From contig JAQUQR010000007.1 of the NCBI GenBank assembly GCA_028715985.1, positions 1-64,000 on the forward strand: a stretch of DNA of 64,000 bases, read 5' to 3'. Numbering within the stretch: the first letter of the stretch is position 1; every line of letters starts with the position of its first letter. The notes beneath the pieces are model-generated. The model did no database searches and had not been told where the DNA came from. It saw only the letters and a list, made by a program, of their open reading frames with translations. Origin of the DNA: Methanocellales archaeon (lineage in GTDB: Archaea; Halobacteriota; UBA148). Below, in pieces: positions 1 through 64,000 of the stretch. The translations under genes were made by a program, and so were the position numbers.

Positions 1-87
1 TACCTATTCGTAGACACTTACATCCATCCCCTGTTGTCGGTCTTCTGCTATCACTCAGGGGATACTTACTTTTTATAAGAGTTTGCA

Positions 88-507
88 TTAAGCTAGAGTT
101 GAGAGGAAAGGTTTTCTACAGAGCCGAAAAATTAAACATAAAAAGAACATAAGCATAGAATATTTCACTATTGGTAGTGACCACCTCCTCTTCAAAACAA
201 CCTTACTCATCCACAATATCATAAAACTTAGTAATAAAATAAAAATAGGGAACAATTTCCACTTCATAGTAGTGAGCAAATCTATTACAATGGGTTGTAA
301 AATATTACCAACGAAAAAATAAGAAACACTCAAAATAATAAAAACAGCCACATATGAAGCAGTACTTTGATATTTACTCATACCGAAATCTAAAGTAAGT
401 TTAATTCTCCCATCTTTAACCGTGAATATTAGAGTAAATATAACTTCTATAGTAAGTGCCTATATCAATGCAAAATTGAGATTAGCCAAAGAGCTCCAAA
501 AGCTCAT
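88..507 (-). pseudogene. Small membrane protein gene interrupted by an in-frame amber codon
   Basis: An uninterrupted frame of 97 codons (381 to 88) encodes about three hydrophobic segments, so the product would be an integral membrane protein of unknown function. The same frame extends upstream to an ATG at 507, preceded by a good Shine-Dalgarno (AGGAGA, about 5 nt upstream) and a TATA-like box near 534-542. It contains one TAG, codon 16, at 460-462. Promoter, ribosome site and frame all fit the longer version, so I read this as a gene broken by an amber mutation, or rarely a read-through gene. Translation from the internal ATG at 381 is possible but has no clear ribosome site. I recognise no family. 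Confidence 0.5.
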
Positions 508-533
508 GTAATCTCCTAATAATAGTTAATACT

Positions 534-542
534 ATTTATATA
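534..542 (-). promoter_or_regulatory. TATA-like box upstream of the amber-interrupted membrane gene
   Basis: On the minus strand the sequence reads GTATATAAAT in an AT-rich setting. It lies about 30 nt upstream of the ATG at 507, the normal distance for an archaeal core promoter with a very short leader. Confidence 0.45.
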
Positions 543-617
543 CTTTTTTGTTAGATTGAAGCCATCATCACTTGATAAATTAGAGAAATAGATTAGAGGG
601 TGGAAATTGACTGACTC

Positions 618-637
618 ACGCTCTTTTTACTGAGCGT
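618..637. terminator. Hairpin spanning the transposase stop codon
   Basis: ACGCTC (618-623) and GAGCGT (632-637) are perfect inverted arms around an 8-nt T-rich loop that contains the stop codon of the transposase remnant (627-629). It could act as a terminator or be part of the IS end. No long T-run follows on the minus strand. Confidence 0.3.
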
Positions 638-1910
638 AAGCCACCTCTCCATTCCAACTGCTAAACTCAGGCTTAATACCTAACTCATGCATCTCATGTA
701 TAACGACCACGATGTTGTGAGCGATAGCCTTGCATAGCAACTCGTTTCTCTGAGCGGTGAAACTCTTTGACTTGAGCTTATCTCCAAACTTGGCTTTCAG
801 CATATAGAAAGTGCTTTCTGCATTGCTTCTCTTGTGATAGTGTTGGTAAAACTCCTCTTGGTTGAGTTGGAAGTAGTGAAACATCTTTTTCCAGATTCGA
901 CTTCCACCTGCTCTTGCGGTTGCATTTTTCCTAAATGGGATGTAACCGTTTCCACCCAACGCTTCAATCGTCTCATAATTCTTTCTGCTTGAATAGGCTT
1001 TATCTGCTGATACCTCACCGATTGTAAAGCCATTCTGGAAAGTCTCTCTAATCAAAGGCTCAAATTGTGGGCTGTATCCTGCATTCTCCTCTGTAACCTC
1101 AATGCTTGTGATGATATTTGTTTTGACACCAACGCATATATGGGCTTTAATCCACTTGTGCTGTTTTTGGGTGTTGTGCTTTGTCTTGCAGTATTCACCG
1201 AAGCTCGTAGTCCTGAATCCGCTTGAATCAATAGCAAAGTCTGTTTCGACTGATTGAAGAGATCTTGCAGTTATGCCTACTAACTCATGCAATAATGGGG
1301 TTACATCTTCCCTGTTTAAGAATTTGATTATGCTGTTAAAATGCGGTGCATGGTCTATCTGCTCCCTGTCCTCTGCATTCATAAACAACGATTCGGCTCT
1401 CCTACTCGAAAGCTGAGAATACACCTTTTGTATCGAGCAAAATGCGGTCTCTCTGCGGTCTCTCTTAAACTCAGTCTCGGTCTGCCCATGTGTTGGTTTG
1501 GCTCTTCTATGTTTTGGACTGGGTCTTTCAGTAGTTCATCAAACATCCTTACTTCATTTGTCTGGGCTTCGTTGTAGGCAGTCCAAGCCTGAGACTGGGT
1601 TAAAGGTATCTTAGTCTTCTCTATGCCCTTAGACGTCTCCTTTTCCACTTGGAGATAATACCTTACGGCGTGGATGTGTTTGCACTCACACCCATGATAA
1701 AAGTGGTCTGGACACTCACAGCTCCATTCATCGCCCTTTATGGGCTACCGTATAGCTTCTATTACCGTTTTGTGAGGGTATTTTGTATTTATCCTCACCC
1801 AACGGTATCGGTTTATCTCCTTTTGCTATGATAGCGTAGCCCCTCATAGCTCTTGGGTTTTCGGTTGGCAGGTTTATTGCTTCTATCATGCTTATCATTT
1901 TTATCACCAA
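627..1910 (-). pseudogene. IS transposase (SWIM zinc finger + DDE domain) with two compensating frameshifts
   Basis: Three overlapping reading frames make one transposase. The N-terminal part (1910 to 1728) runs into a second frame that encodes a SWIM zinc finger (CEC followed by CKH, about 1730-1670). That frame gives way near 1425 to the DDE domain (1424 to 627), with the acidic residues in DFAIDSSGF, SADKAYSS and NAESTFYMLK. The first shift looks like one extra G in the GGG run at about 1730-1736; the second lies at an AAAAGG run near 1424-1430. Fragments one and three are in the same frame, so the shifts cancel. An N-terminal SWIM finger followed by an IS4/IS5-like DDE catalytic domain is a known archaeal transposase arrangement. 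I could not define terminal inverted repeats. Most likely an inactive IS. Confidence 0.8.
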
Positions 1911-2039
1911 ATAGCTATTATATAGCTACATAGTATTAAAGCTTTCGGTAGAAAAATCATTTTATATCTAATTAATACCTAAAAAATAGTGATTTTAATA
2001 CATAAAGTATTCATAGAATGAATACTTTGTATATTTTTG

Positions 2040-2213
2040 ATGACGCTATCCCCAACAGCTCAAAAAATGGAGGTAAAACTTGAAGCATACGAAGTTTTGG
2101 AGAAGGTAGTTAAAGCTTCAGGAAACTCAGGTAGGGTTTATGTGCCTATTAATTGGACAGGTAAAAGAGTTAAGATACTATTGATTGAACCGTTGGATGA
2201 AGATTTAGGTTAG
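2040..2213 (+). CDS. DUF2080 family transposon-encoded protein (57 aa)
   Basis: This short frame starts at ATG 2040, or at the in-frame ATG 2067, and ends at TAG 2211-2213. The core (GNSGRVYVPINWTGKRVKI, then LLIEPL) matches DUF2080 proteins, small AbrB-like polypeptides repeatedly found next to archaeal transposases. The role is unknown; a DNA-binding or regulatory part in transposition is an inference from the fold and company. It lies beside the decayed transposase and is probably the remaining intact gene of that element. I prefer the longer start only because it is in frame; no clear ribosome site separates the two. Confidence 0.7.
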   Translation: MTLSPTAQKMEVKLEAYEVLEKVVKASGNSGRVYVPINWTGKRVKILLIEPLDEDLG

Positions 2214-2264
2214 ACTTTATGTGCAAAATCAATACTTTATGTGCAAGAGGGACTTTAGGTGCAA
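2214..2264 (+). repeat. Three spaced copies of ACTTTA(T/G)GTGCAA
   Basis: ACTTTATGTGCAA occurs at 2214-2226 and 2234-2246, and ACTTTAGGTGCAA at 2252-2264, directly after the DUF2080 stop codon. The even spacing suggests protein-binding iterons or an element end. Nothing else is recognisable up to the helicase gene at 2421. Confidence 0.5.
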
Positions 2265-2420
2265 AGTCCAATTTTGGTTCCTTAGAGTATTTGGTTGTTA
2301 TCCTCATCTAAGCTAGGAAGCTAAAATCTGATGATGAGACTGTTATGCGCATCAACTCTTATCTAACTACAAGTGGGATGATTTAAAGAACCATTATTTA
2401 TTTAGTATGTTTTGGTACAT

Positions 2421-4472
2421 TTATTTATTGGAATCCAGTAGCTTGATGTCATTAAAGAAGTTCATCAGTGAATATTTGACCTTGTCTGCTCCTACATCCA
2501 CGATTTCAGCCTGCTCCTCTGGTGGAAAGTCCCTGAATACGGAATATTTTCCCAGGATTTTAGGAGAATCGCTGGTATATCTGCCATCTAAAAGCACCCT
2601 TGCGCCGTAATCATCCGGAGATCTGACTACCCGGCCCATGGCATGCCTTACCTTTCTAATGGTTGGGATTTCAATCGCATATTCCCATCCTTTTCCATGA
2701 CCGAACTCGCGGTCATATGCATATTGGATCGCTCGGACTTTATCACCTAGGGCAGGATAACCCACGCCTATTACGACAACTGTTCTTGCCCGACCATCTT
2801 TGTAATCTATTCCTTCTGTCAGTGTTCCCCAGAGGTATGTAAGCAAGACTGCTTTACTGCCTGACTCTCCGATCTCAAAGAACTTTTCCTTGATATCCAT
2901 CGGAGAAACTCCAACTTCATCAAGAAACATCGGGACGTTTACATCCAAAAGGGCATAATATCGCGCAGCTTCGCCATAATTGGGAAAGAAAAGCAGCACA
3001 TTCCCATCTGATTGCTCTATGACATCCTCCAACACACCTTTGATTACACTCACAATATCTGGATCATCCCGATTCTTCATAAACAATGGCAGAGTTGCCA
3101 CTGCAATTGTGTGTCTGAGCTCCTTGGAAAAAGGAGTGGTATATGAAATCTCCATCGTTTTCCGCTGAATGCCCAACGTCCTCTTTATGGTTTCAAATGG
3201 CCTTAGTGTAGCGGATATCAAAACCGCCGAATACAGCGAATCGAATAGGGGCTGAGTCACATTTTTGGGGATGCACGTGTAAAGCTCAATCCCGCTGGTT
3301 ATCTCGCCGTCTTCCCGTCGAACATTTATCAGCGGGTAATATTCTGGTTCGCTTGCCAGTTTCAAGTAATCCTTGAAGAACAATGAGACGGCCAGCACAT
3401 AGGACGTTTTTAATATATCGGATAAACCCTCTTTATACTGATTATTATATATCGATTCGAGTTCTTTACCCAGCACATATGCTTTTTCAACTAACTCATT
3501 TATATTTGGCAGACGCTGAAAGAGACTCTCGCTCAACAAATCCTCTGTGCCAGCAGGGTCTCTTATGCGAAGATCGTACCACTCCGTGCCAATCCGCTCT
3601 CTCTCACCAAAGCCAAACCTAGCTTCGTATGTCTCTCGCAGCGTATCCTTCAGGGCAGTAAGAAATGTGTAAATCTCATCCTCATCAACTCCAACGTCAA
3701 TAACCTCATTTATTGCCCGATCTATAAATTGCTCATTCAGCTTTAGCGAAGCATGGGATCTGGCTGCAGATTCGATATTATGTGCTTCATCAAATATGAC
3801 TATGATGTCGCTTAGCTCACATCCAAGCCATGCCAAAAGCTTCGAAAGAATATCAGGGTTTAACAGATGGTGGTAATTGCAGATGACTAAATCGATATCA
3901 CGCATACTTCTTTTTAGCAATTCATATCCACACATTCCATCCACAACTGCATGCTCATGGACTTCTTCCGGCGTTCTCACATCCGATGAAAGCCAGTGAA
4001 AGAAATCCGTGACATCATCTCGAAGAATATTAGCGAGATATCCACAGGAACGCTTTTTACGGTCCTTCAAACGCCCTGCATCTGCTTGGAATCGCTCCAG
4101 CTCGATCATTTCATAGGTGTTCTCTCTCAGCAGATTGCACTCCTCATAATCCTTTTCGAGGGGGCACATGTGTAATTTGCCTTTTAGCACGATAGCATGG
4201 ATGTTTGCCACATTTTTGATCTCCTTTGCTTCATCTATGAACTGAAGCATTTGCTGATGGACGTTGGTGGCTATTAGAACTACCTTATCCTTATTTTTTG
4301 CAACATGTAAGGAGGGGGCAAGGGAGCTAAGCGTTTTCCCGGTTCCGCATGCACCTTCAAACAAGACGATCTCTCTCCCTAAGAGGGCCCTATAAATCTC
4401 ATCCATCGCTTTTTTCTGGTTCGGATAAAAAGATTTTTTTGGAAAGTATCTCAAATATCCCTCATTCATCAC
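2421..4472 (-). CDS. XPD/Rad3-type Fe-S DNA helicase
   Basis: A 683-residue superfamily 2 helicase of the Rad3/XPD/DinG group: an ATP-driven 5'-to-3' DNA unwinder used in DNA repair. Walker A is GACGTGKT (about 40-47) and the Walker B box is DEAH (228-231). Four cysteines between them (C103, C112, C143, C181) fit the XPD-type 4Fe-4S domain. The C-terminal half carries the DEAD_2 helicase motifs (SATLRP, and GRVVRSPDDYGARVLLDGR). Length fits archaeal XPD-like proteins (about 600-700). It is divergent from the U32 gene with an 80-90 nt shared promoter region. Whether it is true XPD or a DinG-like paralogue cannot be settled here. Confidence 0.88.
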   Translation of the reverse strand: MMNEGYLRYFPKKSFYPNQKKAMDEIYRALLGREIVLFEGACGTGKTLSSLAPSLHVAKNKDKVVLIATNVHQQMLQFIDEAKEIKNVANIHAIVLKGKLHMCPLEKDYEECNLLRENTYEMIELERFQADAGRLKDRKKRSCGYLANILRDDVTDFFHWLSSDVRTPEEVHEHAVVDGMCGYELLKRSMRDIDLVICNYHHLLNPDILSKLLAWLGCELSDIIVIFDEAHNIESAARSHASLKLNEQFIDRAINEVIDVGVDEDEIYTFLTALKDTLRETYEARFGFGERERIGTEWYDLRIRDPAGTEDLLSESLFQRLPNINELVEKAYVLGKELESIYNNQYKEGLSDILKTSYVLAVSLFFKDYLKLASEPEYYPLINVRREDGEITSGIELYTCIPKNVTQPLFDSLYSAVLISATLRPFETIKRTLGIQRKTMEISYTTPFSKELRHTIAVATLPLFMKNRDDPDIVSVIKGVLEDVIEQSDGNVLLFFPNYGEAARYYALLDVNVPMFLDEVGVSPMDIKEKFFEIGESGSKAVLLTYLWGTLTEGIDYKDGRARTVVVIGVGYPALGDKVRAIQYAYDREFGHGKGWEYAIEIPTIRKVRHAMGRVVRSPDDYGARVLLDGRYTSDSPKILGKYSVFRDFPPEEQAEIVDVGADKVKYSLMNFFNDIKLLDSNK

Positions 4473-4570
4473 GTTCTAGAGAGTTTTTATTATACATAAA
4501 TTAACGTTGACCACAAATACTTGCCACAAAGATTTAACATACTCCTACCTATCTTTTGTGTGATGTTGTG

Positions 4571-6295
4571 ATGTACAAAACGCCAACGAAGAAAATAGAG
4601 CTCCTGATCCCTGCCGGCAGTATGGCTAATCTGAAAGCAGCTGTTTCTAGAGGAGCTGACGCTGTTTATCTTGGAATGCAGAAGTTCACTGCAAGACAAT
4701 TTGCGACTAATTTTAATGAGGAATACCTCAAGGAAGCCATCAGGATATGTAAGTCAAATAATGTGAAGGTCGATTTGACTATGAACACGCTTGTTAAGAA
4801 TGATGAAATCAAAGATTTTTTTAGACAATTATCTTTTGCTTATTCTTCCGGGATTGATGCGGTAATAATACAGGAGATTTCTTTTGTTGAGTCTATTAAG
4901 AAAAATTTTCCGGATTTAAAAGTGCATATATCCACACAAGCAGGAGTGATGAACTCTTGCCATGTCAATTTGGTTCTCAATGCAGACAGAATAAACCTTG
5001 CCAGAGAATTGAGCAAAGAGGAAATAAAAGAGATAAGGAAACATTATCAAGGTGAATTAGAGATTTTTTGCCATGGTGCCTTGTGCGTTTCGGTTTCCGG
5101 AAGCTGTATTTTTTCAAGTTTTCTCGGTGGAAGGAGCGGTAATCGGGGAAAATGCGCACAGCCTTGCAGAAAAAAATACAATGGAGAATATTACCTCTCC
5201 ACAAAGGAGCTTTGTTTGATTAAAAAAATCCCAGAAATCATTGGTCTTGGCATAGATTCGGTGAAAGTTGAGGGCAGGATGAGGACTCCTTACTATGTTG
5301 CGACCGTAACTGAAACGTACCGAAAAGCGATTGATGATTTTTATGAGGGCAATTTTAACATTACTCCTGAAATGATGAATGATTTAGAGGGCGCTTTTTA
5401 CCGAGGGTTTACGGAAGGCAAATTCGATTCTTTGGATATTTTTAACAGGGAAAAAGCAACTGGAGAGAGCAATATTTTGACTAAGGAAACTTATGAAGTT
5501 AAAATAAAAGATGTTAAGATCGACAGAGAAAAGATCAGGGTTTTATTGCCTGATGTTAAAAGAGACATAGAAAAACCTAAAAAGTTGATGGTCAGAGTTT
5601 ATAGTTATCAAGATGCGATTTCTGCTGCCAATAATGGGGCAGACATCGTTTATTATGATTTGTTTGCAGAAGATCTCTCCCAGGTGAAAAAAGAGATTAA
5701 ATGTAAGTTGTTTGGAGTAACTCCAAGAATAATGCTTGATAAAGACATAGGTTTGATAAAGAAGAACATCAGGGAATTGAAACCGGACGGAATCTTGGCT
5801 GGAAATCTAGGCAGTTTGAATTTGGGACTAAGGATGCCAATCCATCTTGATTATAATGTCAATTGTTTTAATGATCATGACTTGGAATATTTTTCTTTAA
5901 AAAAGTCACTACCGATAATATCTCCCGAATTGTCCTTATGGGAAATGGCTGCTTTTAGGAACAGGAACTTTATAGCTTTTGTGCATGGGAAGATAAGGTT
6001 GATGACCCTTAGACATGAACTTTCAGAGGGGATCATAAAAGATGAGAAGGGAGGAAAGTTTATCGTAAATCCTATTTTTAATGGCAGTGAAATAATAAAT
6101 GAGAAAGAATTGGGATTGTTAGGTAAGAGCTCACAATTGGTAAATTCCGGGATAAATAATTTCTTTATTGATACGGATAAGAAGGTAAGTGAAATAACAA
6201 AGTTTTATAGAAGAGTTTTAGATGGAAAAAAGGTTGACGATGTTAAATTGAAAAAGAATTATGTTCTGGGCTGGAGTTTTAGAGGTGTCAGCTGA
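4571..6295 (+). CDS. Peptidase U32 family protein
   Basis: A U32-family protein of about 574 residues. Bacterial relatives (RlhA, TrhP, UbiU) are Fe-S proteins that hydroxylate RNA or ubiquinone precursors; few are true peptidases. The family core is present: an N-terminal TIM-barrel-like region starting IELLIPAGS, then the cysteine set around FCHGALC, SGSC, GKCAQPC and the U32 signature KVEGRMRTPYYV. The frame opens upstream with a TTG at 4556, but ATG 4571 is more credible. An ATTTAACAT-type TATA box near 4533-4541 places transcription start just before it, giving a nearly leaderless mRNA. The substrate cannot be told from sequence. Confidence 0.85.
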   Translation: MYKTPTKKIELLIPAGSMANLKAAVSRGADAVYLGMQKFTARQFATNFNEEYLKEAIRICKSNNVKVDLTMNTLVKNDEIKDFFRQLSFAYSSGIDAVIIQEISFVESIKKNFPDLKVHISTQAGVMNSCHVNLVLNADRINLARELSKEEIKEIRKHYQGELEIFCHGALCVSVSGSCIFSSFLGGRSGNRGKCAQPCRKKYNGEYYLSTKELCLIKKIPEIIGLGIDSVKVEGRMRTPYYVATVTETYRKAIDDFYEGNFNITPEMMNDLEGAFYRGFTEGKFDSLDIFNREKATGESNILTKETYEVKIKDVKIDREKIRVLLPDVKRDIEKPKKLMVRVYSYQDAISAANNGADIVYYDLFAEDLSQVKKEIKCKLFGVTPRIMLDKDIGLIKKNIRELKPDGILAGNLGSLNLGLRMPIHLDYNVNCFNDHDLEYFSLKKSLPIISPELSLWEMAAFRNRNFIAFVHGKIRLMTLRHELSEGIIKDEKGGKFIVNPIFNGSEIINEKELGLLGKSSQLVNSGINNFFIDTDKKVSEITKFYRRVLDGKKVDDVKLKKNYVLGWSFRGVS

Positions 6296-6348
6296 GGCGT
6301 TCACTGCATTTCCTGCTTTCAACCATCGTCGAAACAAATTTGACCGCA

Positions 6349-6358
6349 AATATTTAAC
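6349..6358 (+). promoter_or_regulatory. TATA box of polB
   Basis: AATATTTAAC sits about 25-30 nt upstream of the polB ATG at 6380, implying a leaderless or nearly leaderless transcript. The element and its flank (CAAATATTTAACAT) resemble the one before the U32 gene (CAAAGATTTAACAT). Confidence 0.55.
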
Positions 6359-6379
6359 ATCTCCTTCGTCATCTCTTGT

Positions 6380-8746
6380 ATGATGGAAATTAGCGCTTGG
6401 CTGGTCGATGTTGATTACATAACCAAGGAAAGCAAGGCAATCATCAGGCTTTGGTGCAAGGACGATGAAGGACGAGATGTGATCGTCTTTGACCCTGGAT
6501 TTGAGCCCTATTTCTATGTGGTTGGCAATGCCAGCACAAGCATAGATGAGATGATGAACATCAACGTAGAAAGGTATGATGAAGTCATTCGACCAAAAAA
6601 GATTGAAAGCGTTGAGAGAAAAGATTTCGGCAAGAACGTGCGGGCCTTCAAAATAACGGTAGATCATCCCCAACACGTGCCAATTCTGCGCGATGGGTTC
6701 GGCAATCTGGATGTGCGAGAGGCGGACGTATTATTTGCAGTGAGATATATCATCGACAAGGATTTGCATCCCTTAGACGGAATCATAGCAAAAGGAGAGG
6801 GCGTTGGTATCGGATACGCTGATGTGGCACTTGAGGCAAGGGAAGTTAGAGCTCAAAAGAGGGGAGAGAATCCAAACCTCAAGATCCTGGCATTCGACTG
6901 CGAGATGACTAACCCAAGTGGGATGCCAAATGCCGAGAAAGACCCCATAATCATCATAAGCGTGGCTACAAATAGGGGCGATTTGAAACTACTGAGTTCA
7001 GAGGATGAAGCTTCTGTTCTCAAAGAATTTATCGATTTCATACGTACATACGATCCGGATATCATATGTGGTTACAACTCGGATAATTTTGACTGGCCCT
7101 ATATCTATCAAAGAGCCAAGATCAACGATATACCACTTAAATTGGGAAAAGACGGAGGCGCTCTACAAGTCCAAGGTGGGGCGATAAAAAGGGTCACCAT
7201 GCCTGGGCGCCTGAACGTCGACCTATACCAAGCTGTCAGGCGAGACATAGATGACGTTAAGGTTAAAACACTCGAGAACATCGCCGAATATTTGGGCGTG
7301 ATGAAGAAATCTGAAAGGGTAGACCTGTCCCCTTCCGAGATCTATCGATACTGGCAAGATCTCACGAAACGTGCTGAGCTTTACGAGTATGCAAAGGCAG
7401 ATGTCGTCAGCACACTTGGGATAGCAGAGAAAATATTACCCTTGCAATATGTGTTCGCAAGGATGATCAGGCAGCCCTTAGATGAAGTATCAAAAATGGG
7501 GCGAGGTCGCCAAGTTGAATCATTTTTGAGTGCGGAGGCTTTCAAAACCGGAGATCTGGTGCCATCCAAAGGCGGGGTTGGCGAGACCTATGTGGGCGGC
7601 TTCGTGCTTGAGCCGAAGAAAGGTCTACACGAAAACGTGATCTGTTTGGACTTTTCAGCAATGTATCCCTCGATAATGATCTCATTCAATATCTCTCCTG
7701 ATACGGTTGTGCAAAGTGGGGATTATTATGAGGCTCCGGAAGTTGGGCACAGATTTCGAAAGGAGCCAGACGGCTTCTTCAAGCGAATTCTTAAGGATCT
7801 CGTGGGAAGGAGAAGTGAGCTGAAACGTGCATTGGGTGAGCTAGAGAAAGGCTCACCGGAATATCAACTGATCGACATTCATCAACAAGCGATCAAGATA
7901 CTGACAAATGCATTTTACGGTTATACGGGTTGGTCTGCTGCGCGATGGTATCGAAAGGAGTGTGCGGAAGCCACCACTGCCTGGGGGAGGCATTTCATCA
8001 AGGAATCTGTGAAAAAGGCAGAAGCGATGGGTTTAGAAGTCATCTATGGGGATACTGACAGCCTGTTCGTCAAAGCAAAAGGAGAGAACATCCTAGAAAT
8101 GGCAGAGAGGTTTGCCCGAGCCATATCCAAAGATCTGCCCTTGGAGCTTGATATCCAAAACCTCTACAAGGTGATCTTCTTTACGGAAAAGAAGAAGCGT
8201 TATGCTGGGCTGACTTCTGAAGGCGATATCATAGTCAAGGGGCTTGAGATCAGGAGGGGGGATTGGTGTGATTTGGCAAAAGATATACAAGCGGAAGTGG
8301 TTCAGATAATTCTCCAAGAAAGGGATCCCGATAAAGCAGTACGATTAGTGCAGGATACCATTCAGTTGCTAAAAGACGGAAAAATACCACTGGAAAAACT
8401 CATAATCTACAAAACACTAACGAAAAAAATGGACTCCTATGAATCCATGCAAGCCCATGTAAGAGCGGCAAAGAGGATCAAAAAGCCTATAGAAGTTGGC
8501 ATGAAGGTAGCATATGTTATCATTCGTGGATCGGGGAGTATTGGAGACAGAGCCTATCCAGTCGATATGTTTAGGGGTCATAAGAATGGATTTCTGATTG
8601 GAGACGATGGAGGGTATGAAATCGACTCAGATTATTACGTGGAGAATCAGATCATCCCTGCCACTTCCAGAATCCTCTCTTATTTTGGATACTCTAACGC
8701 TGAACTGAAAGGTCAGCCAAGACAGGCAACGCTCGATATCTTTTAG
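6380..8746 (+). CDS. polB: Family B DNA polymerase
   Basis: A 788-residue replicative/repair DNA polymerase with 3'-5' proofreading. Exonuclease motifs: Exo I FDCEM (D173, E175), Exo II YNSDNFDW (around D235), Exo III YEYAKAD (Y337, D341). Polymerase motifs: A DFSAMYPSI (D424), B KILTNAFYGYTGW (K506-G517), C YGDTDS (556-561), then KKKRYAG. The C-terminus ends QATLDIF, a PCNA-interacting (PIP-box-like) peptide. Exo I reads DCEM instead of the common DIET/DFET, but both acidic ligands remain. ATG ATG occurs at 6380/6383. The DUF1922 gene follows 9 nt downstream with its own ribosome site. Length is normal for archaeal PolB. Confidence 0.95.
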   Translation: MMEISAWLVDVDYITKESKAIIRLWCKDDEGRDVIVFDPGFEPYFYVVGNASTSIDEMMNINVERYDEVIRPKKIESVERKDFGKNVRAFKITVDHPQHVPILRDGFGNLDVREADVLFAVRYIIDKDLHPLDGIIAKGEGVGIGYADVALEAREVRAQKRGENPNLKILAFDCEMTNPSGMPNAEKDPIIIISVATNRGDLKLLSSEDEASVLKEFIDFIRTYDPDIICGYNSDNFDWPYIYQRAKINDIPLKLGKDGGALQVQGGAIKRVTMPGRLNVDLYQAVRRDIDDVKVKTLENIAEYLGVMKKSERVDLSPSEIYRYWQDLTKRAELYEYAKADVVSTLGIAEKILPLQYVFARMIRQPLDEVSKMGRGRQVESFLSAEAFKTGDLVPSKGGVGETYVGGFVLEPKKGLHENVICLDFSAMYPSIMISFNISPDTVVQSGDYYEAPEVGHRFRKEPDGFFKRILKDLVGRRSELKRALGELEKGSPEYQLIDIHQQAIKILTNAFYGYTGWSAARWYRKECAEATTAWGRHFIKESVKKAEAMGLEVIYGDTDSLFVKAKGENILEMAERFARAISKDLPLELDIQNLYKVIFFTEKKKRYAGLTSEGDIIVKGLEIRRGDWCDLAKDIQAEVVQIILQERDPDKAVRLVQDTIQLLKDGKIPLEKLIIYKTLTKKMDSYESMQAHVRAAKRIKKPIEVGMKVAYVIIRGSGSIGDRAYPVDMFRGHKNGFLIGDDGGYEIDSDYYVENQIIPATSRILSYFGYSNAELKGQPRQATLDIF

Positions 8747-8755
8747 GGGGAGTAG

Positions 8756-8989
8756 ATGTACTTGCTAATTCGCTGCAAATGCGGAAGATTCCTCTATGCT
8801 AATAAAAGCCAAAAGACTCGCTCATGTCCTTGTGGGAAAATGTTGAAGATAAATAAAATGCAGGTGTATGCACGTGTTAGGACAGAACAGGAGGCGGGAG
8901 AAGCGGTGCGAATTTTACAAGAAAAAGAGTGGGGGATATCTGGATTCAGGCGATATGACTATGAAGAAAATTATCAGAAAGCCAAATAA
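8756..8989 (+). CDS. DUF1922 zinc-ribbon-like protein (MTH1184-like)
   Basis: A 77-residue protein with two CxCG knuckles (CKCGRFLYA near residues 7-10 and CPCGK near 24-27) that should bind one zinc. The N-terminus (MYLLIRCKCGRFLYANKSQK) closely resembles the methanogen family DUF1922, typified by MTH1184. Function is unknown. The ribosome site GGGGG overlaps the end of polB, so the two are probably cotranscribed. Its last codons overlap the start of the acyl-CoA synthetase frame. Confidence 0.8.
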   Translation: MYLLIRCKCGRFLYANKSQKTRSCPCGKMLKINKMQVYARVRTEQEAGEAVRILQEKEWGISGFRRYDYEENYQKAK

Positions 8990-10685
8990 GTTTGGGGTAA
9001 AGCCCAACATGGAGAGCTATGAAGAGACGTACAAAAACTTTGAGTGGAATAATTTTTACGATGAAATAGAGTGGTTTGAAGGAGAAAAGCTCAACGCCGC
9101 CTACAATGCGATAGATAGGCAAGCCAAAACATGGAGGAAGAACAAAGTTGCATTGTATTGCGAGGGAGGCAATGGAACAAGTGGAGAGTACAGCTTTTTA
9201 GACTTACAAAGTCTTTCAAATAAATTCGCCAATGTTCTGAAGGGGTATGGTACCCAAAGAGGGGATAGGGTTTTCATATTCTTGCCGAGAATTCTAGAGC
9301 TTTACGTAAGTTTTCTCGGCATAATAAAAACAGGCGCTATTGCCAGCAATCTGTTTTCAGCATTTGGTACAAATGCTTTAGAGGATAGGCTGAGAGATAG
9401 CGGCGCAAGGATACTAGTCACAAATTCTGAACTTAAACAAAGGGTGGACGAAATTAAAGACAGGCTTCCAGAGCTGAAGCACGTGATGATCATAGATGAT
9501 GAAGGCACGGACGAAGAGATAGATTACAGGGGGGAGATGAAAAAGGCTTCCAGAGATTTTGAAATAGAGCGAATGGATCCCGGAGACCCTTTGTTCATGC
9601 TATACACGTCTGGTACTACTGGAAAGCCAAAGGGGATAGTTCATACACACTACGCAATACTCCAAGAGCATCTTACCATGAAATGGGTTTTAGACATACA
9701 CGAGGAGGACGTATACTGGTGCACGGCCGACCCGGGGTGGGTAACGGGGATAGCATACGGCATTCTTGGATCATGGTCCAATGGAACTTCATCTGTCGTT
9801 TATGAAGGCAAGTTCTCTCCGGAAAAATGGTACTCTTTAATAGAGAAACGCCGGATTACGGTATGGTATACAGCCCCTACAGCCATAAGGATGCTGATGC
9901 AGGCTGGAGAGGAGGTCGCAAAGAAGTACGATCTAAAGAGTCTCAGACATTTATGCTCAGTAGGAGAGCCCTTGAATCCAGAGGCAATACGTTGGGCTCT
10001 GAAGGTATTTGGACTGCCATTTCATGATAACTGGTGGCAGACCGAAACCGGAGGCATACTTATAGCAAATTATCCAGCTATGCCCATAAAACCCGGCTCG
10101 ATGGGGAAGCCGTTTCCTGGAATCAAAGCCAGCATAGTAGACGATGATGGCAACGAAAGACCAGTAGGGAAGGAAGGTAACCTGGCCATAAAACCTCCTT
10201 GGCCATCGATGATGAAAGCTGTTTGGAGAGATGCAGAAAGGTATAGAAGCTATTTCAAGAAGGGGTGGTACATTACCGGTGATGTGGCACGCATGGATGA
10301 TGAAGGGTACTTCTGGTTCATAGGTAGGGCCGACGATATCATCAAAACTGCTGGTGAAAGAGTCGGGCCATTCGAAGTAGAAAGCGCATTAGTCGAGCAT
10401 CCTGCAATTGTGGAAGCAGGAGTGATAGGCAAGCCAGATCCCGTGAGAGGGGAGGTCATAAAAGCCTTCGTTTCCCTAAAAAAAGGCTATCAACCGTCCA
10501 CAGAGCTCGAGGAAAGCATCAAACGATTCGTCAAGAAACGGCTGGCAGGGCATGCGTATCCGCGAGAGATCGAGTTCAGAGAGAGCTTGCCAAAAACGCG
10601 GAGTGGCAAGATAATGCGCCGTCTTCTCAAAGCGCAGGACCTGGGGCTTCCGATAGGCGATACATCGACATTGGAAGAGAGCTGA
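8961..10685 (+). CDS. Acetyl/acyl-CoA synthetase (AMP-forming)
   Basis: An adenylate-forming ligase that converts a carboxylate, CoA and ATP to acyl-CoA, AMP and PPi. Motifs in order: phosphate loop LYTSGTTGKPKG, WYTAPTAIRML, NWWQTETGG, GWYITGDVARMDDEGYFW, hinge GRADDIIKTAGERVGPFEVE, and the catalytic lysine in KTRSGKIMRR near the C-terminus. These fit the acetyl-CoA synthetase branch. The KTAGERVGPFEVE segment is also seen in archaeal medium-chain/propionyl enzymes, so the substrate is open. The frame is open back to 8868, but that would put its first residues over the DUF1922 gene. I place the start at ATG 8961 (574 aa; a 29-nt overlap); ATG 9009 is the alternative. Confidence 0.88.
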   Translation: MKKIIRKPNKFGVKPNMESYEETYKNFEWNNFYDEIEWFEGEKLNAAYNAIDRQAKTWRKNKVALYCEGGNGTSGEYSFLDLQSLSNKFANVLKGYGTQRGDRVFIFLPRILELYVSFLGIIKTGAIASNLFSAFGTNALEDRLRDSGARILVTNSELKQRVDEIKDRLPELKHVMIIDDEGTDEEIDYRGEMKKASRDFEIERMDPGDPLFMLYTSGTTGKPKGIVHTHYAILQEHLTMKWVLDIHEEDVYWCTADPGWVTGIAYGILGSWSNGTSSVVYEGKFSPEKWYSLIEKRRITVWYTAPTAIRMLMQAGEEVAKKYDLKSLRHLCSVGEPLNPEAIRWALKVFGLPFHDNWWQTETGGILIANYPAMPIKPGSMGKPFPGIKASIVDDDGNERPVGKEGNLAIKPPWPSMMKAVWRDAERYRSYFKKGWYITGDVARMDDEGYFWFIGRADDIIKTAGERVGPFEVESALVEHPAIVEAGVIGKPDPVRGEVIKAFVSLKKGYQPSTELEESIKRFVKKRLAGHAYPREIEFRESLPKTRSGKIMRRLLKAQDLGLPIGDTSTLEES

Positions 10686-10791
10686 TGATGCAAGAGGTTA
10701 TGTAGGTCATAGGGGATATTTCTGAATTTTTCACAACATTGTAATCTTTTAATAGGTATTTACTGATATAACTAATGTTAGAGGTGCAGCA

Positions 10792-11286
10792 ATGAGAGAT
10801 AAAGTCATCATTTTAATGGGCTCGAACAAAGACCTAGACATCTCCCGCTCAATCGGAAGGACATTAGATCATCTCGGAGTCAAGTATGAGCTTAGAGTGG
10901 CCTCTGCCCACAAAACCCCAAGAAAGGTCTTAGACATATTGGAGGAGTACGACAAGCTAGAAAGAGTGGTGTATGTCACTGTGGCCGGAAGGTCTAATGC
11001 ACTTAGCGGTCTCGTGGATGCAAATACGACCAAGCCGGTCATAGCATGCCCACCCTACTCTGAAAAATTTGGTGGAGCTGACATATATTCTTCTTTAAGA
11101 GTGCCAAGTGGCATAGGCTCACTGGTCAACATAGAGCCGGAGGGGGCAGCCATAGCAGCTGCAAAAATACTTGCCATGGATAACAAAAGCTTAACGGAGA
11201 GGATACAAGAGTATCAAATGAAAAAGAGGGAGGAGATTAACGCTGCAGATGATACCCTCAAAGATGATTTAAACAGAGGGCAATAA
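10792..11286 (+). CDS. purE: PurE, class II-like AIR carboxylase
   Basis: A 164-residue aminoimidazole ribonucleotide carboxylase of purine synthesis. It has MGSNKDL, RVASAHKTP, VAGRSNAL and SSLRVPSGIGSL followed by SPEG-like EPEG. VAGRSN and SSLRxPSG are typical of class II PurE (the carboxylase half of animal PAICS, using CO2 directly) rather than class I N5-CAIR mutase (GxGGAAHLPG). No purK is in the window, consistent with class II but not proof. Ribosome site GAGGTG; an AT-rich TATA-like stretch lies near 10748-10756. Its TAA is followed immediately by the purC ATG. Confidence 0.9.
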   Translation: MRDKVIILMGSNKDLDISRSIGRTLDHLGVKYELRVASAHKTPRKVLDILEEYDKLERVVYVTVAGRSNALSGLVDANTTKPVIACPPYSEKFGGADIYSSLRVPSGIGSLVNIEPEGAAIAAAKILAMDNKSLTERIQEYQMKKREEINAADDTLKDDLNRGQ

Positions 11287-12324
11287 ATGGGCAGCGTAAA
11301 AGACCTAGAAGTACTAATGAAGCCCACGAAGGACAAGACGGGCATAGGAAGATTTCATTTTTCAGATAAATATTCGGTCTTTGATTGGGGGGAGATGCCG
11401 GACCTTATAGAAAATAAGGGATCCGTCCTCTGTATGATGGGTGCCTACTTTTTCGAGAGATTAGGGGAAAAAGGAATAAGGACACATTACCGGGGAGTGA
11501 TACAGGATGGAAAACTTGTTCATATGGATGAATTGAAAGCCCCCACCAGCACCATGGAAATAAGCCTTGTTAGGGTATTTCATCCCCACAGATCAGCTGG
11601 AAAACTTGCATACGATTATGGAGTGTTCTCACCAAATCTTGCTAATTTCTTGATTCCCTTGGAGATCATATACAGGAATGGATTGCCAAAAGGATCATCT
11701 GTTTTTGAGAGACTGAATGCGGGGCTTAAGCCCGAGGATTTGGGATTGAGCTATCCACCTCGACCTGGAGATAAGCTCAAGAAACCAGTATTCGATGTAA
11801 GCACAAAACTGGAGGAGAGGGACAGATATGTCACTTGGGTAGAGGCACAAGAACTTGCCGGACTGAGTGACGGAGAGGTCGGAGAGATAAAAAACATACT
11901 GTTACATATCAACGATCTCATCACAGAAACAGCCTCAAAAGCAGGATTAGAGAACGAGGATGGAAAAGTTGAGTTTGGGTTTGATCCCCATAGAAAGCCG
12001 ATGGTTGTGGATGTTGTTGGAACTTTAGACGAATGCAGGTTCACCCATGAAGGCATACATGTGAGCAAAGAGATCGCGAGGCAATATTACCGAGAAACAA
12101 GCTGGTACAAGGATGTGGAGAGGGCGAAGAAGGAGGCAGGCATTAAAGGAATAAAGGAATGGAAAGTTCTATGTGAGTCAAAGCCCCCAAAACTGGATCC
12201 CAATCTGAGAAAATTTATAAGTGAGATGTATATGGCAGCAGCAAATGAGTTTACAGGGATTCACTTATTTGAAGTTCCAAGGCTTGCTGAAATTCTCGAT
12301 AATCTTGCGTATTATCCACCGTAG
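11287..12324 (+). CDS. purC: SAICAR synthetase
   Basis: A 345-residue phosphoribosylaminoimidazole-succinocarboxamide synthase, the step after PurE: CAIR plus aspartate and ATP to SAICAR. The family is seen in FSDKYSVFDWGEMPDLI, GIRTHYRG, and the conserved acidic segment VVDVVGTLDECRF (equivalent to the D-x-x-x-P-D-S-S-R-F box). It is longer than bacterial PurC (about 240) and resembles archaeal long forms. ATG directly abuts the purE stop, so the pair is translationally coupled, the same partnership that is fused in animal PAICS. Its 3' end overlaps carB by 13 nt, tail to tail. Confidence 0.88.
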   Translation: MGSVKDLEVLMKPTKDKTGIGRFHFSDKYSVFDWGEMPDLIENKGSVLCMMGAYFFERLGEKGIRTHYRGVIQDGKLVHMDELKAPTSTMEISLVRVFHPHRSAGKLAYDYGVFSPNLANFLIPLEIIYRNGLPKGSSVFERLNAGLKPEDLGLSYPPRPGDKLKKPVFDVSTKLEERDRYVTWVEAQELAGLSDGEVGEIKNILLHINDLITETASKAGLENEDGKVEFGFDPHRKPMVVDVVGTLDECRFTHEGIHVSKEIARQYYRETSWYKDVERAKKEAGIKGIKEWKVLCESKPPKLDPNLRKFISEMYMAAANEFTGIHLFEVPRLAEILDNLAYYPP

Positions 12325-15300
12325 TACTCCTGTAGGGATTTGATGGTTAGGTCTTTTGTTCCCCCTATTTTTTCCATGGCCTCCACTGATGCTTGTGCAC
12401 CAGCGATGGTCGTTATATATGGAATGTTGAGTTCCACCGCATTCCTTCTTATCACATAACCGTCTCTCTTCGCCTCTTTTTTTCTGCTTGGCGTATTAAT
12501 CACCAAGGATATCTTTCTACTCTTCATATAGTCCACGACGTTTGGTCGACCTTCACTGACCTTGAGAATTTCTTTGGCCCTGACGTCCTCCAGCCTCAAC
12601 GCTTCCGCAGTCCCGTTTGTAGCAGATATGTCGAATCCCATTTGTTGAAGCTTTTTGGCAATTGGAATGATGAGAGTTTTGTCTTCCTCTTTTACAGATA
12701 AAAAAACGTCCCCTTTCGCCGGTAATTGCACGTTTGCACCCAACTGCGCTTTATAGAAGGCCCTTCCAAAATCCGCATCAATCCCCATGGCCTCTCCCGT
12801 GGATTTCATCTCGGGCCCTAGTACCGGGTCCACCCCAGGCAATTTTATGAAAGGAAATACCACCTCTTTCACCGCAACGTGCCCTATGGGAGGGAGCCCT
12901 ACATGGGTTTTAGGGAGCGATTGGCCCAGCATAACTTTAGCAGCAAGTTTGGCTAAAGGTATGCCAACTGCCTTGGAAATGAAGGGAATCGTCCTGCTCG
13001 CTCTTGGGTTCACCTCAAGAACGTATACTCTATCTTTTACTGCATATTGGATATTCATCAGGCCTTTCACACAAAGTTCTCTCGCCAGCCTAGTGGTATA
13101 TTCTTTCACAGTTTGGATCGTCTCATCGCTCAGGGACTGTGGAGGCACCACACAGGCGCTATCACCGGAGTGAACTCCTGCATGCTCTATATGCTCCATT
13201 ATCCCCCCTATCAACACATTCTCTCCGTCAGAAACAGCATCCACATCCAGCTCAATCGCAGGTTGCAGAAACTTATCTATGAGTACGGGGTGTTTCGGTG
13301 ACACACGCACAGCTTCTGCCATATACATGTCAAGCTCTTTTTGATCGTAGACGATCTCCATAGCCCGCCCACCCAAGACGTAAGAAGGGCGTACGAGGAC
13401 CGGGTAATTTATACGAGAAGCTATTTTTTTGGCTTCCTCGAGAGACATAGCAGTTCCAGATTCTGCCTGAGGAATGTCCAGACGATCCAAAAATCGTCTA
13501 AATTTATCCCTGTCCTCTGCCAAGTCTATGCTCTCATACGACGTTCCAAGGATGTTCACTCCTGCCATCGAAAGTTGTGCGGCGAGATTGATCGGTGTTT
13601 GGCCCCCGAACTGGACCATTACCCCATAGGGGTCTTCTCTCTCTATGACGTTCATCACATCCTCAAAGGTGAGGGGTTCAAAATATAATTTATCCGATAT
13701 ATCGAAATCTGTCGATACCGTCTCAGGATTGTTGTTTATCACAATGGTCTCCACACCTTCTTCTTTTAGCGCAAAGACGGCTTGTACTGTGCAATAATCA
13801 AACTCTATTCCCTGTCCTATTCTGATCGGCCCGCCTCCGAGTATGAGGACCTTCTTTTTATCTGAGGAAACGATTTCGTCCTCCTCCTCATAGGATGAAT
13901 AGTAATAAGGCGTACGGGCTTCAAACTCTGCTGCGCAGGTATCAACCATCTTGTAGACCGCTTTGATGCCTTTCTCCTTCCTGAGTTCCCTTATAGCCAT
14001 CTCATCAGAGCTGAAAATATGCGCAAGTTGCAAATCAGAAAAACCTAGCTTCTTCGCTTCCCTGATCATCATAACTACGTCTGGGCTGTCCAACGAAAGA
14101 TTCCTGAGCCCCCTCTCCATAGAAACGATGTTGCGAATCTTGTACAAAAACCATCGATCGATCTTGGTTAGATCGTATACCTCATCTATGCCCATCCCCA
14201 TGGCAATGGCATCTCTGACATGGAAGATTCTCATATCCGTGGGCTTTCTCAACTTCGTGCGAAGGTCCTCCGCATCCGTTATCGGCTCATGTTCTCCATC
14301 TGCCCCCAGCCCATATCTCCCGATATCAAGAGACCTGATCGCCTTTTGTAGGGCTTCCTCGAACATGCGCCCGATTGCCATCACTTCGCCGGTAGCCTTC
14401 ATCTGCGTCCCAACGATCTTGTTTGCCTCTTTGAATTTATCAAAGGGCCATCTCGGAATCTTGCAAACGATGTAATCTATCGTAGGCTCAAACGAAGCGG
14501 GCGTTTTTCCAGTCACTCTGTTCAGTATCTCATCGAGATTTAAACCAAGAGCAATCTTTGTGGCGACCCTCGCTATCGGATATCCTGTTGCTTTTGACGC
14601 GAGAGCAGAACTCCTGCTCAGCCTTGGATTCACCTCTATGACAAGATAATCGAACTTATCCGGGCGTACCGCAAACTGAATGTTGCAGCCTCCCTCAATC
14701 TTTAAAGCTCTTACTATCCTTATGGCAGCGTTCCTCAATACCTGGTATTCGTGGTCAGTCAACGTCAGCGCAGGGGCAACCACTATGCTGTCGCCTGTAT
14801 GGATCCCCATCGGATCAACGTTTTCCATGCTGCAGACCGTAATGCAATTGTCTGCGGAATCCCTGACCATTTCGAACTCGATCTCTTTCCATCCTATCAC
14901 GCATTGGTCAAGATTTACCTCGTCATTCATACTGAGGTCAAGACCTCTCAGCGTAATCTGCTCGAGCTCCACCATATTGTAAGCGATGCCGGTTCCTGTG
15001 CCTCCAAGACAATAGCCCGGTCGAATGATTACAGGAAAACCGATCTCTTCTGCACCTTTCTTTGCCTCCTCCAGAGAAGAGGCTTTTATCGATTTCGGGA
15101 TGGGCTCACCCACATCCTTCATGAGATCGAAAAACAGCTCCCTTTCTTCCGCCCTCATGATCGAATCTACGGAGGTTCCTATCACCCTACAGCCGGTCTC
15201 TTTTAGCACTCCCGTTTTATACAATTGAACTGCAAGATTTAGGCCTGTCTGCCCCCCCTGTGTTGGAAGCAGGCTATCTGGCCTTTCTTTCCTCATTATC

Positions 15301-15527
15301 TCGGCAACTATTTCCGGGGTGAGCGGCTCGATGTAAACTTTGTCAGCAACGCCTACATCGGTCTGGAAGGTTGCAGGATTCGAGTTTACCAGAACGATCT
15401 CTATGCCCTCTTCTCTCAGCGATCGACATGCCTGCGACCCGGAATAGTCAAACTCTGCCGCTTGCCCTATGATGATCGGTCCAGAGCCTATCACCAGGAC
15501 CTTTTTTATATTCTCTCTCTTAGGCAT
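12312..15527 (-). CDS. carB: Carbamoyl-phosphate synthase large subunit
   Basis: A 1071-residue full-length large subunit making carbamoyl phosphate from bicarbonate, ammonia and two ATP, for pyrimidines and arginine. Two homologous ATP-grasp halves are visible: the N-terminal half begins KKVLVIGSGPIIIGQAAEFDYSG and the second near residue 560 begins KKVLILGGGPIRIGQGIEFDYC. A C-terminal MGS-like allosteric domain (SVKEEDKTLIIPIAKKL, then ATNGTAEALR) follows. Key helices (EVNPRLSRSSALASKATGYP and EVNPRASRTIPFISKAVG) are intact. The start overlaps carA by 8 nt, so synthesis is coupled to the small subunit. Confidence 0.96.
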   Translation of the reverse strand: MPKRENIKKVLVIGSGPIIIGQAAEFDYSGSQACRSLREEGIEIVLVNSNPATFQTDVGVADKVYIEPLTPEIVAEIMRKERPDSLLPTQGGQTGLNLAVQLYKTGVLKETGCRVIGTSVDSIMRAEERELFFDLMKDVGEPIPKSIKASSLEEAKKGAEEIGFPVIIRPGYCLGGTGTGIAYNMVELEQITLRGLDLSMNDEVNLDQCVIGWKEIEFEMVRDSADNCITVCSMENVDPMGIHTGDSIVVAPALTLTDHEYQVLRNAAIRIVRALKIEGGCNIQFAVRPDKFDYLVIEVNPRLSRSSALASKATGYPIARVATKIALGLNLDEILNRVTGKTPASFEPTIDYIVCKIPRWPFDKFKEANKIVGTQMKATGEVMAIGRMFEEALQKAIRSLDIGRYGLGADGEHEPITDAEDLRTKLRKPTDMRIFHVRDAIAMGMGIDEVYDLTKIDRWFLYKIRNIVSMERGLRNLSLDSPDVVMMIREAKKLGFSDLQLAHIFSSDEMAIRELRKEKGIKAVYKMVDTCAAEFEARTPYYYSSYEEEDEIVSSDKKKVLILGGGPIRIGQGIEFDYCTVQAVFALKEEGVETIVINNNPETVSTDFDISDKLYFEPLTFEDVMNVIEREDPYGVMVQFGGQTPINLAAQLSMAGVNILGTSYESIDLAEDRDKFRRFLDRLDIPQAESGTAMSLEEAKKIASRINYPVLVRPSYVLGGRAMEIVYDQKELDMYMAEAVRVSPKHPVLIDKFLQPAIELDVDAVSDGENVLIGGIMEHIEHAGVHSGDSACVVPPQSLSDETIQTVKEYTTRLARELCVKGLMNIQYAVKDRVYVLEVNPRASRTIPFISKAVGIPLAKLAAKVMLGQSLPKTHVGLPPIGHVAVKEVVFPFIKLPGVDPVLGPEMKSTGEAMGIDADFGRAFYKAQLGANVQLPAKGDVFLSVKEEDKTLIIPIAKKLQQMGFDISATNGTAEALRLEDVRAKEILKVSEGRPNVVDYMKSRKISLVINTPSRKKEAKRDGYVIRRNAVELNIPYITTIAGAQASVEAMEKIGGTKDLTIKSLQEYYGG

Positions 15528-16590
15528 GTGCCTCCATGAGCCTCACAAATTTATCGAAAAGATACCTGTTGTCAAAACCCACTTCCGGATGATATTGTAC
15601 TCCCATTATCGGCAATTCTGCATGTGAAATTCCTTCCACGGTACCATCATTTGCATTGACCTGAGTCACCTCAAGCTTACCCTCAAGCGAAGAGGCGTCA
15701 ATGACGTATCCATGGTTCTGAGAGGTGATGTATATCCTACCAGACTCGAGGTCTCTGACAGGTTGATTCCCCCTATGCCCAAAACCCATCTTGACGATCT
15801 GCGCTCCAGATGCAAGGGCAACGATCTGACATCCAATCCCTATGCCAAAGACGGGTATTTCACTCTGGACCCCCCGAGTGGTCCCGATAACATTGCTAAG
15901 AAGGGAGGGGTCACCGGGACCGCCTGAAATTATCAGTGCATCTGGATCGGCTTCCATAACTTTCCTCTTATTAGAAGATGCAGGGGCCAACATTACGTTT
16001 ATTCTCCTTTGATTCAGCTCCTTCAACAGGCTTTTCCTGGTGCCGCAATCCAAAATTGAAACCGTATGCTTACCTCCTGCATCAAAATATTTTGACCTAT
16101 GAACTGAAACCTGAGAGACCAGATCCGTCTTGCTGGGATCGCGTGCTCTCTCGATGAGCTCACTTATGTTTGGCTCATCTTTGTAGACTGAAAGGACTGC
16201 TGACATTGCATTATCCTTTATTATCTTTCTGGTTAGCTGCCTGGTGTCAATTCCCTCCATTCCCGGGATCCCACTTTCCTCAAACCATTTTGCAAGCGCC
16301 TTATCAGATTGCCAGTGACTCGGCTCCTTGCAAGCCTCTTTTACTATCACACCCTCTGCTTGGATGGCTCCGGATTCAAAAGCAGGCGGTACAGCATAAT
16401 TCCCAATAGAGGGAAAGGTGAAAACAACTATCAATCCTTTGTTTGAGGGGTCGGTCAGGACTTCGGTATAGCCTGTCATGCTCGTGTTGAATACGACCTC
16501 ACCAACCACTTCCCCAACGCAGCCGAATCCTTTTCCCCTGATGACCGTTCCGTCCTCGGTAACTAGTAATGCCCCTAACATGTCAGGCAT
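15520..16590 (-). CDS. carA: Carbamoyl-phosphate synthase small subunit lacking the canonical catalytic Cys
   Basis: A 356-residue glutaminase subunit that normally splits glutamine and channels ammonia to CarB. The CPSase N-terminal domain (GKGFGCVGEVVGEVVFNTSM) and the C-terminal class I amidotransferase domain are both present. The nucleophile motif, usually GICLGHQ, reads GIGIGCQ (residues 249-255): the Cys position is Gly251 and the usual His is Cys254. The other triad members survive in GVQYHPE. This suggests loss of glutaminase activity, as in animal CPS I, which uses free ammonia, or a relocated nucleophile. I read the codons directly (GGG at 15838-15840, TGT at 15829-15831 on the minus strand). 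First gene of the carAB operon. Confidence 0.93.
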   Translation of the reverse strand: MPDMLGALLVTEDGTVIRGKGFGCVGEVVGEVVFNTSMTGYTEVLTDPSNKGLIVVFTFPSIGNYAVPPAFESGAIQAEGVIVKEACKEPSHWQSDKALAKWFEESGIPGMEGIDTRQLTRKIIKDNAMSAVLSVYKDEPNISELIERARDPSKTDLVSQVSVHRSKYFDAGGKHTVSILDCGTRKSLLKELNQRRINVMLAPASSNKRKVMEADPDALIISGGPGDPSLLSNVIGTTRGVQSEIPVFGIGIGCQIVALASGAQIVKMGFGHRGNQPVRDLESGRIYITSQNHGYVIDASSLEGKLEVTQVNANDGTVEGISHAELPIMGVQYHPEVGFDNRYLFDKFVRLMEAHA

Positions 16591-16685
16591 TATAGAGAGT
16601 TCTGATTATTAATGTTTGTCGTCTGATAACAGCCCCCTAAAATCGACCTGCTTCAAAAAAAATTGACCTGAATTGTAATTTTATT

Positions 16686-19500
16686 ATTTCAATCCCACTA
16701 TGGTCTGATTTTAGCTTTTCTTTGGCAGTTACATCGGACCATCCAATAAGCGATTTCAATCCCACTATGGTCTGATTTTAGCAGGGGACACTATAGAATT
16801 GTATATATCCTCAAGGAAAATTTCAATCCCACTATGGTCTGATTTTAGCCTTTATCTGTTCATCGTTTATCACAATAACTTAAAAATTTCAATCCCACTA
16901 TGGTCTGATTTTAGCCTTCGTTTCTTAGGTCTCAATGTGAATACGTGCTTCTGCATTTCAATCCCACTATGGTCTGATTTTAGCTCATCAGACCCACTGC
17001 ACCACCTGTAAGAAGCCACATTTCAATCCCACTATGGTCTGATTTTAGCGACACGACATACTCATGTATAGTGGGTTTGGTAAAAAATTTCAATCCCACT
17101 ATGGTCTGATTTTAGCCATCGAAAATCCTGACTATCCTCAAGACATCTACGGATTTCAATCCCACTATGGTCTGATTTTAGCCGTGATCCCGTCTTTCGG
17201 CCACGAATCCGTGAACAATTTCAATCCCACTATGGTCTGATTTTAGCTATTATAGCACCTGTTCACAAATTTGGTAACAAATACTATTTCAATCCCACTA
17301 TGGTCTGATTTTAGCTGGACTGATCGCAGCAGGATATCTGATATACAAAAACATTTCAATCCCACTATGGTCTGATTTTAGCAAGCTGACAGGCATCAAA
17401 TACGAAATAAAAGATATGATTTCAATCCCACTATGGTCTGATTTTAGCTACGCTGATTTCTAGTATAACTTAGCGCTCACGATAATTTCAATCCCACTAT
17501 GGTCTGATTTTAGCGAAGGCGGAATAGGATACGCTTAAAAATCTATAAGTAATTTCAATCCCACTATGGTCTGATTTTAGCCTTTAACAGCTTATGAAAA
17601 TGAAAGTTATTATACTATTTCAATCCCACTATGGTCTGATTTTAGCCGCTGAAAAAATTGCACAAGTTGAACGCATTTACAATTTCAATCCCACTATGGT
17701 CTGATTTTAGCTACAGAGATCACAAAACTCAAGGACGAAATTACGAATTTCAATCCCACTATGGTCTGATTTTAGCAGCCGGAAAAGCTTTCATAGATGA
17801 GCTACATAGGAGATTTCAATCCCACTATGGTCTGATTTTAGCTAGCGGAAATATTGTGTGGGAGGCAGAGCTAAACCATTTCAATCCCACTATGGTCTGA
17901 TTTTAGCTGCAAAAGACGTGAATGATATTGACTTATTGCCTCTGATTTCAATCCCACTATGGTCTGATTTTAGCTACGAAGAAGCCGTGAACATAGCATC
18001 GCAGCAAGTATTTCAATCCCACTATGGTCTGATTTTAGCTATACGATTATCAGACTCTAATCGCTTCCATGGAAGATTTCAATCCCACTATGGTCTGATT
18101 TTAGCGATTGTATTAATGCTAGTGTTGGTGTATAATGCTTTATTTCAATCCCACTATGGTCTGATTTTAGCCCCCTTAGGGTTTTTCCTCACTCAGCAAA
18201 GAGAAGATTTCAATCCCACTATGGTCTGATTTTAGCCTTTTCGCAAGTGTCCCTGTCGTCAGTGAACCAGTTATTTCAATCCCACTATGGTCTGATTTTA
18301 GCCAGCTACATGAGATTAATCACTCAAGGTCTTAAATAATTTCAATCCCACTATGGTCTGATTTTAGCGCGACGACTGTACTGGGGTCAAGTTGGTGCAT
18401 TGGCAAGATTTCAATCCCACTATGGTCTGATTTTAGCGATAGAACTTTTGACAAATATGCGTCTCTTCTAATAATTTCAATCCCACTATGGTCTGATTTT
18501 AGCACTTTCACAGTTGAGATAAGGGGTTTGCTCAATTGAATTTCAATCCCACTATGGTCTGATTTTAGCAATGCCGAGGTTTTTGGGGTCATTCTGATAA
18601 AGTATATTTCAATCCCACTATGGTCTGATTTTAGCCATCGAGATTGTCCTTTCCGATTCTAGCTGTGAAAGAATTTCAATCCCACTATGGTCTGATTTTA
18701 GCGTCAAAGCAAGATTTCAAAAGCCTTGTATGAAGTGATTTCAATCCCACTATGGTCTGATTTTAGCAAAGCAGTAAAGACCGTTGAAAGCAAGGTGTTG
18801 GGATTTCAATCCCACTATGGTCTGATTTTAGCAAAACGGTCTTCGAAAGAACCTTCGATCGATGATCTGAAGGCTAATTTCAATCCCACTATGGTCTGAT
18901 TTTAGCTGGGCCTTTGATTTAAAGATAAGGGGTTTGCTCAATTGAATTTCAATCCCACTATGGTCTGATTTTAGCGCTCCAGAGCCGGATCACAAAAGAG
19001 CGGATAGTATCATTTCAATCCCACTATGGTCTGATTTTAGCCCCCCTGAAATTCTTTCTTGCGTTGCCTGCTAAATGATTTCAATCCCACTATGGTCTGA
19101 TTTTAGCGTCCCCCAGGATAGAATGTTTGATGTCAAATTTGATGATTTCAATCCCACTATGGTCTGATTTTAGCGCCCTACCGGGCAGGCATAGCAGAAA
19201 CAGGGAGCTATTTCAATCCCACTATGGTCTGATTTTAGCACTCCTATCGAACCCACCCTCCTCCCTGCTGTGTGATTTCAATCCCACTATGGTCTGATTT
19301 TAGCAATTATACAAGGAATATGCACGTAAGCATAAGAATATTTCAATCCCACTATGGTCTGATTTTAGCGAAAATTTACGCATCATATACAGACATACTC
19401 CTACATTTCAATCCCACTATGGTCTGATTTTAGCTGAAATAAACAAAATTAATAAGACGTGCCGTTTATCATTTCAATCCCACTATGGTCTGATTTTAGC
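16686..19500 (-). CRISPR. CRISPR array, 43 repeats / 42 spacers, transcribed leftward
   Basis: I counted 43 copies of a 30-bp repeat (plus strand begins ATTTCAATCCCAC and ends CTGATTTTAGC), first at 16686-16715 and last at 19471-19500. Spacers are about 35-39 bp. No repeat variant was seen, even at the distal end. On the minus strand the repeat ends ATTGAAAT, matching the 8-nt crRNA 5' handle of archaeal type I systems. The crRNA strand is therefore minus and the leader lies at the right end next to cas2. Newest spacers should be near 19500. Spacers 18504-18539 and 18907-18945 share their last 23 nt. Short frames inside the array are repeat translations, not genes. Confidence 0.98.
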
Positions 19501-19637
19501 CCAGCCGCCATGCCCGATTAAATGTGGCCAATAAGCACCAAATAGATGTAAATTCGTTCAATTATTTAAAGCATTACCAACATCTTTCGTGGTTCTTTAT
19601 AAATGGGTTACAAAATGAGAGATCCCCGAAAATGATT
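19501..19637 (-). promoter_or_regulatory. CRISPR leader with array promoter
   Basis: A 137-bp AT-rich stretch between the newest repeat and the 3' end of cas2. A minus-strand TATA-like TTTATAAA lies at about 19594-19602, which would start leftward transcription near 19570. The position and orientation fit the repeat-derived crRNA strand. Confidence 0.6.
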
Positions 19638-19901
19638 TCATATGATTTCGGATATTTCTACCTTGCTTGTCCCTAATTCAATGGTTTGCAGAAATTTATC
19701 GCTCCTCAAAATGTAAATTCTCACCGAATCCTCAGCCTCATCGATCAAATCTTTAATTCTGTCCTCTATGACCTTTAATTCTACCTTTGTTAGCTCCCCC
19801 TCGAAAACAGAATTCTGGACCCAGTTTAGGTACTGCTTCAAAAATATCCTGACCTTATTCACCCGATCCACATTCACGTCATACACCACAATAACGTACA
19901 T
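19638..19901 (-). CDS. cas2: CRISPR-associated endoribonuclease/adaptor Cas2
   Basis: An 87-residue Cas2, which bridges two Cas1 dimers in the spacer-integration complex. The opening strand MYVIVVYDVN puts the conserved aspartate at D8, followed by the ferredoxin-like fold and the typical FEGELT segment. Normal length. It is the last gene of the adaptation operon, 1 nt after cas1, and its 3' end faces the leader. Confidence 0.95.
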   Translation of the reverse strand: MYVIVVYDVNVDRVNKVRIFLKQYLNWVQNSVFEGELTKVELKVIEDRIKDLIDEAEDSVRIYILRSDKFLQTIELGTSKVEISEII

Positions 19902-19902
19902 C

Positions 19903-20892
19903 CTACCACCACATCACGAGAGGTTTGTACTTATGCGTTCCCAATACGTGCTTCACCAACTTATATAGCTCCAATCGGATGAGGCGTTGATATGAGACTT
20001 CTCTGCCGAGACCTTTGTGCTTAATGGTCGTCGATAACCTATCGTGATAGTTTTGGAGAAAGAGCTTTTTACCGGCATCAGACAAAAACATGTCGCCCAG
20101 CTCGCCCACGAAATGCGAGTCGTCAAGCATCTTCTTGTTGACGAGTTTGAAGATGACCCTGTCAACGATGATCGGCTTGAAGATTTCTGCAACGTCTAAA
20201 GACAGTGAAAACCTTCTCTCAAAAGGCTCATGAAGGTATGAGATCGTGGGATTTAGTTGAGTGTTATAGATTTCCGTGAGCACCGTTCCATACATCAGAG
20301 AATTGCCAAAAGATATGAGGGTGTTCGTCTTGTTGTTCGGCGGCCGTTTGACCCGCTCGCCCATCTTAAATTCCTCAGGGAATATCTTATCGATAGCATC
20401 ATAATACGTGTCGCGTATGTGTCCTTCGACGCCCATGAGTTCCGGAATGTTATTATACTCTTCGATTTTTGGGAGTTCACGTTCAATTCTCCTGATATGG
20501 GTCTCAATCGATGGATTAGAGCTGCAATAATACCTGAGATTCTTCAGGATGTTCTGTGCTGCACCCTCAACGAATCTTTTTGCGAGATAGAGGCGTTTAT
20601 TGGCATCAAGGTGGTGCTCTGCCTGATGGATGGTGACGTCACCAGCTACCAAGGTTTCCCTCGGGTACAAACTTCCCTCATAGAAGCCATAATTGTTGAA
20701 GAAGTGGATTGGCACGCCTTGTCGCGATAGGTAGGATACCACGCCGGATGTGAAGGATAGGTTGCCATAGGCATATATCGCATAGATCTTGCTTATGGGC
20801 AGGGCACGCTTCTCCTCCTTGTTGATGAAATAGATGGTATTCTCTTTCCTTCTCAGAACGCCGTCCTTTGTGATGTAGTAATTGGTTTTCAT
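19903..20892 (-). CDS. cas1: CRISPR integrase Cas1 (type I-B-like)
   Basis: A 329-residue metal-dependent integrase that inserts prespacers at the leader end of the array. The catalytic set is intact: E156 in [13 protein letters not shown]221 in [15 protein letters not shown] and E236 in DVAEIFKP. The sequence is closest in feel to the I-B/Hmari-Tneap Cas1 branch. It lies 12 nt downstream of cas4 and 1 nt upstream of cas2, a standard cas4-cas1-cas2 cassette. Confidence 0.96.
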
Positions 20893-20904
20893 TCTTCCCC
20901 CTTT

Positions 20905-21426
20905 TCATTCTCCTCCGAAGCAGAACTCAACATAGCTGCACCTGTTGCACAATTTACGCTTGGATGGCGTGGGCATCTCTCCCGAGACTATTTCGATGAT
21001 GCAGTTCATTATCTGCTCGATGGTTTTAAAGTCCTCTTCCGTAGGCTCAACGATCTCCTTTTTGTTCAACAAGGGGTAGTTCAATACACCTCTCGCTTTG
21101 ACGCCCCTTTGATGCAGATAATACACATAATAGGTAAGCTGCCACCTGTGTGCATCCTCCATTTTCCTGGATTTCTTGATGTCGTGCACCTCTATAACAT
21201 CGCCCTTCTTCACGAAATCGATGGATATAGCGTTGTCAATTATGATGTCCTTCTTCCTCCTCTGATACCTTGATTCGTGTATGTGCTTGCCCATGAGAAC
21301 GTCTTCCGACTCGCGTTCCATCCGGATGTTGTGGGAGAAAAGCCAGAGCTTCGTATGACAGATGAAATAGTATGCTACTTTCACGCCCGTGATGGTCATG
21401 GGCTTGATGTGAGATTGCAACTTCAT
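20905..21426 (-). CDS. cas4: CRISPR-associated exonuclease Cas4
   Basis: A 173-residue RecB-family Fe-S nuclease that trims prespacers and helps select the PAM side. Cysteines C23, C160, C163 and C169 form the 4Fe-4S site. The RecB nuclease core is seen in GKHIHE, D70, IEVHDIKKS and the QxxxY motif QLTYYVYYL. Its ATG overlaps the stop of the upstream fic gene by 4 nt (ATGA), so translation of Cas4 is coupled to the Fic protein, which is unusual for a cas operon. Confidence 0.93.
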   Translation of the reverse strand: MKLQSHIKPMTITGVKVAYYFICHTKLWLFSHNIRMERESEDVLMGKHIHESRYQRRKKDIIIDNAISIDFVKKGDVIEVHDIKKSRKMEDAHRWQLTYYVYYLHQRGVKARGVLNYPLLNKKEIVEPTEEDFKTIEQIMNCIIEIVSGEMPTPSKRKLCNRCSYVEFCFGGE

Positions 21427-22343
21427 CGCCCTTTCTTAGATGTATGTTTCTTTAATGCCCCGCGGGTGGCATGCCATACGCCATTAACTTTCACGGCATC
21501 AAGCACCCCTCTTCTTGCCAACAGGCTCAGGTATTCTTGACCATATGGAGAACCCTTTGCTAGTTCACCAAGTGGCAGCAGCTCATCATCACCGCCCAGT
21601 AATGAAAAGTACAGGTTCAGCGACTCTGCTACTGACCTTGCGACAAAGTTGATGAATGCTGCTGTATCGCCTAGATCCGCCTTTCGCAGCGTTTCATAAT
21701 ACTTTTTCCTCTCCTCCTTCCTCAACACAATGGGTAGATAGCCATACTTCATCAGATGCAAATTTGTGAGAAGCCTCGCAACTCGCCCATTGCCGTCGAC
21801 AAATGGATGGGTGGCCACGATGCCATGATGGAGCAATGCTGCCGTAGTAACTGGGTCATGCGTTGACTTTTCTATGTCCTCCAAGAGCCCTCCCATCAGG
21901 TTAGGAACTTTCATATAACTTGGCGGTGTTTTGGCTGCACCAGTAATGCGAACGTTAGTGGTGCGGTACTTTCCGGCATCCTCTAAAATGCCTTTGGTCA
22001 CAATTCCGTGAACTTCTTGAACGCTTTCATTTGTGAGGGGCTTTTTGCCCTCTGCAAGCTTCTCGATGTAGTCATAGGCCTCTGCAGTATTCGTCGCCTC
22101 TAAATGTTCCCTGAGACTTTTGCCCCCGATCGTAATGCCCTCCTCCAGAATGAGCTTGGTTTCACTGAGCGTTAGGGTGTTCCCTTCTATGGCATTGGAG
22201 TGATAGGTGTGAAGCAACCGCAGCTCTTCCCGCAGCTTTTTCACTGAATCCGCTGGCAGAGGCCGCATCTCGTCCAAACGCCTCATTTTCTCTCGTATCC
22301 TGTCAAAAATGTCTTTTCTTACGGTCTCGTTCATATAATTCAC
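21423..22343 (-). CDS. Fic/DOC family AMP-transferase with inhibitory helix and winged-helix tail
   Basis: A 306-residue Fic-domain protein. The active-site loop HPFVDGNGRVAR (179-190) is complete, so it should transfer AMP (or another nucleotide part) to a target hydroxyl. The N-terminal motif SNAIEGN (49-55) is the S/TxxxE(G/N) inhibitory helix that keeps such enzymes self-restrained. The last 50 residues look like a winged helix that could bind DNA. It overlaps cas4 by 4 nt and is preceded by two identical-architecture dyads and a TATA box, suggesting autoregulation. GTG 22343 or ATG 22334 could be the start; the GGAG ribosome site lies 3 nt or 12 nt away, so the choice is open. Confidence 0.9.
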   Translation of the reverse strand: MNYMNETVRKDIFDRIREKMRRLDEMRPLPADSVKKLREELRLLHTYHSNAIEGNTLTLSETKLILEEGITIGGKSLREHLEATNTAEAYDYIEKLAEGKKPLTNESVQEVHGIVTKGILEDAGKYRTTNVRITGAAKTPPSYMKVPNLMGGLLEDIEKSTHDPVTTAALLHHGIVATHPFVDGNGRVARLLTNLHLMKYGYLPIVLRKEERKKYYETLRKADLGDTAAFINFVARSVAESLNLYFSLLGGDDELLPLGELAKGSPYGQEYLSLLARRGVLDAVKVNGVWHATRGALKKHTSKKGR

Positions 22344-22359
22344 TCACTCCTGCATCTAA

Positions 22360-22395
22360 ATATCGGTATCAGACAAATTTCCAATTAGCCGATAT
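22360..22395. promoter_or_regulatory. Operator-like dyad 1 upstream of fic
   Basis: ATATCGGTATC (22360-22370), 16 bp, then AGCCGATAT (22387-22395). The arms ATATCGG/CCGATAT are inverted. It covers the predicted transcription start and leader of fic, a position suited to repression. Total span is 36 bp, exactly the same as dyad 2. Confidence 0.6.
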
Positions 22396-22419
22396 GAACA
22401 ATGCAGTATAGTATGGATG

Positions 22420-22429
22420 GTATAAATTA
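22420..22429 (-). promoter_or_regulatory. TATA-like box of the fic-cas4-cas1-cas2 operon
   Basis: The minus strand reads TTAATTTATACC across 22419-22430, between the two dyads. Transcription would begin near 22395, inside dyad 1. It is the best candidate promoter for the adaptation operon. Confidence 0.45.
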
Positions 22430-22465
22430 ATATCGGTATCGGGGCTAAAAATGGAGAGCCGATAT
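22430..22465. promoter_or_regulatory. Operator-like dyad 2 upstream of fic
   Basis: A second ATATCGGTATC (22430-22440), 16 bp, AGCCGATAT (22457-22465) lies 70 bp from dyad 1, between vapC and fic. The 16-bp centres differ in sequence, so the conserved arms and spacing are probably selected. It sits just upstream of the TATA-like element at 22420-22429. Confidence 0.6.
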
Positions 22466-22478
22466 TTTAGAAGATAAA

Positions 22479-22922
22479 TCAGATATCCAAGGGCAACACA
22501 ATATGCATCACTCTTCCATCCATTGAGATTTTATCCAGAGCTAACAGCGATTTGTCGAACGTCACCATCTTTCCGATGCCGTTTGATAGGAAGCTTGCCA
22601 GTATCAGGGAGTCCCTGCCACCCAAGCCATATTCCCTGCCAATGGAAAGACCTGTCCTTGTAATCCCTTTTGTCTGATTCAAGAACAGCGTCGTGTCCAT
22701 GTCAACGTAATCGGTCAAAACATCCATTGCCTGGTCTCTGCCCCACTTTTGTGCGTACACAAGGGTATGATAGGCTTCATGGATAAGGGTCGGGTTGGTC
22801 GCAGCGTTTGCGTCAGCCAATCGCTCCGCATCCTTGTGGTCTGGATGCCCGGCATCCAAGAAAGACACCAAAACGTTTGTGTCTATCCCCAGATGCCCTT
22901 TATCTCCTCTGGCGTCGCCCAT
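22479..22922 (-). CDS. vapC: PIN-domain ribonuclease toxin (VapC family)
   Basis: A 147-residue PIN-domain protein, a Mg-dependent RNase toxin of type II toxin-antitoxin systems. The acidic residues are present: D14 (GIDTNVLVSFLD), E49 (IHEAYH), D104 (GGRDSLILAS) and D123 (VTFDKSL). The only ATG start (22922) lies inside vapB, a 40-nt overlap, so toxin translation depends on antitoxin translation. It sits between cas3 and fic within the Cas locus and on the same strand. Confidence 0.88.
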   Translation of the reverse strand: MGDARGDKGHLGIDTNVLVSFLDAGHPDHKDAERLADANAATNPTLIHEAYHTLVYAQKWGRDQAMDVLTDYVDMDTTLFLNQTKGITRTGLSIGREYGLGGRDSLILASFLSNGIGKMVTFDKSLLALDKISMDGRVMHIVLPLDI

Positions 22923-23119
22923 CTCGGCTCCCCGGTCCTTTTCGGATTGATTCCCTTCAGCTCTCTCATATTGCCTCTTTTCTTCCGCGAGGGCTTAAGG
23001 ATTAAATCCCCGCCCTTCCTTTCAAAGGATATCACCGTGCCTTCCCTGATGCCGCACTGCTTCCTGAGATGCGCTGGGATCAGTATCCTGCCCTTGTCGT
23101 CCACAACTGCTTCTGCCAT
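22883..23119 (-). CDS. vapB: AbrB/SpoVT-type antitoxin (VapB)
   Basis: A 78-residue protein with an N-terminal swapped-hairpin AbrB domain: the pattern VDDKGRILIPAHLRKQCGI then GTVISFERKGGDLILKPS is characteristic. The basic/acidic C-terminal tail would wrap the VapC toxin. It should bind the DNA upstream of its own gene, where an inverted repeat is present. Overlaps vapC by 40 nt. Confidence 0.88.
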   Translation of the reverse strand: MAEAVVDDKGRILIPAHLRKQCGIREGTVISFERKGGDLILKPSRKKRGNMRELKGINPKRTGEPRWATPEEIKGIWG

Positions 23120-23143
23120 GGTTATTCCTATGTCAAATGCGCC

Positions 23144-23173
23144 TATTTAAATTTTCCCACATAATGGTGGGAA
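23144..23173 (-). promoter_or_regulatory. vapBC promoter with inverted-repeat operator
   Basis: A perfect inverted repeat TTCCCAC (23154-23160) / GTGGGAA (23167-23173) with a 6-bp centre abuts a minus-strand TATA-like AATTTAAATA (about 23144-23153), about 25-35 nt upstream of the vapB ATG. This is the expected layout for an autoregulated toxin-antitoxin pair. The following stretch to 23329 holds nothing I recognise. Confidence 0.5.
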
Positions 23174-23329
23174 GGAGAGGTACAAAATTTGGCGACGATG
23201 AGGGAGGCATGAGAATAGATGAAGCGTGGGGGTGAATAGGGGGAGAACTAGCAGGGGTTGCTGGAGGATAAAGATAGTTTGTGAGAATGTAAGGTGATGC
23301 AATTTACTGGCAGTTATGGGTAAACAATA

Positions 23330-25594
23330 TCAAATAAACACGGCATCTTCATTCGTTTTCTGCGGAAGATTAGTTATCTGAAGACCTGTTAGCGGATTAT
23401 ATGGAGTAATGATTGTAAATACATTCTCATCTTCAGAAATAGGTCTGACATACCCCCTAGAAATCAACATGTTGAATTGTGTTACACGTAATGGGACGAG
23501 GAGTAGGCCAGCTTCAATCCATTGCTTATCCTTATGCAACTTTATATATTTATCATAATACATCTCAGGCAAAACCTCGATTAACTGGTCAGTCCCTTCT
23601 ATAACATCCTCTACCCAGTTACGGTAGACTCCAGCAATCGCGTGTTTATCAAAATCCTTCAGTTCTGGATAGTTTAAAGCGCGTTCAAACTCCTCACTTT
23701 CCTTTCTTTCATACCCATCAGCATAAACCATGTCTGCTACATCAATGAGATCTTTTTCTGTCAACACAGCATCTTGTAGCGGTTCTATATATTGGAGGGT
23801 CTTTTCAACAATTGATTTCGGATAAATATTTATTTTATTTACTTGCTCCCTCAATACAACTACAGTTTCAGGATCTCGTTTACCATATCGGTTCACACGC
23901 CCGAACCGCTGAATTAATGCATCGATCGGGGCTGGTTCGCTTAGGCAGGCATCATAATCTAAATTCAAACTGACCTCGACCACTTGAGTAGCAATGAGGA
24001 TTCTTGGTTGCCGACTTAAGATCTTATCCTCAAGATTGCTTCGATCTCCCTGAGTAAAACGTGAATGAATTAATACTGGCATCTCAATATGGTATCTTCC
24101 TTCATGGATTCTATTGACAACGTATTCATAGACACTTTGTGCAGTCGAAACATGATTGCAGATGATTAATAATCTTTTGTCTGGAAAACGTTCCATAAAA
24201 GTATCGAGTTGTTCTAAAGCATTTCCGGGCCATATCTCAAGTATATGCCGCTTTTTGATGATGACTTCGTTGTCCATTGGCTTCGTCGGATCTGGTTCGA
24301 TTATTGTCAGATCGGTGGGTAAATGCTCTTTGATAAGTTCTTGAAGAAACTCTGGCATTGTTGCTGATGCGAATAGAAACTTTGCGCCTAGAGGGTTTAG
24401 CCATTGAATCATCGCGAATATGAGTCCTATGATTCTCGGCTCATAAGCATGAATCTCATCAAAAATAAAGCATGCTCCTGGAAATTCTATCAAGGATTGC
24501 TCCCAACCACGCCCGCGTAATGCACTGCGTAGAATTTGATGTGGTGTGCATGTTCGGATCGGATAGTACATCTCCCGCGCAAGGTCTGCCAGAAGCTTTG
24601 CCTTGCCACCATCCTGTGATGTGTCTTCCTGAAGTTTATACAGATACGCCACATTTTTGTGATGGAGAAGCCCCACGTTTCTTTGACCATATATAGTCCG
24701 TAATGTGCTAAACATTGCGTTTATGCTTGCCGTATATGGCAGTACATAGAATAGACGTCCATTTTCAATTTGATTGCCAGCTGCCCATAAAAGGGAAGCT
24801 TTTGTTTTTCCAGAACCGGTGGGCGCTCTCAGAATAGCATCACCGCGAACAGCTCCAGAAACTAACTGAAATGGACGGGGCGATTCATCCTCTCTGAAAA
24901 CCTGAAAATTCCTTAATGCAACTGGTAGCGGGGGACTCGTTTCATTAGCAGATGATAGATGATCTGAACTGGTCAGTGCACCCCGTAATAGTGCAGCATA
25001 TCTCCGTTTATACTCTGGTATTTTTGCAGGTTGCCCATTTCTTGTCGAGCGGGATAACCACTCATACGATAGCCCTATATCTGCGATATCGGGAACTTTA
25101 TCCAGTTCCCATTCCCGATGCTTTGTTTCCCGGCACACTCTGTTCCACACATTCAGAAGGTCTTTGGATCGTTCATACCATTCACCTCGCATATCTTCAT
25201 ACACTGGCTGGATATTGTCTAAATCTCCCTTGAACAGCATCTGGTGTTCAGGTAACGTTTTCTCATTAATTGTCGCAGCGTCTGGTAAAATATTTCTGTG
25301 ATGGGTTAAAACCGCAAATAACAGTTCTTCTTTCACGTTATAAAATGTCGCAGCAAAAGCAGTGGATAGAATTTCATGACGCCTGCCAGACCAGTTCTTT
25401 GCTTGCTTATACATAACATCCTGAAAACCACTCGCTGATTTGCCAACATCATGCACAATAGCACAGAAGAGCAGATCCTTCTTCAATTTCTCGCGGTATC
25501 CACTATCAAATGGCGCACCATCGGCAATTGAAGATGCTACTTTTGCACAATCCAGCAGATGATTAAAGAGTGTTGTTTTTCCATCACTCTTTGC
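23330..25594 (-). CDS. cas3: CRISPR helicase-nuclease Cas3 (HD + helicase)
   Basis: The effector nuclease of type I interference: it unwinds and degrades target DNA marked by Cascade. An N-terminal HD nuclease domain (FCAIVHDVGKSASGFQ, with a later HE and HH) is fused to a superfamily 2 helicase with Walker A APTGSGKT (about 258-265), DEIHAYEP (about 379-386), SATMP and QRFGRVNRYG. The frame opens at 25636, but ATG 25594 (MAKSDGKTTLFNHL) has an AGGA ribosome site and cuts the overlap with cas5 to 11 nt, so I use it (754 aa). Confidence 0.94.
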   Translation of the reverse strand, partial: AKSDGKTTLFNHLLDCAKVASSIADGAPFDSGYREKLKKDLLFCAIVHDVGKSASGFQDVMYKQAKNWSGRRHEILSTAFAATFYNVKEELLFAVLTHHRNILPDAATINEKTLPEHQMLFKGDLDNIQPVYEDMRGEWYERSKDLLNVWNRVCRETKHREWELDKVPDIADIGLSYEWLSRSTRNGQPAKIPEYKRRYAALLRGALTSSDHLSSANETSPPLPVALRNFQVFREDESPRPFQLVSGAVRGDAILRAPTGSGKTKASLLWAAGNQIENGRLFYVLPYTASINAMFSTLRTIYGQRNVGLLHHKNVAYLYKLQEDTSQDGGKAKLLADLAREMYYPIRTCTPHQILRSALRGRGWEQSLIEFPGACFIFDEIHAYEPRIIGLIFAMIQWLNPLGAKFLFASATMPEFLQELIKEHLPTDLTIIEPDPTKPMDNEVIIKKRHILEIWPGNALEQLDTFMERFPDKRLLIICNHVSTAQSVYEYVVNRIHEGRYHIEMPVLIHSRFTQGDRSNLEDKILSRQPRILIATQVVEVSLNLDYDACLSEPAPIDALIQRFGRVNRYGKRDPETVVVLREQVNKINIYPKSIVEKTLQYIEPLQDAVLTEKDLIDVADMVYADGYERKESEEFERALNYPELKDFDKHAIAGVYRNWVEDVIEGTDQLIEVLPEMYYDKYIKLHKDKQWIEAGLLLVPLRVTQFNMLISRGYVRPISEDENVFTIITPYNPLTGLQITNLPQKTNEDAVFI

Positions 25595-26288
25595 CATCAA
25601 TTCCTGCCCACTTGTGGAGATATATAACGTGATCATCGTCCTCGTCGGTTTTTACGTGATATAAATTCGGATTCACAATGATCGAGCCTGTGGGAATAAC
25701 TTGAAATAATCGAATATTCATGGGGTCTCTTGTCACTCCAGTTTTTTTGTTGTCAAAGAATTCCGGAAGTCTTAGCATCCTACCACCCACGGCCTCTTGT
25801 GGAAATGGCATGAGTGTTGTACAGACCTTACCAGATGGCTTTTGCTCCACATCTACCTTTTCAACCCTCTCGATCCATGCTAAATCCTGTGATCTTCCGA
25901 AGGTTGGAATCCCAGCAGGTTGCATGAGAATATCAAAGAAATCCATATTATCTAAATATAATTCTAAAACTGGGTACGCATGGAATTCATAGAATCTTAT
26001 GGATGTTCCTTTGGGGTGGGGTCGCAACCTATCATCTTTAAGTTCAAATCGGTGGGTTGTCTCCATGTCCACACCCAATCCGGCACCAGAAGTACCTTCA
26101 CCAAAACGATACTCAAAGCCTATCCTAACCTCATCGGGATAAACTTCTCTTCCTGCACAACATCCGATAAATCCAAGCAGTGTAGAGTATGACGGTACTG
26201 GGGCACAGAGAGATTTACCGCTCACGATAAGAGGGATCCTAAACGTTGCTGTAATCCCCCTGATTGTAGCATGGATTAGTTTATCCAT
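25584..26288 (-). CDS. cas5: Cascade subunit Cas5 (type I-B)
   Basis: A 234-residue RAMP protein that holds the crRNA 5' handle in the type I Cascade. The N-terminal strand HATIRGITATFRIPL followed by the glycine-rich PSYSTLLGFIGCCAG is the Cas5 signature. It sits between cas7 and cas3, as in I-B operons. The end overlaps cas3. Confidence 0.88.
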   Translation of the reverse strand: MDKLIHATIRGITATFRIPLIVSGKSLCAPVPSYSTLLGFIGCCAGREVYPDEVRIGFEYRFGEGTSGAGLGVDMETTHRFELKDDRLRPHPKGTSIRFYEFHAYPVLELYLDNMDFFDILMQPAGIPTFGRSQDLAWIERVEKVDVEQKPSGKVCTTLMPFPQEAVGGRMLRLPEFFDNKKTGVTRDPMNIRLFQVIPTGSIIVNPNLYHVKTDEDDDHVIYLHKWAGIDGKE

Positions 26289-26329
26289 CTGAAACCCCCC
26301 TCTGTCGTGTTATGTCGGTTTGTTTACAT

Positions 26330-27478
26330 TCACTGCGCCGTTTTGTCTCGATCATATCCAAGATGCTTGGAAACAAACGCTTTTGTTATGTTGATCGGTG
26401 TATCAACAACAAATCTTGAATCGCCATTGGCGAGTGTACGTATCGTTTTCTCGTTTTCGAGATTAAGATAGCCTTTTCTAATTCCGATATAAATAGGAGT
26501 AACCAATCGATCTGCATAGTCTGCTGCGATCTCCTTGAGCGTCTCTACTTTTATGTTTGGTCCATCATGTGATGCTTGATCTGGGTTGTCTTCGAATATA
26601 TTGTTGAGTATCAGATTGCCACAATCAAGCCCAGCAAGAATTAGTACTTTTGGAGATACGTCTGTTGCAAACGCTGCCTGTTTGGCACCACCTCGCAGAA
26701 TTGAAATAGCATGTAAAAGCTCTCCTGCGCGAATTTTCGCAGCATTACTATCTGAGAGTTCGTAAATATCCTTCTCTCGCTCTTTCAGTTTACCAGACTC
26801 AGTCCCAGGCTTGATGAGTTCTTCACGCAATTCTATGCGGTCACCAACGTTACGAAAAACTCCAGCACGTGTCATATCCAATCCAAATATAGCCTGTAGA
26901 TTGGTGTTATAGAAGACCGTAGAATATGGAACAGGTGTCCCCTCCTCTAAATGAACGAAACCCTCATCCTTTCCTTTCCATCCAAATTTCCGCAGTGATA
27001 CTAGAATCGAGGACATAAATGGAGACGCTCTGATCAGTGCCTTAACTTTAATTCTTTGTTGAGTTTCTTCACCACTAGATTCTTCTTCACCACTAGATTC
27101 TTCTTCTGCCTTTTTGGTACGCCCTTGTCCTTCCTCAGACCTCATATATCCAAATAGATCGTCCTCAGGATAGTCGATCGGATTCAGCTCTCCTGCTATC
27201 TTACTGGTAGTCCCCCTCTCGCTCTGCTTGATGGCATGCAATGTACTCTTTGGCCACTCAGTTTCTTCGATTAACGTGTCCCTCAACCAGCGACGCCATG
27301 CCTGCGCTGATACATACGGCACTCGGTACTTTCCATTGGAGAACTGCTTGGGTATAACGCTGGTTCGATCTTCACCAGATGTATCTATGCCGGCACCGTT
27401 CAGGAATGCCCCATTAGCCGAAACAAGGAATGTTCCGACTATGTGACTCATTTCTTTGGTTTGTTTCTTTTCTAACAT
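26330..27478 (-). CDS. cas7: Cascade backbone Cas7 (Cst2/DevR-like)
   Basis: A 382-residue Cas7 of the DevR/Cst2 group, which coats the crRNA spacer. Family features are VGTFLVSANGAFLNGAG near the start and VPYVSAQAWRRWLRDTL near 55-70, with HAISILRGGAKQAAF later. A low-complexity acidic insert (two copies of EESSGE around residue 130) comes from an 18-bp tandem duplication at 27065-27100, probably in the surface thumb or linker. It starts 1 nt after the cas8 stop, so the two are coupled. Confidence 0.9.
   Translation of the reverse strand: MLEKKQTKEMSHIVGTFLVSANGAFLNGAGIDTSGEDRTSVIPKQFSNGKYRVPYVSAQAWRRWLRDTLIEETEWPKSTLHAIKQSERGTTSKIAGELNPIDYPEDDLFGYMRSEEGQGRTKKAEEESSGEEESSGEETQQRIKVKALIRASPFMSSILVSLRKFGWKGKDEGFVHLEEGTPVPYSTVFYNTNLQAIFGLDMTRAGVFRNVGDRIELREELIKPGTESGKLKEREKDIYELSDSNAAKIRAGELLHAISILRGGAKQAAFATDVSPKVLILAGLDCGNLILNNIFEDNPDQASHDGPNIKVETLKEIAADYADRLVTPIYIGIRKGYLNLENEKTIRTLANGDSRFVVDTPINITKAFVSKHLGYDRDKTAQ
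27065..27100 (-). repeat. 18-bp tandem duplication inside cas7
   Basis: TTCTTCACCACTAGATTC occurs at 27065-27082 and again at 27083-27100, adding six acidic/serine residues in frame. The copies are identical, suggesting a recent slippage event that could vary between strains. Confidence 0.85.
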
Positions 27479-27479
27479 T

Positions 27480-29183
27480 TTAATTCCCTCCAGTTTGATT
27501 ATTTTTAGGATTTGTCAGTATATTCTCCTGTAGCTTCCTACGATACAGGTCAGCCAGAGCCAATCTCATCTGAAATAGAAGCTCATATCCAACAAAATTC
27601 CCATACTCATCATGGCATAAATCATGCCAGAATATATCCCAATCGTCTGGTCCGAATCCTTCGTGACGTTCGGACAGGTTACACATCACATTTTCAATCC
27701 AATAAACGTTTTTTGTGCCCCTCTTGAATTCATCAAGGACATCCTTTTTGAAACGCTTCAATCCACGATCTTCAACGTAGTCGTTGAAGTATAGACGTGC
27801 GGCTTCCAGTATCTTCGGATTCATTTTCATAGACTCGCCTTCTATATATTTGTTGTATTCATAATTTGGAATTTCATCACCTAAATGACGAAGGAAATAC
27901 GTGATTATATTGAACCCTTTGTAACTAACCAGTAGCGGAAATAGTGACTCCACCGGAAAGATGTAAAGGTAATCAGCGATTGATAACTCGCCTCCCTCTA
28001 CCATCTCAACAATTTTACCCTTCAGAATGTTACGCTTTTTAGTATCTTTGAATACATCTGACTTAATCCACGCCTTTTGTTCCTTTGTATTATCTAGCAG
28101 AAGACCTTTAGCTAGTTTTTGTGATGCAACGAGAGTTTTATGTGGTACACCGAGAAGTCGAGTTTGATAGAATGCGAACATCTTAACAGAAGTACCATCA
28201 TATTTCTTTCGTGGGTATAGTCCAATATAATCTGTTTTGTTGCGAATTGAATTCAATAAATGTTTATCTGGATTCATAATAAATTTATCAGCCATTGTTA
28301 GTGATGCAATCTCGCTATCCAGTCCATATCTCGCTGCATCCCAGATGAACCGGACTGCTGCATCTGGTATCTGCATTATATCGCAGCTCGGGCTGGTTCC
28401 GGAGTTACTGAAGAGCCATATGTCAAGTTCCGCATTTTTTGGCAGTTCTTCTCTCTTTTGTGCCCGCTGGATTTCTCTAAATCTATAACACAGCCATTCC
28501 ACAGTTTCGCCGCTCGGTCGTTTTTTACCGATGGTTTCTACCTTCTCTCCGCCGACTGACAATAATCTACGATTCTCATTAACGATCGACGCGATAATAT
28601 CCTGAACGAACGGCTGATGCGCACCCTCGAACACCATCAGTTTGCCATTTAATAGTCTGGTACCGATTGGAATGTAATTCACAGCGAAAAGGCATCTTGG
28701 ACAGACATTAAACATTCTCGAAGACGATGGCAGTGCCTGAGCATCGCTACCAAGAGTTCCAATAAGTGGAAAAAAGTCTCTTCCAATGGCGTGGTCGCTC
28801 TCTCTATCGTCATCTACCTGTTCATATGCGGCATTGAGATCACATGCAGGAAACTCACCACAGCATTCACACATCCCTAAATTAGGATTTGCATTTTCTA
28901 TCTGAGCTAGTAGTCCCGATAAAATTGAAATATATTTTCTTTTACGAAATTCCTCATATTTTTCCCCTCTCGGTTGATACAAAGGACCATTATTGCCAAA
29001 TACCATTGTAAAAGATTTTAATCTAGAATTCCAATCTGCTAAATCATCGCCCGATCCAAATACCCGCTTCACATCACCATGGTCAATCTGAGTAAATGGC
29101 TCCTTGCCTGCCAAATGAGCGATAACGGCTTGCCCAGTATCTACAAATGGATTGCCAGTAACTCGATAAATGTAATTTTTCAC
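27480..29183 (-). CDS. cas8: Cascade large subunit Cas8 (Cst1-like, CXXC-CXXC)
   Basis: The large subunit that recognises PAM and target in type I-B Cascade. YRVTGNPFVDTGQAVIAHLAG at the N-terminus and two cysteine pairs (CECCGEFPAC, and FNVCPRC) match the Cst1/CXXC-CXXC family (subtype I-B, Tneap branch). The frame is open to an ATG at 29216, but a strong ribosome site CAAGGAGG (29191-29198) sits 7 nt before GTG 29183, so I take GTG as the start (567 aa). An ACGAT-AA-ATCGT dyad at 29215-29226 lies just upstream. Confidence 0.9.
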   Translation of the reverse strand: MKNYIYRVTGNPFVDTGQAVIAHLAGKEPFTQIDHGDVKRVFGSGDDLADWNSRLKSFTMVFGNNGPLYQPRGEKYEEFRKRKYISILSGLLAQIENANPNLGMCECCGEFPACDLNAAYEQVDDDRESDHAIGRDFFPLIGTLGSDAQALPSSSRMFNVCPRCLFAVNYIPIGTRLLNGKLMVFEGAHQPFVQDIIASIVNENRRLLSVGGEKVETIGKKRPSGETVEWLCYRFREIQRAQKREELPKNAELDIWLFSNSGTSPSCDIMQIPDAAVRFIWDAARYGLDSEIASLTMADKFIMNPDKHLLNSIRNKTDYIGLYPRKKYDGTSVKMFAFYQTRLLGVPHKTLVASQKLAKGLLLDNTKEQKAWIKSDVFKDTKKRNILKGKIVEMVEGGELSIADYLYIFPVESLFPLLVSYKGFNIITYFLRHLGDEIPNYEYNKYIEGESMKMNPKILEAARLYFNDYVEDRGLKRFKKDVLDEFKRGTKNVYWIENVMCNLSERHEGFGPDDWDIFWHDLCHDEYGNFVGYELLFQMRLALADLYRRKLQENILTNPKNNQTGGN

Positions 29184-29289
29184 TCTACGACCTCCTTGTA
29201 TCCATCCATAAATCACGATAAATCGTCATTTCAATTGTCCGCTCTTTAAGCGCTTCCATCTACGACCCCTGTTTAGATATCATTTGCAT

Positions 29290-29712
29290 TTACCTCGACC
29301 TGACGTATTCGACCATGAGCTTCGCAAACGTGTCAAAATCATCCAGCCTGTTGTGCAGGAAATCCTGGAGAATGCCCATATCCACCTCTTCATACATGTG
29401 GACCAGGACATTTCTAAAGCCGGCCGCTAATGCAAATTCTTCGGCGAAATCCTTGGGCAAAATAGCGTGCTTTCCAAGGATCAATATCACGCTCTTGTAA
29501 TCCTCTGGCTTTTCAAACCCCTCGACAGAGATGATGACCTCACCTATATCAAGCGTTGACTCTATCGCCAACTGGAAGTTCCTTTCGATGGCACTTCTTA
29601 ACTCATAATTTTCTTCCAGTTCTTCCCTTGACACGTTTCTTTTTGACGATAAAAAATCCACATACTTTTTCATCGACCGTAACTTGAGGGATATTTTTTC
29701 CTTTTCATCCAT
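29290..29712 (-). CDS. hepT: HEPN toxin (HepT, DUF86 family)
   Basis: A 140-residue all-helical HEPN RNase. The active-site motif Rx4HxY is present as RNVLVHMY (R100, H105, Y107). In characterised MntA-HepT pairs the tyrosine is modified with AMP by the partner, which silences the RNase. It follows mntA by 8 nt and lies between cas6 and cas8. The 106-nt gap before cas8 may hold a separate promoter. Confidence 0.88.
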   Translation of the reverse strand: MDEKEKISLKLRSMKKYVDFLSSKRNVSREELEENYELRSAIERNFQLAIESTLDIGEVIISVEGFEKPEDYKSVILILGKHAILPKDFAEEFALAAGFRNVLVHMYEEVDMGILQDFLHNRLDDFDTFAKLMVEYVRSR

Positions 29713-29720
29713 AAGCTCAC

Positions 29721-30149
29721 CTAATAGGTGATGCCTTCCTCCATCACCTTTTTCAGGAATATGTCAGAGGCCATCTTTTCATGATATTTCCTGTCCAGAT
29801 ATCCGGATAAAATCCTTTGCTCGACGTCAATTTTTTTCCCTCCTTCCCTTACAAAGAGGGGGGCGTTGCATTTTATTATCTCGTAATTGAGGGAAACGGG
29901 TGCATCATTCATTACCACCACATCCACTTTATCCGTTTTTAATAGCGAGACTATCTCGCTGAGGATGTTCAGCATCTCTTCATCCCTCTCCTCTTTGACC
30001 AAAGCATCATTGAGATATACTCCTACATCTACATCGCTCAACTTCCCCCTCTCCCCCCGGGCCATAGAGCCGAACAGATACGCAAGTTCAACGCATGAGC
30101 GAGCGTTAAATAGCCCTTTAATTTTCTCTAATATAGCTCCCTTGGACAC
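29721..30149 (-). CDS. mntA: Minimal nucleotidyltransferase antitoxin (MntA)
   Basis: A 142-residue MNT-family protein with the catalytic GSx10DxD motif (G27-S28 then D39 and D41, LFGSMARGERGKLSDVDVGV). It should use ATP to adenylylate the HEPN partner encoded next. The pair forms a type VII toxin-antitoxin module embedded in the Cas locus. Its gene starts 132 nt after cas6. Confidence 0.88.
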   Translation of the reverse strand: MSKGAILEKIKGLFNARSCVELAYLFGSMARGERGKLSDVDVGVYLNDALVKEERDEEMLNILSEIVSLLKTDKVDVVVMNDAPVSLNYEIIKCNAPLFVREGGKKIDVEQRILSGYLDRKYHEKMASDIFLKKVMEEGITY

Positions 30150-30281
30150 GACAATCAGATCTCCTCTTTTTCAACGTGACCTTAATTTCTCCGTTCTTAT
30201 CTTATCGCAAACCCCATTGATAAGCCCCTTTTCCCATCATAGATAAGGAAGGTCGCATTCGTCTGGTTTTAGAGTTTCGGC

Positions 30282-31028
30282 TCACTCGTCATCATCGTTT
30301 CTCCTCAAGACCTCCAAACATCCAAAACCCATCGCATTCTTTTCTCCTATGCCGGCGTCGTATGCGAAGTTCAGCAACTCGGGACTTGCTTCCAGATCAA
30401 AAGTAATCAGACTGCATCTTCTGGGCGTGGCATTTTCGCCACTGCCTATCAGAATGCGCTTTCCCTTAAAATACCTTACTCTGGTGAGGTGAAAGTGATC
30501 TTTTTCTGGGGGTGATCTATTATATTCGGTATAGCGCTCCACCAGATTTTTATGGATATTCTCATGAAATTTGCCGTCTGTCGGGTAGAGGTCCCATTCC
30601 TTAAGCTCGCCGTTCTCCTCTCTCAGCGTTTTCACGAATATCGGGCTTATCGCTCTGAAGGTGGAAGGGCTTTTGAGGCTCATCTGCTCCAGGATTTCGA
30701 TCCTGTTCACGATGAACTTCTGGTCATAAAGGCGGAAATCAGGCTCCTGCAAAAGGCCTTCGGCAAAACTTCTCACAAACTCGACATCTGGAGAGGTAAG
30801 AATGAAATAAGCATCCTCAAATGCCAATCCTTTGCGCGATGGCTTGCGATCTTGGATAACCAGATTTGAAAAATTGTAGAACTTGAAGCCCTGATGGGAG
30901 TGAGATTCATTCGCTAGCCTAATGTTTCCTAGTGCCAGCTTCCCATATAGCATCGAGGCTAGGGCATATTGATAATCAAAAGGAAGCGATCCTCTTGAGA
31001 TCTTTCTTACGAATATTTTGGCGCGCAT
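30282..31028 (-). CDS. cas6: CRISPR repeat endoribonuclease Cas6
   Basis: A 248-residue RAMP RNase that cuts the repeat RNA to give mature crRNAs, leaving an 8-nt 5' handle. The C-terminal glycine-rich loop GIGEKNAMGFGCLEV is the Cas6 hallmark; the N-terminal MRAKIFVRK strand and LPFDYQYALASMLYGKL helix fit the family. It is the first gene of the Cas locus. The 240-nt region upstream to 31268 contains no supported gene. Confidence 0.9.
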   Translation of the reverse strand: MRAKIFVRKISRGSLPFDYQYALASMLYGKLALGNIRLANESHSHQGFKFYNFSNLVIQDRKPSRKGLAFEDAYFILTSPDVEFVRSFAEGLLQEPDFRLYDQKFIVNRIEILEQMSLKSPSTFRAISPIFVKTLREENGELKEWDLYPTDGKFHENIHKNLVERYTEYNRSPPEKDHFHLTRVRYFKGKRILIGSGENATPRRCSLITFDLEASPELLNFAYDAGIGEKNAMGFGCLEVLRRNDDDE

Positions 31029-31268
31029 GCAGTTGGGTCAGACCCGATTCTACTACGAAAGAGGATTCCTTAAGAGTTCCGATTTTGCTCGGTCCCTTCC
31101 GTCCACATACCAGAATTACTGGTAGCAAGATGAAACTTTCAAAGACCATTAAACGCCAGATCGTATACCCAATTGCCACGCATCTTCCACATCAACGACG
31201 GTAACCATGCTCCGCTACTTTACATGCATCTAGGAAAGGTGGAAAATATTAGATATGGCTCAATTGAC

Positions 31269-31682
31269 CTAATCTTTACTTATCCATAATCCATGTATAG
31301 TACAGCATTCTCTGGCTGTTATTTTGTCAGCTTTGACAACAAAGGTCGCTTCTGGAAGATCGTTGAATGTCAAGAAATGACGGTAGGCTTTTCCATCGGC
31401 AATTACCTGTATCCACCCTATATGATGGCTTTTTTCCATCGGGTGAGGCACTGAGCCTATTTTAACTTTAACTCCGTCTTTTGTTCTTTCTATTACCGGA
31501 ACATGCTTTTCCTTCCCAACATCTTCTGTCTTTTCTTCAAGCAGCTCCATCGGTTGCCCGCAACACACCAGTTGTCCCACTCCTGCATACAATACTTCTA
31601 CAATATTCCCACAAACATTGCACCTATAAACCTGCAATCTTTTGGTCGTTTTAAGTCCTCCTTTTTCACCCCTTGCCCCCAA
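31269..31682 (-). CDS. dfx: Desulfoferrodoxin / 2Fe superoxide reductase
   Basis: A 137-residue cytoplasmic superoxide reductase that reduces superoxide to peroxide with electrons from rubredoxin. Centre I is a desulforedoxin domain (C21, C24, C40-C41). Centre II, the catalytic Fe(His4Cys) site, is seen in EKHVPVI (H60), PHPMEKSHH (H80, H86), and CCTIHGLW (C127, H130). It begins immediately after the stop of the wHTH gene, so the peroxiredoxin, regulator and SOR genes form one operon. Confidence 0.95.
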
Positions 31683-31913
31683 TCATTCCAAAGCTTTAAG
31701 CCCTTTTTCCGTTATCATATATTTTCCGTGCTCTTCTTTCAAGTATCCCGCTTCCACCAGATCCCTTAATCCACTTCTCACCCTGAAAAGTGGGAGTTTA
31801 AGCGTGCTCGCTATCTCCTCTGGTGTGCGAGGGTCTTTCGCTGCCTCTAAAATCTTCTCTCCTAATGCAGTAGGTTTACCATCTGGACTAATGCATGCCA
31901 TCTTATCACTCAT
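31683..31913 (-). CDS. Small winged-helix protein between peroxiredoxin and SOR
   Basis: A 76-residue protein with a clear winged helix-turn-helix (TPEEIASTLKLPLFRVRSGL, RDLVEAGYLKEEHGKYMITEKG). Two cysteines are absent apart from one near the start (C7). It overlaps the peroxiredoxin gene by 8 nt and abuts the SOR gene, so it may be an operon-specific regulator. No ligand or redox-sensor site is visible. Confidence 0.75.
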   Translation of the reverse strand: MSDKMACISPDGKPTALGEKILEAAKDPRTPEEIASTLKLPLFRVRSGLRDLVEAGYLKEEHGKYMITEKGLKALE

Positions 31914-32571
31914 CCAACTTCTTCTTGCAGAAATACCAGTCTTTACAATCGAATCCCTGCTTTAGTCTTTCTTCAGCAGCCTCCTGAGTCGGTGGTGTTG
32001 GAACTATTACTGGCTCACCTGGTCTCCAGTTAGCTGGAGTGGCCACATGATGTTTATCTGTTGTTTGTAGTGCATCTATGATTCTCAATATCTCGTCCAT
32101 GTTCCTGCCCGTCGTCAGTGGATAGTATATCATCGCTCTAAGGATTCCGTCCGGGTCGATCACAAAGACGCATCTTGACGTTTCTGTCTTGCTCTCTCCT
32201 GGCATTACCATGCCATAAAGGCTTGCCACCTCTTTATTCAGGTCTGCAATCACTGGAAATGGTATCTTTACACCGAACTTCTCCTCAATGTTTCTGACCC
32301 AAGATATGTGGGAATAAACGCTGTCTATGCTCAATCCCATAAGCTGGACATTGCGCGACTGCAACTCATCAAAGATCTCTGCGAATCCTATGAACTCTGT
32401 CGTGCATACGGGCGTGAAGTCGGCTGGATGTGAAAACAGTATGAGCCAGCTTCCCTTAAAATCGGAGAGTTTCAGCTTACCTTGTGTTGTTACTGCCTCA
32501 AACTCCGGCGCTTTTTCACCCAATCTGGGTAGTCTAACACTTTCTGACTCCTGCTCCCTCTCCATATTCAT
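31906..32571 (-). CDS. Peroxiredoxin (archaeal Prx6-like)
   Basis: A 221-residue thiol peroxidase. The peroxidatic cysteine is C56 in HPADFTPVCTTEF, with the threonine and a later arginine (TSRCVFVIDPDG region) typical of the family. The C-terminal extension carries two more cysteines (DCKDWYFC), as in hyperthermophile and methanogen enzymes that form a resolving disulfide. It leads the operon with the regulator and desulfoferrodoxin, so peroxide made by the SOR can be removed by its neighbour. Confidence 0.93.
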   Translation of the reverse strand: MNMEREQESESVRLPRLGEKAPEFEAVTTQGKLKLSDFKGSWLILFSHPADFTPVCTTEFIGFAEIFDELQSRNVQLMGLSIDSVYSHISWVRNIEEKFGVKIPFPVIADLNKEVASLYGMVMPGESKTETSRCVFVIDPDGILRAMIYYPLTTGRNMDEILRIIDALQTTDKHHVATPANWRPGEPVIVPTPPTQEAAEERLKQGFDCKDWYFCKKKLDE

Positions 32572-32683
32572 ATTATCATATCACCTCTCTTTAATTCCTA
32601 CTATTTCATAAAATAAAACATTATCTGTAGTATGGCATTCATGACAACAATTATTCTTTAAGGCATTTGTCCCATTTATTTAC

Positions 32684-33082
32684 TCATTTATTTTTACCCT
32701 GATCTTCCGTTTTTCCCTTATAATCCTTAATAGCTTCGTGAAGTGCATCGGATGCCAAGTTGGAACAATGCATCTTCTTGGGCGGCAAACCCTCAAGCTC
32801 ATCGGCCACGTCATTGCGGGTTATTTTCAGGGCTTCATCTACATGTATACCCTTAGCCATTTCAGTAACCATGCTGCTTGTTGCAATGGCAGAGCCGCAT
32901 CCGAATGTTCTGAACTTAATATCTGTAATGATGTCATCTTTCACTTTAATAAAAATCTCCATAAGGTCTCCGCAGACGGGGTTTCCTACCTTCCCATAGC
33001 CATCTGGGGCTTCTATAATGCCCACATTCCTCGGATTTGTGAAATGATCCAGTACTTTTTCACTATAACCTATCTGTGCCAT
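32684..33082 (-). CDS. iscU: Fe-S cluster scaffold IscU/NifU N-terminal type
   Basis: A 132-residue scaffold protein on which 2Fe-2S clusters are built. The three ligand cysteines are in GNPVCGD, FGCGSAIA and MHCSNLA. A ribosome site GGGAGG lies before the ATG. It follows the cysteine desulfurase gene after the 18-bp tandem repeat, giving an IscS-IscU pair. Confidence 0.94.
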   Translation of the reverse strand: MAQIGYSEKVLDHFTNPRNVGIIEAPDGYGKVGNPVCGDLMEIFIKVKDDIITDIKFRTFGCGSAIATSSMVTEMAKGIHVDEALKITRNDVADELEGLPPKKMHCSNLASDALHEAIKDYKGKTEDQGKNK

Positions 33083-33102
33083 ACAAACTACCTCCCACGA
33101 TC

Positions 33103-33192
33103 CTCTTTATTTTATAGGGGTTCTTTACTTTATAGGGGTTCTTTACTTTATAGGGGTTCTTTACTTTATAGAGGTTCTTTACTTTATAGAGG
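33103..33192. repeat. 18-bp tandem repeat between nifS/iscS and iscU
   Basis: Four uninterrupted 18-bp units (TTCTTTACTTTATAG followed by GGG or AGG) span 33121-33192, preceded by a degenerate unit at 33103-33120. The last unit covers the desulfurase stop codon. On the minus strand each unit carries a TATAAAG string, so the array could bring several weak TATA-like sites before iscU. It may also simply be slippage. Confidence 0.85.
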
Positions 33193-34338
33193 TGAAATTC
33201 CTCTCAACCTTTCAACCGTCTCCTTTACAGCTCTTGTAACCAGAGGTATTTCTCCGATATTATTTGATCGTCCAAGGGTTAAGACCATTGATCCGTGGGC
33301 CTCTTCGTGTTTCAAACCAATCGCCAATAGGACGTGTGATGGCTCCAGCGTTTTGGAGCTGCACGCTGACCCAGTTGATACCTGTATGTTGTATTTCATA
33401 TCCATATTCAATAGTATGCTTTCGCCCTCTATACGACTGAACCTGAAACTGGCATGGTGAGGGAGTCTCTGGCTGGGATGACCAGTAAGATACGCTTCCT
33501 CGACCTTTAGTATCTCCTCGATAAGTTTATCCCTGATTTCCTTGAGTCTCTCACTTTCCTGTTTCATTTCACTCTTCATTATTTTTGCCGCTTCCCCCAT
33601 TCCCAGAATTGCGAATAGGTTCTCTGTCCCAGACCTAAGACCCCTCTCCTGCCCACCGCCAAGAAGAATTGGTTGAAGCTTTACACCTGGCTTTATATAC
33701 AATGCACCTGCACCCTGAGGTCCGTACATATCGTTAGAGGATAGTGTCAAAAGATCTATCCCATCCTTTTGTACATCTATTGGTATACGACCTGCAGCAG
33801 CGGTTGCATCCACATGCAGATATAAACCCTTTTCATGTACTATCCCACTTAGCTCCCTGATAGGCTCTATGGTTCCTATTTCGTTATTTGCATACATTAT
33901 CGAAGTTAACGGAGTATCCTCGGTCAAAACATCATTGAGTATCTCAATATCAACCACTCCAGTTGAGTCAACAGGTATGATGCCCAGCTCAAAGCCACTT
34001 TTCAGAAGTTCTTTCATGGAGTTAAGGACTGATATGTGCTCTATGGCGCTTGCAGCAACCTTTTTACCTTTGCCCATGTTCCTAAGCGCCGTTCCCTTAA
34101 TAGCCAGGTTGTTGGATTCTGTCGCCCCACTTGTAAAGATGATACAGTCCTCATTCTCTGCATTTATGAGTCTTGCAACTTTTTCTCTGGCATCTTCGAT
34201 AACTCTTTTCGCCTCTAATCCCATTGAATGAAGGGATGAGGGATTTCCAAAGCCACTTTTAAGATTAGACGTAACAAAATCCAATACCCTTGGATCAACA
34301 GGCATCGATGATGCGTGGTCCAAATATATCTTTCCCAT
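33184..34338 (-). CDS. iscS: Cysteine desulfurase (NifS/IscS family)
   Basis: A PLP enzyme that takes sulfur from cysteine for Fe-S assembly. Family marks: IYLDHASSMPVDP, FTSGATESNNLAIKG, SAIEHISV, HVDATAAAGRIP, and the active-site cysteine in STGSACSSKTLEPSHVL. In place of the usual SxHK lysine segment it reads LLTLSSNDMYGPQGAGALY, where the PLP-lysine (SSHKIYGPKG in most homologues) appears as N-D-M: the expected lysine is not seen. I place the start at ATG 34338 (384 aa); the open frame upstream to 34392 is a DsrE-like relic, not part of the enzyme. Confidence 0.88.
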   Translation of the reverse strand: MGKIYLDHASSMPVDPRVLDFVTSNLKSGFGNPSSLHSMGLEAKRVIEDAREKVARLINAENEDCIIFTSGATESNNLAIKGTALRNMGKGKKVAASAIEHISVLNSMKELLKSGFELGIIPVDSTGVVDIEILNDVLTEDTPLTSIMYANNEIGTIEPIRELSGIVHEKGLYLHVDATAAAGRIPIDVQKDGIDLLTLSSNDMYGPQGAGALYIKPGVKLQPILLGGGQERGLRSGTENLFAILGMGEAAKIMKSEMKQESERLKEIRDKLIEEILKVEEAYLTGHPSQRLPHHASFRFSRIEGESILLNMDMKYNIQVSTGSACSSKTLEPSHVLLAIGLKHEEAHGSMVLTLGRSNNIGEIPLVTRAVKETVERLRGISPL

Positions 34339-34428
34339 TGACTGCCCCCAAAACCACATTGCTGCACCGGCATCCGGTGCCAGATCATTCAAGGCTCCTG
34401 CACTACTTTTTGTTCCCTCTACCTATAC
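34339..34428 (-). pseudogene. Relic of a DsrE-like C-terminus
   Basis: Between the ferredoxin stop and the desulfurase ATG the minus strand encodes SAGALNDLAPDAGAAMWF, in frame with the desulfurase. It is almost the same as the C-terminus GAGTLNDLALDAGATMWF of the intact DsrE-like protein at 38196-38552. About 23 codons remain after an upstream TAG. This looks like the tail of a lost duplicate. Confidence 0.7.
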
Positions 34429-34644
34429 CTATGTTACGTTTATCGCATCAGCAGGACAACCATCAGCAGCTTCCTGCACACAACTGCTTAAATCATCACC
34501 GACTTCTCCTTCAGCAGGACCTCTAGTCTGATATTTTTTTACAATACTTGCTTTTTCACCACTTTCCAAAACAAATACCTCTGAACATGCATCTTCGCAT
34601 GCTCCACATTCTATACATTCTTCTTGGTCTATACTGATTTTCAT
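34429..34644 (-). CDS. [4Fe-4S] ferredoxin
   Basis: A 71-residue ferredoxin. CIECGACEDAC gives C10, C13, C16 (plus C20), and CPAD gives the fourth ligand C63; C20 and C55 could form the disulfide known in single-cluster archaeal and Desulfovibrio ferredoxins. It lies just downstream of the 2-oxoacid oxidoreductase genes and is the likely electron acceptor. Confidence 0.93.
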   Translation of the reverse strand: MKISIDQEECIECGACEDACSEVFVLESGEKASIVKKYQTRGPAEGEVGDDLSSCVQEAADGCPADAINVT

Positions 34645-34664
34645 ATCTTTATGCCTCCCTATTT

Positions 34665-35510
34665 TTATTGTTGAAAAAACTCTTCAACTTTTTTCAATCT
34701 CTCTTTTCTTCCAAGCTTATCTCTAATCGGATTCCAATTGCCCATCAACTCCTGGTGAAAAACGGGTTTATTAACCTTATAAAAAACACCTATAGCCATA
34801 CGATCTCTCATTTCTTTTGCAAGCTTGACTGCTTCCTCAAAACTCTTCGCGGGCTTAGGAATTATCTCAGTTATTTCATTATATAACTTATACGTATTAT
34901 TGAATACAACACTTGGTTGCAATACATCAATAACAGAAAAACCCTCGTGCAATACTGCCTCAACAATGAGATCAGAAAGATGATCAATCTTACCGGCATA
35001 CCCCCGGGCGACAAAACTAGCGCCAGCCTCCAACAATAAACTCAGTGGATTTAACGGCTCTTCAATATTCCCCTCAGGTAATGATGGACCTTTAAAACCC
35101 TTCCTACTGGTCGGTGAAAATTGACCAGTAGTCAAAGCATATGTGCCGTTATTATGTACTATCACTGTGATATCTGCATTGCGTTTCGCTGCAAAAATCA
35201 TATGGGCAATACCCTCACTATAGGCATCACCATCCCCGGCAAAAGCTAGCACCTTAAGATCGGGATTACCTAGTTTTATACCTTGAACTGTGGCCATACT
35301 CCTACCATGAATAGAATACAAACCACTTAATCCAATATAATCAACAATCTTACCATGGCAGCCAATACCGCTAGAAATAATCAATTTATTGCGATCTACT
35401 CCTTTGTCCTCAAGTTTCTTAACTACTTTCTTAAATGCATTGAAAATCCCAAAATTCCCACAACCAGGACACCAGGTAATCTCAGCATCAGTAGAAAGAT
35501 CAGCACTCAA
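34665..35510 (-). CDS. korB: 2-oxoacid:ferredoxin oxidoreductase, beta subunit
   Basis: A 281-residue thiamine-pyrophosphate subunit. The opening TWCPGCGNFGIFNAF, the GIGCHGK motif and the TPP/Mg site GDGDAYSEG, followed by NNGTYALTTGQFSP, are typical. With the gamma-alpha subunit upstream it would oxidise 2-oxoacids (2-oxoglutarate, pyruvate or others) to acyl-CoA with reduction of ferredoxin. Overlaps the alpha gene by 11 nt. Substrate specificity is not clear from motifs alone. Confidence 0.9.
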   Translation of the reverse strand: MSADLSTDAEITWCPGCGNFGIFNAFKKVVKKLEDKGVDRNKLIISSGIGCHGKIVDYIGLSGLYSIHGRSMATVQGIKLGNPDLKVLAFAGDGDAYSEGIAHMIFAAKRNADITVIVHNNGTYALTTGQFSPTSRKGFKGPSLPEGNIEEPLNPLSLLLEAGASFVARGYAGKIDHLSDLIVEAVLHEGFSVIDVLQPSVVFNNTYKLYNEITEIIPKPAKSFEEAVKLAKEMRDRMAIGVFYKVNKPVFHQELMGNWNPIRDKLGRKERLKKVEEFFQQ

Positions 35511-37164
35511 CCTTTACCACCTTCTTTATCCTATTTGCTAAATCAATCGGATTAAACGGACGTCCATCATATTTCAGAATAGAAGCACCGGCTACAATAC
35601 CAGCTTTTTCCCGTAATAAAGATGCAAGTTGACCAGTGCTATTCTGCTCCACAACAATAGCTGACTTTCCTTTAAATATCTCTAATTCCCATACAGGGAA
35701 TGGTTTAAGATAAATGGGCTGAACTACTGTCATATTTAAATCACCATAACCCAAAGCTTCCAAAACACTCATCGTGGTAGAGCCAAAGGTGAAAATCAAA
35801 GGCTCTGCCTCGCCAAATATATTAACAGTGTGCATTTTTTTTAAATGATTAACCAAGCTTTTCTGTTTCCTTAGTCTTTTATCATGCATCTTAGCAACTA
35901 AATCAGCTTCTTCTGTGGTCAAACCTAGTTCATCATGCTCGTAACTATTCCACTTAATCAACATATCACTCGGTGGAAACAACAACGGAGAGATACCATC
36001 CTTTGTATAACGATAACGTTTGTATTGACCACCTTTATGAAGAACTGGTTCAGCCCACTTAGCTTTGTGAGGATGAAGGGTAACACTCATGCTACTTTCA
36101 CCTAAATGCTTCTCAGACAACAAAATTGCTGGTGTTTGAAAGCGCCATACCAGATTCAACAGCTCAGCAGTTAAATAGAATGCCTCCTCTATGTTACCAG
36201 GAGATGCCACAATACGGGGAAACTCACCTTGGCCAGGATTAAGAGAGAACAATAACTCGCCTTGTTCAGTATATGTTGGCACACCTGTGCTTGGTCCTGG
36301 ACGCTGACCGACATAGAACAGCACCGGTGCTTCTACCATTCCTGCAAGAGAGAAAGCCTCCTGCATCAAGCAAAAACCGCCGCCACTGGTACCAACCATG
36401 CTACGAGCGCCAGTAAAACTTGCACCAATAGCCATATTAGCAACTGCTATCTCATTTTCAGGCTGAACGGATACAACACCAAGTTTTTTACCATTACCTG
36501 CAAAAAAATGAAGTACGGGCGTAGAAGGCGTCATCGGATAAGCAAAATAGATATCAAGACCAGCAGCCGCAGCACCCAAACCTATAGCTTCACTACCTGA
36601 CAATAATACAAATTTTTTATCACCTTGATTCAAGGCAACCTTGTTTTTTATTTTTTCAGTAGCGATATCAAAAATAGCATGAGCAAACTTGAGGTTATCC
36701 TCAACATTACGTCCATACTCTTTTTTAATGATCTCATCTAATTTCTTCTTGTCAAATCCAACCATTGCAATGAGGACAGATATACCAGAAACACCCTCAA
36801 TGAGATCTGAATTCTCATATTTCTTAGCTTCAGAACTTATAGGAATACCAACGTCCACTCCTTTTGATTTATCGGAGTTGTAAACCATTAATCCATTTTT
36901 AGAGACATGACCCTTGTGAATATCGTAGCTTCGTTGATCAAGAGCTACAACAAGATCTGCTTTCATATAATGGCTATAAATTTTCGATGTAGAAGTGCTA
37001 ACCGCTGAAAAATTATGACCACCACGAATTAGACTGGGGTAATCATTCATCTGAAAAACTTCCCGTTTCAAATCAGTGAAAAAGTTAGCTGCCGCAATAC
37101 CTGCTTTTTTTGTACCCTGACCAGCTTTTCCGCCAATAATATAGGTGAAAACGTCTTTTTTCAT
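35500..37164 (-). CDS. korA: 2-oxoacid:ferredoxin oxidoreductase, fused gamma-alpha subunit
   Basis: A 554-residue fused subunit: an N-terminal gamma domain (1 to about 190; GGKAGQGTKKAG, then SLIRGGHNF) and an alpha pyrimidine-binding domain (about 195 on). The alpha domain carries YPMTPSTP, the 2-oxoacid recognition motif (YPITPS in most), and GTSGGGFCLMQEAF. The gamma-alpha plus beta layout is the two-subunit type known from Sulfolobus and halophiles. First gene of the korAB-ferredoxin cluster. Confidence 0.9.
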   Translation of the reverse strand: MKKDVFTYIIGGKAGQGTKKAGIAAANFFTDLKREVFQMNDYPSLIRGGHNFSAVSTSTSKIYSHYMKADLVVALDQRSYDIHKGHVSKNGLMVYNSDKSKGVDVGIPISSEAKKYENSDLIEGVSGISVLIAMVGFDKKKLDEIIKKEYGRNVEDNLKFAHAIFDIATEKIKNKVALNQGDKKFVLLSGSEAIGLGAAAAGLDIYFAYPMTPSTPVLHFFAGNGKKLGVVSVQPENEIAVANMAIGASFTGARSMVGTSGGGFCLMQEAFSLAGMVEAPVLFYVGQRPGPSTGVPTYTEQGELLFSLNPGQGEFPRIVASPGNIEEAFYLTAELLNLVWRFQTPAILLSEKHLGESSMSVTLHPHKAKWAEPVLHKGGQYKRYRYTKDGISPLLFPPSDMLIKWNSYEHDELGLTTEEADLVAKMHDKRLRKQKSLVNHLKKMHTVNIFGEAEPLIFTFGSTTMSVLEALGYGDLNMTVVQPIYLKPFPVWELEIFKGKSAIVVEQNSTGQLASLLREKAGIVAGASILKYDGRPFNPIDLANRIKKVVKVEC

Positions 37165-37231
37165 AACACTTCAACTGGCAAATCTTTGTAGTTTGAGATG
37201 GCTAAACATATATGCATGATATATAAAAAAA

Positions 37232-37642
37232 TTATTTCACATCAATAGATTTAGATGACTGCCAGAGACCATGGATATTGCATAAAGCAAGTGCAAGTAT
37301 TGTTCCAGGTTTACTGGTTTTAAAACTCGTTGTTACAGCGTGATGGGTATAAATAGTGCTCTTATTCGGACCTTCAACAGACTCACCATGGGCATTGAAT
37401 TCATAGTGACCAATTTGATACGGGAACTTTTCACCATCCGGATGGAAATATAAATCAATCCATCTTATATGATGCTCAGTGGTATTAGGATGGGCAATTT
37501 CCTTTCCAAGACCTACCCTTACCTCAAACATTTCATCCTTGTCCATTTCATCCGGACATTCAATAACTGGAACATGCTTTTCTTTCTTCCAATCGGCCTC
37601 TTGTATTAAATCACCTATTTTTTCTTCCATTTTCGTTTCCAT
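37232..37642 (-). CDS. Neelaredoxin-type 1Fe superoxide reductase
   Basis: A 136-residue superoxide reductase without the desulforedoxin domain. The catalytic site is complete: EKHVPVI (His), AHPNTTEHHI (two His) and LCNIHGLW (Cys, His). It is a different branch from the desulfoferrodoxin 6 kb away, so the cell carries two SOR types in the same island. The ATG has a GGAGG-like ribosome site. Confidence 0.93.
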   Translation of the reverse strand: METKMEEKIGDLIQEADWKKEKHVPVIECPDEMDKDEMFEVRVGLGKEIAHPNTTEHHIRWIDLYFHPDGEKFPYQIGHYEFNAHGESVEGPNKSTIYTHHAVTTSFKTSKPGTILALALCNIHGLWQSSKSIDVK

Positions 37643-37664
37643 AAATTTCCCACCTCCGAATTTT

Positions 37665-38173
37665 TTATTTTAATTTCTCTAAACTTGCATAAATAAACGC
37701 TGGAAGATCACCAGGACTGCGACTACTAACTAGATTATCATCTTCCACAACTTCCTCGTCTATAAAAATTGCACCTGCATTTTTTATATCCTGAATAATA
37801 GACTTCCAACCAGTTACCTTACGACCCTTAAGAACATCTGCAGTAATCAACAATTGTGGACCATGACAAATTGAAAACACAGGTTTACCACTGGACATAA
37901 AATCTTTTACAAACCTTACTGCTTCATCATGAGATCTAAGCTTATCAGGGGAATAACCACCAGGTATCAACAATGCATCAAAATTGTCAACAGATACATC
38001 TTTTATAGCTACATCTATAGTAACCTCTGTTCCCTCTTTTTTCCCTTTACTGTTTTCCCTTCTTTCAAACCAACATGGGCAAGTTTATGGCCTGCCGTTG
38101 TAAAAGCAGATGCAGGTTCCGTATACTCAGAGTCTTCAAACATATCGTCAATTATTACTGCAATATTTCTCAA
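37665..38173 (-). pseudogene. DJ-1/PfpI family gene with a single frameshift
   Basis: The C-terminal part (37973 to 37665) holds the catalytic elbow SICHGPQLLI of the DJ-1/PfpI superfamily (protease/chaperone/deglycase-like). Its N-terminal part is in another frame: TTG 38173, with a strong GAGGAGGG ribosome site, encodes RNIAVIIDDMFEDSEYTEP and so on until the frame breaks at a six-base homopolymer (plus-strand T6, 38037-38042). Adding one base restores a normal protein of about 166-170 residues. It could be a true pseudogene, a phase-variable run or an assembly error. Confidence 0.75.
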
Positions 38174-38195
38174 AGTCCCTCCTCTTTTTTATATC

Positions 38196-38552
38196 TTAAA
38201 ACCACATTGTTGCACCAGCATCTAGTGCTAAATCATTTAGTGTGCCTGCGCCGACGATTTTTACCCCCTGCATTAATTCAACCTTTTCCCAGCCAAGCAT
38301 CTGTTTGGATGCCTCACAAACATAGATTTCTATCCCCATGTCCATGGTTTTTTTAAGCATCTCAGCTACACTGGGAAAACTACCAAGTTTAATCTTTTCA
38401 GCAGCTCCAAGGCGGAGTATACGAAGGCCTTGTCCAAGATAGTACACTTTTGCTTCAATATCCATCATCTTCGCAGTTTGCGCCAAAACCAAAGGAGCAT
38501 ACTGCCTTTCCGGGGTATCACTTGTTTGCACATACAAAATGGAGTCTCCCAT
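38196..38552 (-). CDS. DsrE/DsrF-like sulfur-relay protein
   Basis: A 118-residue DsrE-family protein (SILYVQTSDTPERQYAPLVLA opening). The cysteine of IYVCEASKQMLG occupies the position of the sulfur-carrying cysteine in TusD/DsrE. It lies next to a TusA-like gene, suggesting handling of persulfide sulfur. Its C-terminus is duplicated as a relic in front of the desulfurase gene. Confidence 0.85.
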   Translation of the reverse strand: MGDSILYVQTSDTPERQYAPLVLAQTAKMMDIEAKVYYLGQGLRILRLGAAEKIKLGSFPSVAEMLKKTMDMGIEIYVCEASKQMLGWEKVELMQGVKIVGAGTLNDLALDAGATMWF

Positions 38553-38600
38553 TTTAAACCACCTACCTTCCCATTGAATGGGATGTCTAACCTAATTAAG

Positions 38601-38846
38601 TCATTTCATCCTTTTTATATAGAATGTCAATATTGTCCCCTCTTTTTCAAATTTCAGAATATCGTGTCCGGTCCTCTTGGCCCAACGCTTGATATCCTCT
38701 TCAGCTGCAGGATCATCAGCATCCACCCTCAGCACCTGCCCTATGTCAATGTTTTCTATTGCCTCCTTTGTCATGGAGATGGGCATAGGGCAGTAGAAAC
38801 CGACACAATCCAGCTCTTTATCTGGCACAAGATCGGAATACGTCAT
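38601..38846 (-). CDS. TusA/SirA-like sulfur carrier
   Basis: An 81-residue sulfur-transfer protein. The CPxP motif is present as GFYCPMP, where the cysteine carries a persulfide; the beta-alpha-beta-alpha fold follows (DDPAAEEDIKRWAKRTGH). With DsrE and the desulfurase it could form a sulfur relay for Fe-S or thio-modification. Confidence 0.9.
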   Translation of the reverse strand: MTYSDLVPDKELDCVGFYCPMPISMTKEAIENIDIGQVLRVDADDPAAEEDIKRWAKRTGHDILKFEKEGTILTFYIKRMK

Positions 38847-38943
38847 CGAATACTCCTCATCTATTTTTCCTTTCCATGGTTATGGCCACCAACATACTCG
38901 TCCATCCACATCCTAACATAGCCCTAATTTTACTCTCAGGCCT

Positions 38944-39858
38944 CTACGCATCAAAAATGTTTTTTGAGAGGTACTTAAAAGCTGAAAGACTTGCAATAGC
39001 TCCTTGCCCAGCGGCAACAATTATCTGTTTTTCAGGAACATCAGTAACATCCCCTGCGGCAAATAATCCAGGAATATCAGTTTCACACCGCTGGTTCACA
39101 AGGATCTCGTCCTTTTCGTTGGTATTGACACCACACCCGGGCCCTTTGACGGGCATTGAGCCGATCTCGATGAAAACGCCCTGCACATCTAAGATTCTTT
39201 CCACCGATTTGTTAACCAGTACTTTGATTTTATTGACAAATTTATCGCCCAAAATCTCTTTTGTTTTGGCGTTGTTAAGGATTTCAACTTTATCTGATTT
39301 TTTTATCTTTTCCACCATTATCCCATCCCCTGCCAGATCCTCATCGATATTAATCAGATAAATTTTGTTTGCAATGGACGTTAGCTGAATAGTCGCATCC
39401 GTGGCAGAATTACCACCACCAATCACTGCAACGTCTTTTCCCGCAAATAGAGGTGCATCACATGTTGCGCAATAAGTAACTCCTCGGTTCCTAAATTCTA
39501 CTTCGCCTGGCACACCAAGTAATCTTGGCTGTCTTCCTGTAGCAACTATCGCAGTTAAACACTCATATTCTCCTTTATCCGTCTCCACCCTGAAATGATT
39601 GTTTATTTTTCTGACGCACAGTACCTCGGTATCCTCTTTTATTTCAACATCAAAACTTTTCAGGTGTTCTTTGAACTTTTTTACCAGCTCGAGACCTGAG
39701 ATAAACTGATAGCCAATGTAGTTTTCGACTGAGCTGGAAAGTGAGGCATATCCACCGATATTTTTCGTTATCACGAGGGTCTTCATCTTTTTTCTTGCAG
39801 CATACACTGCAGCGGTTATGCCTGCAGGACCCGCTCCGACGATTATCAGGTCATACAT
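38944..39858 (-). CDS. trxB: Thioredoxin reductase
   Basis: A 304-residue flavoprotein. FAD motif GAGPAGITAA near the start, redox-active pair CATC (C130, C133), and a second nucleotide site GGGNSATDA followed by a C-terminal FAD segment GLFAAGDVTDV. It overlaps the glutaredoxin-like gene by one base (TAATG), so the reductase and its small thiol partner are coupled. Whether it uses NADPH or F420H2 is not decided: the usual NADPH-binding HRRxxxR is absent (it reads LINIDEDLAGD). Confidence 0.9.
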   Translation of the reverse strand: MYDLIIVGAGPAGITAAVYAARKKMKTLVITKNIGGYASLSSSVENYIGYQFISGLELVKKFKEHLKSFDVEIKEDTEVLCVRKINNHFRVETDKGEYECLTAIVATGRQPRLLGVPGEVEFRNRGVTYCATCDAPLFAGKDVAVIGGGNSATDATIQLTSIANKIYLINIDEDLAGDGIMVEKIKKSDKVEILNNAKTKEILGDKFVNKIKVLVNKSVERILDVQGVFIEIGSMPVKGPGCGVNTNEKDEILVNQRCETDIPGLFAAGDVTDVPEKQIIVAAGQGAIASLSAFKYLSKNIFDA

Positions 39859-40091
39859 TACTTACTTAGCTCCTTTTCTATCGCTCCTTTATCAAAACCC
39901 ACGATGATTTTTTCGTTGATTTCAATTTGAGGGACTCCCATTTGTCCAGATTTTTGTATCATCTCTTCTGCAGCTTTGCGATCCACTGAAACGTCTACGT
40001 CTTCAAAGTCAACACCTCTTTCTTTTAGAAAATTTTTTGCCAGCCGACAGTAGGGGCACGTGGGTGTTGAGTACACCTTAATCTTTGCCAT
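39858..40091 (-). CDS. Glutaredoxin-like redox protein
   Basis: A 77-residue thioredoxin-fold protein with the CPYC active site (VYSTPTCPYCRLAK) and the cis-proline segment GVPQIEI, followed by GFDKGAIEKEL. It is similar to NrdH/methanogen glutaredoxin-like proteins and is probably reduced by the adjacent TrxB. GAGG ribosome site. Confidence 0.92.
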   Translation of the reverse strand: MAKIKVYSTPTCPYCRLAKNFLKERGVDFEDVDVSVDRKAAEEMIQKSGQMGVPQIEINEKIIVGFDKGAIEKELSK

Positions 40092-40128
40092 TTTTCACCT
40101 CCTTGTATTTTTTTCATTGTATAGCACA

Positions 40129-40183
40129 GGTGGGTAAACTGTTTGACAGCTGTAAACTGTCTGACAGCTCTGGAGCCCACCCT
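40129..40183. promoter_or_regulatory. Repeat-bearing hairpin upstream of glutaredoxin-trxB
   Basis: GTAAACTGTTTGACAGCT (40134-40151) is followed directly by GTAAACTGTCTGACAGCT (40152-40169), and the pair is flanked by GGTGGG (about 40129-40134) and CCCACC. Such a structured repeat in the 218-nt gap before the glutaredoxin start could be an operator for a redox regulator. Nothing else is recognisable in this gap. Confidence 0.45.
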
Positions 40184-40309
40184 CATATAGAAAATTCCCC
40201 ATCCCGCATAAACCCAATAGCATCTATGTAATCCTATTTAACATAATTGTAACGCATACATCCACTATTGGTTCTTAAGTGAAATGTTGTACCAACTACC
40301 TACTGTACT

Positions 40310-40576
40310 TTATACAGAGATAACTTCTTTTACCTCTGGTACTTCTTGCTTTATTGCCCTCTCTATGCCCATTTTTAGTGTCATCTGACTCAGCGCACAT
40401 CCGCTACATGCACCTTTTAGCTTTACCTTTACCACTCCATCGGATGTGATCTCTACCAATTCCACATCGCCACCGTCCGCTTGTAGCGAGGGCCTCATCT
40501 TATTTAAAACAGATTGCACTTTCTTTTCCATCATGTTTTCTACCCCATTCAAAGATTTTTTTTGAAAATTCTTCAT
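40310..40576 (-). CDS. NifU C-terminal domain protein (Nfu)
   Basis: An 88-residue Nfu-type Fe-S carrier. [15 protein letters not shown] and the ligand pair CSGC ([17 protein letters not shown]) define the family. The frame is open to 40630, but ATG 40576 overlaps the rubredoxin stop as ATGA, a normal coupled start, so I use it. Confidence 0.92.
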
Positions 40577-40737
40577 TCCACTAACTTTTCGAACTGGTCT
40601 TTGGATACCCCACAAAGAGGGCAAACCCAATCATCTGGCAGCTCCTCAAAGGGCGTTCCAGGCTTAATCCCAGAATCGGGATCGCCAACTTTCGGATCAT
40701 ACACATACTCACAAACTGTACATATATATTTGTCCAT
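40573..40737 (-). CDS. Rubredoxin (54 aa)
   Basis: A typical rubredoxin. [15 protein letters not shown] carries the first CxxC and [15 protein letters not shown] the second, together binding one iron. GGAGG ribosome site lies about 10 nt upstream of ATG 40737. It is the likely electron donor for the superoxide reductases and possibly the flavodiiron protein encoded just upstream. Its stop overlaps the nfu start. Confidence 0.95.
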
Positions 40738-40807
40738 CTTCTCAACCTCCTTTTATTACTGTTGCACACCTAGGTATGCCTTTTCTAGATCATACAAACT
40801 TTAGTAC

Positions 40808-41998
40808 TCACAGACTCATCTCTTGGTGCTTTTTGTAGATGGTATCAGCCAACTTATCCAGAGACTCAAAATCTTTCGTCCTTGGAAAGCCCTTACAGTA
40901 GACTGGGTCCAGTATCTCAACATCCAAGCTGGAAATAATCTCTGCAAGTTGTTCTACTGCCTTACCACCCCAACTATAGGAGCCAATGATAGAAACAAAT
41001 TTTAATTTTGGTCTGAGGACCTTTACGAGGTAGGCAGCATAAAAAGCAAGTGGATGTGCACCGGCCAATGTGGTGGGGACCCCCATGACAACAGTGGCGG
41101 CATCTACCAGCGTCATTGCCAACTTTCCGATGTCAGTATTTGACAGTTTAAACTGTTTCACAGTTATCCCTCTTTCAGTCAGAGCCCCTACGAAATAATC
41201 CACCATCTCCTTTGTGCTACCGTGCATGGATACATAGGGCACTACCACCGTATTATCTGGCAGATCCAGAACCCAATGTCTGTATGCCTCGAGGATAAAC
41301 TTCGGATTTGCATATATGGGACCGTGACTGGGTGCAATAAGGTCTATTTCCAAGTCCTTTATTTTCTCCAAATTCTTCTGGAGGGTCGTCCTGAAGGGCA
41401 TCATGATTTCCGCATAATATCTCTTGGCTGATTCATAGACCGTTGCTTCATCAGTTACATACAAATCAGATGTCGCCAGATGAGAGCCGAACAGGTCGCA
41501 GGGAAACAGGATTCTGTCTTCCCTTAGGTAGGTCAACATGGTCTCAGGCCAGTGTACCCAGGGTGCATAGATGAACTCCAGCGTTTTGTCCCCCAACGAT
41601 AGGATGCCTCCATCGTCCACCGTTATGAACTTATTCTCAGGTATTGCAAGCAAATCCCTAAGCAGGGCTTTACACTTTGGGTTGGTGACAACCTTGGCAT
41701 CGGGATAGGCATCGATTATCTGTGGCAAGTATCCGGAATGGTCCTGCTCGGCGTGATTTACAATTATATAGTCTATATCTTTAATGTCAAGCTGGTTAAG
41801 ATTCTTTATCAAAACATCCCCCATGGTTGGATCCACGGTGTCTATCAAAGCCGTTTTTTCGCTACCTTTCACTAAATAGGAGTTGTAGCTGGTTCCATCA
41901 GGAAGCGGTATGAGCTCATCAAACAATCTTCTATCCCAATCAACAGCCCCAATCGAGTAAATGTCTGGTTTCAGCTCCCTGGGTTTCATGATGATCAA
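40808..41998 (-). CDS. fprA: Flavodiiron protein / F420H2 oxidase (FprA)
   Basis: A 396-residue A-type flavoprotein that reduces O2 to water (or NO to N2O). The beta-lactamase-like diiron domain carries HAEQDH (H82, E84, D86, H87) with further ligands near [10 protein letters not shown] and PSHGPIY. The C-terminal flavodoxin domain begins [13 protein letters not shown] (about 255). Methanogen homologues take electrons from reduced F420. The ATG overlaps the hcp stop by 4 nt (ATGA). Confidence 0.93.
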
Positions 41999-43296
41999 CT
42001 CAGCATTTCCTTCAAATCGTCCGCTGGATTGCCTATCAGCCTTAGGTCATAGTTATCTTGGAGTACTTTCAGAATGTCGTCATTCACCCAGGCAGGAAGT
42101 ATGGGACCGATGTATATGCCCTTTATGCCCAATGAAAGAAGTGTCCAGAGAATGGCAACCGCCTTTTGCTCCATCCAACTCAAGACCAATGTCAGCGGAA
42201 GCTCGTTTATCCCTACGCCAAAGATCTCAGCAAGAGCAGAGGCTATATCGATGGCAACTATCGCATCGTTACATTGACCCAAGTCAATCAGTCTGGGGAT
42301 TCCATCTATGTCTCCAAGCTGTAAATCGTTGATTCTGAACTTACCGCAGGCCAGCGTTAGGACGACGGTATCCCGCGGCAGCCGCTGAACAAAATCCCGA
42401 TAGTACTGTGCCTTACTGTGAGGTGAGTCACAACCCCCTACGAGGAAGAAATGGCGGATCTTGCCGGCCTCCACCAGTTTTTTTATCTTGTCCTTCAAGG
42501 ACAGAACCACGGACTTGGAGAAGCCAGTAGTCAATACAACGTCTCCGGGTTTCTCATCAAGCTCAGGCAGCGATTCGGCTTTTTCTATCACGGGAGTGTA
42601 ATCGTATCCCTCAATGTGTTTTACACCCGGTAGCCGGGTCGGTCCGGTCGTGAACATTCGGTCTTTGTAATCTTCCTTGGGGATCAGGACACAATTGGAT
42701 GTTCCAAGGATTGCTGTAGGATATTTTGAAAATAATTGCTTCTGGTCGAACCATGCCCCTCCCAAATTCCCTGCCAGGTGGTCATACTTTTTCAACCCCG
42801 GATAGCCATGGGCAGGAAGCAACTCCGAGTGAGTGTAGACATTTATGCCTGTTCCTTCGGTTTGCTTGAGTAAAGCCTCGAGTGCTTTCAATCCATGGCC
42901 AGTAACGATAATTCCCCGACCTTTTCTCGTTCCTGTCTGCACTTCAGTCGGCTCGGGTTCCCCATAGGCTTTAATATGGGCTTCCTTCAAAAGTCTCATC
43001 GTTTTTAGGTTCATTTTTCCTGCTTCAACAGCCAGTTGGACAAAGTTTGCAGCATCAAAGTTGACGTTGGTGAAGGTGGAGTAAAATACCCTCTCTAAAA
43101 ATGCATCTATTTCTTGATCAGTAAATCCAAGTTCTCTCGCATGATAAAGATAGGCTGACATACCCTTAGCTGTGAGCAGCAGATTATCCTGTAGCCGAGC
43201 AACTGTGGCTTCTTTTCCGCATACGCCTTTAATGGTACAGCCAGTACCTCTTGCAGTTTGAGAGCATTGATAACAAAACATTTTCAAGTCTTCCAT
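41995..43296 (-). CDS. hcp: Hybrid cluster protein (hydroxylamine reductase), class III
   Basis: A 433-residue Hcp. The N-terminal 4Fe-4S motif CX2CX8CX5C is at C8, C11, C20, C26. Ligands of the hybrid Fe-S-O cluster appear in [17 protein letters not shown] and LGQCND. It is about 110 residues shorter than class I/II enzymes, as expected for class III, which lacks the three-helix bundle. Proposed roles are NO or hydroxylamine detoxification or S-nitrosylation control. Operon with fprA. Confidence 0.93.
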
Positions 43297-43596
43297 TTTT
43301 TAGGACCCCCAGTTCTAAGTTATTTTATTAAGTAACTAAGTAATAAACCAATCGCTAATGGAAATTGGATCAGAACTCTGTACCCCCCTAACCTCTTGAG
43401 ATAACCCCCAAAAGTTATAGGTGATTCTCTTTCTAGAGAGGTAGTTAACGGATCACCTAAAGAAATGGATTATAATCACATATGGGAAGGTCTTTTTTCT
43501 GGGCAGTCGAGGGTTTTTAAACCCTAGATACGCTTACATACAATATTGCACAAAGTTTATTGTTATTTCAATAATATTACTTAATGTGTAACTCCA
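43297..43596. promoter_or_regulatory. Divergent intergenic region hcp / unknown gene with a dyad
   Basis: A 300-bp AT-rich region between two divergent genes. TAGGTGAT (43418-43425) and ATCACCTA (43452-43459) form a perfect 8-bp inverted pair around a smaller CTCT/AGAG dyad, a candidate operator or cruciform. No ORF is supported here. Confidence 0.4.
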
Positions 43597-44946
43597 ATGA
43601 AAATAAAACTCGAAAAGAGAGAAATTGGTGCACTATTTGCTCCATTTGAGCGTAAACTAATTTTTGAAACGAGTGGTCATCATTTAGGTTGGGTACGTTG
43701 GAAAAGGGGTACCCCGTATTTCAAGCTAGATCGAAGTCCTTTCTACCCAGAGGAAAGAGATATTTATTACTATCTAGATCCTTCAATCACAGAAAGGCCA
43801 GAGGAAAACAGAAAAGTGGAAGTGGATGTCGGAAAGACCGAAAAAGCCATAAATTTTCAAAAGAAATCACTCCAAGGCGATTATGTTTACATACATACGG
43901 TTGATAACTGGAAAGATTGGTCTCTAGCCGTAAATGACATGCCAAAACCACATATTGATAAAGACGATTTTTTGCATTATGTTTCCGAGCAATGGATAAA
44001 TGGCAAGGAAGATTACCTTGACCGAATAATTGGAATGCAACTTGTATCTTCTCCACCAACGGACTCGTATTTTTTGGGAGGCATTAATTCCAAAATATTT
44101 GATTTCTTTGGACCAAAAAATCGTCTAAGGTGCCTTAAAAATACCATGAAAACATACCTGCCACCAGACTTTCTCTCTACCCGAAGTCCTTACTATTTTG
44201 CATTAATCGAAAGCAAAGATGATACTAGATTGTCTGCTGATATTGGTGAAAAAGTTATAGAGTGTAATTATACGTTATTGGGACAAGAGCCAAATAAACC
44301 AATCCATCTCCCACTCTTTTTGAAAGATGCAGATTACAAAAAAATGAAATATACCAGCAACATAGATGTGCTACAATATCAGCTCTCGGCACTCATGTGC
44401 CGACCATATATACCAGAGAGTTGCACTAACAAGGTCGTTGAGGTTATACGGGACGTTCGAGAGTTAGTGGCGAACAAACCCTGCGAGATTTTAGAGATAG
44501 ATTACACTCTAGCACAACGGGTTGCCTTGAGTTTGACCAGACTGGAACTCAGTGATAAAGTGGATGATGAAACATTTAACAAAGCCCTAAATGAATGGAA
44601 AGACTGGTATATTAAAGTCGAAGAAGAAGCACAAACTCTTTTAAGAAAAGGTTGGGATTTAAACTTGTTTGGACGACCTGCCATTAGAAGTATTTCTGAT
44701 TTAGGCAAGTATACTCCTACTGATCACAAAATTTTTCTAGAAATAATTAATGCGTCAGATAGTTTGGATAAAAAAGACGTTCCAAGAGTAGAGGTGCAAA
44801 ATCGAGTTGAGAAAAAATATGGTTTTAATTCAGGTACAGTGGACGATTCGTTAGAAGCCCTTCAACGTATTGGCTATATAATTTTAAAGAACAATCAAAA
44901 TACCATAGGTATTGTAGATTGGAACCCACTAAGCGAATCAAGTTGA
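43597..44946 (+). CDS. Unknown protein with C-terminal winged helix (449 aa)
   Basis: I do not recognise the family. The protein is soluble, with no signal peptide or membrane segment. Residues 1-230 are rich in aromatic residues (e.g. GHHLGWVRWKRG, DIYYYLDP). The middle (about 240-360) is mostly helical (VVEVIRDVRELVANKP, FNKALNEWKDWYIKVEEEAQTLL). The last 70 residues resemble a winged helix (VPRVEVQNRVEKKYGFNSGTV, then DDSLEALQRIGYIIL), as at the C-end of archaeal replication or restriction proteins. It stands alone between the redox island and the amino-acid operon. ATG 43597 has no obvious ribosome site. Confidence 0.7.
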   Translation: MKIKLEKREIGALFAPFERKLIFETSGHHLGWVRWKRGTPYFKLDRSPFYPEERDIYYYLDPSITERPEENRKVEVDVGKTEKAINFQKKSLQGDYVYIHTVDNWKDWSLAVNDMPKPHIDKDDFLHYVSEQWINGKEDYLDRIIGMQLVSSPPTDSYFLGGINSKIFDFFGPKNRLRCLKNTMKTYLPPDFLSTRSPYYFALIESKDDTRLSADIGEKVIECNYTLLGQEPNKPIHLPLFLKDADYKKMKYTSNIDVLQYQLSALMCRPYIPESCTNKVVEVIRDVRELVANKPCEILEIDYTLAQRVALSLTRLELSDKVDDETFNKALNEWKDWYIKVEEEAQTLLRKGWDLNLFGRPAIRSISDLGKYTPTDHKIFLEIINASDSLDKKDVPRVEVQNRVEKKYGFNSGTVDDSLEALQRIGYIILKNNQNTIGIVDWNPLSESS

Positions 44947-45165
44947 TAGGCAAAATTGCCACTATTTTTGCGCCGCTTTTCTTATTGGTTATCTAATCGA
45001 AACTTAATTGCCCCTACTTAGAGATCGCTTTAGAGATATTACTCGACTGTTGATAGATATTTTAATTAATCAAAGTGAGGTACAGGTAGTGTTGGTCTTG
45101 GTCCCGCTATTCGCTTGATACCCAAAGATTGATATTGCGCTAAAGTGAAATAAGGAGCTGTGCAA

Positions 45166-46650
45166 ATGACAGGAGAGACCCCGTTTAAGGATATAAAATT
45201 CTTCGATACGACGCTTAGAGATGGTGAGCAAACACCCGGCGTTTCACTGACCGCAGAAGAAAAGTTGCGGATCGCTCGTAAGCTTGATTCCATAGGAGTG
45301 CACGTGATAGAGGCGGGCTCTGCGATCACCTCTGAGGGCGAGCGAGCATCTATCAAAACGATCGCCAATGAAGGCTTAAATGCAGAGATATGCAGTTTTG
45401 CCAGGGTGCTTAAGAAGGATATAGACATAGCATTAGGTTGTGATGTGGATTCGGTCCACTTGGTGGTACCGGTCTCAGACCTTCACATCGAGAGAAAACT
45501 AAAGAAGGATCGCGAAACTGTAAAACAGATGGCAGTCAGCGTTACGGAGTACGCAAAAGACCATGGCTTGATCGTTGAGTTGAGCGGAGAGGATGCATCC
45601 CGGGCAGATATTGATTATCTGATTTCTGTGTATGAGGAAGGAATAAAAGCGGGTGCAGACCGCCTATGCTTCTGCGATACAGTAGGGGTGTTGCTACCTG
45701 AGCGGACGGAAGATATATTTAGGAGGCTTGTCAAACTAAATGCACCGATAAGCGTGCATTGTCATAATGATTTTGGATTGGCGACTGCCAACTCAATCGC
45801 TGCACTTAGAGTGGGGGCGAAACAAGTGCATGTTACCGCCAATGGATTAGGTGAAAGGGCAGGCAATGCTGCCTTAGAAGAGGTTGTGATGACGCTGGAG
45901 GCATTGTATAACTATGATACGGGCATAGATACCACAAATCTGTATACGGCATCTCGCCTAGTGAGTAGGCTGACCGGCATACTGGTTGCCCCTAACAAAG
46001 CGATCATAGGGGATTATGCCTTCACCCACGAGTCGGGCATCCATACCCATGGAGTACTAGCCTCCCCTAATACATATGAGCCGATGTCTCCGGAAATAGT
46101 TGGCAGAACCAGAAAGATCGTGCTTGGTAAACATGCAGGAAAAAGCTCTGTCAATCTAGCCCTAAAGGAATTTGGATTGAAAGCCAGCGAGGAGCAGTTA
46201 GATGAGATCGTTCGCAGGATAAAGGATTTGGGCGATAAGGGGAAGAAAACGACAGATGCAGACCTACAGGCCATAGCAGAAGCTGTATTGGGCGTATATC
46301 GAGAGGCAAAGGTGAAATTGGACGAACTGACCGTCGTGTCTGGAAACAAAGTCACTCCAACTGCCTCAGTTAAGCTAAAAGTAGGCGACCAGGATATAAT
46401 CGAATCTGGTATCGGTGTCGGACCAGTAGACGCTGCCCTTCATGCATTACGAAGGGCCATAGAGGACATAGCAGATATTGAGTTGGATGAATATCGCGTA
46501 GAGGCCATTACGGGCGGCACAGATGCCTTGGTGGAGGTATGGGTCAAGCTGAGCAGGGACGGAAAGACCGTTACAGCCAGAGGTGCAAGAGAAGATATCA
46601 TAATGGCATCCGTAGAGGCCATGTTAGAGGGAATCAACCGACTGATGTGA
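45166..46650 (+). CDS. 2-isopropylmalate / citramalate synthase family
   Basis: A 494-residue HMGL-like enzyme that condenses acetyl-CoA with 2-oxoisovalerate (LeuA) or pyruvate (CimA). The TIM barrel shows [15 protein letters not shown] and [23 protein letters not shown] closes the site. A C-terminal LeuA dimer/regulatory domain (about 370-494) allows feedback control. A GTG lies at 45160, but ATG 45166 is better spaced from GGAG (45154-45157). LeuA and CimA cannot be separated by eye; the ilv genes that follow need the 2-oxobutyrate that CimA would supply for isoleucine, or share substrate with LeuA. The 220-nt gap upstream shows no T-box or riboswitch that I can recognise. Confidence 0.9.
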
Positions 46651-48332
46651 TGAAAATGGTGAGCAAAATTTCAGGGGCGGAAGCATTTGTTGAATGCCTG
46701 CGTAAAGAAAACGTAGAAGTCATTTTTGGAATTCCCGGGGGTTCACTCCTGCCAATACACGATGAGTTGTATGACTCGAGCATAAGACACATTCTCGTAA
46801 GACATGAGCAATGTGCTGCCCATATGGCGGATGGATATGCAAGGGCAACCGGGCGAACAGGAGTGTGCATGGCGACCTCCGGACCCGGTGCGACGAATCT
46901 TGTTACCGGCATCGCTAATGCCTACATGGACTCGGTACCGATGGTGGCGTTCACGGGTCAGGTGCCCACCAGCATGATAGGTAATGATGCTTTTCAAGAG
47001 GCGGATATTACGGGCATCACGCTTCCCATTACGAAGATAAATTACCTCATAAAAAACGCCAATCATCTGCCTAAGACCATAAGAGAGGCATTCTGCATCG
47101 CCTCCACAGGGCGACCTGGCCCTGTGCTTGTGGACATACCTAAAGATGTCCAGATTACGGAGATTGAGTTTGAATATCCCAAGACCTTCGATTTAAGGGG
47201 GTATAAGCCAACGATTGAGGGACATCCCCTGCAGATTAAACGAGCCATCAAAGCAATAACGGATGCAGAGCGCCCAATCGTCTATGCCGGTGGTGGTGTT
47301 ATAATTTCTAATGCCTCCGAAGAGTTACGAGCATTAGCAGAGCTGACTCTTACCCCAGTTATGACTACCTTGCTGGGCAAAGGAGCGTTCCCGGAGAACC
47401 ACCCCCTATCATTGGGAATGGTTGGCATGCATGGCACGAAATATGCGAACTATGCAATGACGGAAACCGATTTGATCATAGCAGTTGGGGCAAGGTTCGA
47501 TGACAGAGTGACTGGCAAGCTAGATGCCTTTGCACCGAACGCAAAAGTCATCCATATAGACATCGATCCGGCTGAGATAAGCAAGAGCGTTTCAGTCACC
47601 ATACCAATCGTTGGGGATGCAAAAAGCGTCCTTAAGGAGATGATCAAAGGGTTGAGAGAAAAGCCCAGAATAGAATGGCTCAAGAAGATCGAGGAATGGA
47701 AAACGGAGTTCCCCCTGAGATATGATCGTAGTGGTAAAACGCTTAAGCCGCAATTTATCATCGAGCAGATCCATGAGCTTTGTCCAGATGCCATTATCGC
47801 AACAGAAGTTGGGCAATGCCAGATGTGGGCAGCACAATATTTCAAGTGCACTAAACCACGAAGTTTTATATCATCTGGCGGGCTGGGCACGATGGGGTAC
47901 GGTTTTCCAGCCGCCATAGGTGCCAAGGTGGGATGCCCTGACAAAACCGTCATCGACATCGCCGGGGACGGAAGCTTCCAGATGACCTGCCAAGAGCTTG
48001 CGACTGCAGTACTAAACGATGTTCCAGTCACGGTGGCAATTCTAAACAACGGGTTTTTGGGGATGGTGCGCCAGTGGCAGGAGTTGTTCTATGATAAAAG
48101 ATATGCTGCCACATACCTAGGTGCAAGTCCAGATTTCACAAAGTTGGCTGAGGCATATGGCGCTCTCGGCATAGAGGTGAGGAAACCAAGCGAGGTAAAA
48201 TCAGCAATAGAGGAGGCAGTAACCTCTGATAAACCCGCTGTCATCGATTTCAAGATCGATCCCGAGGAGAACGTGCTTCCGATGGTGCCGGCAGGTGCCG
48301 CTATAAACGAAATTATAGACTATGAGGGATGA
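46650..48332 (+). CDS. ilvB: Acetolactate synthase large subunit
   Basis: A 560-residue ThDP/FAD enzyme making acetolactate or acetohydroxybutyrate for branched-chain amino acids. It has [19 protein letters not shown], the catalytic-glutamate region [19 protein letters not shown], and the ThDP motif [15 protein letters not shown] ending ILNN. The frame opens at 46539, but ATG 46650 overlaps the leuA stop by one base (TGATG) and gives the family length. Confidence 0.95.
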
Positions 48333-48336
48333 AAAA

Positions 48337-48828
48337 ATGAAGCACACTCTGTCAGTCTTGGTGGAGAACAAACCAGGTGTTTTAGCGAGAGTTGCAGGCC
48401 TTTTCTCCAGAAGAGGCTTTAACATAGATAGCTTGGCGGTTGGAGTGACCGAAAATCCAGAGATCTCACGAATGACGATAGTCGTAGAGGGTGACGATAG
48501 GGTCTTGGAACAAGTGACAAAACAATTAAATAAACTCATAGATACCATCAAGGTATCTGACCTAAAAGCAGAGGAATCCGTGGAAAGAGAGCTTGTGATG
48601 ATCAAGGTGGTGGCCGAACCCAAGATGCGTTCCGAGATCATGCAAATCGCCGACATATTCCGGGCGAGGATCGTAGACGTCTCCCCGAAAACAATGATTA
48701 TTGAGGTTACCGGCGATGAGACAAAGATCAACGCCATGGAATCTTTGCTAAAGCAGTTCGGGATCAAAGAATTGGCACGAACCGGAAAGGTCGCATTGAC
48801 CAGAGGTCTGAAGAGCGTACAGGAGTGA
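48337..48828 (+). CDS. ilvN: Acetolactate synthase small (regulatory) subunit
   Basis: A 163-residue regulatory subunit. The N-terminal ACT domain ([19 protein letters not shown], then [14 protein letters not shown]) senses valine in characterised systems; the C-terminal ALS_ss_C domain follows ([17 protein letters not shown]). I use ATG 48337; an in-frame ATG at 48322 overlaps ilvB. A GAGGG ribosome site precedes it. Confidence 0.95.
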
Positions 48829-48835
48829 AAACAAC

Positions 48836-49825
48836 ATGAGAATATACTATGATAAAGATGGAGATTTAAGTCTATTAAAGGATAAGACCATTGCCATTAT
48901 CGGCTATGGCATCCAAGGAAGAGGGCAGTCTTTATGTCTGCGAGATTCAGGTTGCAAGGTAGTTATTTCAGAACTAGAAGGGGCCCCTAATTTCCAACAG
49001 GCCAAAAACGACGGATTTGTCCCTGTCCCAGCAGATGAGGCAGCAAAGAGTGCAGATATTATACAGATACTTACTCAGGACCATGTGCAGTCCAAAGTAT
49101 ATAAAGAGTCTATCGAGCCTGCCTTGAAAAAAGGTAAGGCCTTGTGTTTTTCGCACGGTTTTAATATCCATTTTAAACAGATAAAGCCACCTGAAAAAGT
49201 GGATGTGTTTATGGTTGCGCCTAAAGGCCCAGGGGCCTTGGTAAGAAAGATGTTTGAAGAAGGCAAAGGAGTTCCTTCCTTGGTTGCTGTATTTCAGGAT
49301 GCTACAGGTAATGCCTTGAAATTGGCCCTGGCCTATGCCAAGGCACTAGGTGCAACTAGGGCAGGAGTCATCGAGACGACGTTTAAGGAAGAGACCGAGA
49401 CCGATCTTTTCGGTGAACAAGTAGACTTGTGCGGAGGCGTAACAGAGATGATAAAGGCAGCATTTGAGACCTTGGTTGATGCGGGCTATCAGCCAGAGGT
49501 GGCATACTTTGAGTCGCTGCACGAGCTGAAATTGATCGTCGATTTGATTCATGAGGGTGGCTTATGTCATATGTGGGATTCCGTTTCTGACACGGCAGAA
49601 TATGGGGGCCTTACCAGGGGAAAAAGGGTCATCAACGTCCAGTCCAAAGAAGCCATGCTGCAAATCCTGAGAGAGATACAGGATGGCACGTTCGCAGAGG
49701 AATGGATCAAAGAGAACAAGTCAAATCGACCTGTATTCAATGCCTTGAAGGCCAAAGATGCAGAGCATCAGATAGAGAAAGTTGGCAAAAAGCTCAGAGC
49801 CATGATGCCGTGGCTGAGGAAATGA
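48836..49825 (+). CDS. ilvC: Ketol-acid reductoisomerase
   Basis: A 329-residue class I KARI, the step after acetolactate synthase. The Rossmann motif reads [21 protein letters not shown] and the Mg/catalytic part includes [31 protein letters not shown] and [17 protein letters not shown]. It begins 7 nt after ilvN, last gene of the leuA/cimA-ilvBNC operon. Confidence 0.95.
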
Positions 49826-49915
49826 AATAATCCTTTTATTAAAAATCCAAGAATAAGAATTGGATGCTCTTTGAATCCGTCTAAACCATTCAAAGGGTAG
49901 CATAGAGGCGCAAAT

Positions 49916-50269
49916 ATGGGGAGAGAGCAGACAATAGCATTCGCACTATTAACTGTAGTTTGCTTCATACTGGGTGGGGCCATCGGCTACTTTGTTGTAA
50001 AAGATAACCCAAATCCCTGTGAGATCACAGAAATGACGTATTATTACTCTGAATATTATGGGCGTTCTGACTGCCAAAGGGTTAAAGAGGACGGGACCAT
50101 TCCAAAACTAAAAGATTTGGGCATCACTGTGGTCGAAGTTGAAATAAGGACAGAAGCTGATCTTGTAAAATACAATCTCCAGAGAGTGCCCACATTTGAA
50201 ATAGAAAGAGAGCGTTACCCGGGCTATATGACATTTGAACAGCTAAAGCCACTGTTGAAGTGTCATTGA
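49916..50269 (+). CDS. Membrane-anchored thioredoxin-fold-like protein
   Basis: A 117-residue protein with one N-terminal hydrophobic anchor (about 7-29) and an outside domain. The domain ends with VPTFEIERERYPGYMTFEQLKPLL, like the cis-proline and last strands of thioredoxins. The place of the CxxC holds only one cysteine (GRSDC), so it would not be a normal dithiol oxidoreductase. Function unknown. Between ilvC and this gene are 90 AT-rich bases. Confidence 0.65.
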   Translation: MGREQTIAFALLTVVCFILGGAIGYFVVKDNPNPCEITEMTYYYSEYYGRSDCQRVKEDGTIPKLKDLGITVVEVEIRTEADLVKYNLQRVPTFEIERERYPGYMTFEQLKPLLKCH

Positions 50270-50593
50270 AGTTTATTGCTGAATCATAAATGAACGAATG
50301 ATGGTGGATTTCTAAATGTCGCCAAGATGAACGAAGAAGAAAGTAATACATAAATAATTTAGTGTAGGAATTACTAAGGGATTAAAAGGAAATACAAAAG
50401 AATAAAGAACTAAAATTTTACCGGCATGATCGTATGAGGACTCATGTCTGAGTTTTCAGGATACTTCTTTCAGCAGCTTCAGTTAGTTAACCCTACAGAA
50501 GCTAAATCGTAAAAAAAAGTAGAAAGTTTTTATATAAGTTTCACTGATGATAAAATGCTCACTTGTAAAGTATGGGCAAAGGGAGGTGAGCGA
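50270..50593 (+). promoter_or_regulatory. Intergenic region with the promoter of the giant surface protein
   Basis: A 324-bp stretch without a supported gene. TTTTTATATAAG near 50528-50540 is a good TATA box, placing transcription start at about 50562. The ribosome site GGGAGGTGA follows at about 50580-50588, ahead of ATG 50594. Confidence 0.6.
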
Positions 50594-53500
50594 ATGAATA
50601 GCACAAAAATAAAAACAAAATTAATGGTATTCGTAATTTGTATTTTCCTTTTAACATCTATAAATGGAGTTAGCCTTGCAGCTACAGTTACAGATACGAG
50701 CATGGTAAGGAAGCCAATAATAGCAGAGAAGCCACTAGAAATATTTGAGATAAAAGAGCTTAATCATGCCCCCGCCATGTCAGAGCATGCACCCGGTGAA
50801 ATCCTAGTCAAGTTCAAATCTGACATCGAAGACGGTGCATTGGTCAGGGCTAATTTCGAATATGGGGCTTCCGCGAAGTCCACCCTGCTTTCGGGTACTC
50901 AGGTACTGAGAGTCCCCTCGGATAAAACAGTAGATGAGATGGTCAAAATATATGAGAGCCTGCCAGAAGTAGAATATGCAGAGCCAAACTATAGGGTCCA
51001 TGCTTTGATGATCCCCAACGATACCTATTATCCCTATCAGTGGCATCTCGACAATCATGTGTATGGCGGGATTCATATGGAACCTGCCTGGAGTATATCC
51101 AATGGTTCAGGAGTTGTAGTGGCTGTGATAGATACGGGAGTGGCTCAGGCACCGGATTTGGCTGGCACCGCTTTCGTACCGGGTTATGATTTTGTCAATG
51201 GTGATTCGGATCCAAATGATGATAACGGACATGGTACACATGTCGCTGGCACCATCGCTCAAACAACCAACAATGGATATGGCGTTGCAGGAGTTGCGTT
51301 CGGTTGCTCAATAATGCCAATAAAGGTGCTTAATGCAACGGGTAGCGGAACCAATGCCTGGGTCGCAGATGGTATCTATTATGCAGTCGATAACGGTGCT
51401 GATGTCATCAGCATGAGCCTGGGCGGATCAACCCCTTCTTCAACGATAGAAGAGGCTGTTGAGTATGCCTACAATAATGGAGTGACCGTCATTGCCGCTG
51501 CCGGTAATGAATATGAAGAGGGAAATGCGCCGAGTTATCCTGCTGCATACGATGATTATGTCATCGCGGTTGGTGCCACCAGGTATGACGAAACCCGCTC
51601 ATATTACTCGAATACGGGCAGTTACCTGGATTTAGTCGCTCCTGGCGGGGACATGACAGAGGATCAAAATGGAGATGGCTATGGCGATGGTGTTCTCCAG
51701 CAGACTATTGGAGATTATCCAGGCGAGTTCGTTTTTGAGTTCAAGCAGGGCACGTCCATGGCAACGCCCCATGTATCCGGAGTGGCAGCACTTGTGATCG
51801 CTAAAGGCATAACAGGCCCAGATAACATCAGTGCTCTATTGAAGAGTTCGGCAGAGGACAAAGGAACGCCTGGTTGGGATGAAGAGTACGGCTGGGGATT
51901 GGTCAATGCAGCGACAGCGTTAAGAGTGGTGCAGATGAGTATCCCAGCGGCTGTTGACAATTATGACCTGGACTGGGTCACGGGTGGAACTGCAGAATGG
52001 TTCGGACAGACATGGACCTATTATTACGGCGGAGATGCTGCAGAAAGTGGAGGTATATCTGATTACCCTTATGGTCAGACTAGCTGGATGCAGACCACGG
52101 TTACAGGTCCAGATAATCTTTCGTTTTACTGGAAGGTGTCTTCAGAAGCCAACTGTGATTATCTGAGGTTCTACATAGATGGGGTAGAACAGAACAATAT
52201 ATCAGGCGATACAGACTGGGCACAAAAAACATATTCAATAGGCTCGGGCACACATACGCTGAAGTGGGAATATTCTAAAGACGAGTCCATAAGTGAAGGA
52301 TCAGATTGTGGATGGGTCGATAAGATTGAATATGGTGAATCGACGACTTTACCAGTCCACAACCTCAACACAGGCGAGAACTTTTCGACGATTCAGACCG
52401 CAATAGATGACCCTGATACAATAGAGGGGCATACAATAACTGTTGATGCTGGAACTTATACCGAAAATGTGGATGTTAACAAGTCTTTAACAATCAGGTC
52501 GACCTCTGGAAATCCTGCGGATACTATCGTGGAGGTATCTGATGCATATGATCATGTTTTTGAGGTAACCGCAGATTACGTGAATATAAGCGGGTTCACT
52601 GTTCAGGGAGCAAGTTCTTCTAATGGGATATATCTCGGAAGTGGCACAGACCACTGTAATATCACAAATAATAAAGCGTTGGATAATTATTATGGCATCT
52701 ACTTGTATCAGTCCAGCAGCAACACGCTAACGAGTAACACCGCCAACTCGAACAGCTACGATGGAATCTGCCTCTACTCTTCCAACGACAACACACTATC
52801 AAACAACAACGCCTCGGACAACTACAATGGAGTTCGTATCTCTGATTCCAGTAGCAACACGCTAACGAGTAACACCGCCAACTCGAACAGCTACCGTGGC
52901 ATTTCCTTCGATTATTCCAGTAGCAACACGCTTACGAGCAATACAATGTCTGGAAACACGTACAACTTCGGTGTTTTTGGTTTCAGCCTCTCTGAACACA
53001 CCCATAACATAAACACGAGCAACCTCATAGATGGAAAGCCGATTTATTACTGGGTCGACCAGCAGGATAGAGTGATTCCAAGCGATGCTGGCTTTGTGGG
53101 GGTTGTAAACTCCACGAACATAACGGTGAAGGATTTAACATTAAAAAATAACCTTCAGGGGGTGCTGTTTGCATACACAAGCAATTCAAGGATAGAAAAT
53201 GTTACCGCCTCGAACAACGAATACGGCATCTCCTTGCATTTTTGGAGCGACAGCAACGTTCTCGAGAATAACACCGCCTCGAATAATGTCGAAGGCATCT
53301 CCTTGGCTTATTCAAGCTACAACACACTCACGAACAATACCGCATCGAACAACTATGATGGTATCATCCTGTGGTATTCCTACAGCAACAACAACGTGCT
53401 CGAGAACAACAATGCATCGAACAATGACTATGGCATCTATCTGTCTTTGAGCAATAACAACGTGCTTGAGAACAATACTGCATCGAACAACGACTATGGC

Positions 53501-56500
53501 ATCTATCTGTCTTCTTCCAGCAGCAACACCATCTACAATAACTACCTCGACAACACAAACAACGCCTACGACGATGGAAGCAATACCTGGAACGTCAGTA
53601 AAGCGGAAGGAACAAACATAATCGGTGGACCCTACCTCGGAGGAAACTACTGGAGCGATTATACTGGCGAGGATTCGGATGGAGACGGGCTTGGAGATAC
53701 ACCCCATAACATTTCAGGTAGCACAAACAAGGATCATTTGCCACTTGTAGAGCTAACTAGTGCAGACCCAGACATAGCAGTTGACCCAACCAGCTTCACT
53801 GTGACCCTGAATCAAGGGGATACGTGGAGCAGCATACTTCAGATCGAAAACCGAGGAACTGCAACCCTCACATATAACATAAGCGATGCTAATGCTACCG
53901 CCTCTGTTAGCTCACTGGATAAAACTTCAAAACGTTCGATAGCAATAATTCCGAGACTAAGAATATCTGAAACTGAGAACAATAATAACGAAGGGGGACC
54001 AACAGTTCCTGAGGTCATAGCATCTGATGTTCTGAAACAATCTGGCACAACCCAGGTTCTTGCATGGGTCCCATATGCTGACTATTATTGGGAATATGCG
54101 AATACGTTGAGTGCTATTTCACAGTATTATACCGATTATACGGTAACCGAGAGCACGACAACCAACCCAAGTGTTCTTAGTTCGGAGCTGACAGGCAAGG
54201 ACGTCTTCCTGGTGCCTGAGCCCGAAATGGCCAATAGCACGACTTTGGCTTCAATGGGCTCAGCATTCTCGGCGGTATTAGGAGATTTCGTCAATGATGG
54301 TGGAACAGTTATCGTCTGTTGCGAATGGAGTGGGTACCAAGGATTCCTTCTCAACGCAGGTCTGATGAATGCGACCTATGCTAATGGATATTGGACTGGA
54401 ACGTTCACCGTTGCTGATACAACCCATCCGATAACGGACGGTCTTGGATCAACGGTCGCTGCAGCTGATGCGGTTGCAGCCTATAGCATCACAGATCCGG
54501 AAATCCAGAATCTAATCGTGGATTCTTATGGGTATCCAGTGGTTGCTGTGCGGGATCTGGGGGGCGGTCACGTGGTTCTCATAGGTTACGACTACTATTC
54601 ATACAATGATGATGCAGCAAGGATAATTTCAAATGCTCTGGATTTAGGGACTACAGAAACAAACTGCACATGGCTCACAGAAACCCCAACATCCGGCTCA
54701 GTAGCATCAGGCGGTTATGACAACATAACAGTGAGCATAGACACGACAGGTCTTAGTGTAGGAAGTTACAGTGCAAATATAACCATAAGCAGTAACGATC
54801 CTGATGAGAACACAACTGTTGTACCGGTAAGTTTGACGGTTGAATCACCCAGCGAAGACCCAGATATTTGGGTTGATCCTGCCAGCTTCAATGTGACGCT
54901 ATCCACGAATACGGCACAGAATTATACGCTGACGATCGGAAACAATGGAAATGCAACCCTCACCTATAACATAAGCGATGCCAATGCTACAATGAGTTCG
55001 TTCGCAAAAGAGCTAATGGTTAGAGTTCATGGTTTGACAGCAGCAGAAGCAGACCTATCAGTTGGTTCAAAACCAATCTATAGGTCAACATACACTGTTA
55101 AATATACGGGGCTTATCGATGGCCTTGACATACTCGTACTTGGAGCTAGTATTTCTTCATACGATGGTGATGAAGTCACAAGGATAAACGCACTTGGGGC
55201 AAATGCTGTTCTCGTAGAAGATTCTGCCATTGCCAATTTGACATTATCTGATTTAGAAGGATATGACGTGGTTTACCTCCCAATAGAATGGGGGTATTCG
55301 TCAGATTACATAGAGTCCATCGGAGACACTATAAAGACATATCTTAGCAATGGCGGAGGACTCGTAATAGGACAGTGCTGCGAATTTGATGCCCCATACA
55401 CTCCAAGCTTTTTGCCCTATAACCTAACTTATACAGATACCTGGTATCCTGGGTACGGCGTGACGATACTTGACTCAACCCATTACATAACACAAGGTCT
55501 TAACAATAGTGATATGCCAGATGTATACGATAGGATACCGACTTCTACACTCGATGCTAACTACGACCTTCTTGCAAAATCATCAGTGGAGGATGTTCTT
55601 TCACTTGCTGTGGCAGAATATGGAAGTGGAAGGATTGCAGTCCATACGAGCAATTGGCGGGGTACAGGCACGGTATATGGAGATGATCCAGATGTCATCA
55701 TAGAGAGGATATTCTATTGGGCGTCACAAGGCGAAGCAGTCGACGGCTCAGCATGGACTACCAAGACCCCAATGCCTGCGGCGCGGTTTGGGGCCGCGGC
55801 AGGAGTGATTAACGGGGTTCTCTATGTTGCCGGCGGTCATGACGGAACGACTGGAGCGACCTCTACGCTTCAGGCATATAATCCAACAACGGATACCTGG
55901 AGCACTCTGGCATCCATGCCCGAAGGTCGGTATTCAGGAGATGGTGCTGGCGCAATCAATGGCAAGCTTTACGTAGCAGGAGGATGGAACTGGCCTGCCA
56001 GTGGGCTTCCACAGTCCCAATTATTTGCTTATGACCCTGTGGCTAATTCATGGAGCACTAAAGCCTCCATGCCCACACTTAGCGGCAACGGAGCTACCGG
56101 CGTAATAGGCGACAAGCTCTATGTTACCACAGCCTGTGATGGCTACAGTGGCTACAGAAACTTCCTGCATGTTTATGACCCGGCCACCAATACTTGGAGC
56201 CAACTCGCTTCATCACCCAATGACCATGCCGACCCGGCTTTCGGAGTCATTAATAATAAGCTCTATGTGGCAGGTGGAACCGGTAATAGCGGCGTCTTGG
56301 ATGTTTATGACCCGGCCACGGACACATGGACTACCAAGACCCCTATGCCAACATCATTGACAGGGTTAGCTGGTGGTGTTATTAACGGTAAGTTCTACGC
56401 TATGGGGGGAAGCAGTGCCGGCGTCTACTATAATACGGTGTATGTCTACGACCCATCCACTGACACATGGACAACCGAAACTTCAATGCCAACAGCCCGC

Positions 56501-58192
56501 GCACTTGCGGCAGCCGGAGTCATTAACGGTATAATCTATGTTGCGGGAGGTGCCAATAGCACGGGTACTCTGGCAACTGTCGAAGCGTTTACACCGGGGG
56601 GCACATGGCTCACAGAAACCCCAACATCCGGCTCAGTAGCACCAGGCAGTTATGACAACATAACGGTGAGCATAAACACGATAGGTCTCAGTGCAGGAAG
56701 TTACAGTGCAAATATAATCATAAGCAGCAACGATCCTGATGAGGGCACAATTGTTGTGCCGGTAAGTTTGACGGTTTCTGCAGAAGAAGGGACCGGCGGT
56801 CTTGAGACGACTCCCCTAAGTTCAGGGCTGACACCCACTGACCTCGCGAATAGTTTGATGGGCGGAGGCGTCACAGTCTCCAACGTTACTTATTCAGGTG
56901 TTAACATCTCTGCCGGAACGTTTAGCAATGGCACCGACATCATCGGCTTCTATAGTGGCATCATACTGAGTAGCGGGAATATCAGTAACGTGATAGGTCC
57001 AAACACCGATGATGGCACGTCACAGGACAATTACATGCCAGGAGATACAGACCTGGACACCCTGATTCCAGGATATTACACCTATGATGCTTCCGTGCTG
57101 GAGTTCGACTTCGTGCCGGATACCGATGTGATAACCTTCGAATACGTATTCGGCTCAGAGGAATACAACGAGTGGGTACATAGTGCCTATAACGATGTCT
57201 TCGGATTCTTCATCAACGGAGTCAACCACGCTTTGATCCCAGGCACGAGCACTCCCGTTTCCATCAACAATGTCAACGGGGGCAATCCCTACGGCATCAA
57301 TGCCATCAACCCCGACTACTACCGCAATAACGACTTGGATGATGGCGGCGGTTCGATCAATACCGAACTAGACGGCTTGACGATAGTCCTGAGCGTAACA
57401 GCCAATGTCAATGCAGGCGAGAAGAACCATATCAAGTTAGCCATCGCTGACGCGGGGGATTATGTTTTGGATTCTGACGTATTCATCAGGGCAGGGAGTT
57501 TCATTGCACCAAACCTAACCCTATCACCCATAACGGCCACCCGCCTAGTGGACGACATCAATCACACGCTGACAGCTACGCTGATTGAGAATGGGAGCGG
57601 GATATCTGGCAGGACGATCACCTTCAACGTAACCGATGGACCCAATGCTGGACTTACGGGCACCAACACGACGAATGCGGATGGTCAGGCCACATGGAGC
57701 TACGCCAGTTCAGTCAATGGCACGGACACCATCGTTGCCACCAGTGCAAGTGAGACCTCAAATAACGCCTATGTGACCTGGGTAAACTTTATCGAAGCTT
57801 TTGACACAGGTACGGGCACAGCACCCAGTACAGCAGGAACGCACAACGGCACGATCGTCATGTCTTCCTATGTCAATGTTTCCTCCATGTACACCTATCC
57901 CTGTGCTGGAACCGGCGGACACGCAGAATCCGTCAAAATATGGAATTCGACATGGAGCACAACCGCAACCTGGAACGGTTACGGCGGAGATTATCACAAC
58001 ATAACCTTTGACGAATCCTTTGTGCTTAGATCGGGCGAGACGTACAACTACACGATCAGGACGGGCTCCTATCCACAGATAATACATGCGACCAGCAAGG
58101 CAGTGACAGGCGGAACGATTACGTGCACACAGTTCACCGATGCAAATGGTCGCACTTACAACGACTGGATTCCTGCGATCAGGTTGGAGTGA
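50594..58192 (+). CDS. Giant secreted subtilase / beta-helix / kelch surface protein
   Basis: About 2,532 residues from ATG 50594 (GGGAGGTGA upstream; an earlier TTG/ATG at 50555 lacks a ribosome site). Domains: signal peptide (1-30), inhibitor-I9-like propeptide (65-137), S8 subtilase (145-450) with triad D180, H213, S388 ([25 protein letters not shown]), and a beta-sandwich. Next come a NosD-like right-handed beta-helix (about 590-1050), two copies of a periplasmic-type beta-domain separated by class I GATase/ThuA-like folds, six or so kelch repeats (1719-2000), a choice-of-anchor-L-like domain (about 2070-2300) and a Big_1 Ig domain. No C-terminal anchor is seen, so it is secreted or held noncovalently. 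Many NxT/S sites. Probably a surface protease-adhesin. Confidence 0.88.
54666..54841 (+). repeat. 176-bp direct repeat, copy 1 (in giant surface gene)
   Basis: Begins GCACATGGCTCACAGAAACC and ends GTAAGTTTGACGGTT. It encodes a beta-domain ([20 protein letters not shown]...). The second copy at 56601-56776 has the same length and only scattered differences, indicating recent duplication or gene conversion. Confidence 0.85.
56601..56776 (+). repeat. 176-bp direct repeat, copy 2 (in giant surface gene)
   Basis: The partner of 54666-54841; it follows the kelch block. Recombination between copies would delete a ThuA-like domain and all kelch repeats in frame (1,935 bp, divisible by 3). Confidence 0.85.
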
Positions 58193-58236
58193 ATACAGAT
58201 ATAAGCATAAAGAAAGAAAAACAAACAAAAACAGAA

Positions 58237-58272
58237 AGAGTAGAGTTGCCAAAGACGCTCTATTCTTTTTTT
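58237..58272 (+). terminator. Terminator after the giant surface gene
   Basis: AGAGTAGAG (58237-58245) pairs with CTCTATTCT (58258-58266; 8 of 9), followed by a run of seven T. It is 45 nt past the stop codon at 58192. Confidence 0.6.
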
Positions 58273-58687
58273 CCTTTATTTTGTATTTATTCAAATTTTC
58301 TAGGTTATGTTATGATATCTCAATTATAAGTGTAATATATGTAACAAGTGTAATTTATTTTCTAACATGGGAATAATTTGACGTTTGAAATTAAAATCAT
58401 GTAGGGATTTTGAGTCGAATTTACTGGTAAATGTCTGAAAAGATTGTTTAAATCAGTGTAGGACCTATGACTTATCTTTCCAATCGTATAAATTTCTGAG
58501 CATACCTGAATTTTCCAAAAAAAATAGGAAATTGGGCGAAGTTCCAAGCCGAGAGGAGAACCTCATATTTGCTGTCATATTTTCTGAGCTAAGCAATAGC
58601 GGAATGAAGGTGCAAAGTGGTTCAAAGAGCGATAGCGATGAGAAAGCTTGAAAGCCTACCGTAAATTCCGTTGAAATCAAAAATGGT
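58273..58687. other. Stretch without a supported gene
   Basis: AT-rich. One plus-strand frame (58439-58651) reads without a stop for about 70 codons (for instance RKLGEVPSREENLIF) but has no start codon near its beginning and no family that I know; it could be a gene remnant. No other feature seen. Confidence 0.4.
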
Positions 58688-59369
58688 TTACCAAATACGG
58701 GGTATTAATCGATATTTTACCTTTTTTGTATATTCCTTATAACCTTCCAACTCTCTTAATAAAACTTCTTCTTCGTCGAATGTTCTAAAAATTATCACAA
58801 TGATTGTAGGAACAAAAAAGATTAATGCAATATATGAGCTGAGGGCAAGAGGAATAAATAGATACATAGGCATAATTCCAGAATATATCGGATGCCTGAC
58901 AATAGCATAGGGTCCTGTTGTAATGACTTTTTGTTTTTTTATCAACTTCAACTATCTGCGAAGCATAGCTGTTTTCCTTAAACACGAAAAAACAAGTATA
59001 TATGCCAAGAAAATAACAACATCTGACGCAATAACAAGCCAAAATGGTACATTCAACCATTCTATTTGTAATCAAATCCAAGGATTAGGAGGCCTATGAA
59101 AAAGAATAATCGTGCGATTTTTACTATGGTTTTTCTTTAGCTTCTTTTTCTTTAAACCTTATTCTTCTTTCGAGAAGTTCTGGATCATGTTTTAGGAAGT
59201 ACAGTCCCACAAAAAGGAGGGGTATAAATAAAGTGCCAATAAATAACCAAGCTTGCTAGTAGTTTAATGAGCCCGCCGGCAAAAAGAGCAGCAATCCTAT
59301 AAATATAGGCACTAGAAGAAAAAGTAAGAAAATCTTTTTCTTTATATTGTGTACTTGTGACTTTTCCAT
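58688..59369 (-). pseudogene. Decayed isoprenylcysteine methyltransferase-like membrane gene
   Basis: Pieces of one membrane methyltransferase of the ICMT/PEMT type are spread over three frames. The start is good: ATG 59369 with AGGAGA. Then come a first membrane segment ending LPAGSLNY, an in-frame TAG where homologues likely have Trp, and QAWLFIGTLF...LKHDPELLERR. After frame changes follow EWLNVPFWLVIASDVV, VFKENSYASQIVEVD, and after an A7 run VITTGPYAIVRHPIYSG to the end at 58688. At least one nonsense change and about three frameshifts mean it is dead. The signature GPYxIVRHPxYxG is the SAM-binding part of this family. Confidence 0.75.
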
Positions 59370-59833
59370 AGTAATCTCCTAATTTATGTCATCACCGTCA
59401 ATCATTATTAATAAAATGTTCTATGCCTATTTTTTTATTTAAGACATATAGGCCAGTTTTCGATTGCACATAACATATCGAGGATAAAAGAACTTTACAA
59501 AGGCAATTTGGAGAGATCTTTGATTTCCCGTTTTATCCGCTGTTAGGCTAGGGCGTTGTTTTATCATGTGCTTCTGCCCGATATTTTATCCCTCGTAAAA
59601 TCGCGTTTTGCATAACTGTACCTCCACCACCAAAAAAGTCTGATACTTTCTTTTGGATTTTCCTTGTCGCTGATGAGTAATATTCAGCTGTTTAAAAACA
59701 TTTACCACTATTTGGTTGTTTTAGATATTTTTATTAAAAATTGCTTAAATTAAGCAATATTATCATTAATTAACTATATAATGGGGTTTAGGTATACACC
59801 TAATTCAGTTAAAATCAAAGGAAGGGAAAAATC
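59370..59833. other. Intergenic stretch before the DUF2589 cassette
   Basis: 464 bp, AT-rich. A TATA-like element (TATATAATG, about 59774-59782) lies 50-60 nt before ATG 59834 and probably drives the cassette. On the minus strand 59695-59548 reads KKVSDFFGGGGTVMQNAI, faintly like a DNA methylase motif; too weak to call. Confidence 0.4.
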
Positions 59834-60487
59834 ATGCCAAGTCCTGGACAAGAACTATCAAGTATAGATTTTGAATCGATGATAGGTGGCCCCCTGGTAG
59901 CGGTTATCAATGCACAGGCACAAGCCGCGATGTCAACTGTAAATTTCATTAAAGAGGTTGGATTCAAGAAGCCAAGCGCTGAACAGAACGCTGGGGGCGA
60001 TACCAGTACGGAAAAGCCCATCTACGTCACGTTTAAATATCCGAAGGAGTTGGCCCCCTATCAACCCGCCATCCCAGCTGACCCATCCGCGACACCACCA
60101 GTTGAGGCAAAAGAGGCTGTACCAGCCGTCTTTGAAACGCAGGAACTTAGAGTACCAATACTGACTATACTGCCGGTTCCATTCATCCGCATCGAGGAGA
60201 CGACAATAGACTTCAACGCGAAGATAAACTCGGTCGAATACCGCAAAACCGATACAAACCTTAAGGTCGATTCATCGCTAGAGGCAAAGGCTGGATGGTT
60301 GTGGGGTTCAGCTAAGTTGAAGGTGTCGACTGCTTATCAACGTACGACACAGGAGGGCAATTCAGTTGATCGGACTTACTCCTTAGCCATTCACGTAAAG
60401 GCCGTTCAAGACGAGATGCCTGCTGGAATGGAGAAAATGCTTAGTATCCTAGAAGGCGCGATAACATCTGTGCCCGCATCCTCATAG
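59834..60487 (+). CDS. DUF2589 family protein
   Basis: A 217-residue protein whose opening (SMIGGPLVAVINAQAQAAMS, then TVNFIKEVGF) is the DUF2589 signature. The rest has a proline-rich linker (about 70-95) and a beta-rich part (RIEETTIDFNAKINSVEYRK, then AYQRTTQEGNSVDRTYSLAIHVKA). Function unknown; members occur mostly in bacteria, often in neighbouring copies. AGGAAGGG ribosome site. First of three same-strand genes with short gaps, beside an integration scar and recombinase, so probably mobile cargo. Confidence 0.85.
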   Translation: MPSPGQELSSIDFESMIGGPLVAVINAQAQAAMSTVNFIKEVGFKKPSAEQNAGGDTSTEKPIYVTFKYPKELAPYQPAIPADPSATPPVEAKEAVPAVFETQELRVPILTILPVPFIRIEETTIDFNAKINSVEYRKTDTNLKVDSSLEAKAGWLWGSAKLKVSTAYQRTTQEGNSVDRTYSLAIHVKAVQDEMPAGMEKMLSILEGAITSVPASS

Positions 60488-60552
60488 CATTAGGGATAGA
60501 TAACGAAGTGACGAATCGATGTGGAACTCAAGACAGTTAGAGAGGGCCATAT

Positions 60553-61251
60553 ATGCCCCACCTTGGTGATTATATTGGGCATCTCTTGTCTGAGATTACA
60601 ATCGCAAGGATGCAGGCGGACATAGAAGCTGTGAGAGTAGCCGAGCTGTATGCTAGTCACCCCCTTCTACAAAATATGCCGGTGCCTCATTTTCGTTTAC
60701 CAGATGTCGAAGTGGATGTTCCAGTTGTGATTAAACAGTTGGAAGAGCCACAAGTCGGTGAAACACCCCGAGGTGTGCCGACTCTCCAAAAAATGCGAGA
60801 AGCATTTGACATGTCTCTGAAAAAACGCTTCATTAGAGATGGCATCCGTTTGAGGCCTGAGCACGAAAAAAAACTCAAAGCTGCGCTTGACGAAAAGATG
60901 GTTGCCCTTACCCAACCGATAGAGGTCTCAATTGATACTGATCGTATCGCCAATGAGCTATCTGATACAGCTTTTCGGACATTAAGTGATTTAGGCCTGC
61001 CTAAAAGGCTGATAGATCCAAAACTACAGCCGAAGTTGGAGGAGAAGCTCAAAGAAGAATTACGGGTTGAATTTCTCAAGCTACGTACGCCTCCCACGCG
61101 TCTGCAAGTGCTGACTACAACTTCTGAGATTCGTGAAGCAGGACCAAGCGAAGTCATAACGCGATTTCACCTAAAAATCTCCGAGGAGGCTTTTGAATGG
61201 ACGACGATCGAATCGGAGGGGCAGAAGAAGAGCCGTCTAGTTATGGAGTAG
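60553..61251 (+). CDS. Conserved-looking partner of DUF2589 (232 aa)
   Basis: Unknown function. The N-terminus (LGDYIGHLLSEITIARMQAD, then IEAVRVAELYASHPLL) is helical, followed by repeated FRLPDVEVDVPV-like segments. A middle charged helical part and a beta C-terminus (RLQVLTTTSEIREAGPSEVITRFHLKI) resemble the layout of DUF2589 partners. Ribosome site GAGAGGG; 65 nt after the DUF2589 gene and 7 nt before the next. No catalytic motif or membrane segment is visible. Confidence 0.75.
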   Translation: MPHLGDYIGHLLSEITIARMQADIEAVRVAELYASHPLLQNMPVPHFRLPDVEVDVPVVIKQLEEPQVGETPRGVPTLQKMREAFDMSLKKRFIRDGIRLRPEHEKKLKAALDEKMVALTQPIEVSIDTDRIANELSDTAFRTLSDLGLPKRLIDPKLQPKLEEKLKEELRVEFLKLRTPPTRLQVLTTTSEIREAGPSEVITRFHLKISEEAFEWTTIESEGQKKSRLVME

Positions 61252-61258
61252 TTCCAGT

Positions 61259-61846
61259 ATGCTGCGCATCGTGAATATCGAAGAAATCGACATCATGCTT
61301 CTGCGCATCTCCAGTTTAATTGATCAACAGGAGCGAGGAGATACTAACTTCGCCGAGAATGTAAAGGAGTGGCTCTCAAAGCTTGAGAAGATGCTCGAAA
61401 CCAACCGTATGCCGGTGGCTGGAAATGTTGCAACTTTGCGAGGACTGCTCATTTCCGCTGAACGAGGCGACATCCCCCCAGATGTCAAATTTTACGGTCG
61501 ACCCACTAGGCGCAAAATTCGAGAGACAACCACCTCCTATGTGATTCGGCAGACTTGTAATCTTGTCTCGAACGTCATTCAAAGGGACCGTGAGCGATTC
61601 GCTGAAGCAGAAGGTATAACTAGGCAACTGGTTGCACTGGCAACTGCGAAGGGATTAATACAAGAGCTACCTAATGGAAAAGATAATACCGATTTGTTAA
61701 AAGATCTATGGAAAACTCTGTCCAAAGACCCAGAACTATCATCAGGAACGGTAAATGTAGAAGGACTTATCGGACTTTACGATGCACTCATCGTGCTGGA
61801 TCGTACAATAGCTAAAGATGTTGTCGGTGCTAGACCGATATCGTAG
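61259..61846 (+). CDS. Helical protein, third gene of the DUF2589 cassette
   Basis: A 195-residue, mainly alpha-helical soluble protein of unknown family. Visible pieces are ISSLIDQQERGDTNFAENV, KEWLSKLEKML, and VIRQTCNLVSNVIQRDRERF. Closely spaced after the second gene, so coexpressed. Its 3' end overlaps the RHH gene of the other strand by 70 nt and runs to within 10 nt of the tRNA fragment, which suggests that the cassette ends here. Confidence 0.7.
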   Translation: MLRIVNIEEIDIMLLRISSLIDQQERGDTNFAENVKEWLSKLEKMLETNRMPVAGNVATLRGLLISAERGDIPPDVKFYGRPTRRKIRETTTSYVIRQTCNLVSNVIQRDRERFAEAEGITRQLVALATAKGLIQELPNGKDNTDLLKDLWKTLSKDPELSSGTVNVEGLIGLYDALIVLDRTIAKDVVGARPIS

Positions 61847-62043
61847 ATAAATCCATGCGGGGGAGGGGATTCGAACCCCCGAACTCCTACGAGACAGGAC
61901 CCTGAATCCTTTTGGTTCGGCTTTCTTTCGACTAGCTTTGCTAAATATTTTGCAATGCTCGTATTGTATTCACCAGCTCTATCTTTCAAGACCTGATGGA
62001 GATCTGTTGGGACAATGACATGGGTGTAGCCCTCTTTTGTCAT
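61777..62043 (-). CDS. Ribbon-helix-helix-like antitoxin/regulator, 3' end rewritten by a tRNA fragment
   Basis: An 88-residue frame. Residues 1-45 (THVIVPTDLHQVLKDRAGEY, then NTSIAKYLAKLVER) fit a small RHH DNA-binding protein. The rest reads through a tRNA 3'-end fragment (61856-61909) into unrelated sequence, so the natural C-terminus was probably lost or replaced by integration. ATG 62043 has a good GAGGTGA ribosome site. No toxin partner is adjacent. Confidence 0.6.
   Translation of the reverse strand: MTKEGYTHVIVPTDLHQVLKDRAGEYNTSIAKYLAKLVERKPNQKDSGSCLVGVRGFESPPPHGFIYDIGLAPTTSLAIVRSSTMSAS
61856..61909 (-). other. 3' fragment of a class II tRNA (probably tRNA-Leu): attachment-site scar
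   Basis: On the minus strand: CAGGG of the anticodon stem, a variable arm (TCCT...AGGA), a T-arm (GGGGGTTCGAATCCCC) and the acceptor 3' strand CCCCCGCA. The 5' half and the anticodon are missing, so it is not a working tRNA. A 3' tRNA fragment of this kind is the usual mark of an integrated element. Confidence 0.75.
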
Positions 62044-62094
62044 TTACTTTCACCTCGTATAAACATAAGATATACTCGTTTAGTATTTAAAGAC

Positions 62095-62113
62095 TCGAAT
62101 CCCCTCCCCCGCA
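62095..62113 (+). repeat. Second, inverted copy of the tRNA 3' end
   Basis: TCGAATCCCCTCCCCCGCA, an exact 19-bp inverted match of 61856-61874, followed by a T-run (CACAATTTTTAAC). Together the two copies flank the RHH gene head to head. It marks a second att-like site. Confidence 0.75.
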
Positions 62114-62186
62114 CAATTTTTAACTTTATTCCAAAGCCACGCTCGAATTAAAAAAGCAATACGTATGCTCTAAAGCCATCCGACAG

Positions 62187-62214
62187 GAGAATGGAGAATA
62201 GAGAATGGAGAATA
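62187..62214 (+). repeat. Tandem 14-bp repeat
   Basis: GAGAATGGAGAATA at 62187-62200 is repeated at 62201-62214. Simple purine repeat in the gap before the next gene. Confidence 0.7.
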
Positions 62215-62267
62215 GGTGAGAATATGATTTTTAAACAAAAGCAGAGGCAAAAGCCTCTTTGTCAAAA

Positions 62268-63164
62268 TTAAAATCTTTCGAGATTCTCTTCCAAATCCAC
62301 AATCGATTCTTCAGCTTTCTTAATCAGATTTTTTGCAGATCTTCTGTACTTTTTTCTAACATCATTAGCATTCTTAATAACGTCTTCCAAAAGCATTCTC
62401 CCCACAGAAGCTATGTCCCTACAAACAATTGAATTCAAATTAGCAGAGTCTGAATATTTAGATACTATTAGGTTTATTGCGTTATAATTTCCGTATTTTA
62501 AGTCATCCTTTCTGTCGTAGATGTCCTTTCTCAATAATCCAATACCTCTGGTACGCTCTGCCAAATATGCTAACCTTTCAATTTCCTTGCGTAAAGGCTG
62601 AGGATCGATGATATATACACATGGATAAAAATAGACTCTTAAATGGGAGCCTCTTAGTATCTGGGTTGTCGCCAACCTGTCATATTCTTCTTGTTTGCTA
62701 TTGGCTTTTAGGTAGCCATCTCTGTTTTTGATATACTCTACAGGAGTGTTGAATAAATCCCCAACCGATTTTAGATAAGATTTAACTGCTTTAGCAAATC
62801 TATCAAGGTTTTCAGGATTTCTCTCTAACTCGCTCATCATCGAGTTGAAGAAAATCACGGGATTTAGAGCTTTCATAGATTCACTTGCAAGTGTTTCCAT
62901 GTCAGTTTTTGGTAAATGGTCTAATGTATCATCGACTTCTAAAATGGATAGCTGAAGAAAGTCTGCAAAGGTTCTGCACAACCTGAGATACTTCTTATTT
63001 ATACCTTCGATATTAGTTAAAACATCATATAAGAAGTCAAGGTTATCTAGGTGAAAACTTTTTTCTAGTTTTCTTAGACCATATAGATTGAACTTTAGTA
63101 CTGATTTAGGTACTAGACCAAAACTGAGGGCCTCAAAGGCTTGATATCTCCTCTCAATCTCCAT
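62268..63164 (-). CDS. Unknown helical protein (298 aa)
   Basis: No family recognised. Predicted mostly alpha-helical and soluble, with a charged C-terminal coiled coil (KKYRRSAKNLIKKAEESIVD). Contains ERTRGIGLLRKDIYDRKDDL. It faces away from a small winged-helix gene across a 100-bp AT-rich promoter region, and lies between an integration scar and a recombinase, so it is probably element cargo. Confidence 0.7.
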   Translation of the reverse strand: MEIERRYQAFEALSFGLVPKSVLKFNLYGLRKLEKSFHLDNLDFLYDVLTNIEGINKKYLRLCRTFADFLQLSILEVDDTLDHLPKTDMETLASESMKALNPVIFFNSMMSELERNPENLDRFAKAVKSYLKSVGDLFNTPVEYIKNRDGYLKANSKQEEYDRLATTQILRGSHLRVYFYPCVYIIDPQPLRKEIERLAYLAERTRGIGLLRKDIYDRKDDLKYGNYNAINLIVSKYSDSANLNSIVCRDIASVGRMLLEDVIKNANDVRKKYRRSAKNLIKKAEESIVDLEENLERF

Positions 63165-63266
63165 AAACTCCCCCTAATCTATGCTTGATAATAGGATTTG
63201 TCATACCAAATATTTAAATCCTATCATACAATATATCCTAACGACATATCATAAGGAAGTCTCATA

Positions 63267-63482
63267 ATGCCAAAGGAAATTGATCCGAAAATTTTGCAGT
63301 ATCTCGCAAAGGAAGACTGGCCTGTGACAACTGAAACGGTTGCAAAGGAGCTTAAAATATCATGGAATACAGCCCAGATACATCTCTATAAGTTGCAAGC
63401 TGAAGGACTGGTGAAAGGGAAAAGGGTTGGAAGGCAAAATCAGTGGATGCTAAGTAAAAAAGGTGAAAAGGCTATAGGATAG
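63267..63482 (+). CDS. Small winged-helix regulator (71 aa)
   Basis: A winged helix-turn-helix protein: ILQYLAKEDWPVTTETVAKE, LKISWNTAQIHLYKLQAEGL, then VKGKRVGRQNQWMLSKKG. Divergent from the unknown 298-aa gene; a repeated TATCATA-type sequence between them (ATATTTAAATCCTATCATAC region) may be its operator. Probably an element-specific regulator. Confidence 0.8.
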   Translation: MPKEIDPKILQYLAKEDWPVTTETVAKELKISWNTAQIHLYKLQAEGLVKGKRVGRQNQWMLSKKGEKAIG

Positions 63483-63488
63483 CAACTG

Positions 63489-64000
63489 TTAACTTCTAGT
63501 ACCATTGGAGCTTTTACACCCTTTAACCAAACTATTAACAAAATAAAAGGCTGGAAAATCCATAGCTCCAACCAAATGTTCGAAGATGTCCTTTGTAGTG
63601 CTCTTAACAGGATAATGTTCGAACTTGATATGGGGAAAGGCAGAGCGTATCTTTCGAGCCTGACTTTTTAACAAGAAGTCAAAAGGCGGGTTCAGTTCTA
63701 TTCTCTTGATTTCCCTCTGTTTAACCCAAATTCTCTTGAAGATGGCTCTGGCTAAGTTCTTTTTCTGTCTGAAGCTGAAGATTTTGTGCAGGCGGGATAA
63801 GGTTGAGGAGAGGATCATGCACTTGTCAATGAAATCAAAGTTTGAGCTGTAATCATTTTCCAATACAGCCAACCTGTCTCTGGCATTCTTTATCTCTTTC
63901 TCGTATCTCTGGCCATATTTCTTGTAAACCTCTGGAGTGATTGTTCTTGTAGCCAAGTTATCAACTAGGGCATCCATCTTTGCCTCGTTTTCATTTATCT
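63489..64000 (-). CDS. Serine recombinase, C-terminal part (cut by window edge)
   Basis: The frame is open to the right edge, so only the C-terminal about 170 residues are seen. The pattern is that of large serine recombinases after the zinc ribbon: a coiled coil (EVYKKYGQRYEKEIKNARDR, then LAVLENDY), followed by LSSTLSRLHKIFSFRQKKNL and IFKRIWVKQREIKRIELNPP. The catalytic N-terminal domain must lie beyond 64000. It is the likely integrase of the element ending at the tRNA scar. The internal ATG at 63977 is not the true start. Confidence 0.75.
   Translation of the reverse strand, partial: INENEAKMDALVDNLATRTITPEVYKKYGQRYEKEIKNARDRLAVLENDYSSNFDFIDKCMILSSTLSRLHKIFSFRQKKNLARAIFKRIWVKQREIKRIELNPPFDFLLKSQARKIRSAFPHIKFEHYPVKSTTKDIFEHLVGAMDFPAFYFVNSLVKGCKSSNGTRS

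Follow-up and report, generated by a model that had tools for sequence, protein, structure and literature searches.

The window analysed here, a stretch of 64,000 nucleotides from a Methanocellales archaeon, raises the question of why the short gap in front of a fic gene, itself followed by CRISPR adaptation genes, is filled by two copies of the same interrupted dyad. The gap was confirmed to span 22344-22478, between the fic ATG at 22334 and the vapC stop at 22479. The two dyads, of the form ATATCGGTATC-N16-AGCCGATAT, are found at 22360-22395 and 22430-22465, where the preliminary description had placed them, with identical arms, 16-bp centres unrelated in sequence and a start-to-start distance of 70 bp. 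Allowing three mismatches, 100 shuffles of the window gave an expectation of 0 dyads, and the pair represents the only copies of the dyad in the 1.5-Mb genome, with no third. The features to which the argument refers are the following.

22430-22465, minus strand: distal dyad (candidate operator 1), reading ATATCGGCT-N16-GATACCGATAT toward fic, conserved before fic orthologs
22421-22426, minus strand: TTTATA, a putative TATA box lying between the two dyads, read by eye and compared with orthologs
22360-22395, minus strand: proximal dyad (candidate operator 2), over the expected transcription start and the fic 5′ leader, conserved
21423-22334, minus strand: fic, class II Fic protein of 303 aa (Pfam Fic, E=1.5e-20)
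22182-22199, minus strand: inhibitory-helix motif S46-N-A-I-E50-G51, near-invariant in 25 orthologs
21783-21809, minus strand: catalytic motif HPFVDGNGR, residues 176-184, invariant or nearly so in 25 orthologs
21426-21584, minus strand: predicted C-terminal winged helix (E-H-H-E-E-H in the AF2 model), proposed operator-binding domain, whose presence tracks the dyad
20905-21426, minus strand: cas4, with a 4-nt overlap with the fic stop codon (ATGA, 21423-21426)
19903-20892, minus strand: cas1, third gene of a proposed fic-cas4-cas1-cas2 operon
19638-19901, minus strand: cas2, last of the four genes in this proposed operon

The position of one dyad beside the TATA box and of the other at the start site, as first described, holds by inspection. 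The distal dyad abuts the TATA/BRE region, and in orthologs its edge facing the gene likewise carries TTTATA or TATATA. With an archaeal start about 25 nt downstream of the TATA box, transcription of fic is expected, by eye, to begin at ~22395-22400, close to 22398. The conserved unit departs a little from the one first described: it is asymmetric and reads, toward fic, ATATCGG-N16-(CC)GATACCGATAT; the half-site is TATCGG, the right arm carries it in tandem duplicate and the outer heptamers are separated by 22 bp.

The presence of the motif before homologous fic genes had been set beforehand as one of the checks on the idea of a fic operator, and the motif was found there in two archaeal phyla. 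Orthologs of fic whose proteins are 52-89% identical to the one encoded here carry the same dyad, in most cases as a pair, at the promoter or over the start codon. Its geometry is fixed as TATCGG-N18-GATACCGATA with a divergent centre. In the ortholog tally the arms come near 2 bits per column around a variable centre; the arm values are partly a matter of construction, as the tallied dyads were chosen by pattern match, the loci being chosen by protein homology alone. A relative from the same genus, with a Fic 89% identical, keeps both dyads with identical arms 65 bp apart, a distance accounted for by a 5-bp deletion between them. Among orthologs the two dyads are separated by 43-70 bp, most often 50, and locus L030 gives 111 bp only via a second site with 4 mismatches. 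Because this distance varies, it is not the selected feature: the earlier suggestion that both arms and spacing are selected stands for the arms and the internal geometry, which orthologs keep, and fails for the 70 bp. Orthologs with a single dyad were also seen, which means that a pair is not required, and in many orthologs the proximal dyad reaches over the start codon. At L098, L099, L100, L102, L108 and similar Methanosarcinaceae-like loci (family names such as this one are inferred for these genomes), the dyad arms over the fic start also encode the N-terminus M-T-H-T-D-T.

Within the phylum, a strong dyad match is present in 40 of 394 genomes. The second phylum, Thermoplasmatota, was reached via a Methanomassiliicoccales genome, and there 14 of the 17 fic matches have the dyad with at most two mismatches, mostly twin. 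The three most divergent Thermoplasmatota fic matches (42% identity; L277, L278, L280) carry twin dyads of an altered design, TATCGGAT-N17-ATCCGATA, which may represent a natural specificity variant; co-evolution of the protein with its site would produce such a pattern.

The protein that reads these sites is probably Fic itself. The AF2 model of the protein (mean pLDDT 90.8) has a Fic fold closest to those of FICD and BT_2513, and both the catalytic motif HPFx[D/E]GNGR and the inhibitory helix [S/T]xxxE[G/N] are present, as HPFVDGNGR and SNAIEG. The C-terminal domain was also modelled in isolation (AlphaFold, pLDDT 90.4), and Foldseek matched it to TraN, the RdfS excisionase, a phage P2 DNA-binding protein, BldC-DNA and SoxR-DNA with probabilities of 0.89-0.97, TM scores of 0.61-0.67 and E-values of only 0.1-0.5. 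The models point to a winged helix of the MerR/excisionase type. Pfam and PDB sequence searches for a name for this domain gave no Pfam or convincing PDB match, and two ankyrin matches were discarded, since they rest on repeated 15-residue chance matches. Fic proteins with a C-terminal HTH of the MerR or excisionase type are also encoded on viral contigs (L137, L139, L140, L141, L142, L161).

The domain and the dyad were found to go together. When Fic homologs were sorted by an HMM of the C-terminal 60 residues of fic, a dyad within two mismatches lay beside the start in 38 of the 39 intact fic genes that encode this domain and in none of the 26 homologs that lack it, a strict association (Fisher p ~2e-16, computed on a slightly more conservative table). 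One over-extended frame (L038) was scored separately, from the locus-level dyad search. The domain-bearing fragments L105 and the 3′ part of L085 were left out as truncated; two N-terminal pieces that have the dyad, the 5′ part of L085 and L088, were left out too.

A scan of the 394 genomes returned 50 exact dyad matches, 38 of them at fic, and a reversed control pattern stayed near zero in nearly all genomes; the 18 control matches in one genome (G236) probably belong to an unrelated repeat family. Five of the other 12 exact matches (G056, G375, G134, G294 contig 6 and G077) are situated at loci where relatives keep fic, and the same is true of one-mismatch sites in G099 and G278. The contexts of the five exact sites are the intervals gyrB/ASCH-like gene, chelatase gene/phosphoribosyltransferase and thermosome/radical-SAM gene, and a position next to a fic-promoter-like stretch. 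These orphan dyads (L079, L080, L081, L082, L086, L087, L092) look like leftovers of repeated loss of fic, a reading drawn from gene order among relatives; a tblastn search for long fic remnants at orphan sites found none. The seven exact matches neither at fic nor at a recognised vacant fic locus comprise one inside a coding frame (G366 contig 138) and six that all occur in Methanosarcinaceae-like genomes, one of which, before a U32 peptidase, resembles by eye a decayed fic 5′ end. Given this distribution, the motif behaves as a component of the fic locus rather than as a general regulatory site. A genome-wide regulon was rejected, as the genome of the window has two sites only and, of the off-fic sites tested elsewhere, seven are vacant fic loci and one is an intracoding match. 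The conservation of the putative operator is such that the motif can be used to locate both intact and lost fic loci. At L088 (914-1579), L085 (3975-4733) and L090, fic is split by a transposase-like frame (G376), broken by stops (G360) or present as two nearby copies (G168), and the dyad is present each time. Viral contigs contain 25 exact dyad matches, which may be due to chance given the size of the collection.

These observations make it very likely that the dyads are operators of the fic gene through which Fic represses its own transcription; in this genus cas4-cas1-cas2 may come under the same control. A Fic dimer, or a higher oligomer, would sit on each dyad, each outer TATCGG half-site being contacted by one C-terminal winged helix. 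Fic would cover the TATA/BRE side from the distal operator, while at the proximal operator it would lie over the transcription start or, in other species, the start codon. In the genus of the window, cas4-cas1-cas2 lie directly behind fic with overlapping frames and would be repressed with it, rising when Fic leaves the DNA. Cooperative autoregulation, perhaps by the winged helix of Fic, had been proposed at the outset. Conservation in orthologs, domain tracking, the vacant loci and the precedent of CccR (see below) argue strongly for the autoregulation; a phase-dependent cooperativity of dyads at a fixed 70 bp was rejected in view of the 43-70 bp spacing.

The Fic enzyme class is known mostly for modifying proteins, and the motif provides a precise candidate operator for an archaeal Fic family, which would link this class of enzymes to autoregulation at the DNA level in Archaea. 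The one proven case of such autoregulation found in the literature is bacterial: CccR of Yersinia pseudotuberculosis, a Fic protein with a C-terminal HTH, was footprinted on AGATAATCAT-N26-ATGATAATCT and acts as a dimer to repress the promoter of its own gene (PMC9755527). Both systems combine a Fic domain with an inhibitory helix, a C-terminal HTH (here predicted) and a long-spacer inverted repeat in the gene's own promoter. They differ in half-site and spacing, CccR having N26 and one operator whereas the dyads here are usually twinned, and CccR is a bacterial T6SS effector, whereas the present host is archaeal and the putative operator heads CRISPR adaptation genes in one genus. The archaeal Fic would thus work like CccR but, judged by the sequence and spacing of its candidate operator, is not classed as a CccR ortholog; an autoregulated Fic-HTH is a known kind, and the archaeal host and the twin candidate operators appear to be what is new here. 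CbFic2 of Coxiella burnetii is likewise a class II Fic with a C-terminal winged HTH, which binds DNA; DNA drives its dimerisation and alters its activity, with a shift towards the deAMPylating dimer (PMC10628234). By analogy, operator binding could also keep the Fic enzyme quiet. Contrary to the specific, conserved candidate operator described here, the CbFic2 paper has no cognate operator, random DNA having been used (PMC10628234). SoFic (PDB 3EQX) shares the Fic fold, and the present protein matches the PADLOC SoFic model at E=6.6e-33 and the best of the PDC-S04 models at 3.1e-35, but the score against the NCBIfam SoFic model is 34 bits for a cut-off of 550 bits and the match ends before the C-terminal domain. 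A type II toxin-antitoxin Fic/Doc system with a separate antitoxin was rejected, as fic neighbours vary among loci and no conserved adjacent antitoxin gene was found.

Other readings of the dyads have to be weighed against autorepression. Some genomes in which no fic of this type was found nevertheless have a dyad, in a few instances, which would suit a separate host transcription factor that reads the dyads and regulates fic; seven of the fic-less sites tested are vacant fic loci, though, elsewhere in the 394 genomes the motif hardly occurs away from fic, the presence of the dyad follows the C-terminal domain of Fic and the site design shifts as Fic diverges. Moreover, gene neighbours differ among loci, so no regulator is linked to the sites, and the involvement of a separate factor is unlikely. 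The proximity of vapBC, which lies upstream at only 13 bp from the distal dyad, would fit binding by VapB, an AbrB-type antitoxin, or a mark at the end of the vapBC operon. Orthologs of fic with the same dyads have unrelated genes upstream (among them thermosome, gyrB and chelatase genes), and a search for a terminator-like site found none; with dyads present in orthologs that lack vapBC, both VapB binding and a vapBC terminator were rejected as having almost no probability.

Two further readings place the dyads at the fic promoter itself. If they acted in RNA, as hairpins masking the start site of fic, it would agree with the fold of the proximal dyad alone (z=-2.96) and with its span over the start codon in many orthologs, but in its 67-nt context the same hairpin does not stand out from shuffled sequences (z=0.11), the distal dyad, upstream of the TATA box, would be outside the fic mRNA, and it is the sequence of the arms that is conserved, no compensatory changes having been noticed; this reading is highly improbable. 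As to the direction of control, archaeal activators can act upstream of the TATA box, where the distal dyad is located, and direction is unreadable from sequence, so that Fic might activate its own promoter. Repression is preferred because the proximal dyad sits over the expected start site or, elsewhere, the start codon, a position that fits blocking, and CccR is a repressor (PMC9755527); activation is accordingly given a quite small chance.

Autorepression by Fic would raise the further question of what is repressed together with fic. Upstream of fic are vapB and vapC, and beyond them type I-B cas3, cas5, cas7 and cas8, hepT/mntA-like genes and cas6. The adaptation genes belong to type I-B, with Cas4b, Cas1b, Cas2b and Cas8b found together with Cas7, Cas5, Cas6 and Cas3. 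The ATGA overlap between fic and cas4 is found in two species of one genus only, those of the window genome and G002, and in the sister genus cas1 is at a contig edge. None of the other annotated fic loci checked has cas4, cas1 or cas2 adjacent. Since the other orthologs are not beside cas genes, the link to cas is a rewiring confined to this locus, not a trait that belongs to the regulator as such. The idea that spacer-acquisition genes came under a Fic regulator therefore survives in a reduced form: the overlap in two species hints at it, the orthologs without adjoining cas genes speak against it, and control of cas4-cas1-cas2 by Fic is plausible as a local arrangement. Transcripts of vapBC could also read through into fic-cas4, and an internal promoter for the cas genes is a possible alternative to co-transcription with fic.

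On a more speculative level, the Fic autorepressor might be a sensor switch for the formation of CRISPR memory, whose release would co-induce an AMPylating, possibly toxic Fic and Cas4-Cas1-Cas2. Release could follow from a phage-induced change in ATP or redox, from the AMPylation state or from titration of Fic. If this tentative idea is true, an enzyme of growth arrest, itself the repressor of the operon that encodes it, would be coupled to spacer acquisition. Regulation of CRISPR adaptation genes is known mainly for Csa3 in Sulfolobales, and the arrangement in this one genus suggests how such genes can come under a regulator unrelated to Csa3. The archaeal Csa3a is a CARF + wHTH activator that sets the level of cas4/cas1/cas2 (PMC4333418). 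Fic would resemble it in action, as a transcription factor that sets the level of adaptation genes, and differ in being a Fic enzyme and probably a repressor. A Csa3 (CARF-wHTH) identity for the regulator was rejected, as Pfam gives only Fic, without CARF, and AF2/Foldseek give a Fic fold.

The surroundings of the locus differ between the two species of the genus. The flanks, vapBC-fic-cas4-cas1-cas2 on one side and hepT/mnt-cas6 on the other, are 86-95% identical in the window and G002; the segment corresponding to 23330-29216 of the window (L009 9041-15151 in G002) contains a different type I effector set, with Cas3 28% and Cas7 24% identical. Judged from this comparison, one interference cassette appears to have taken the place of another.
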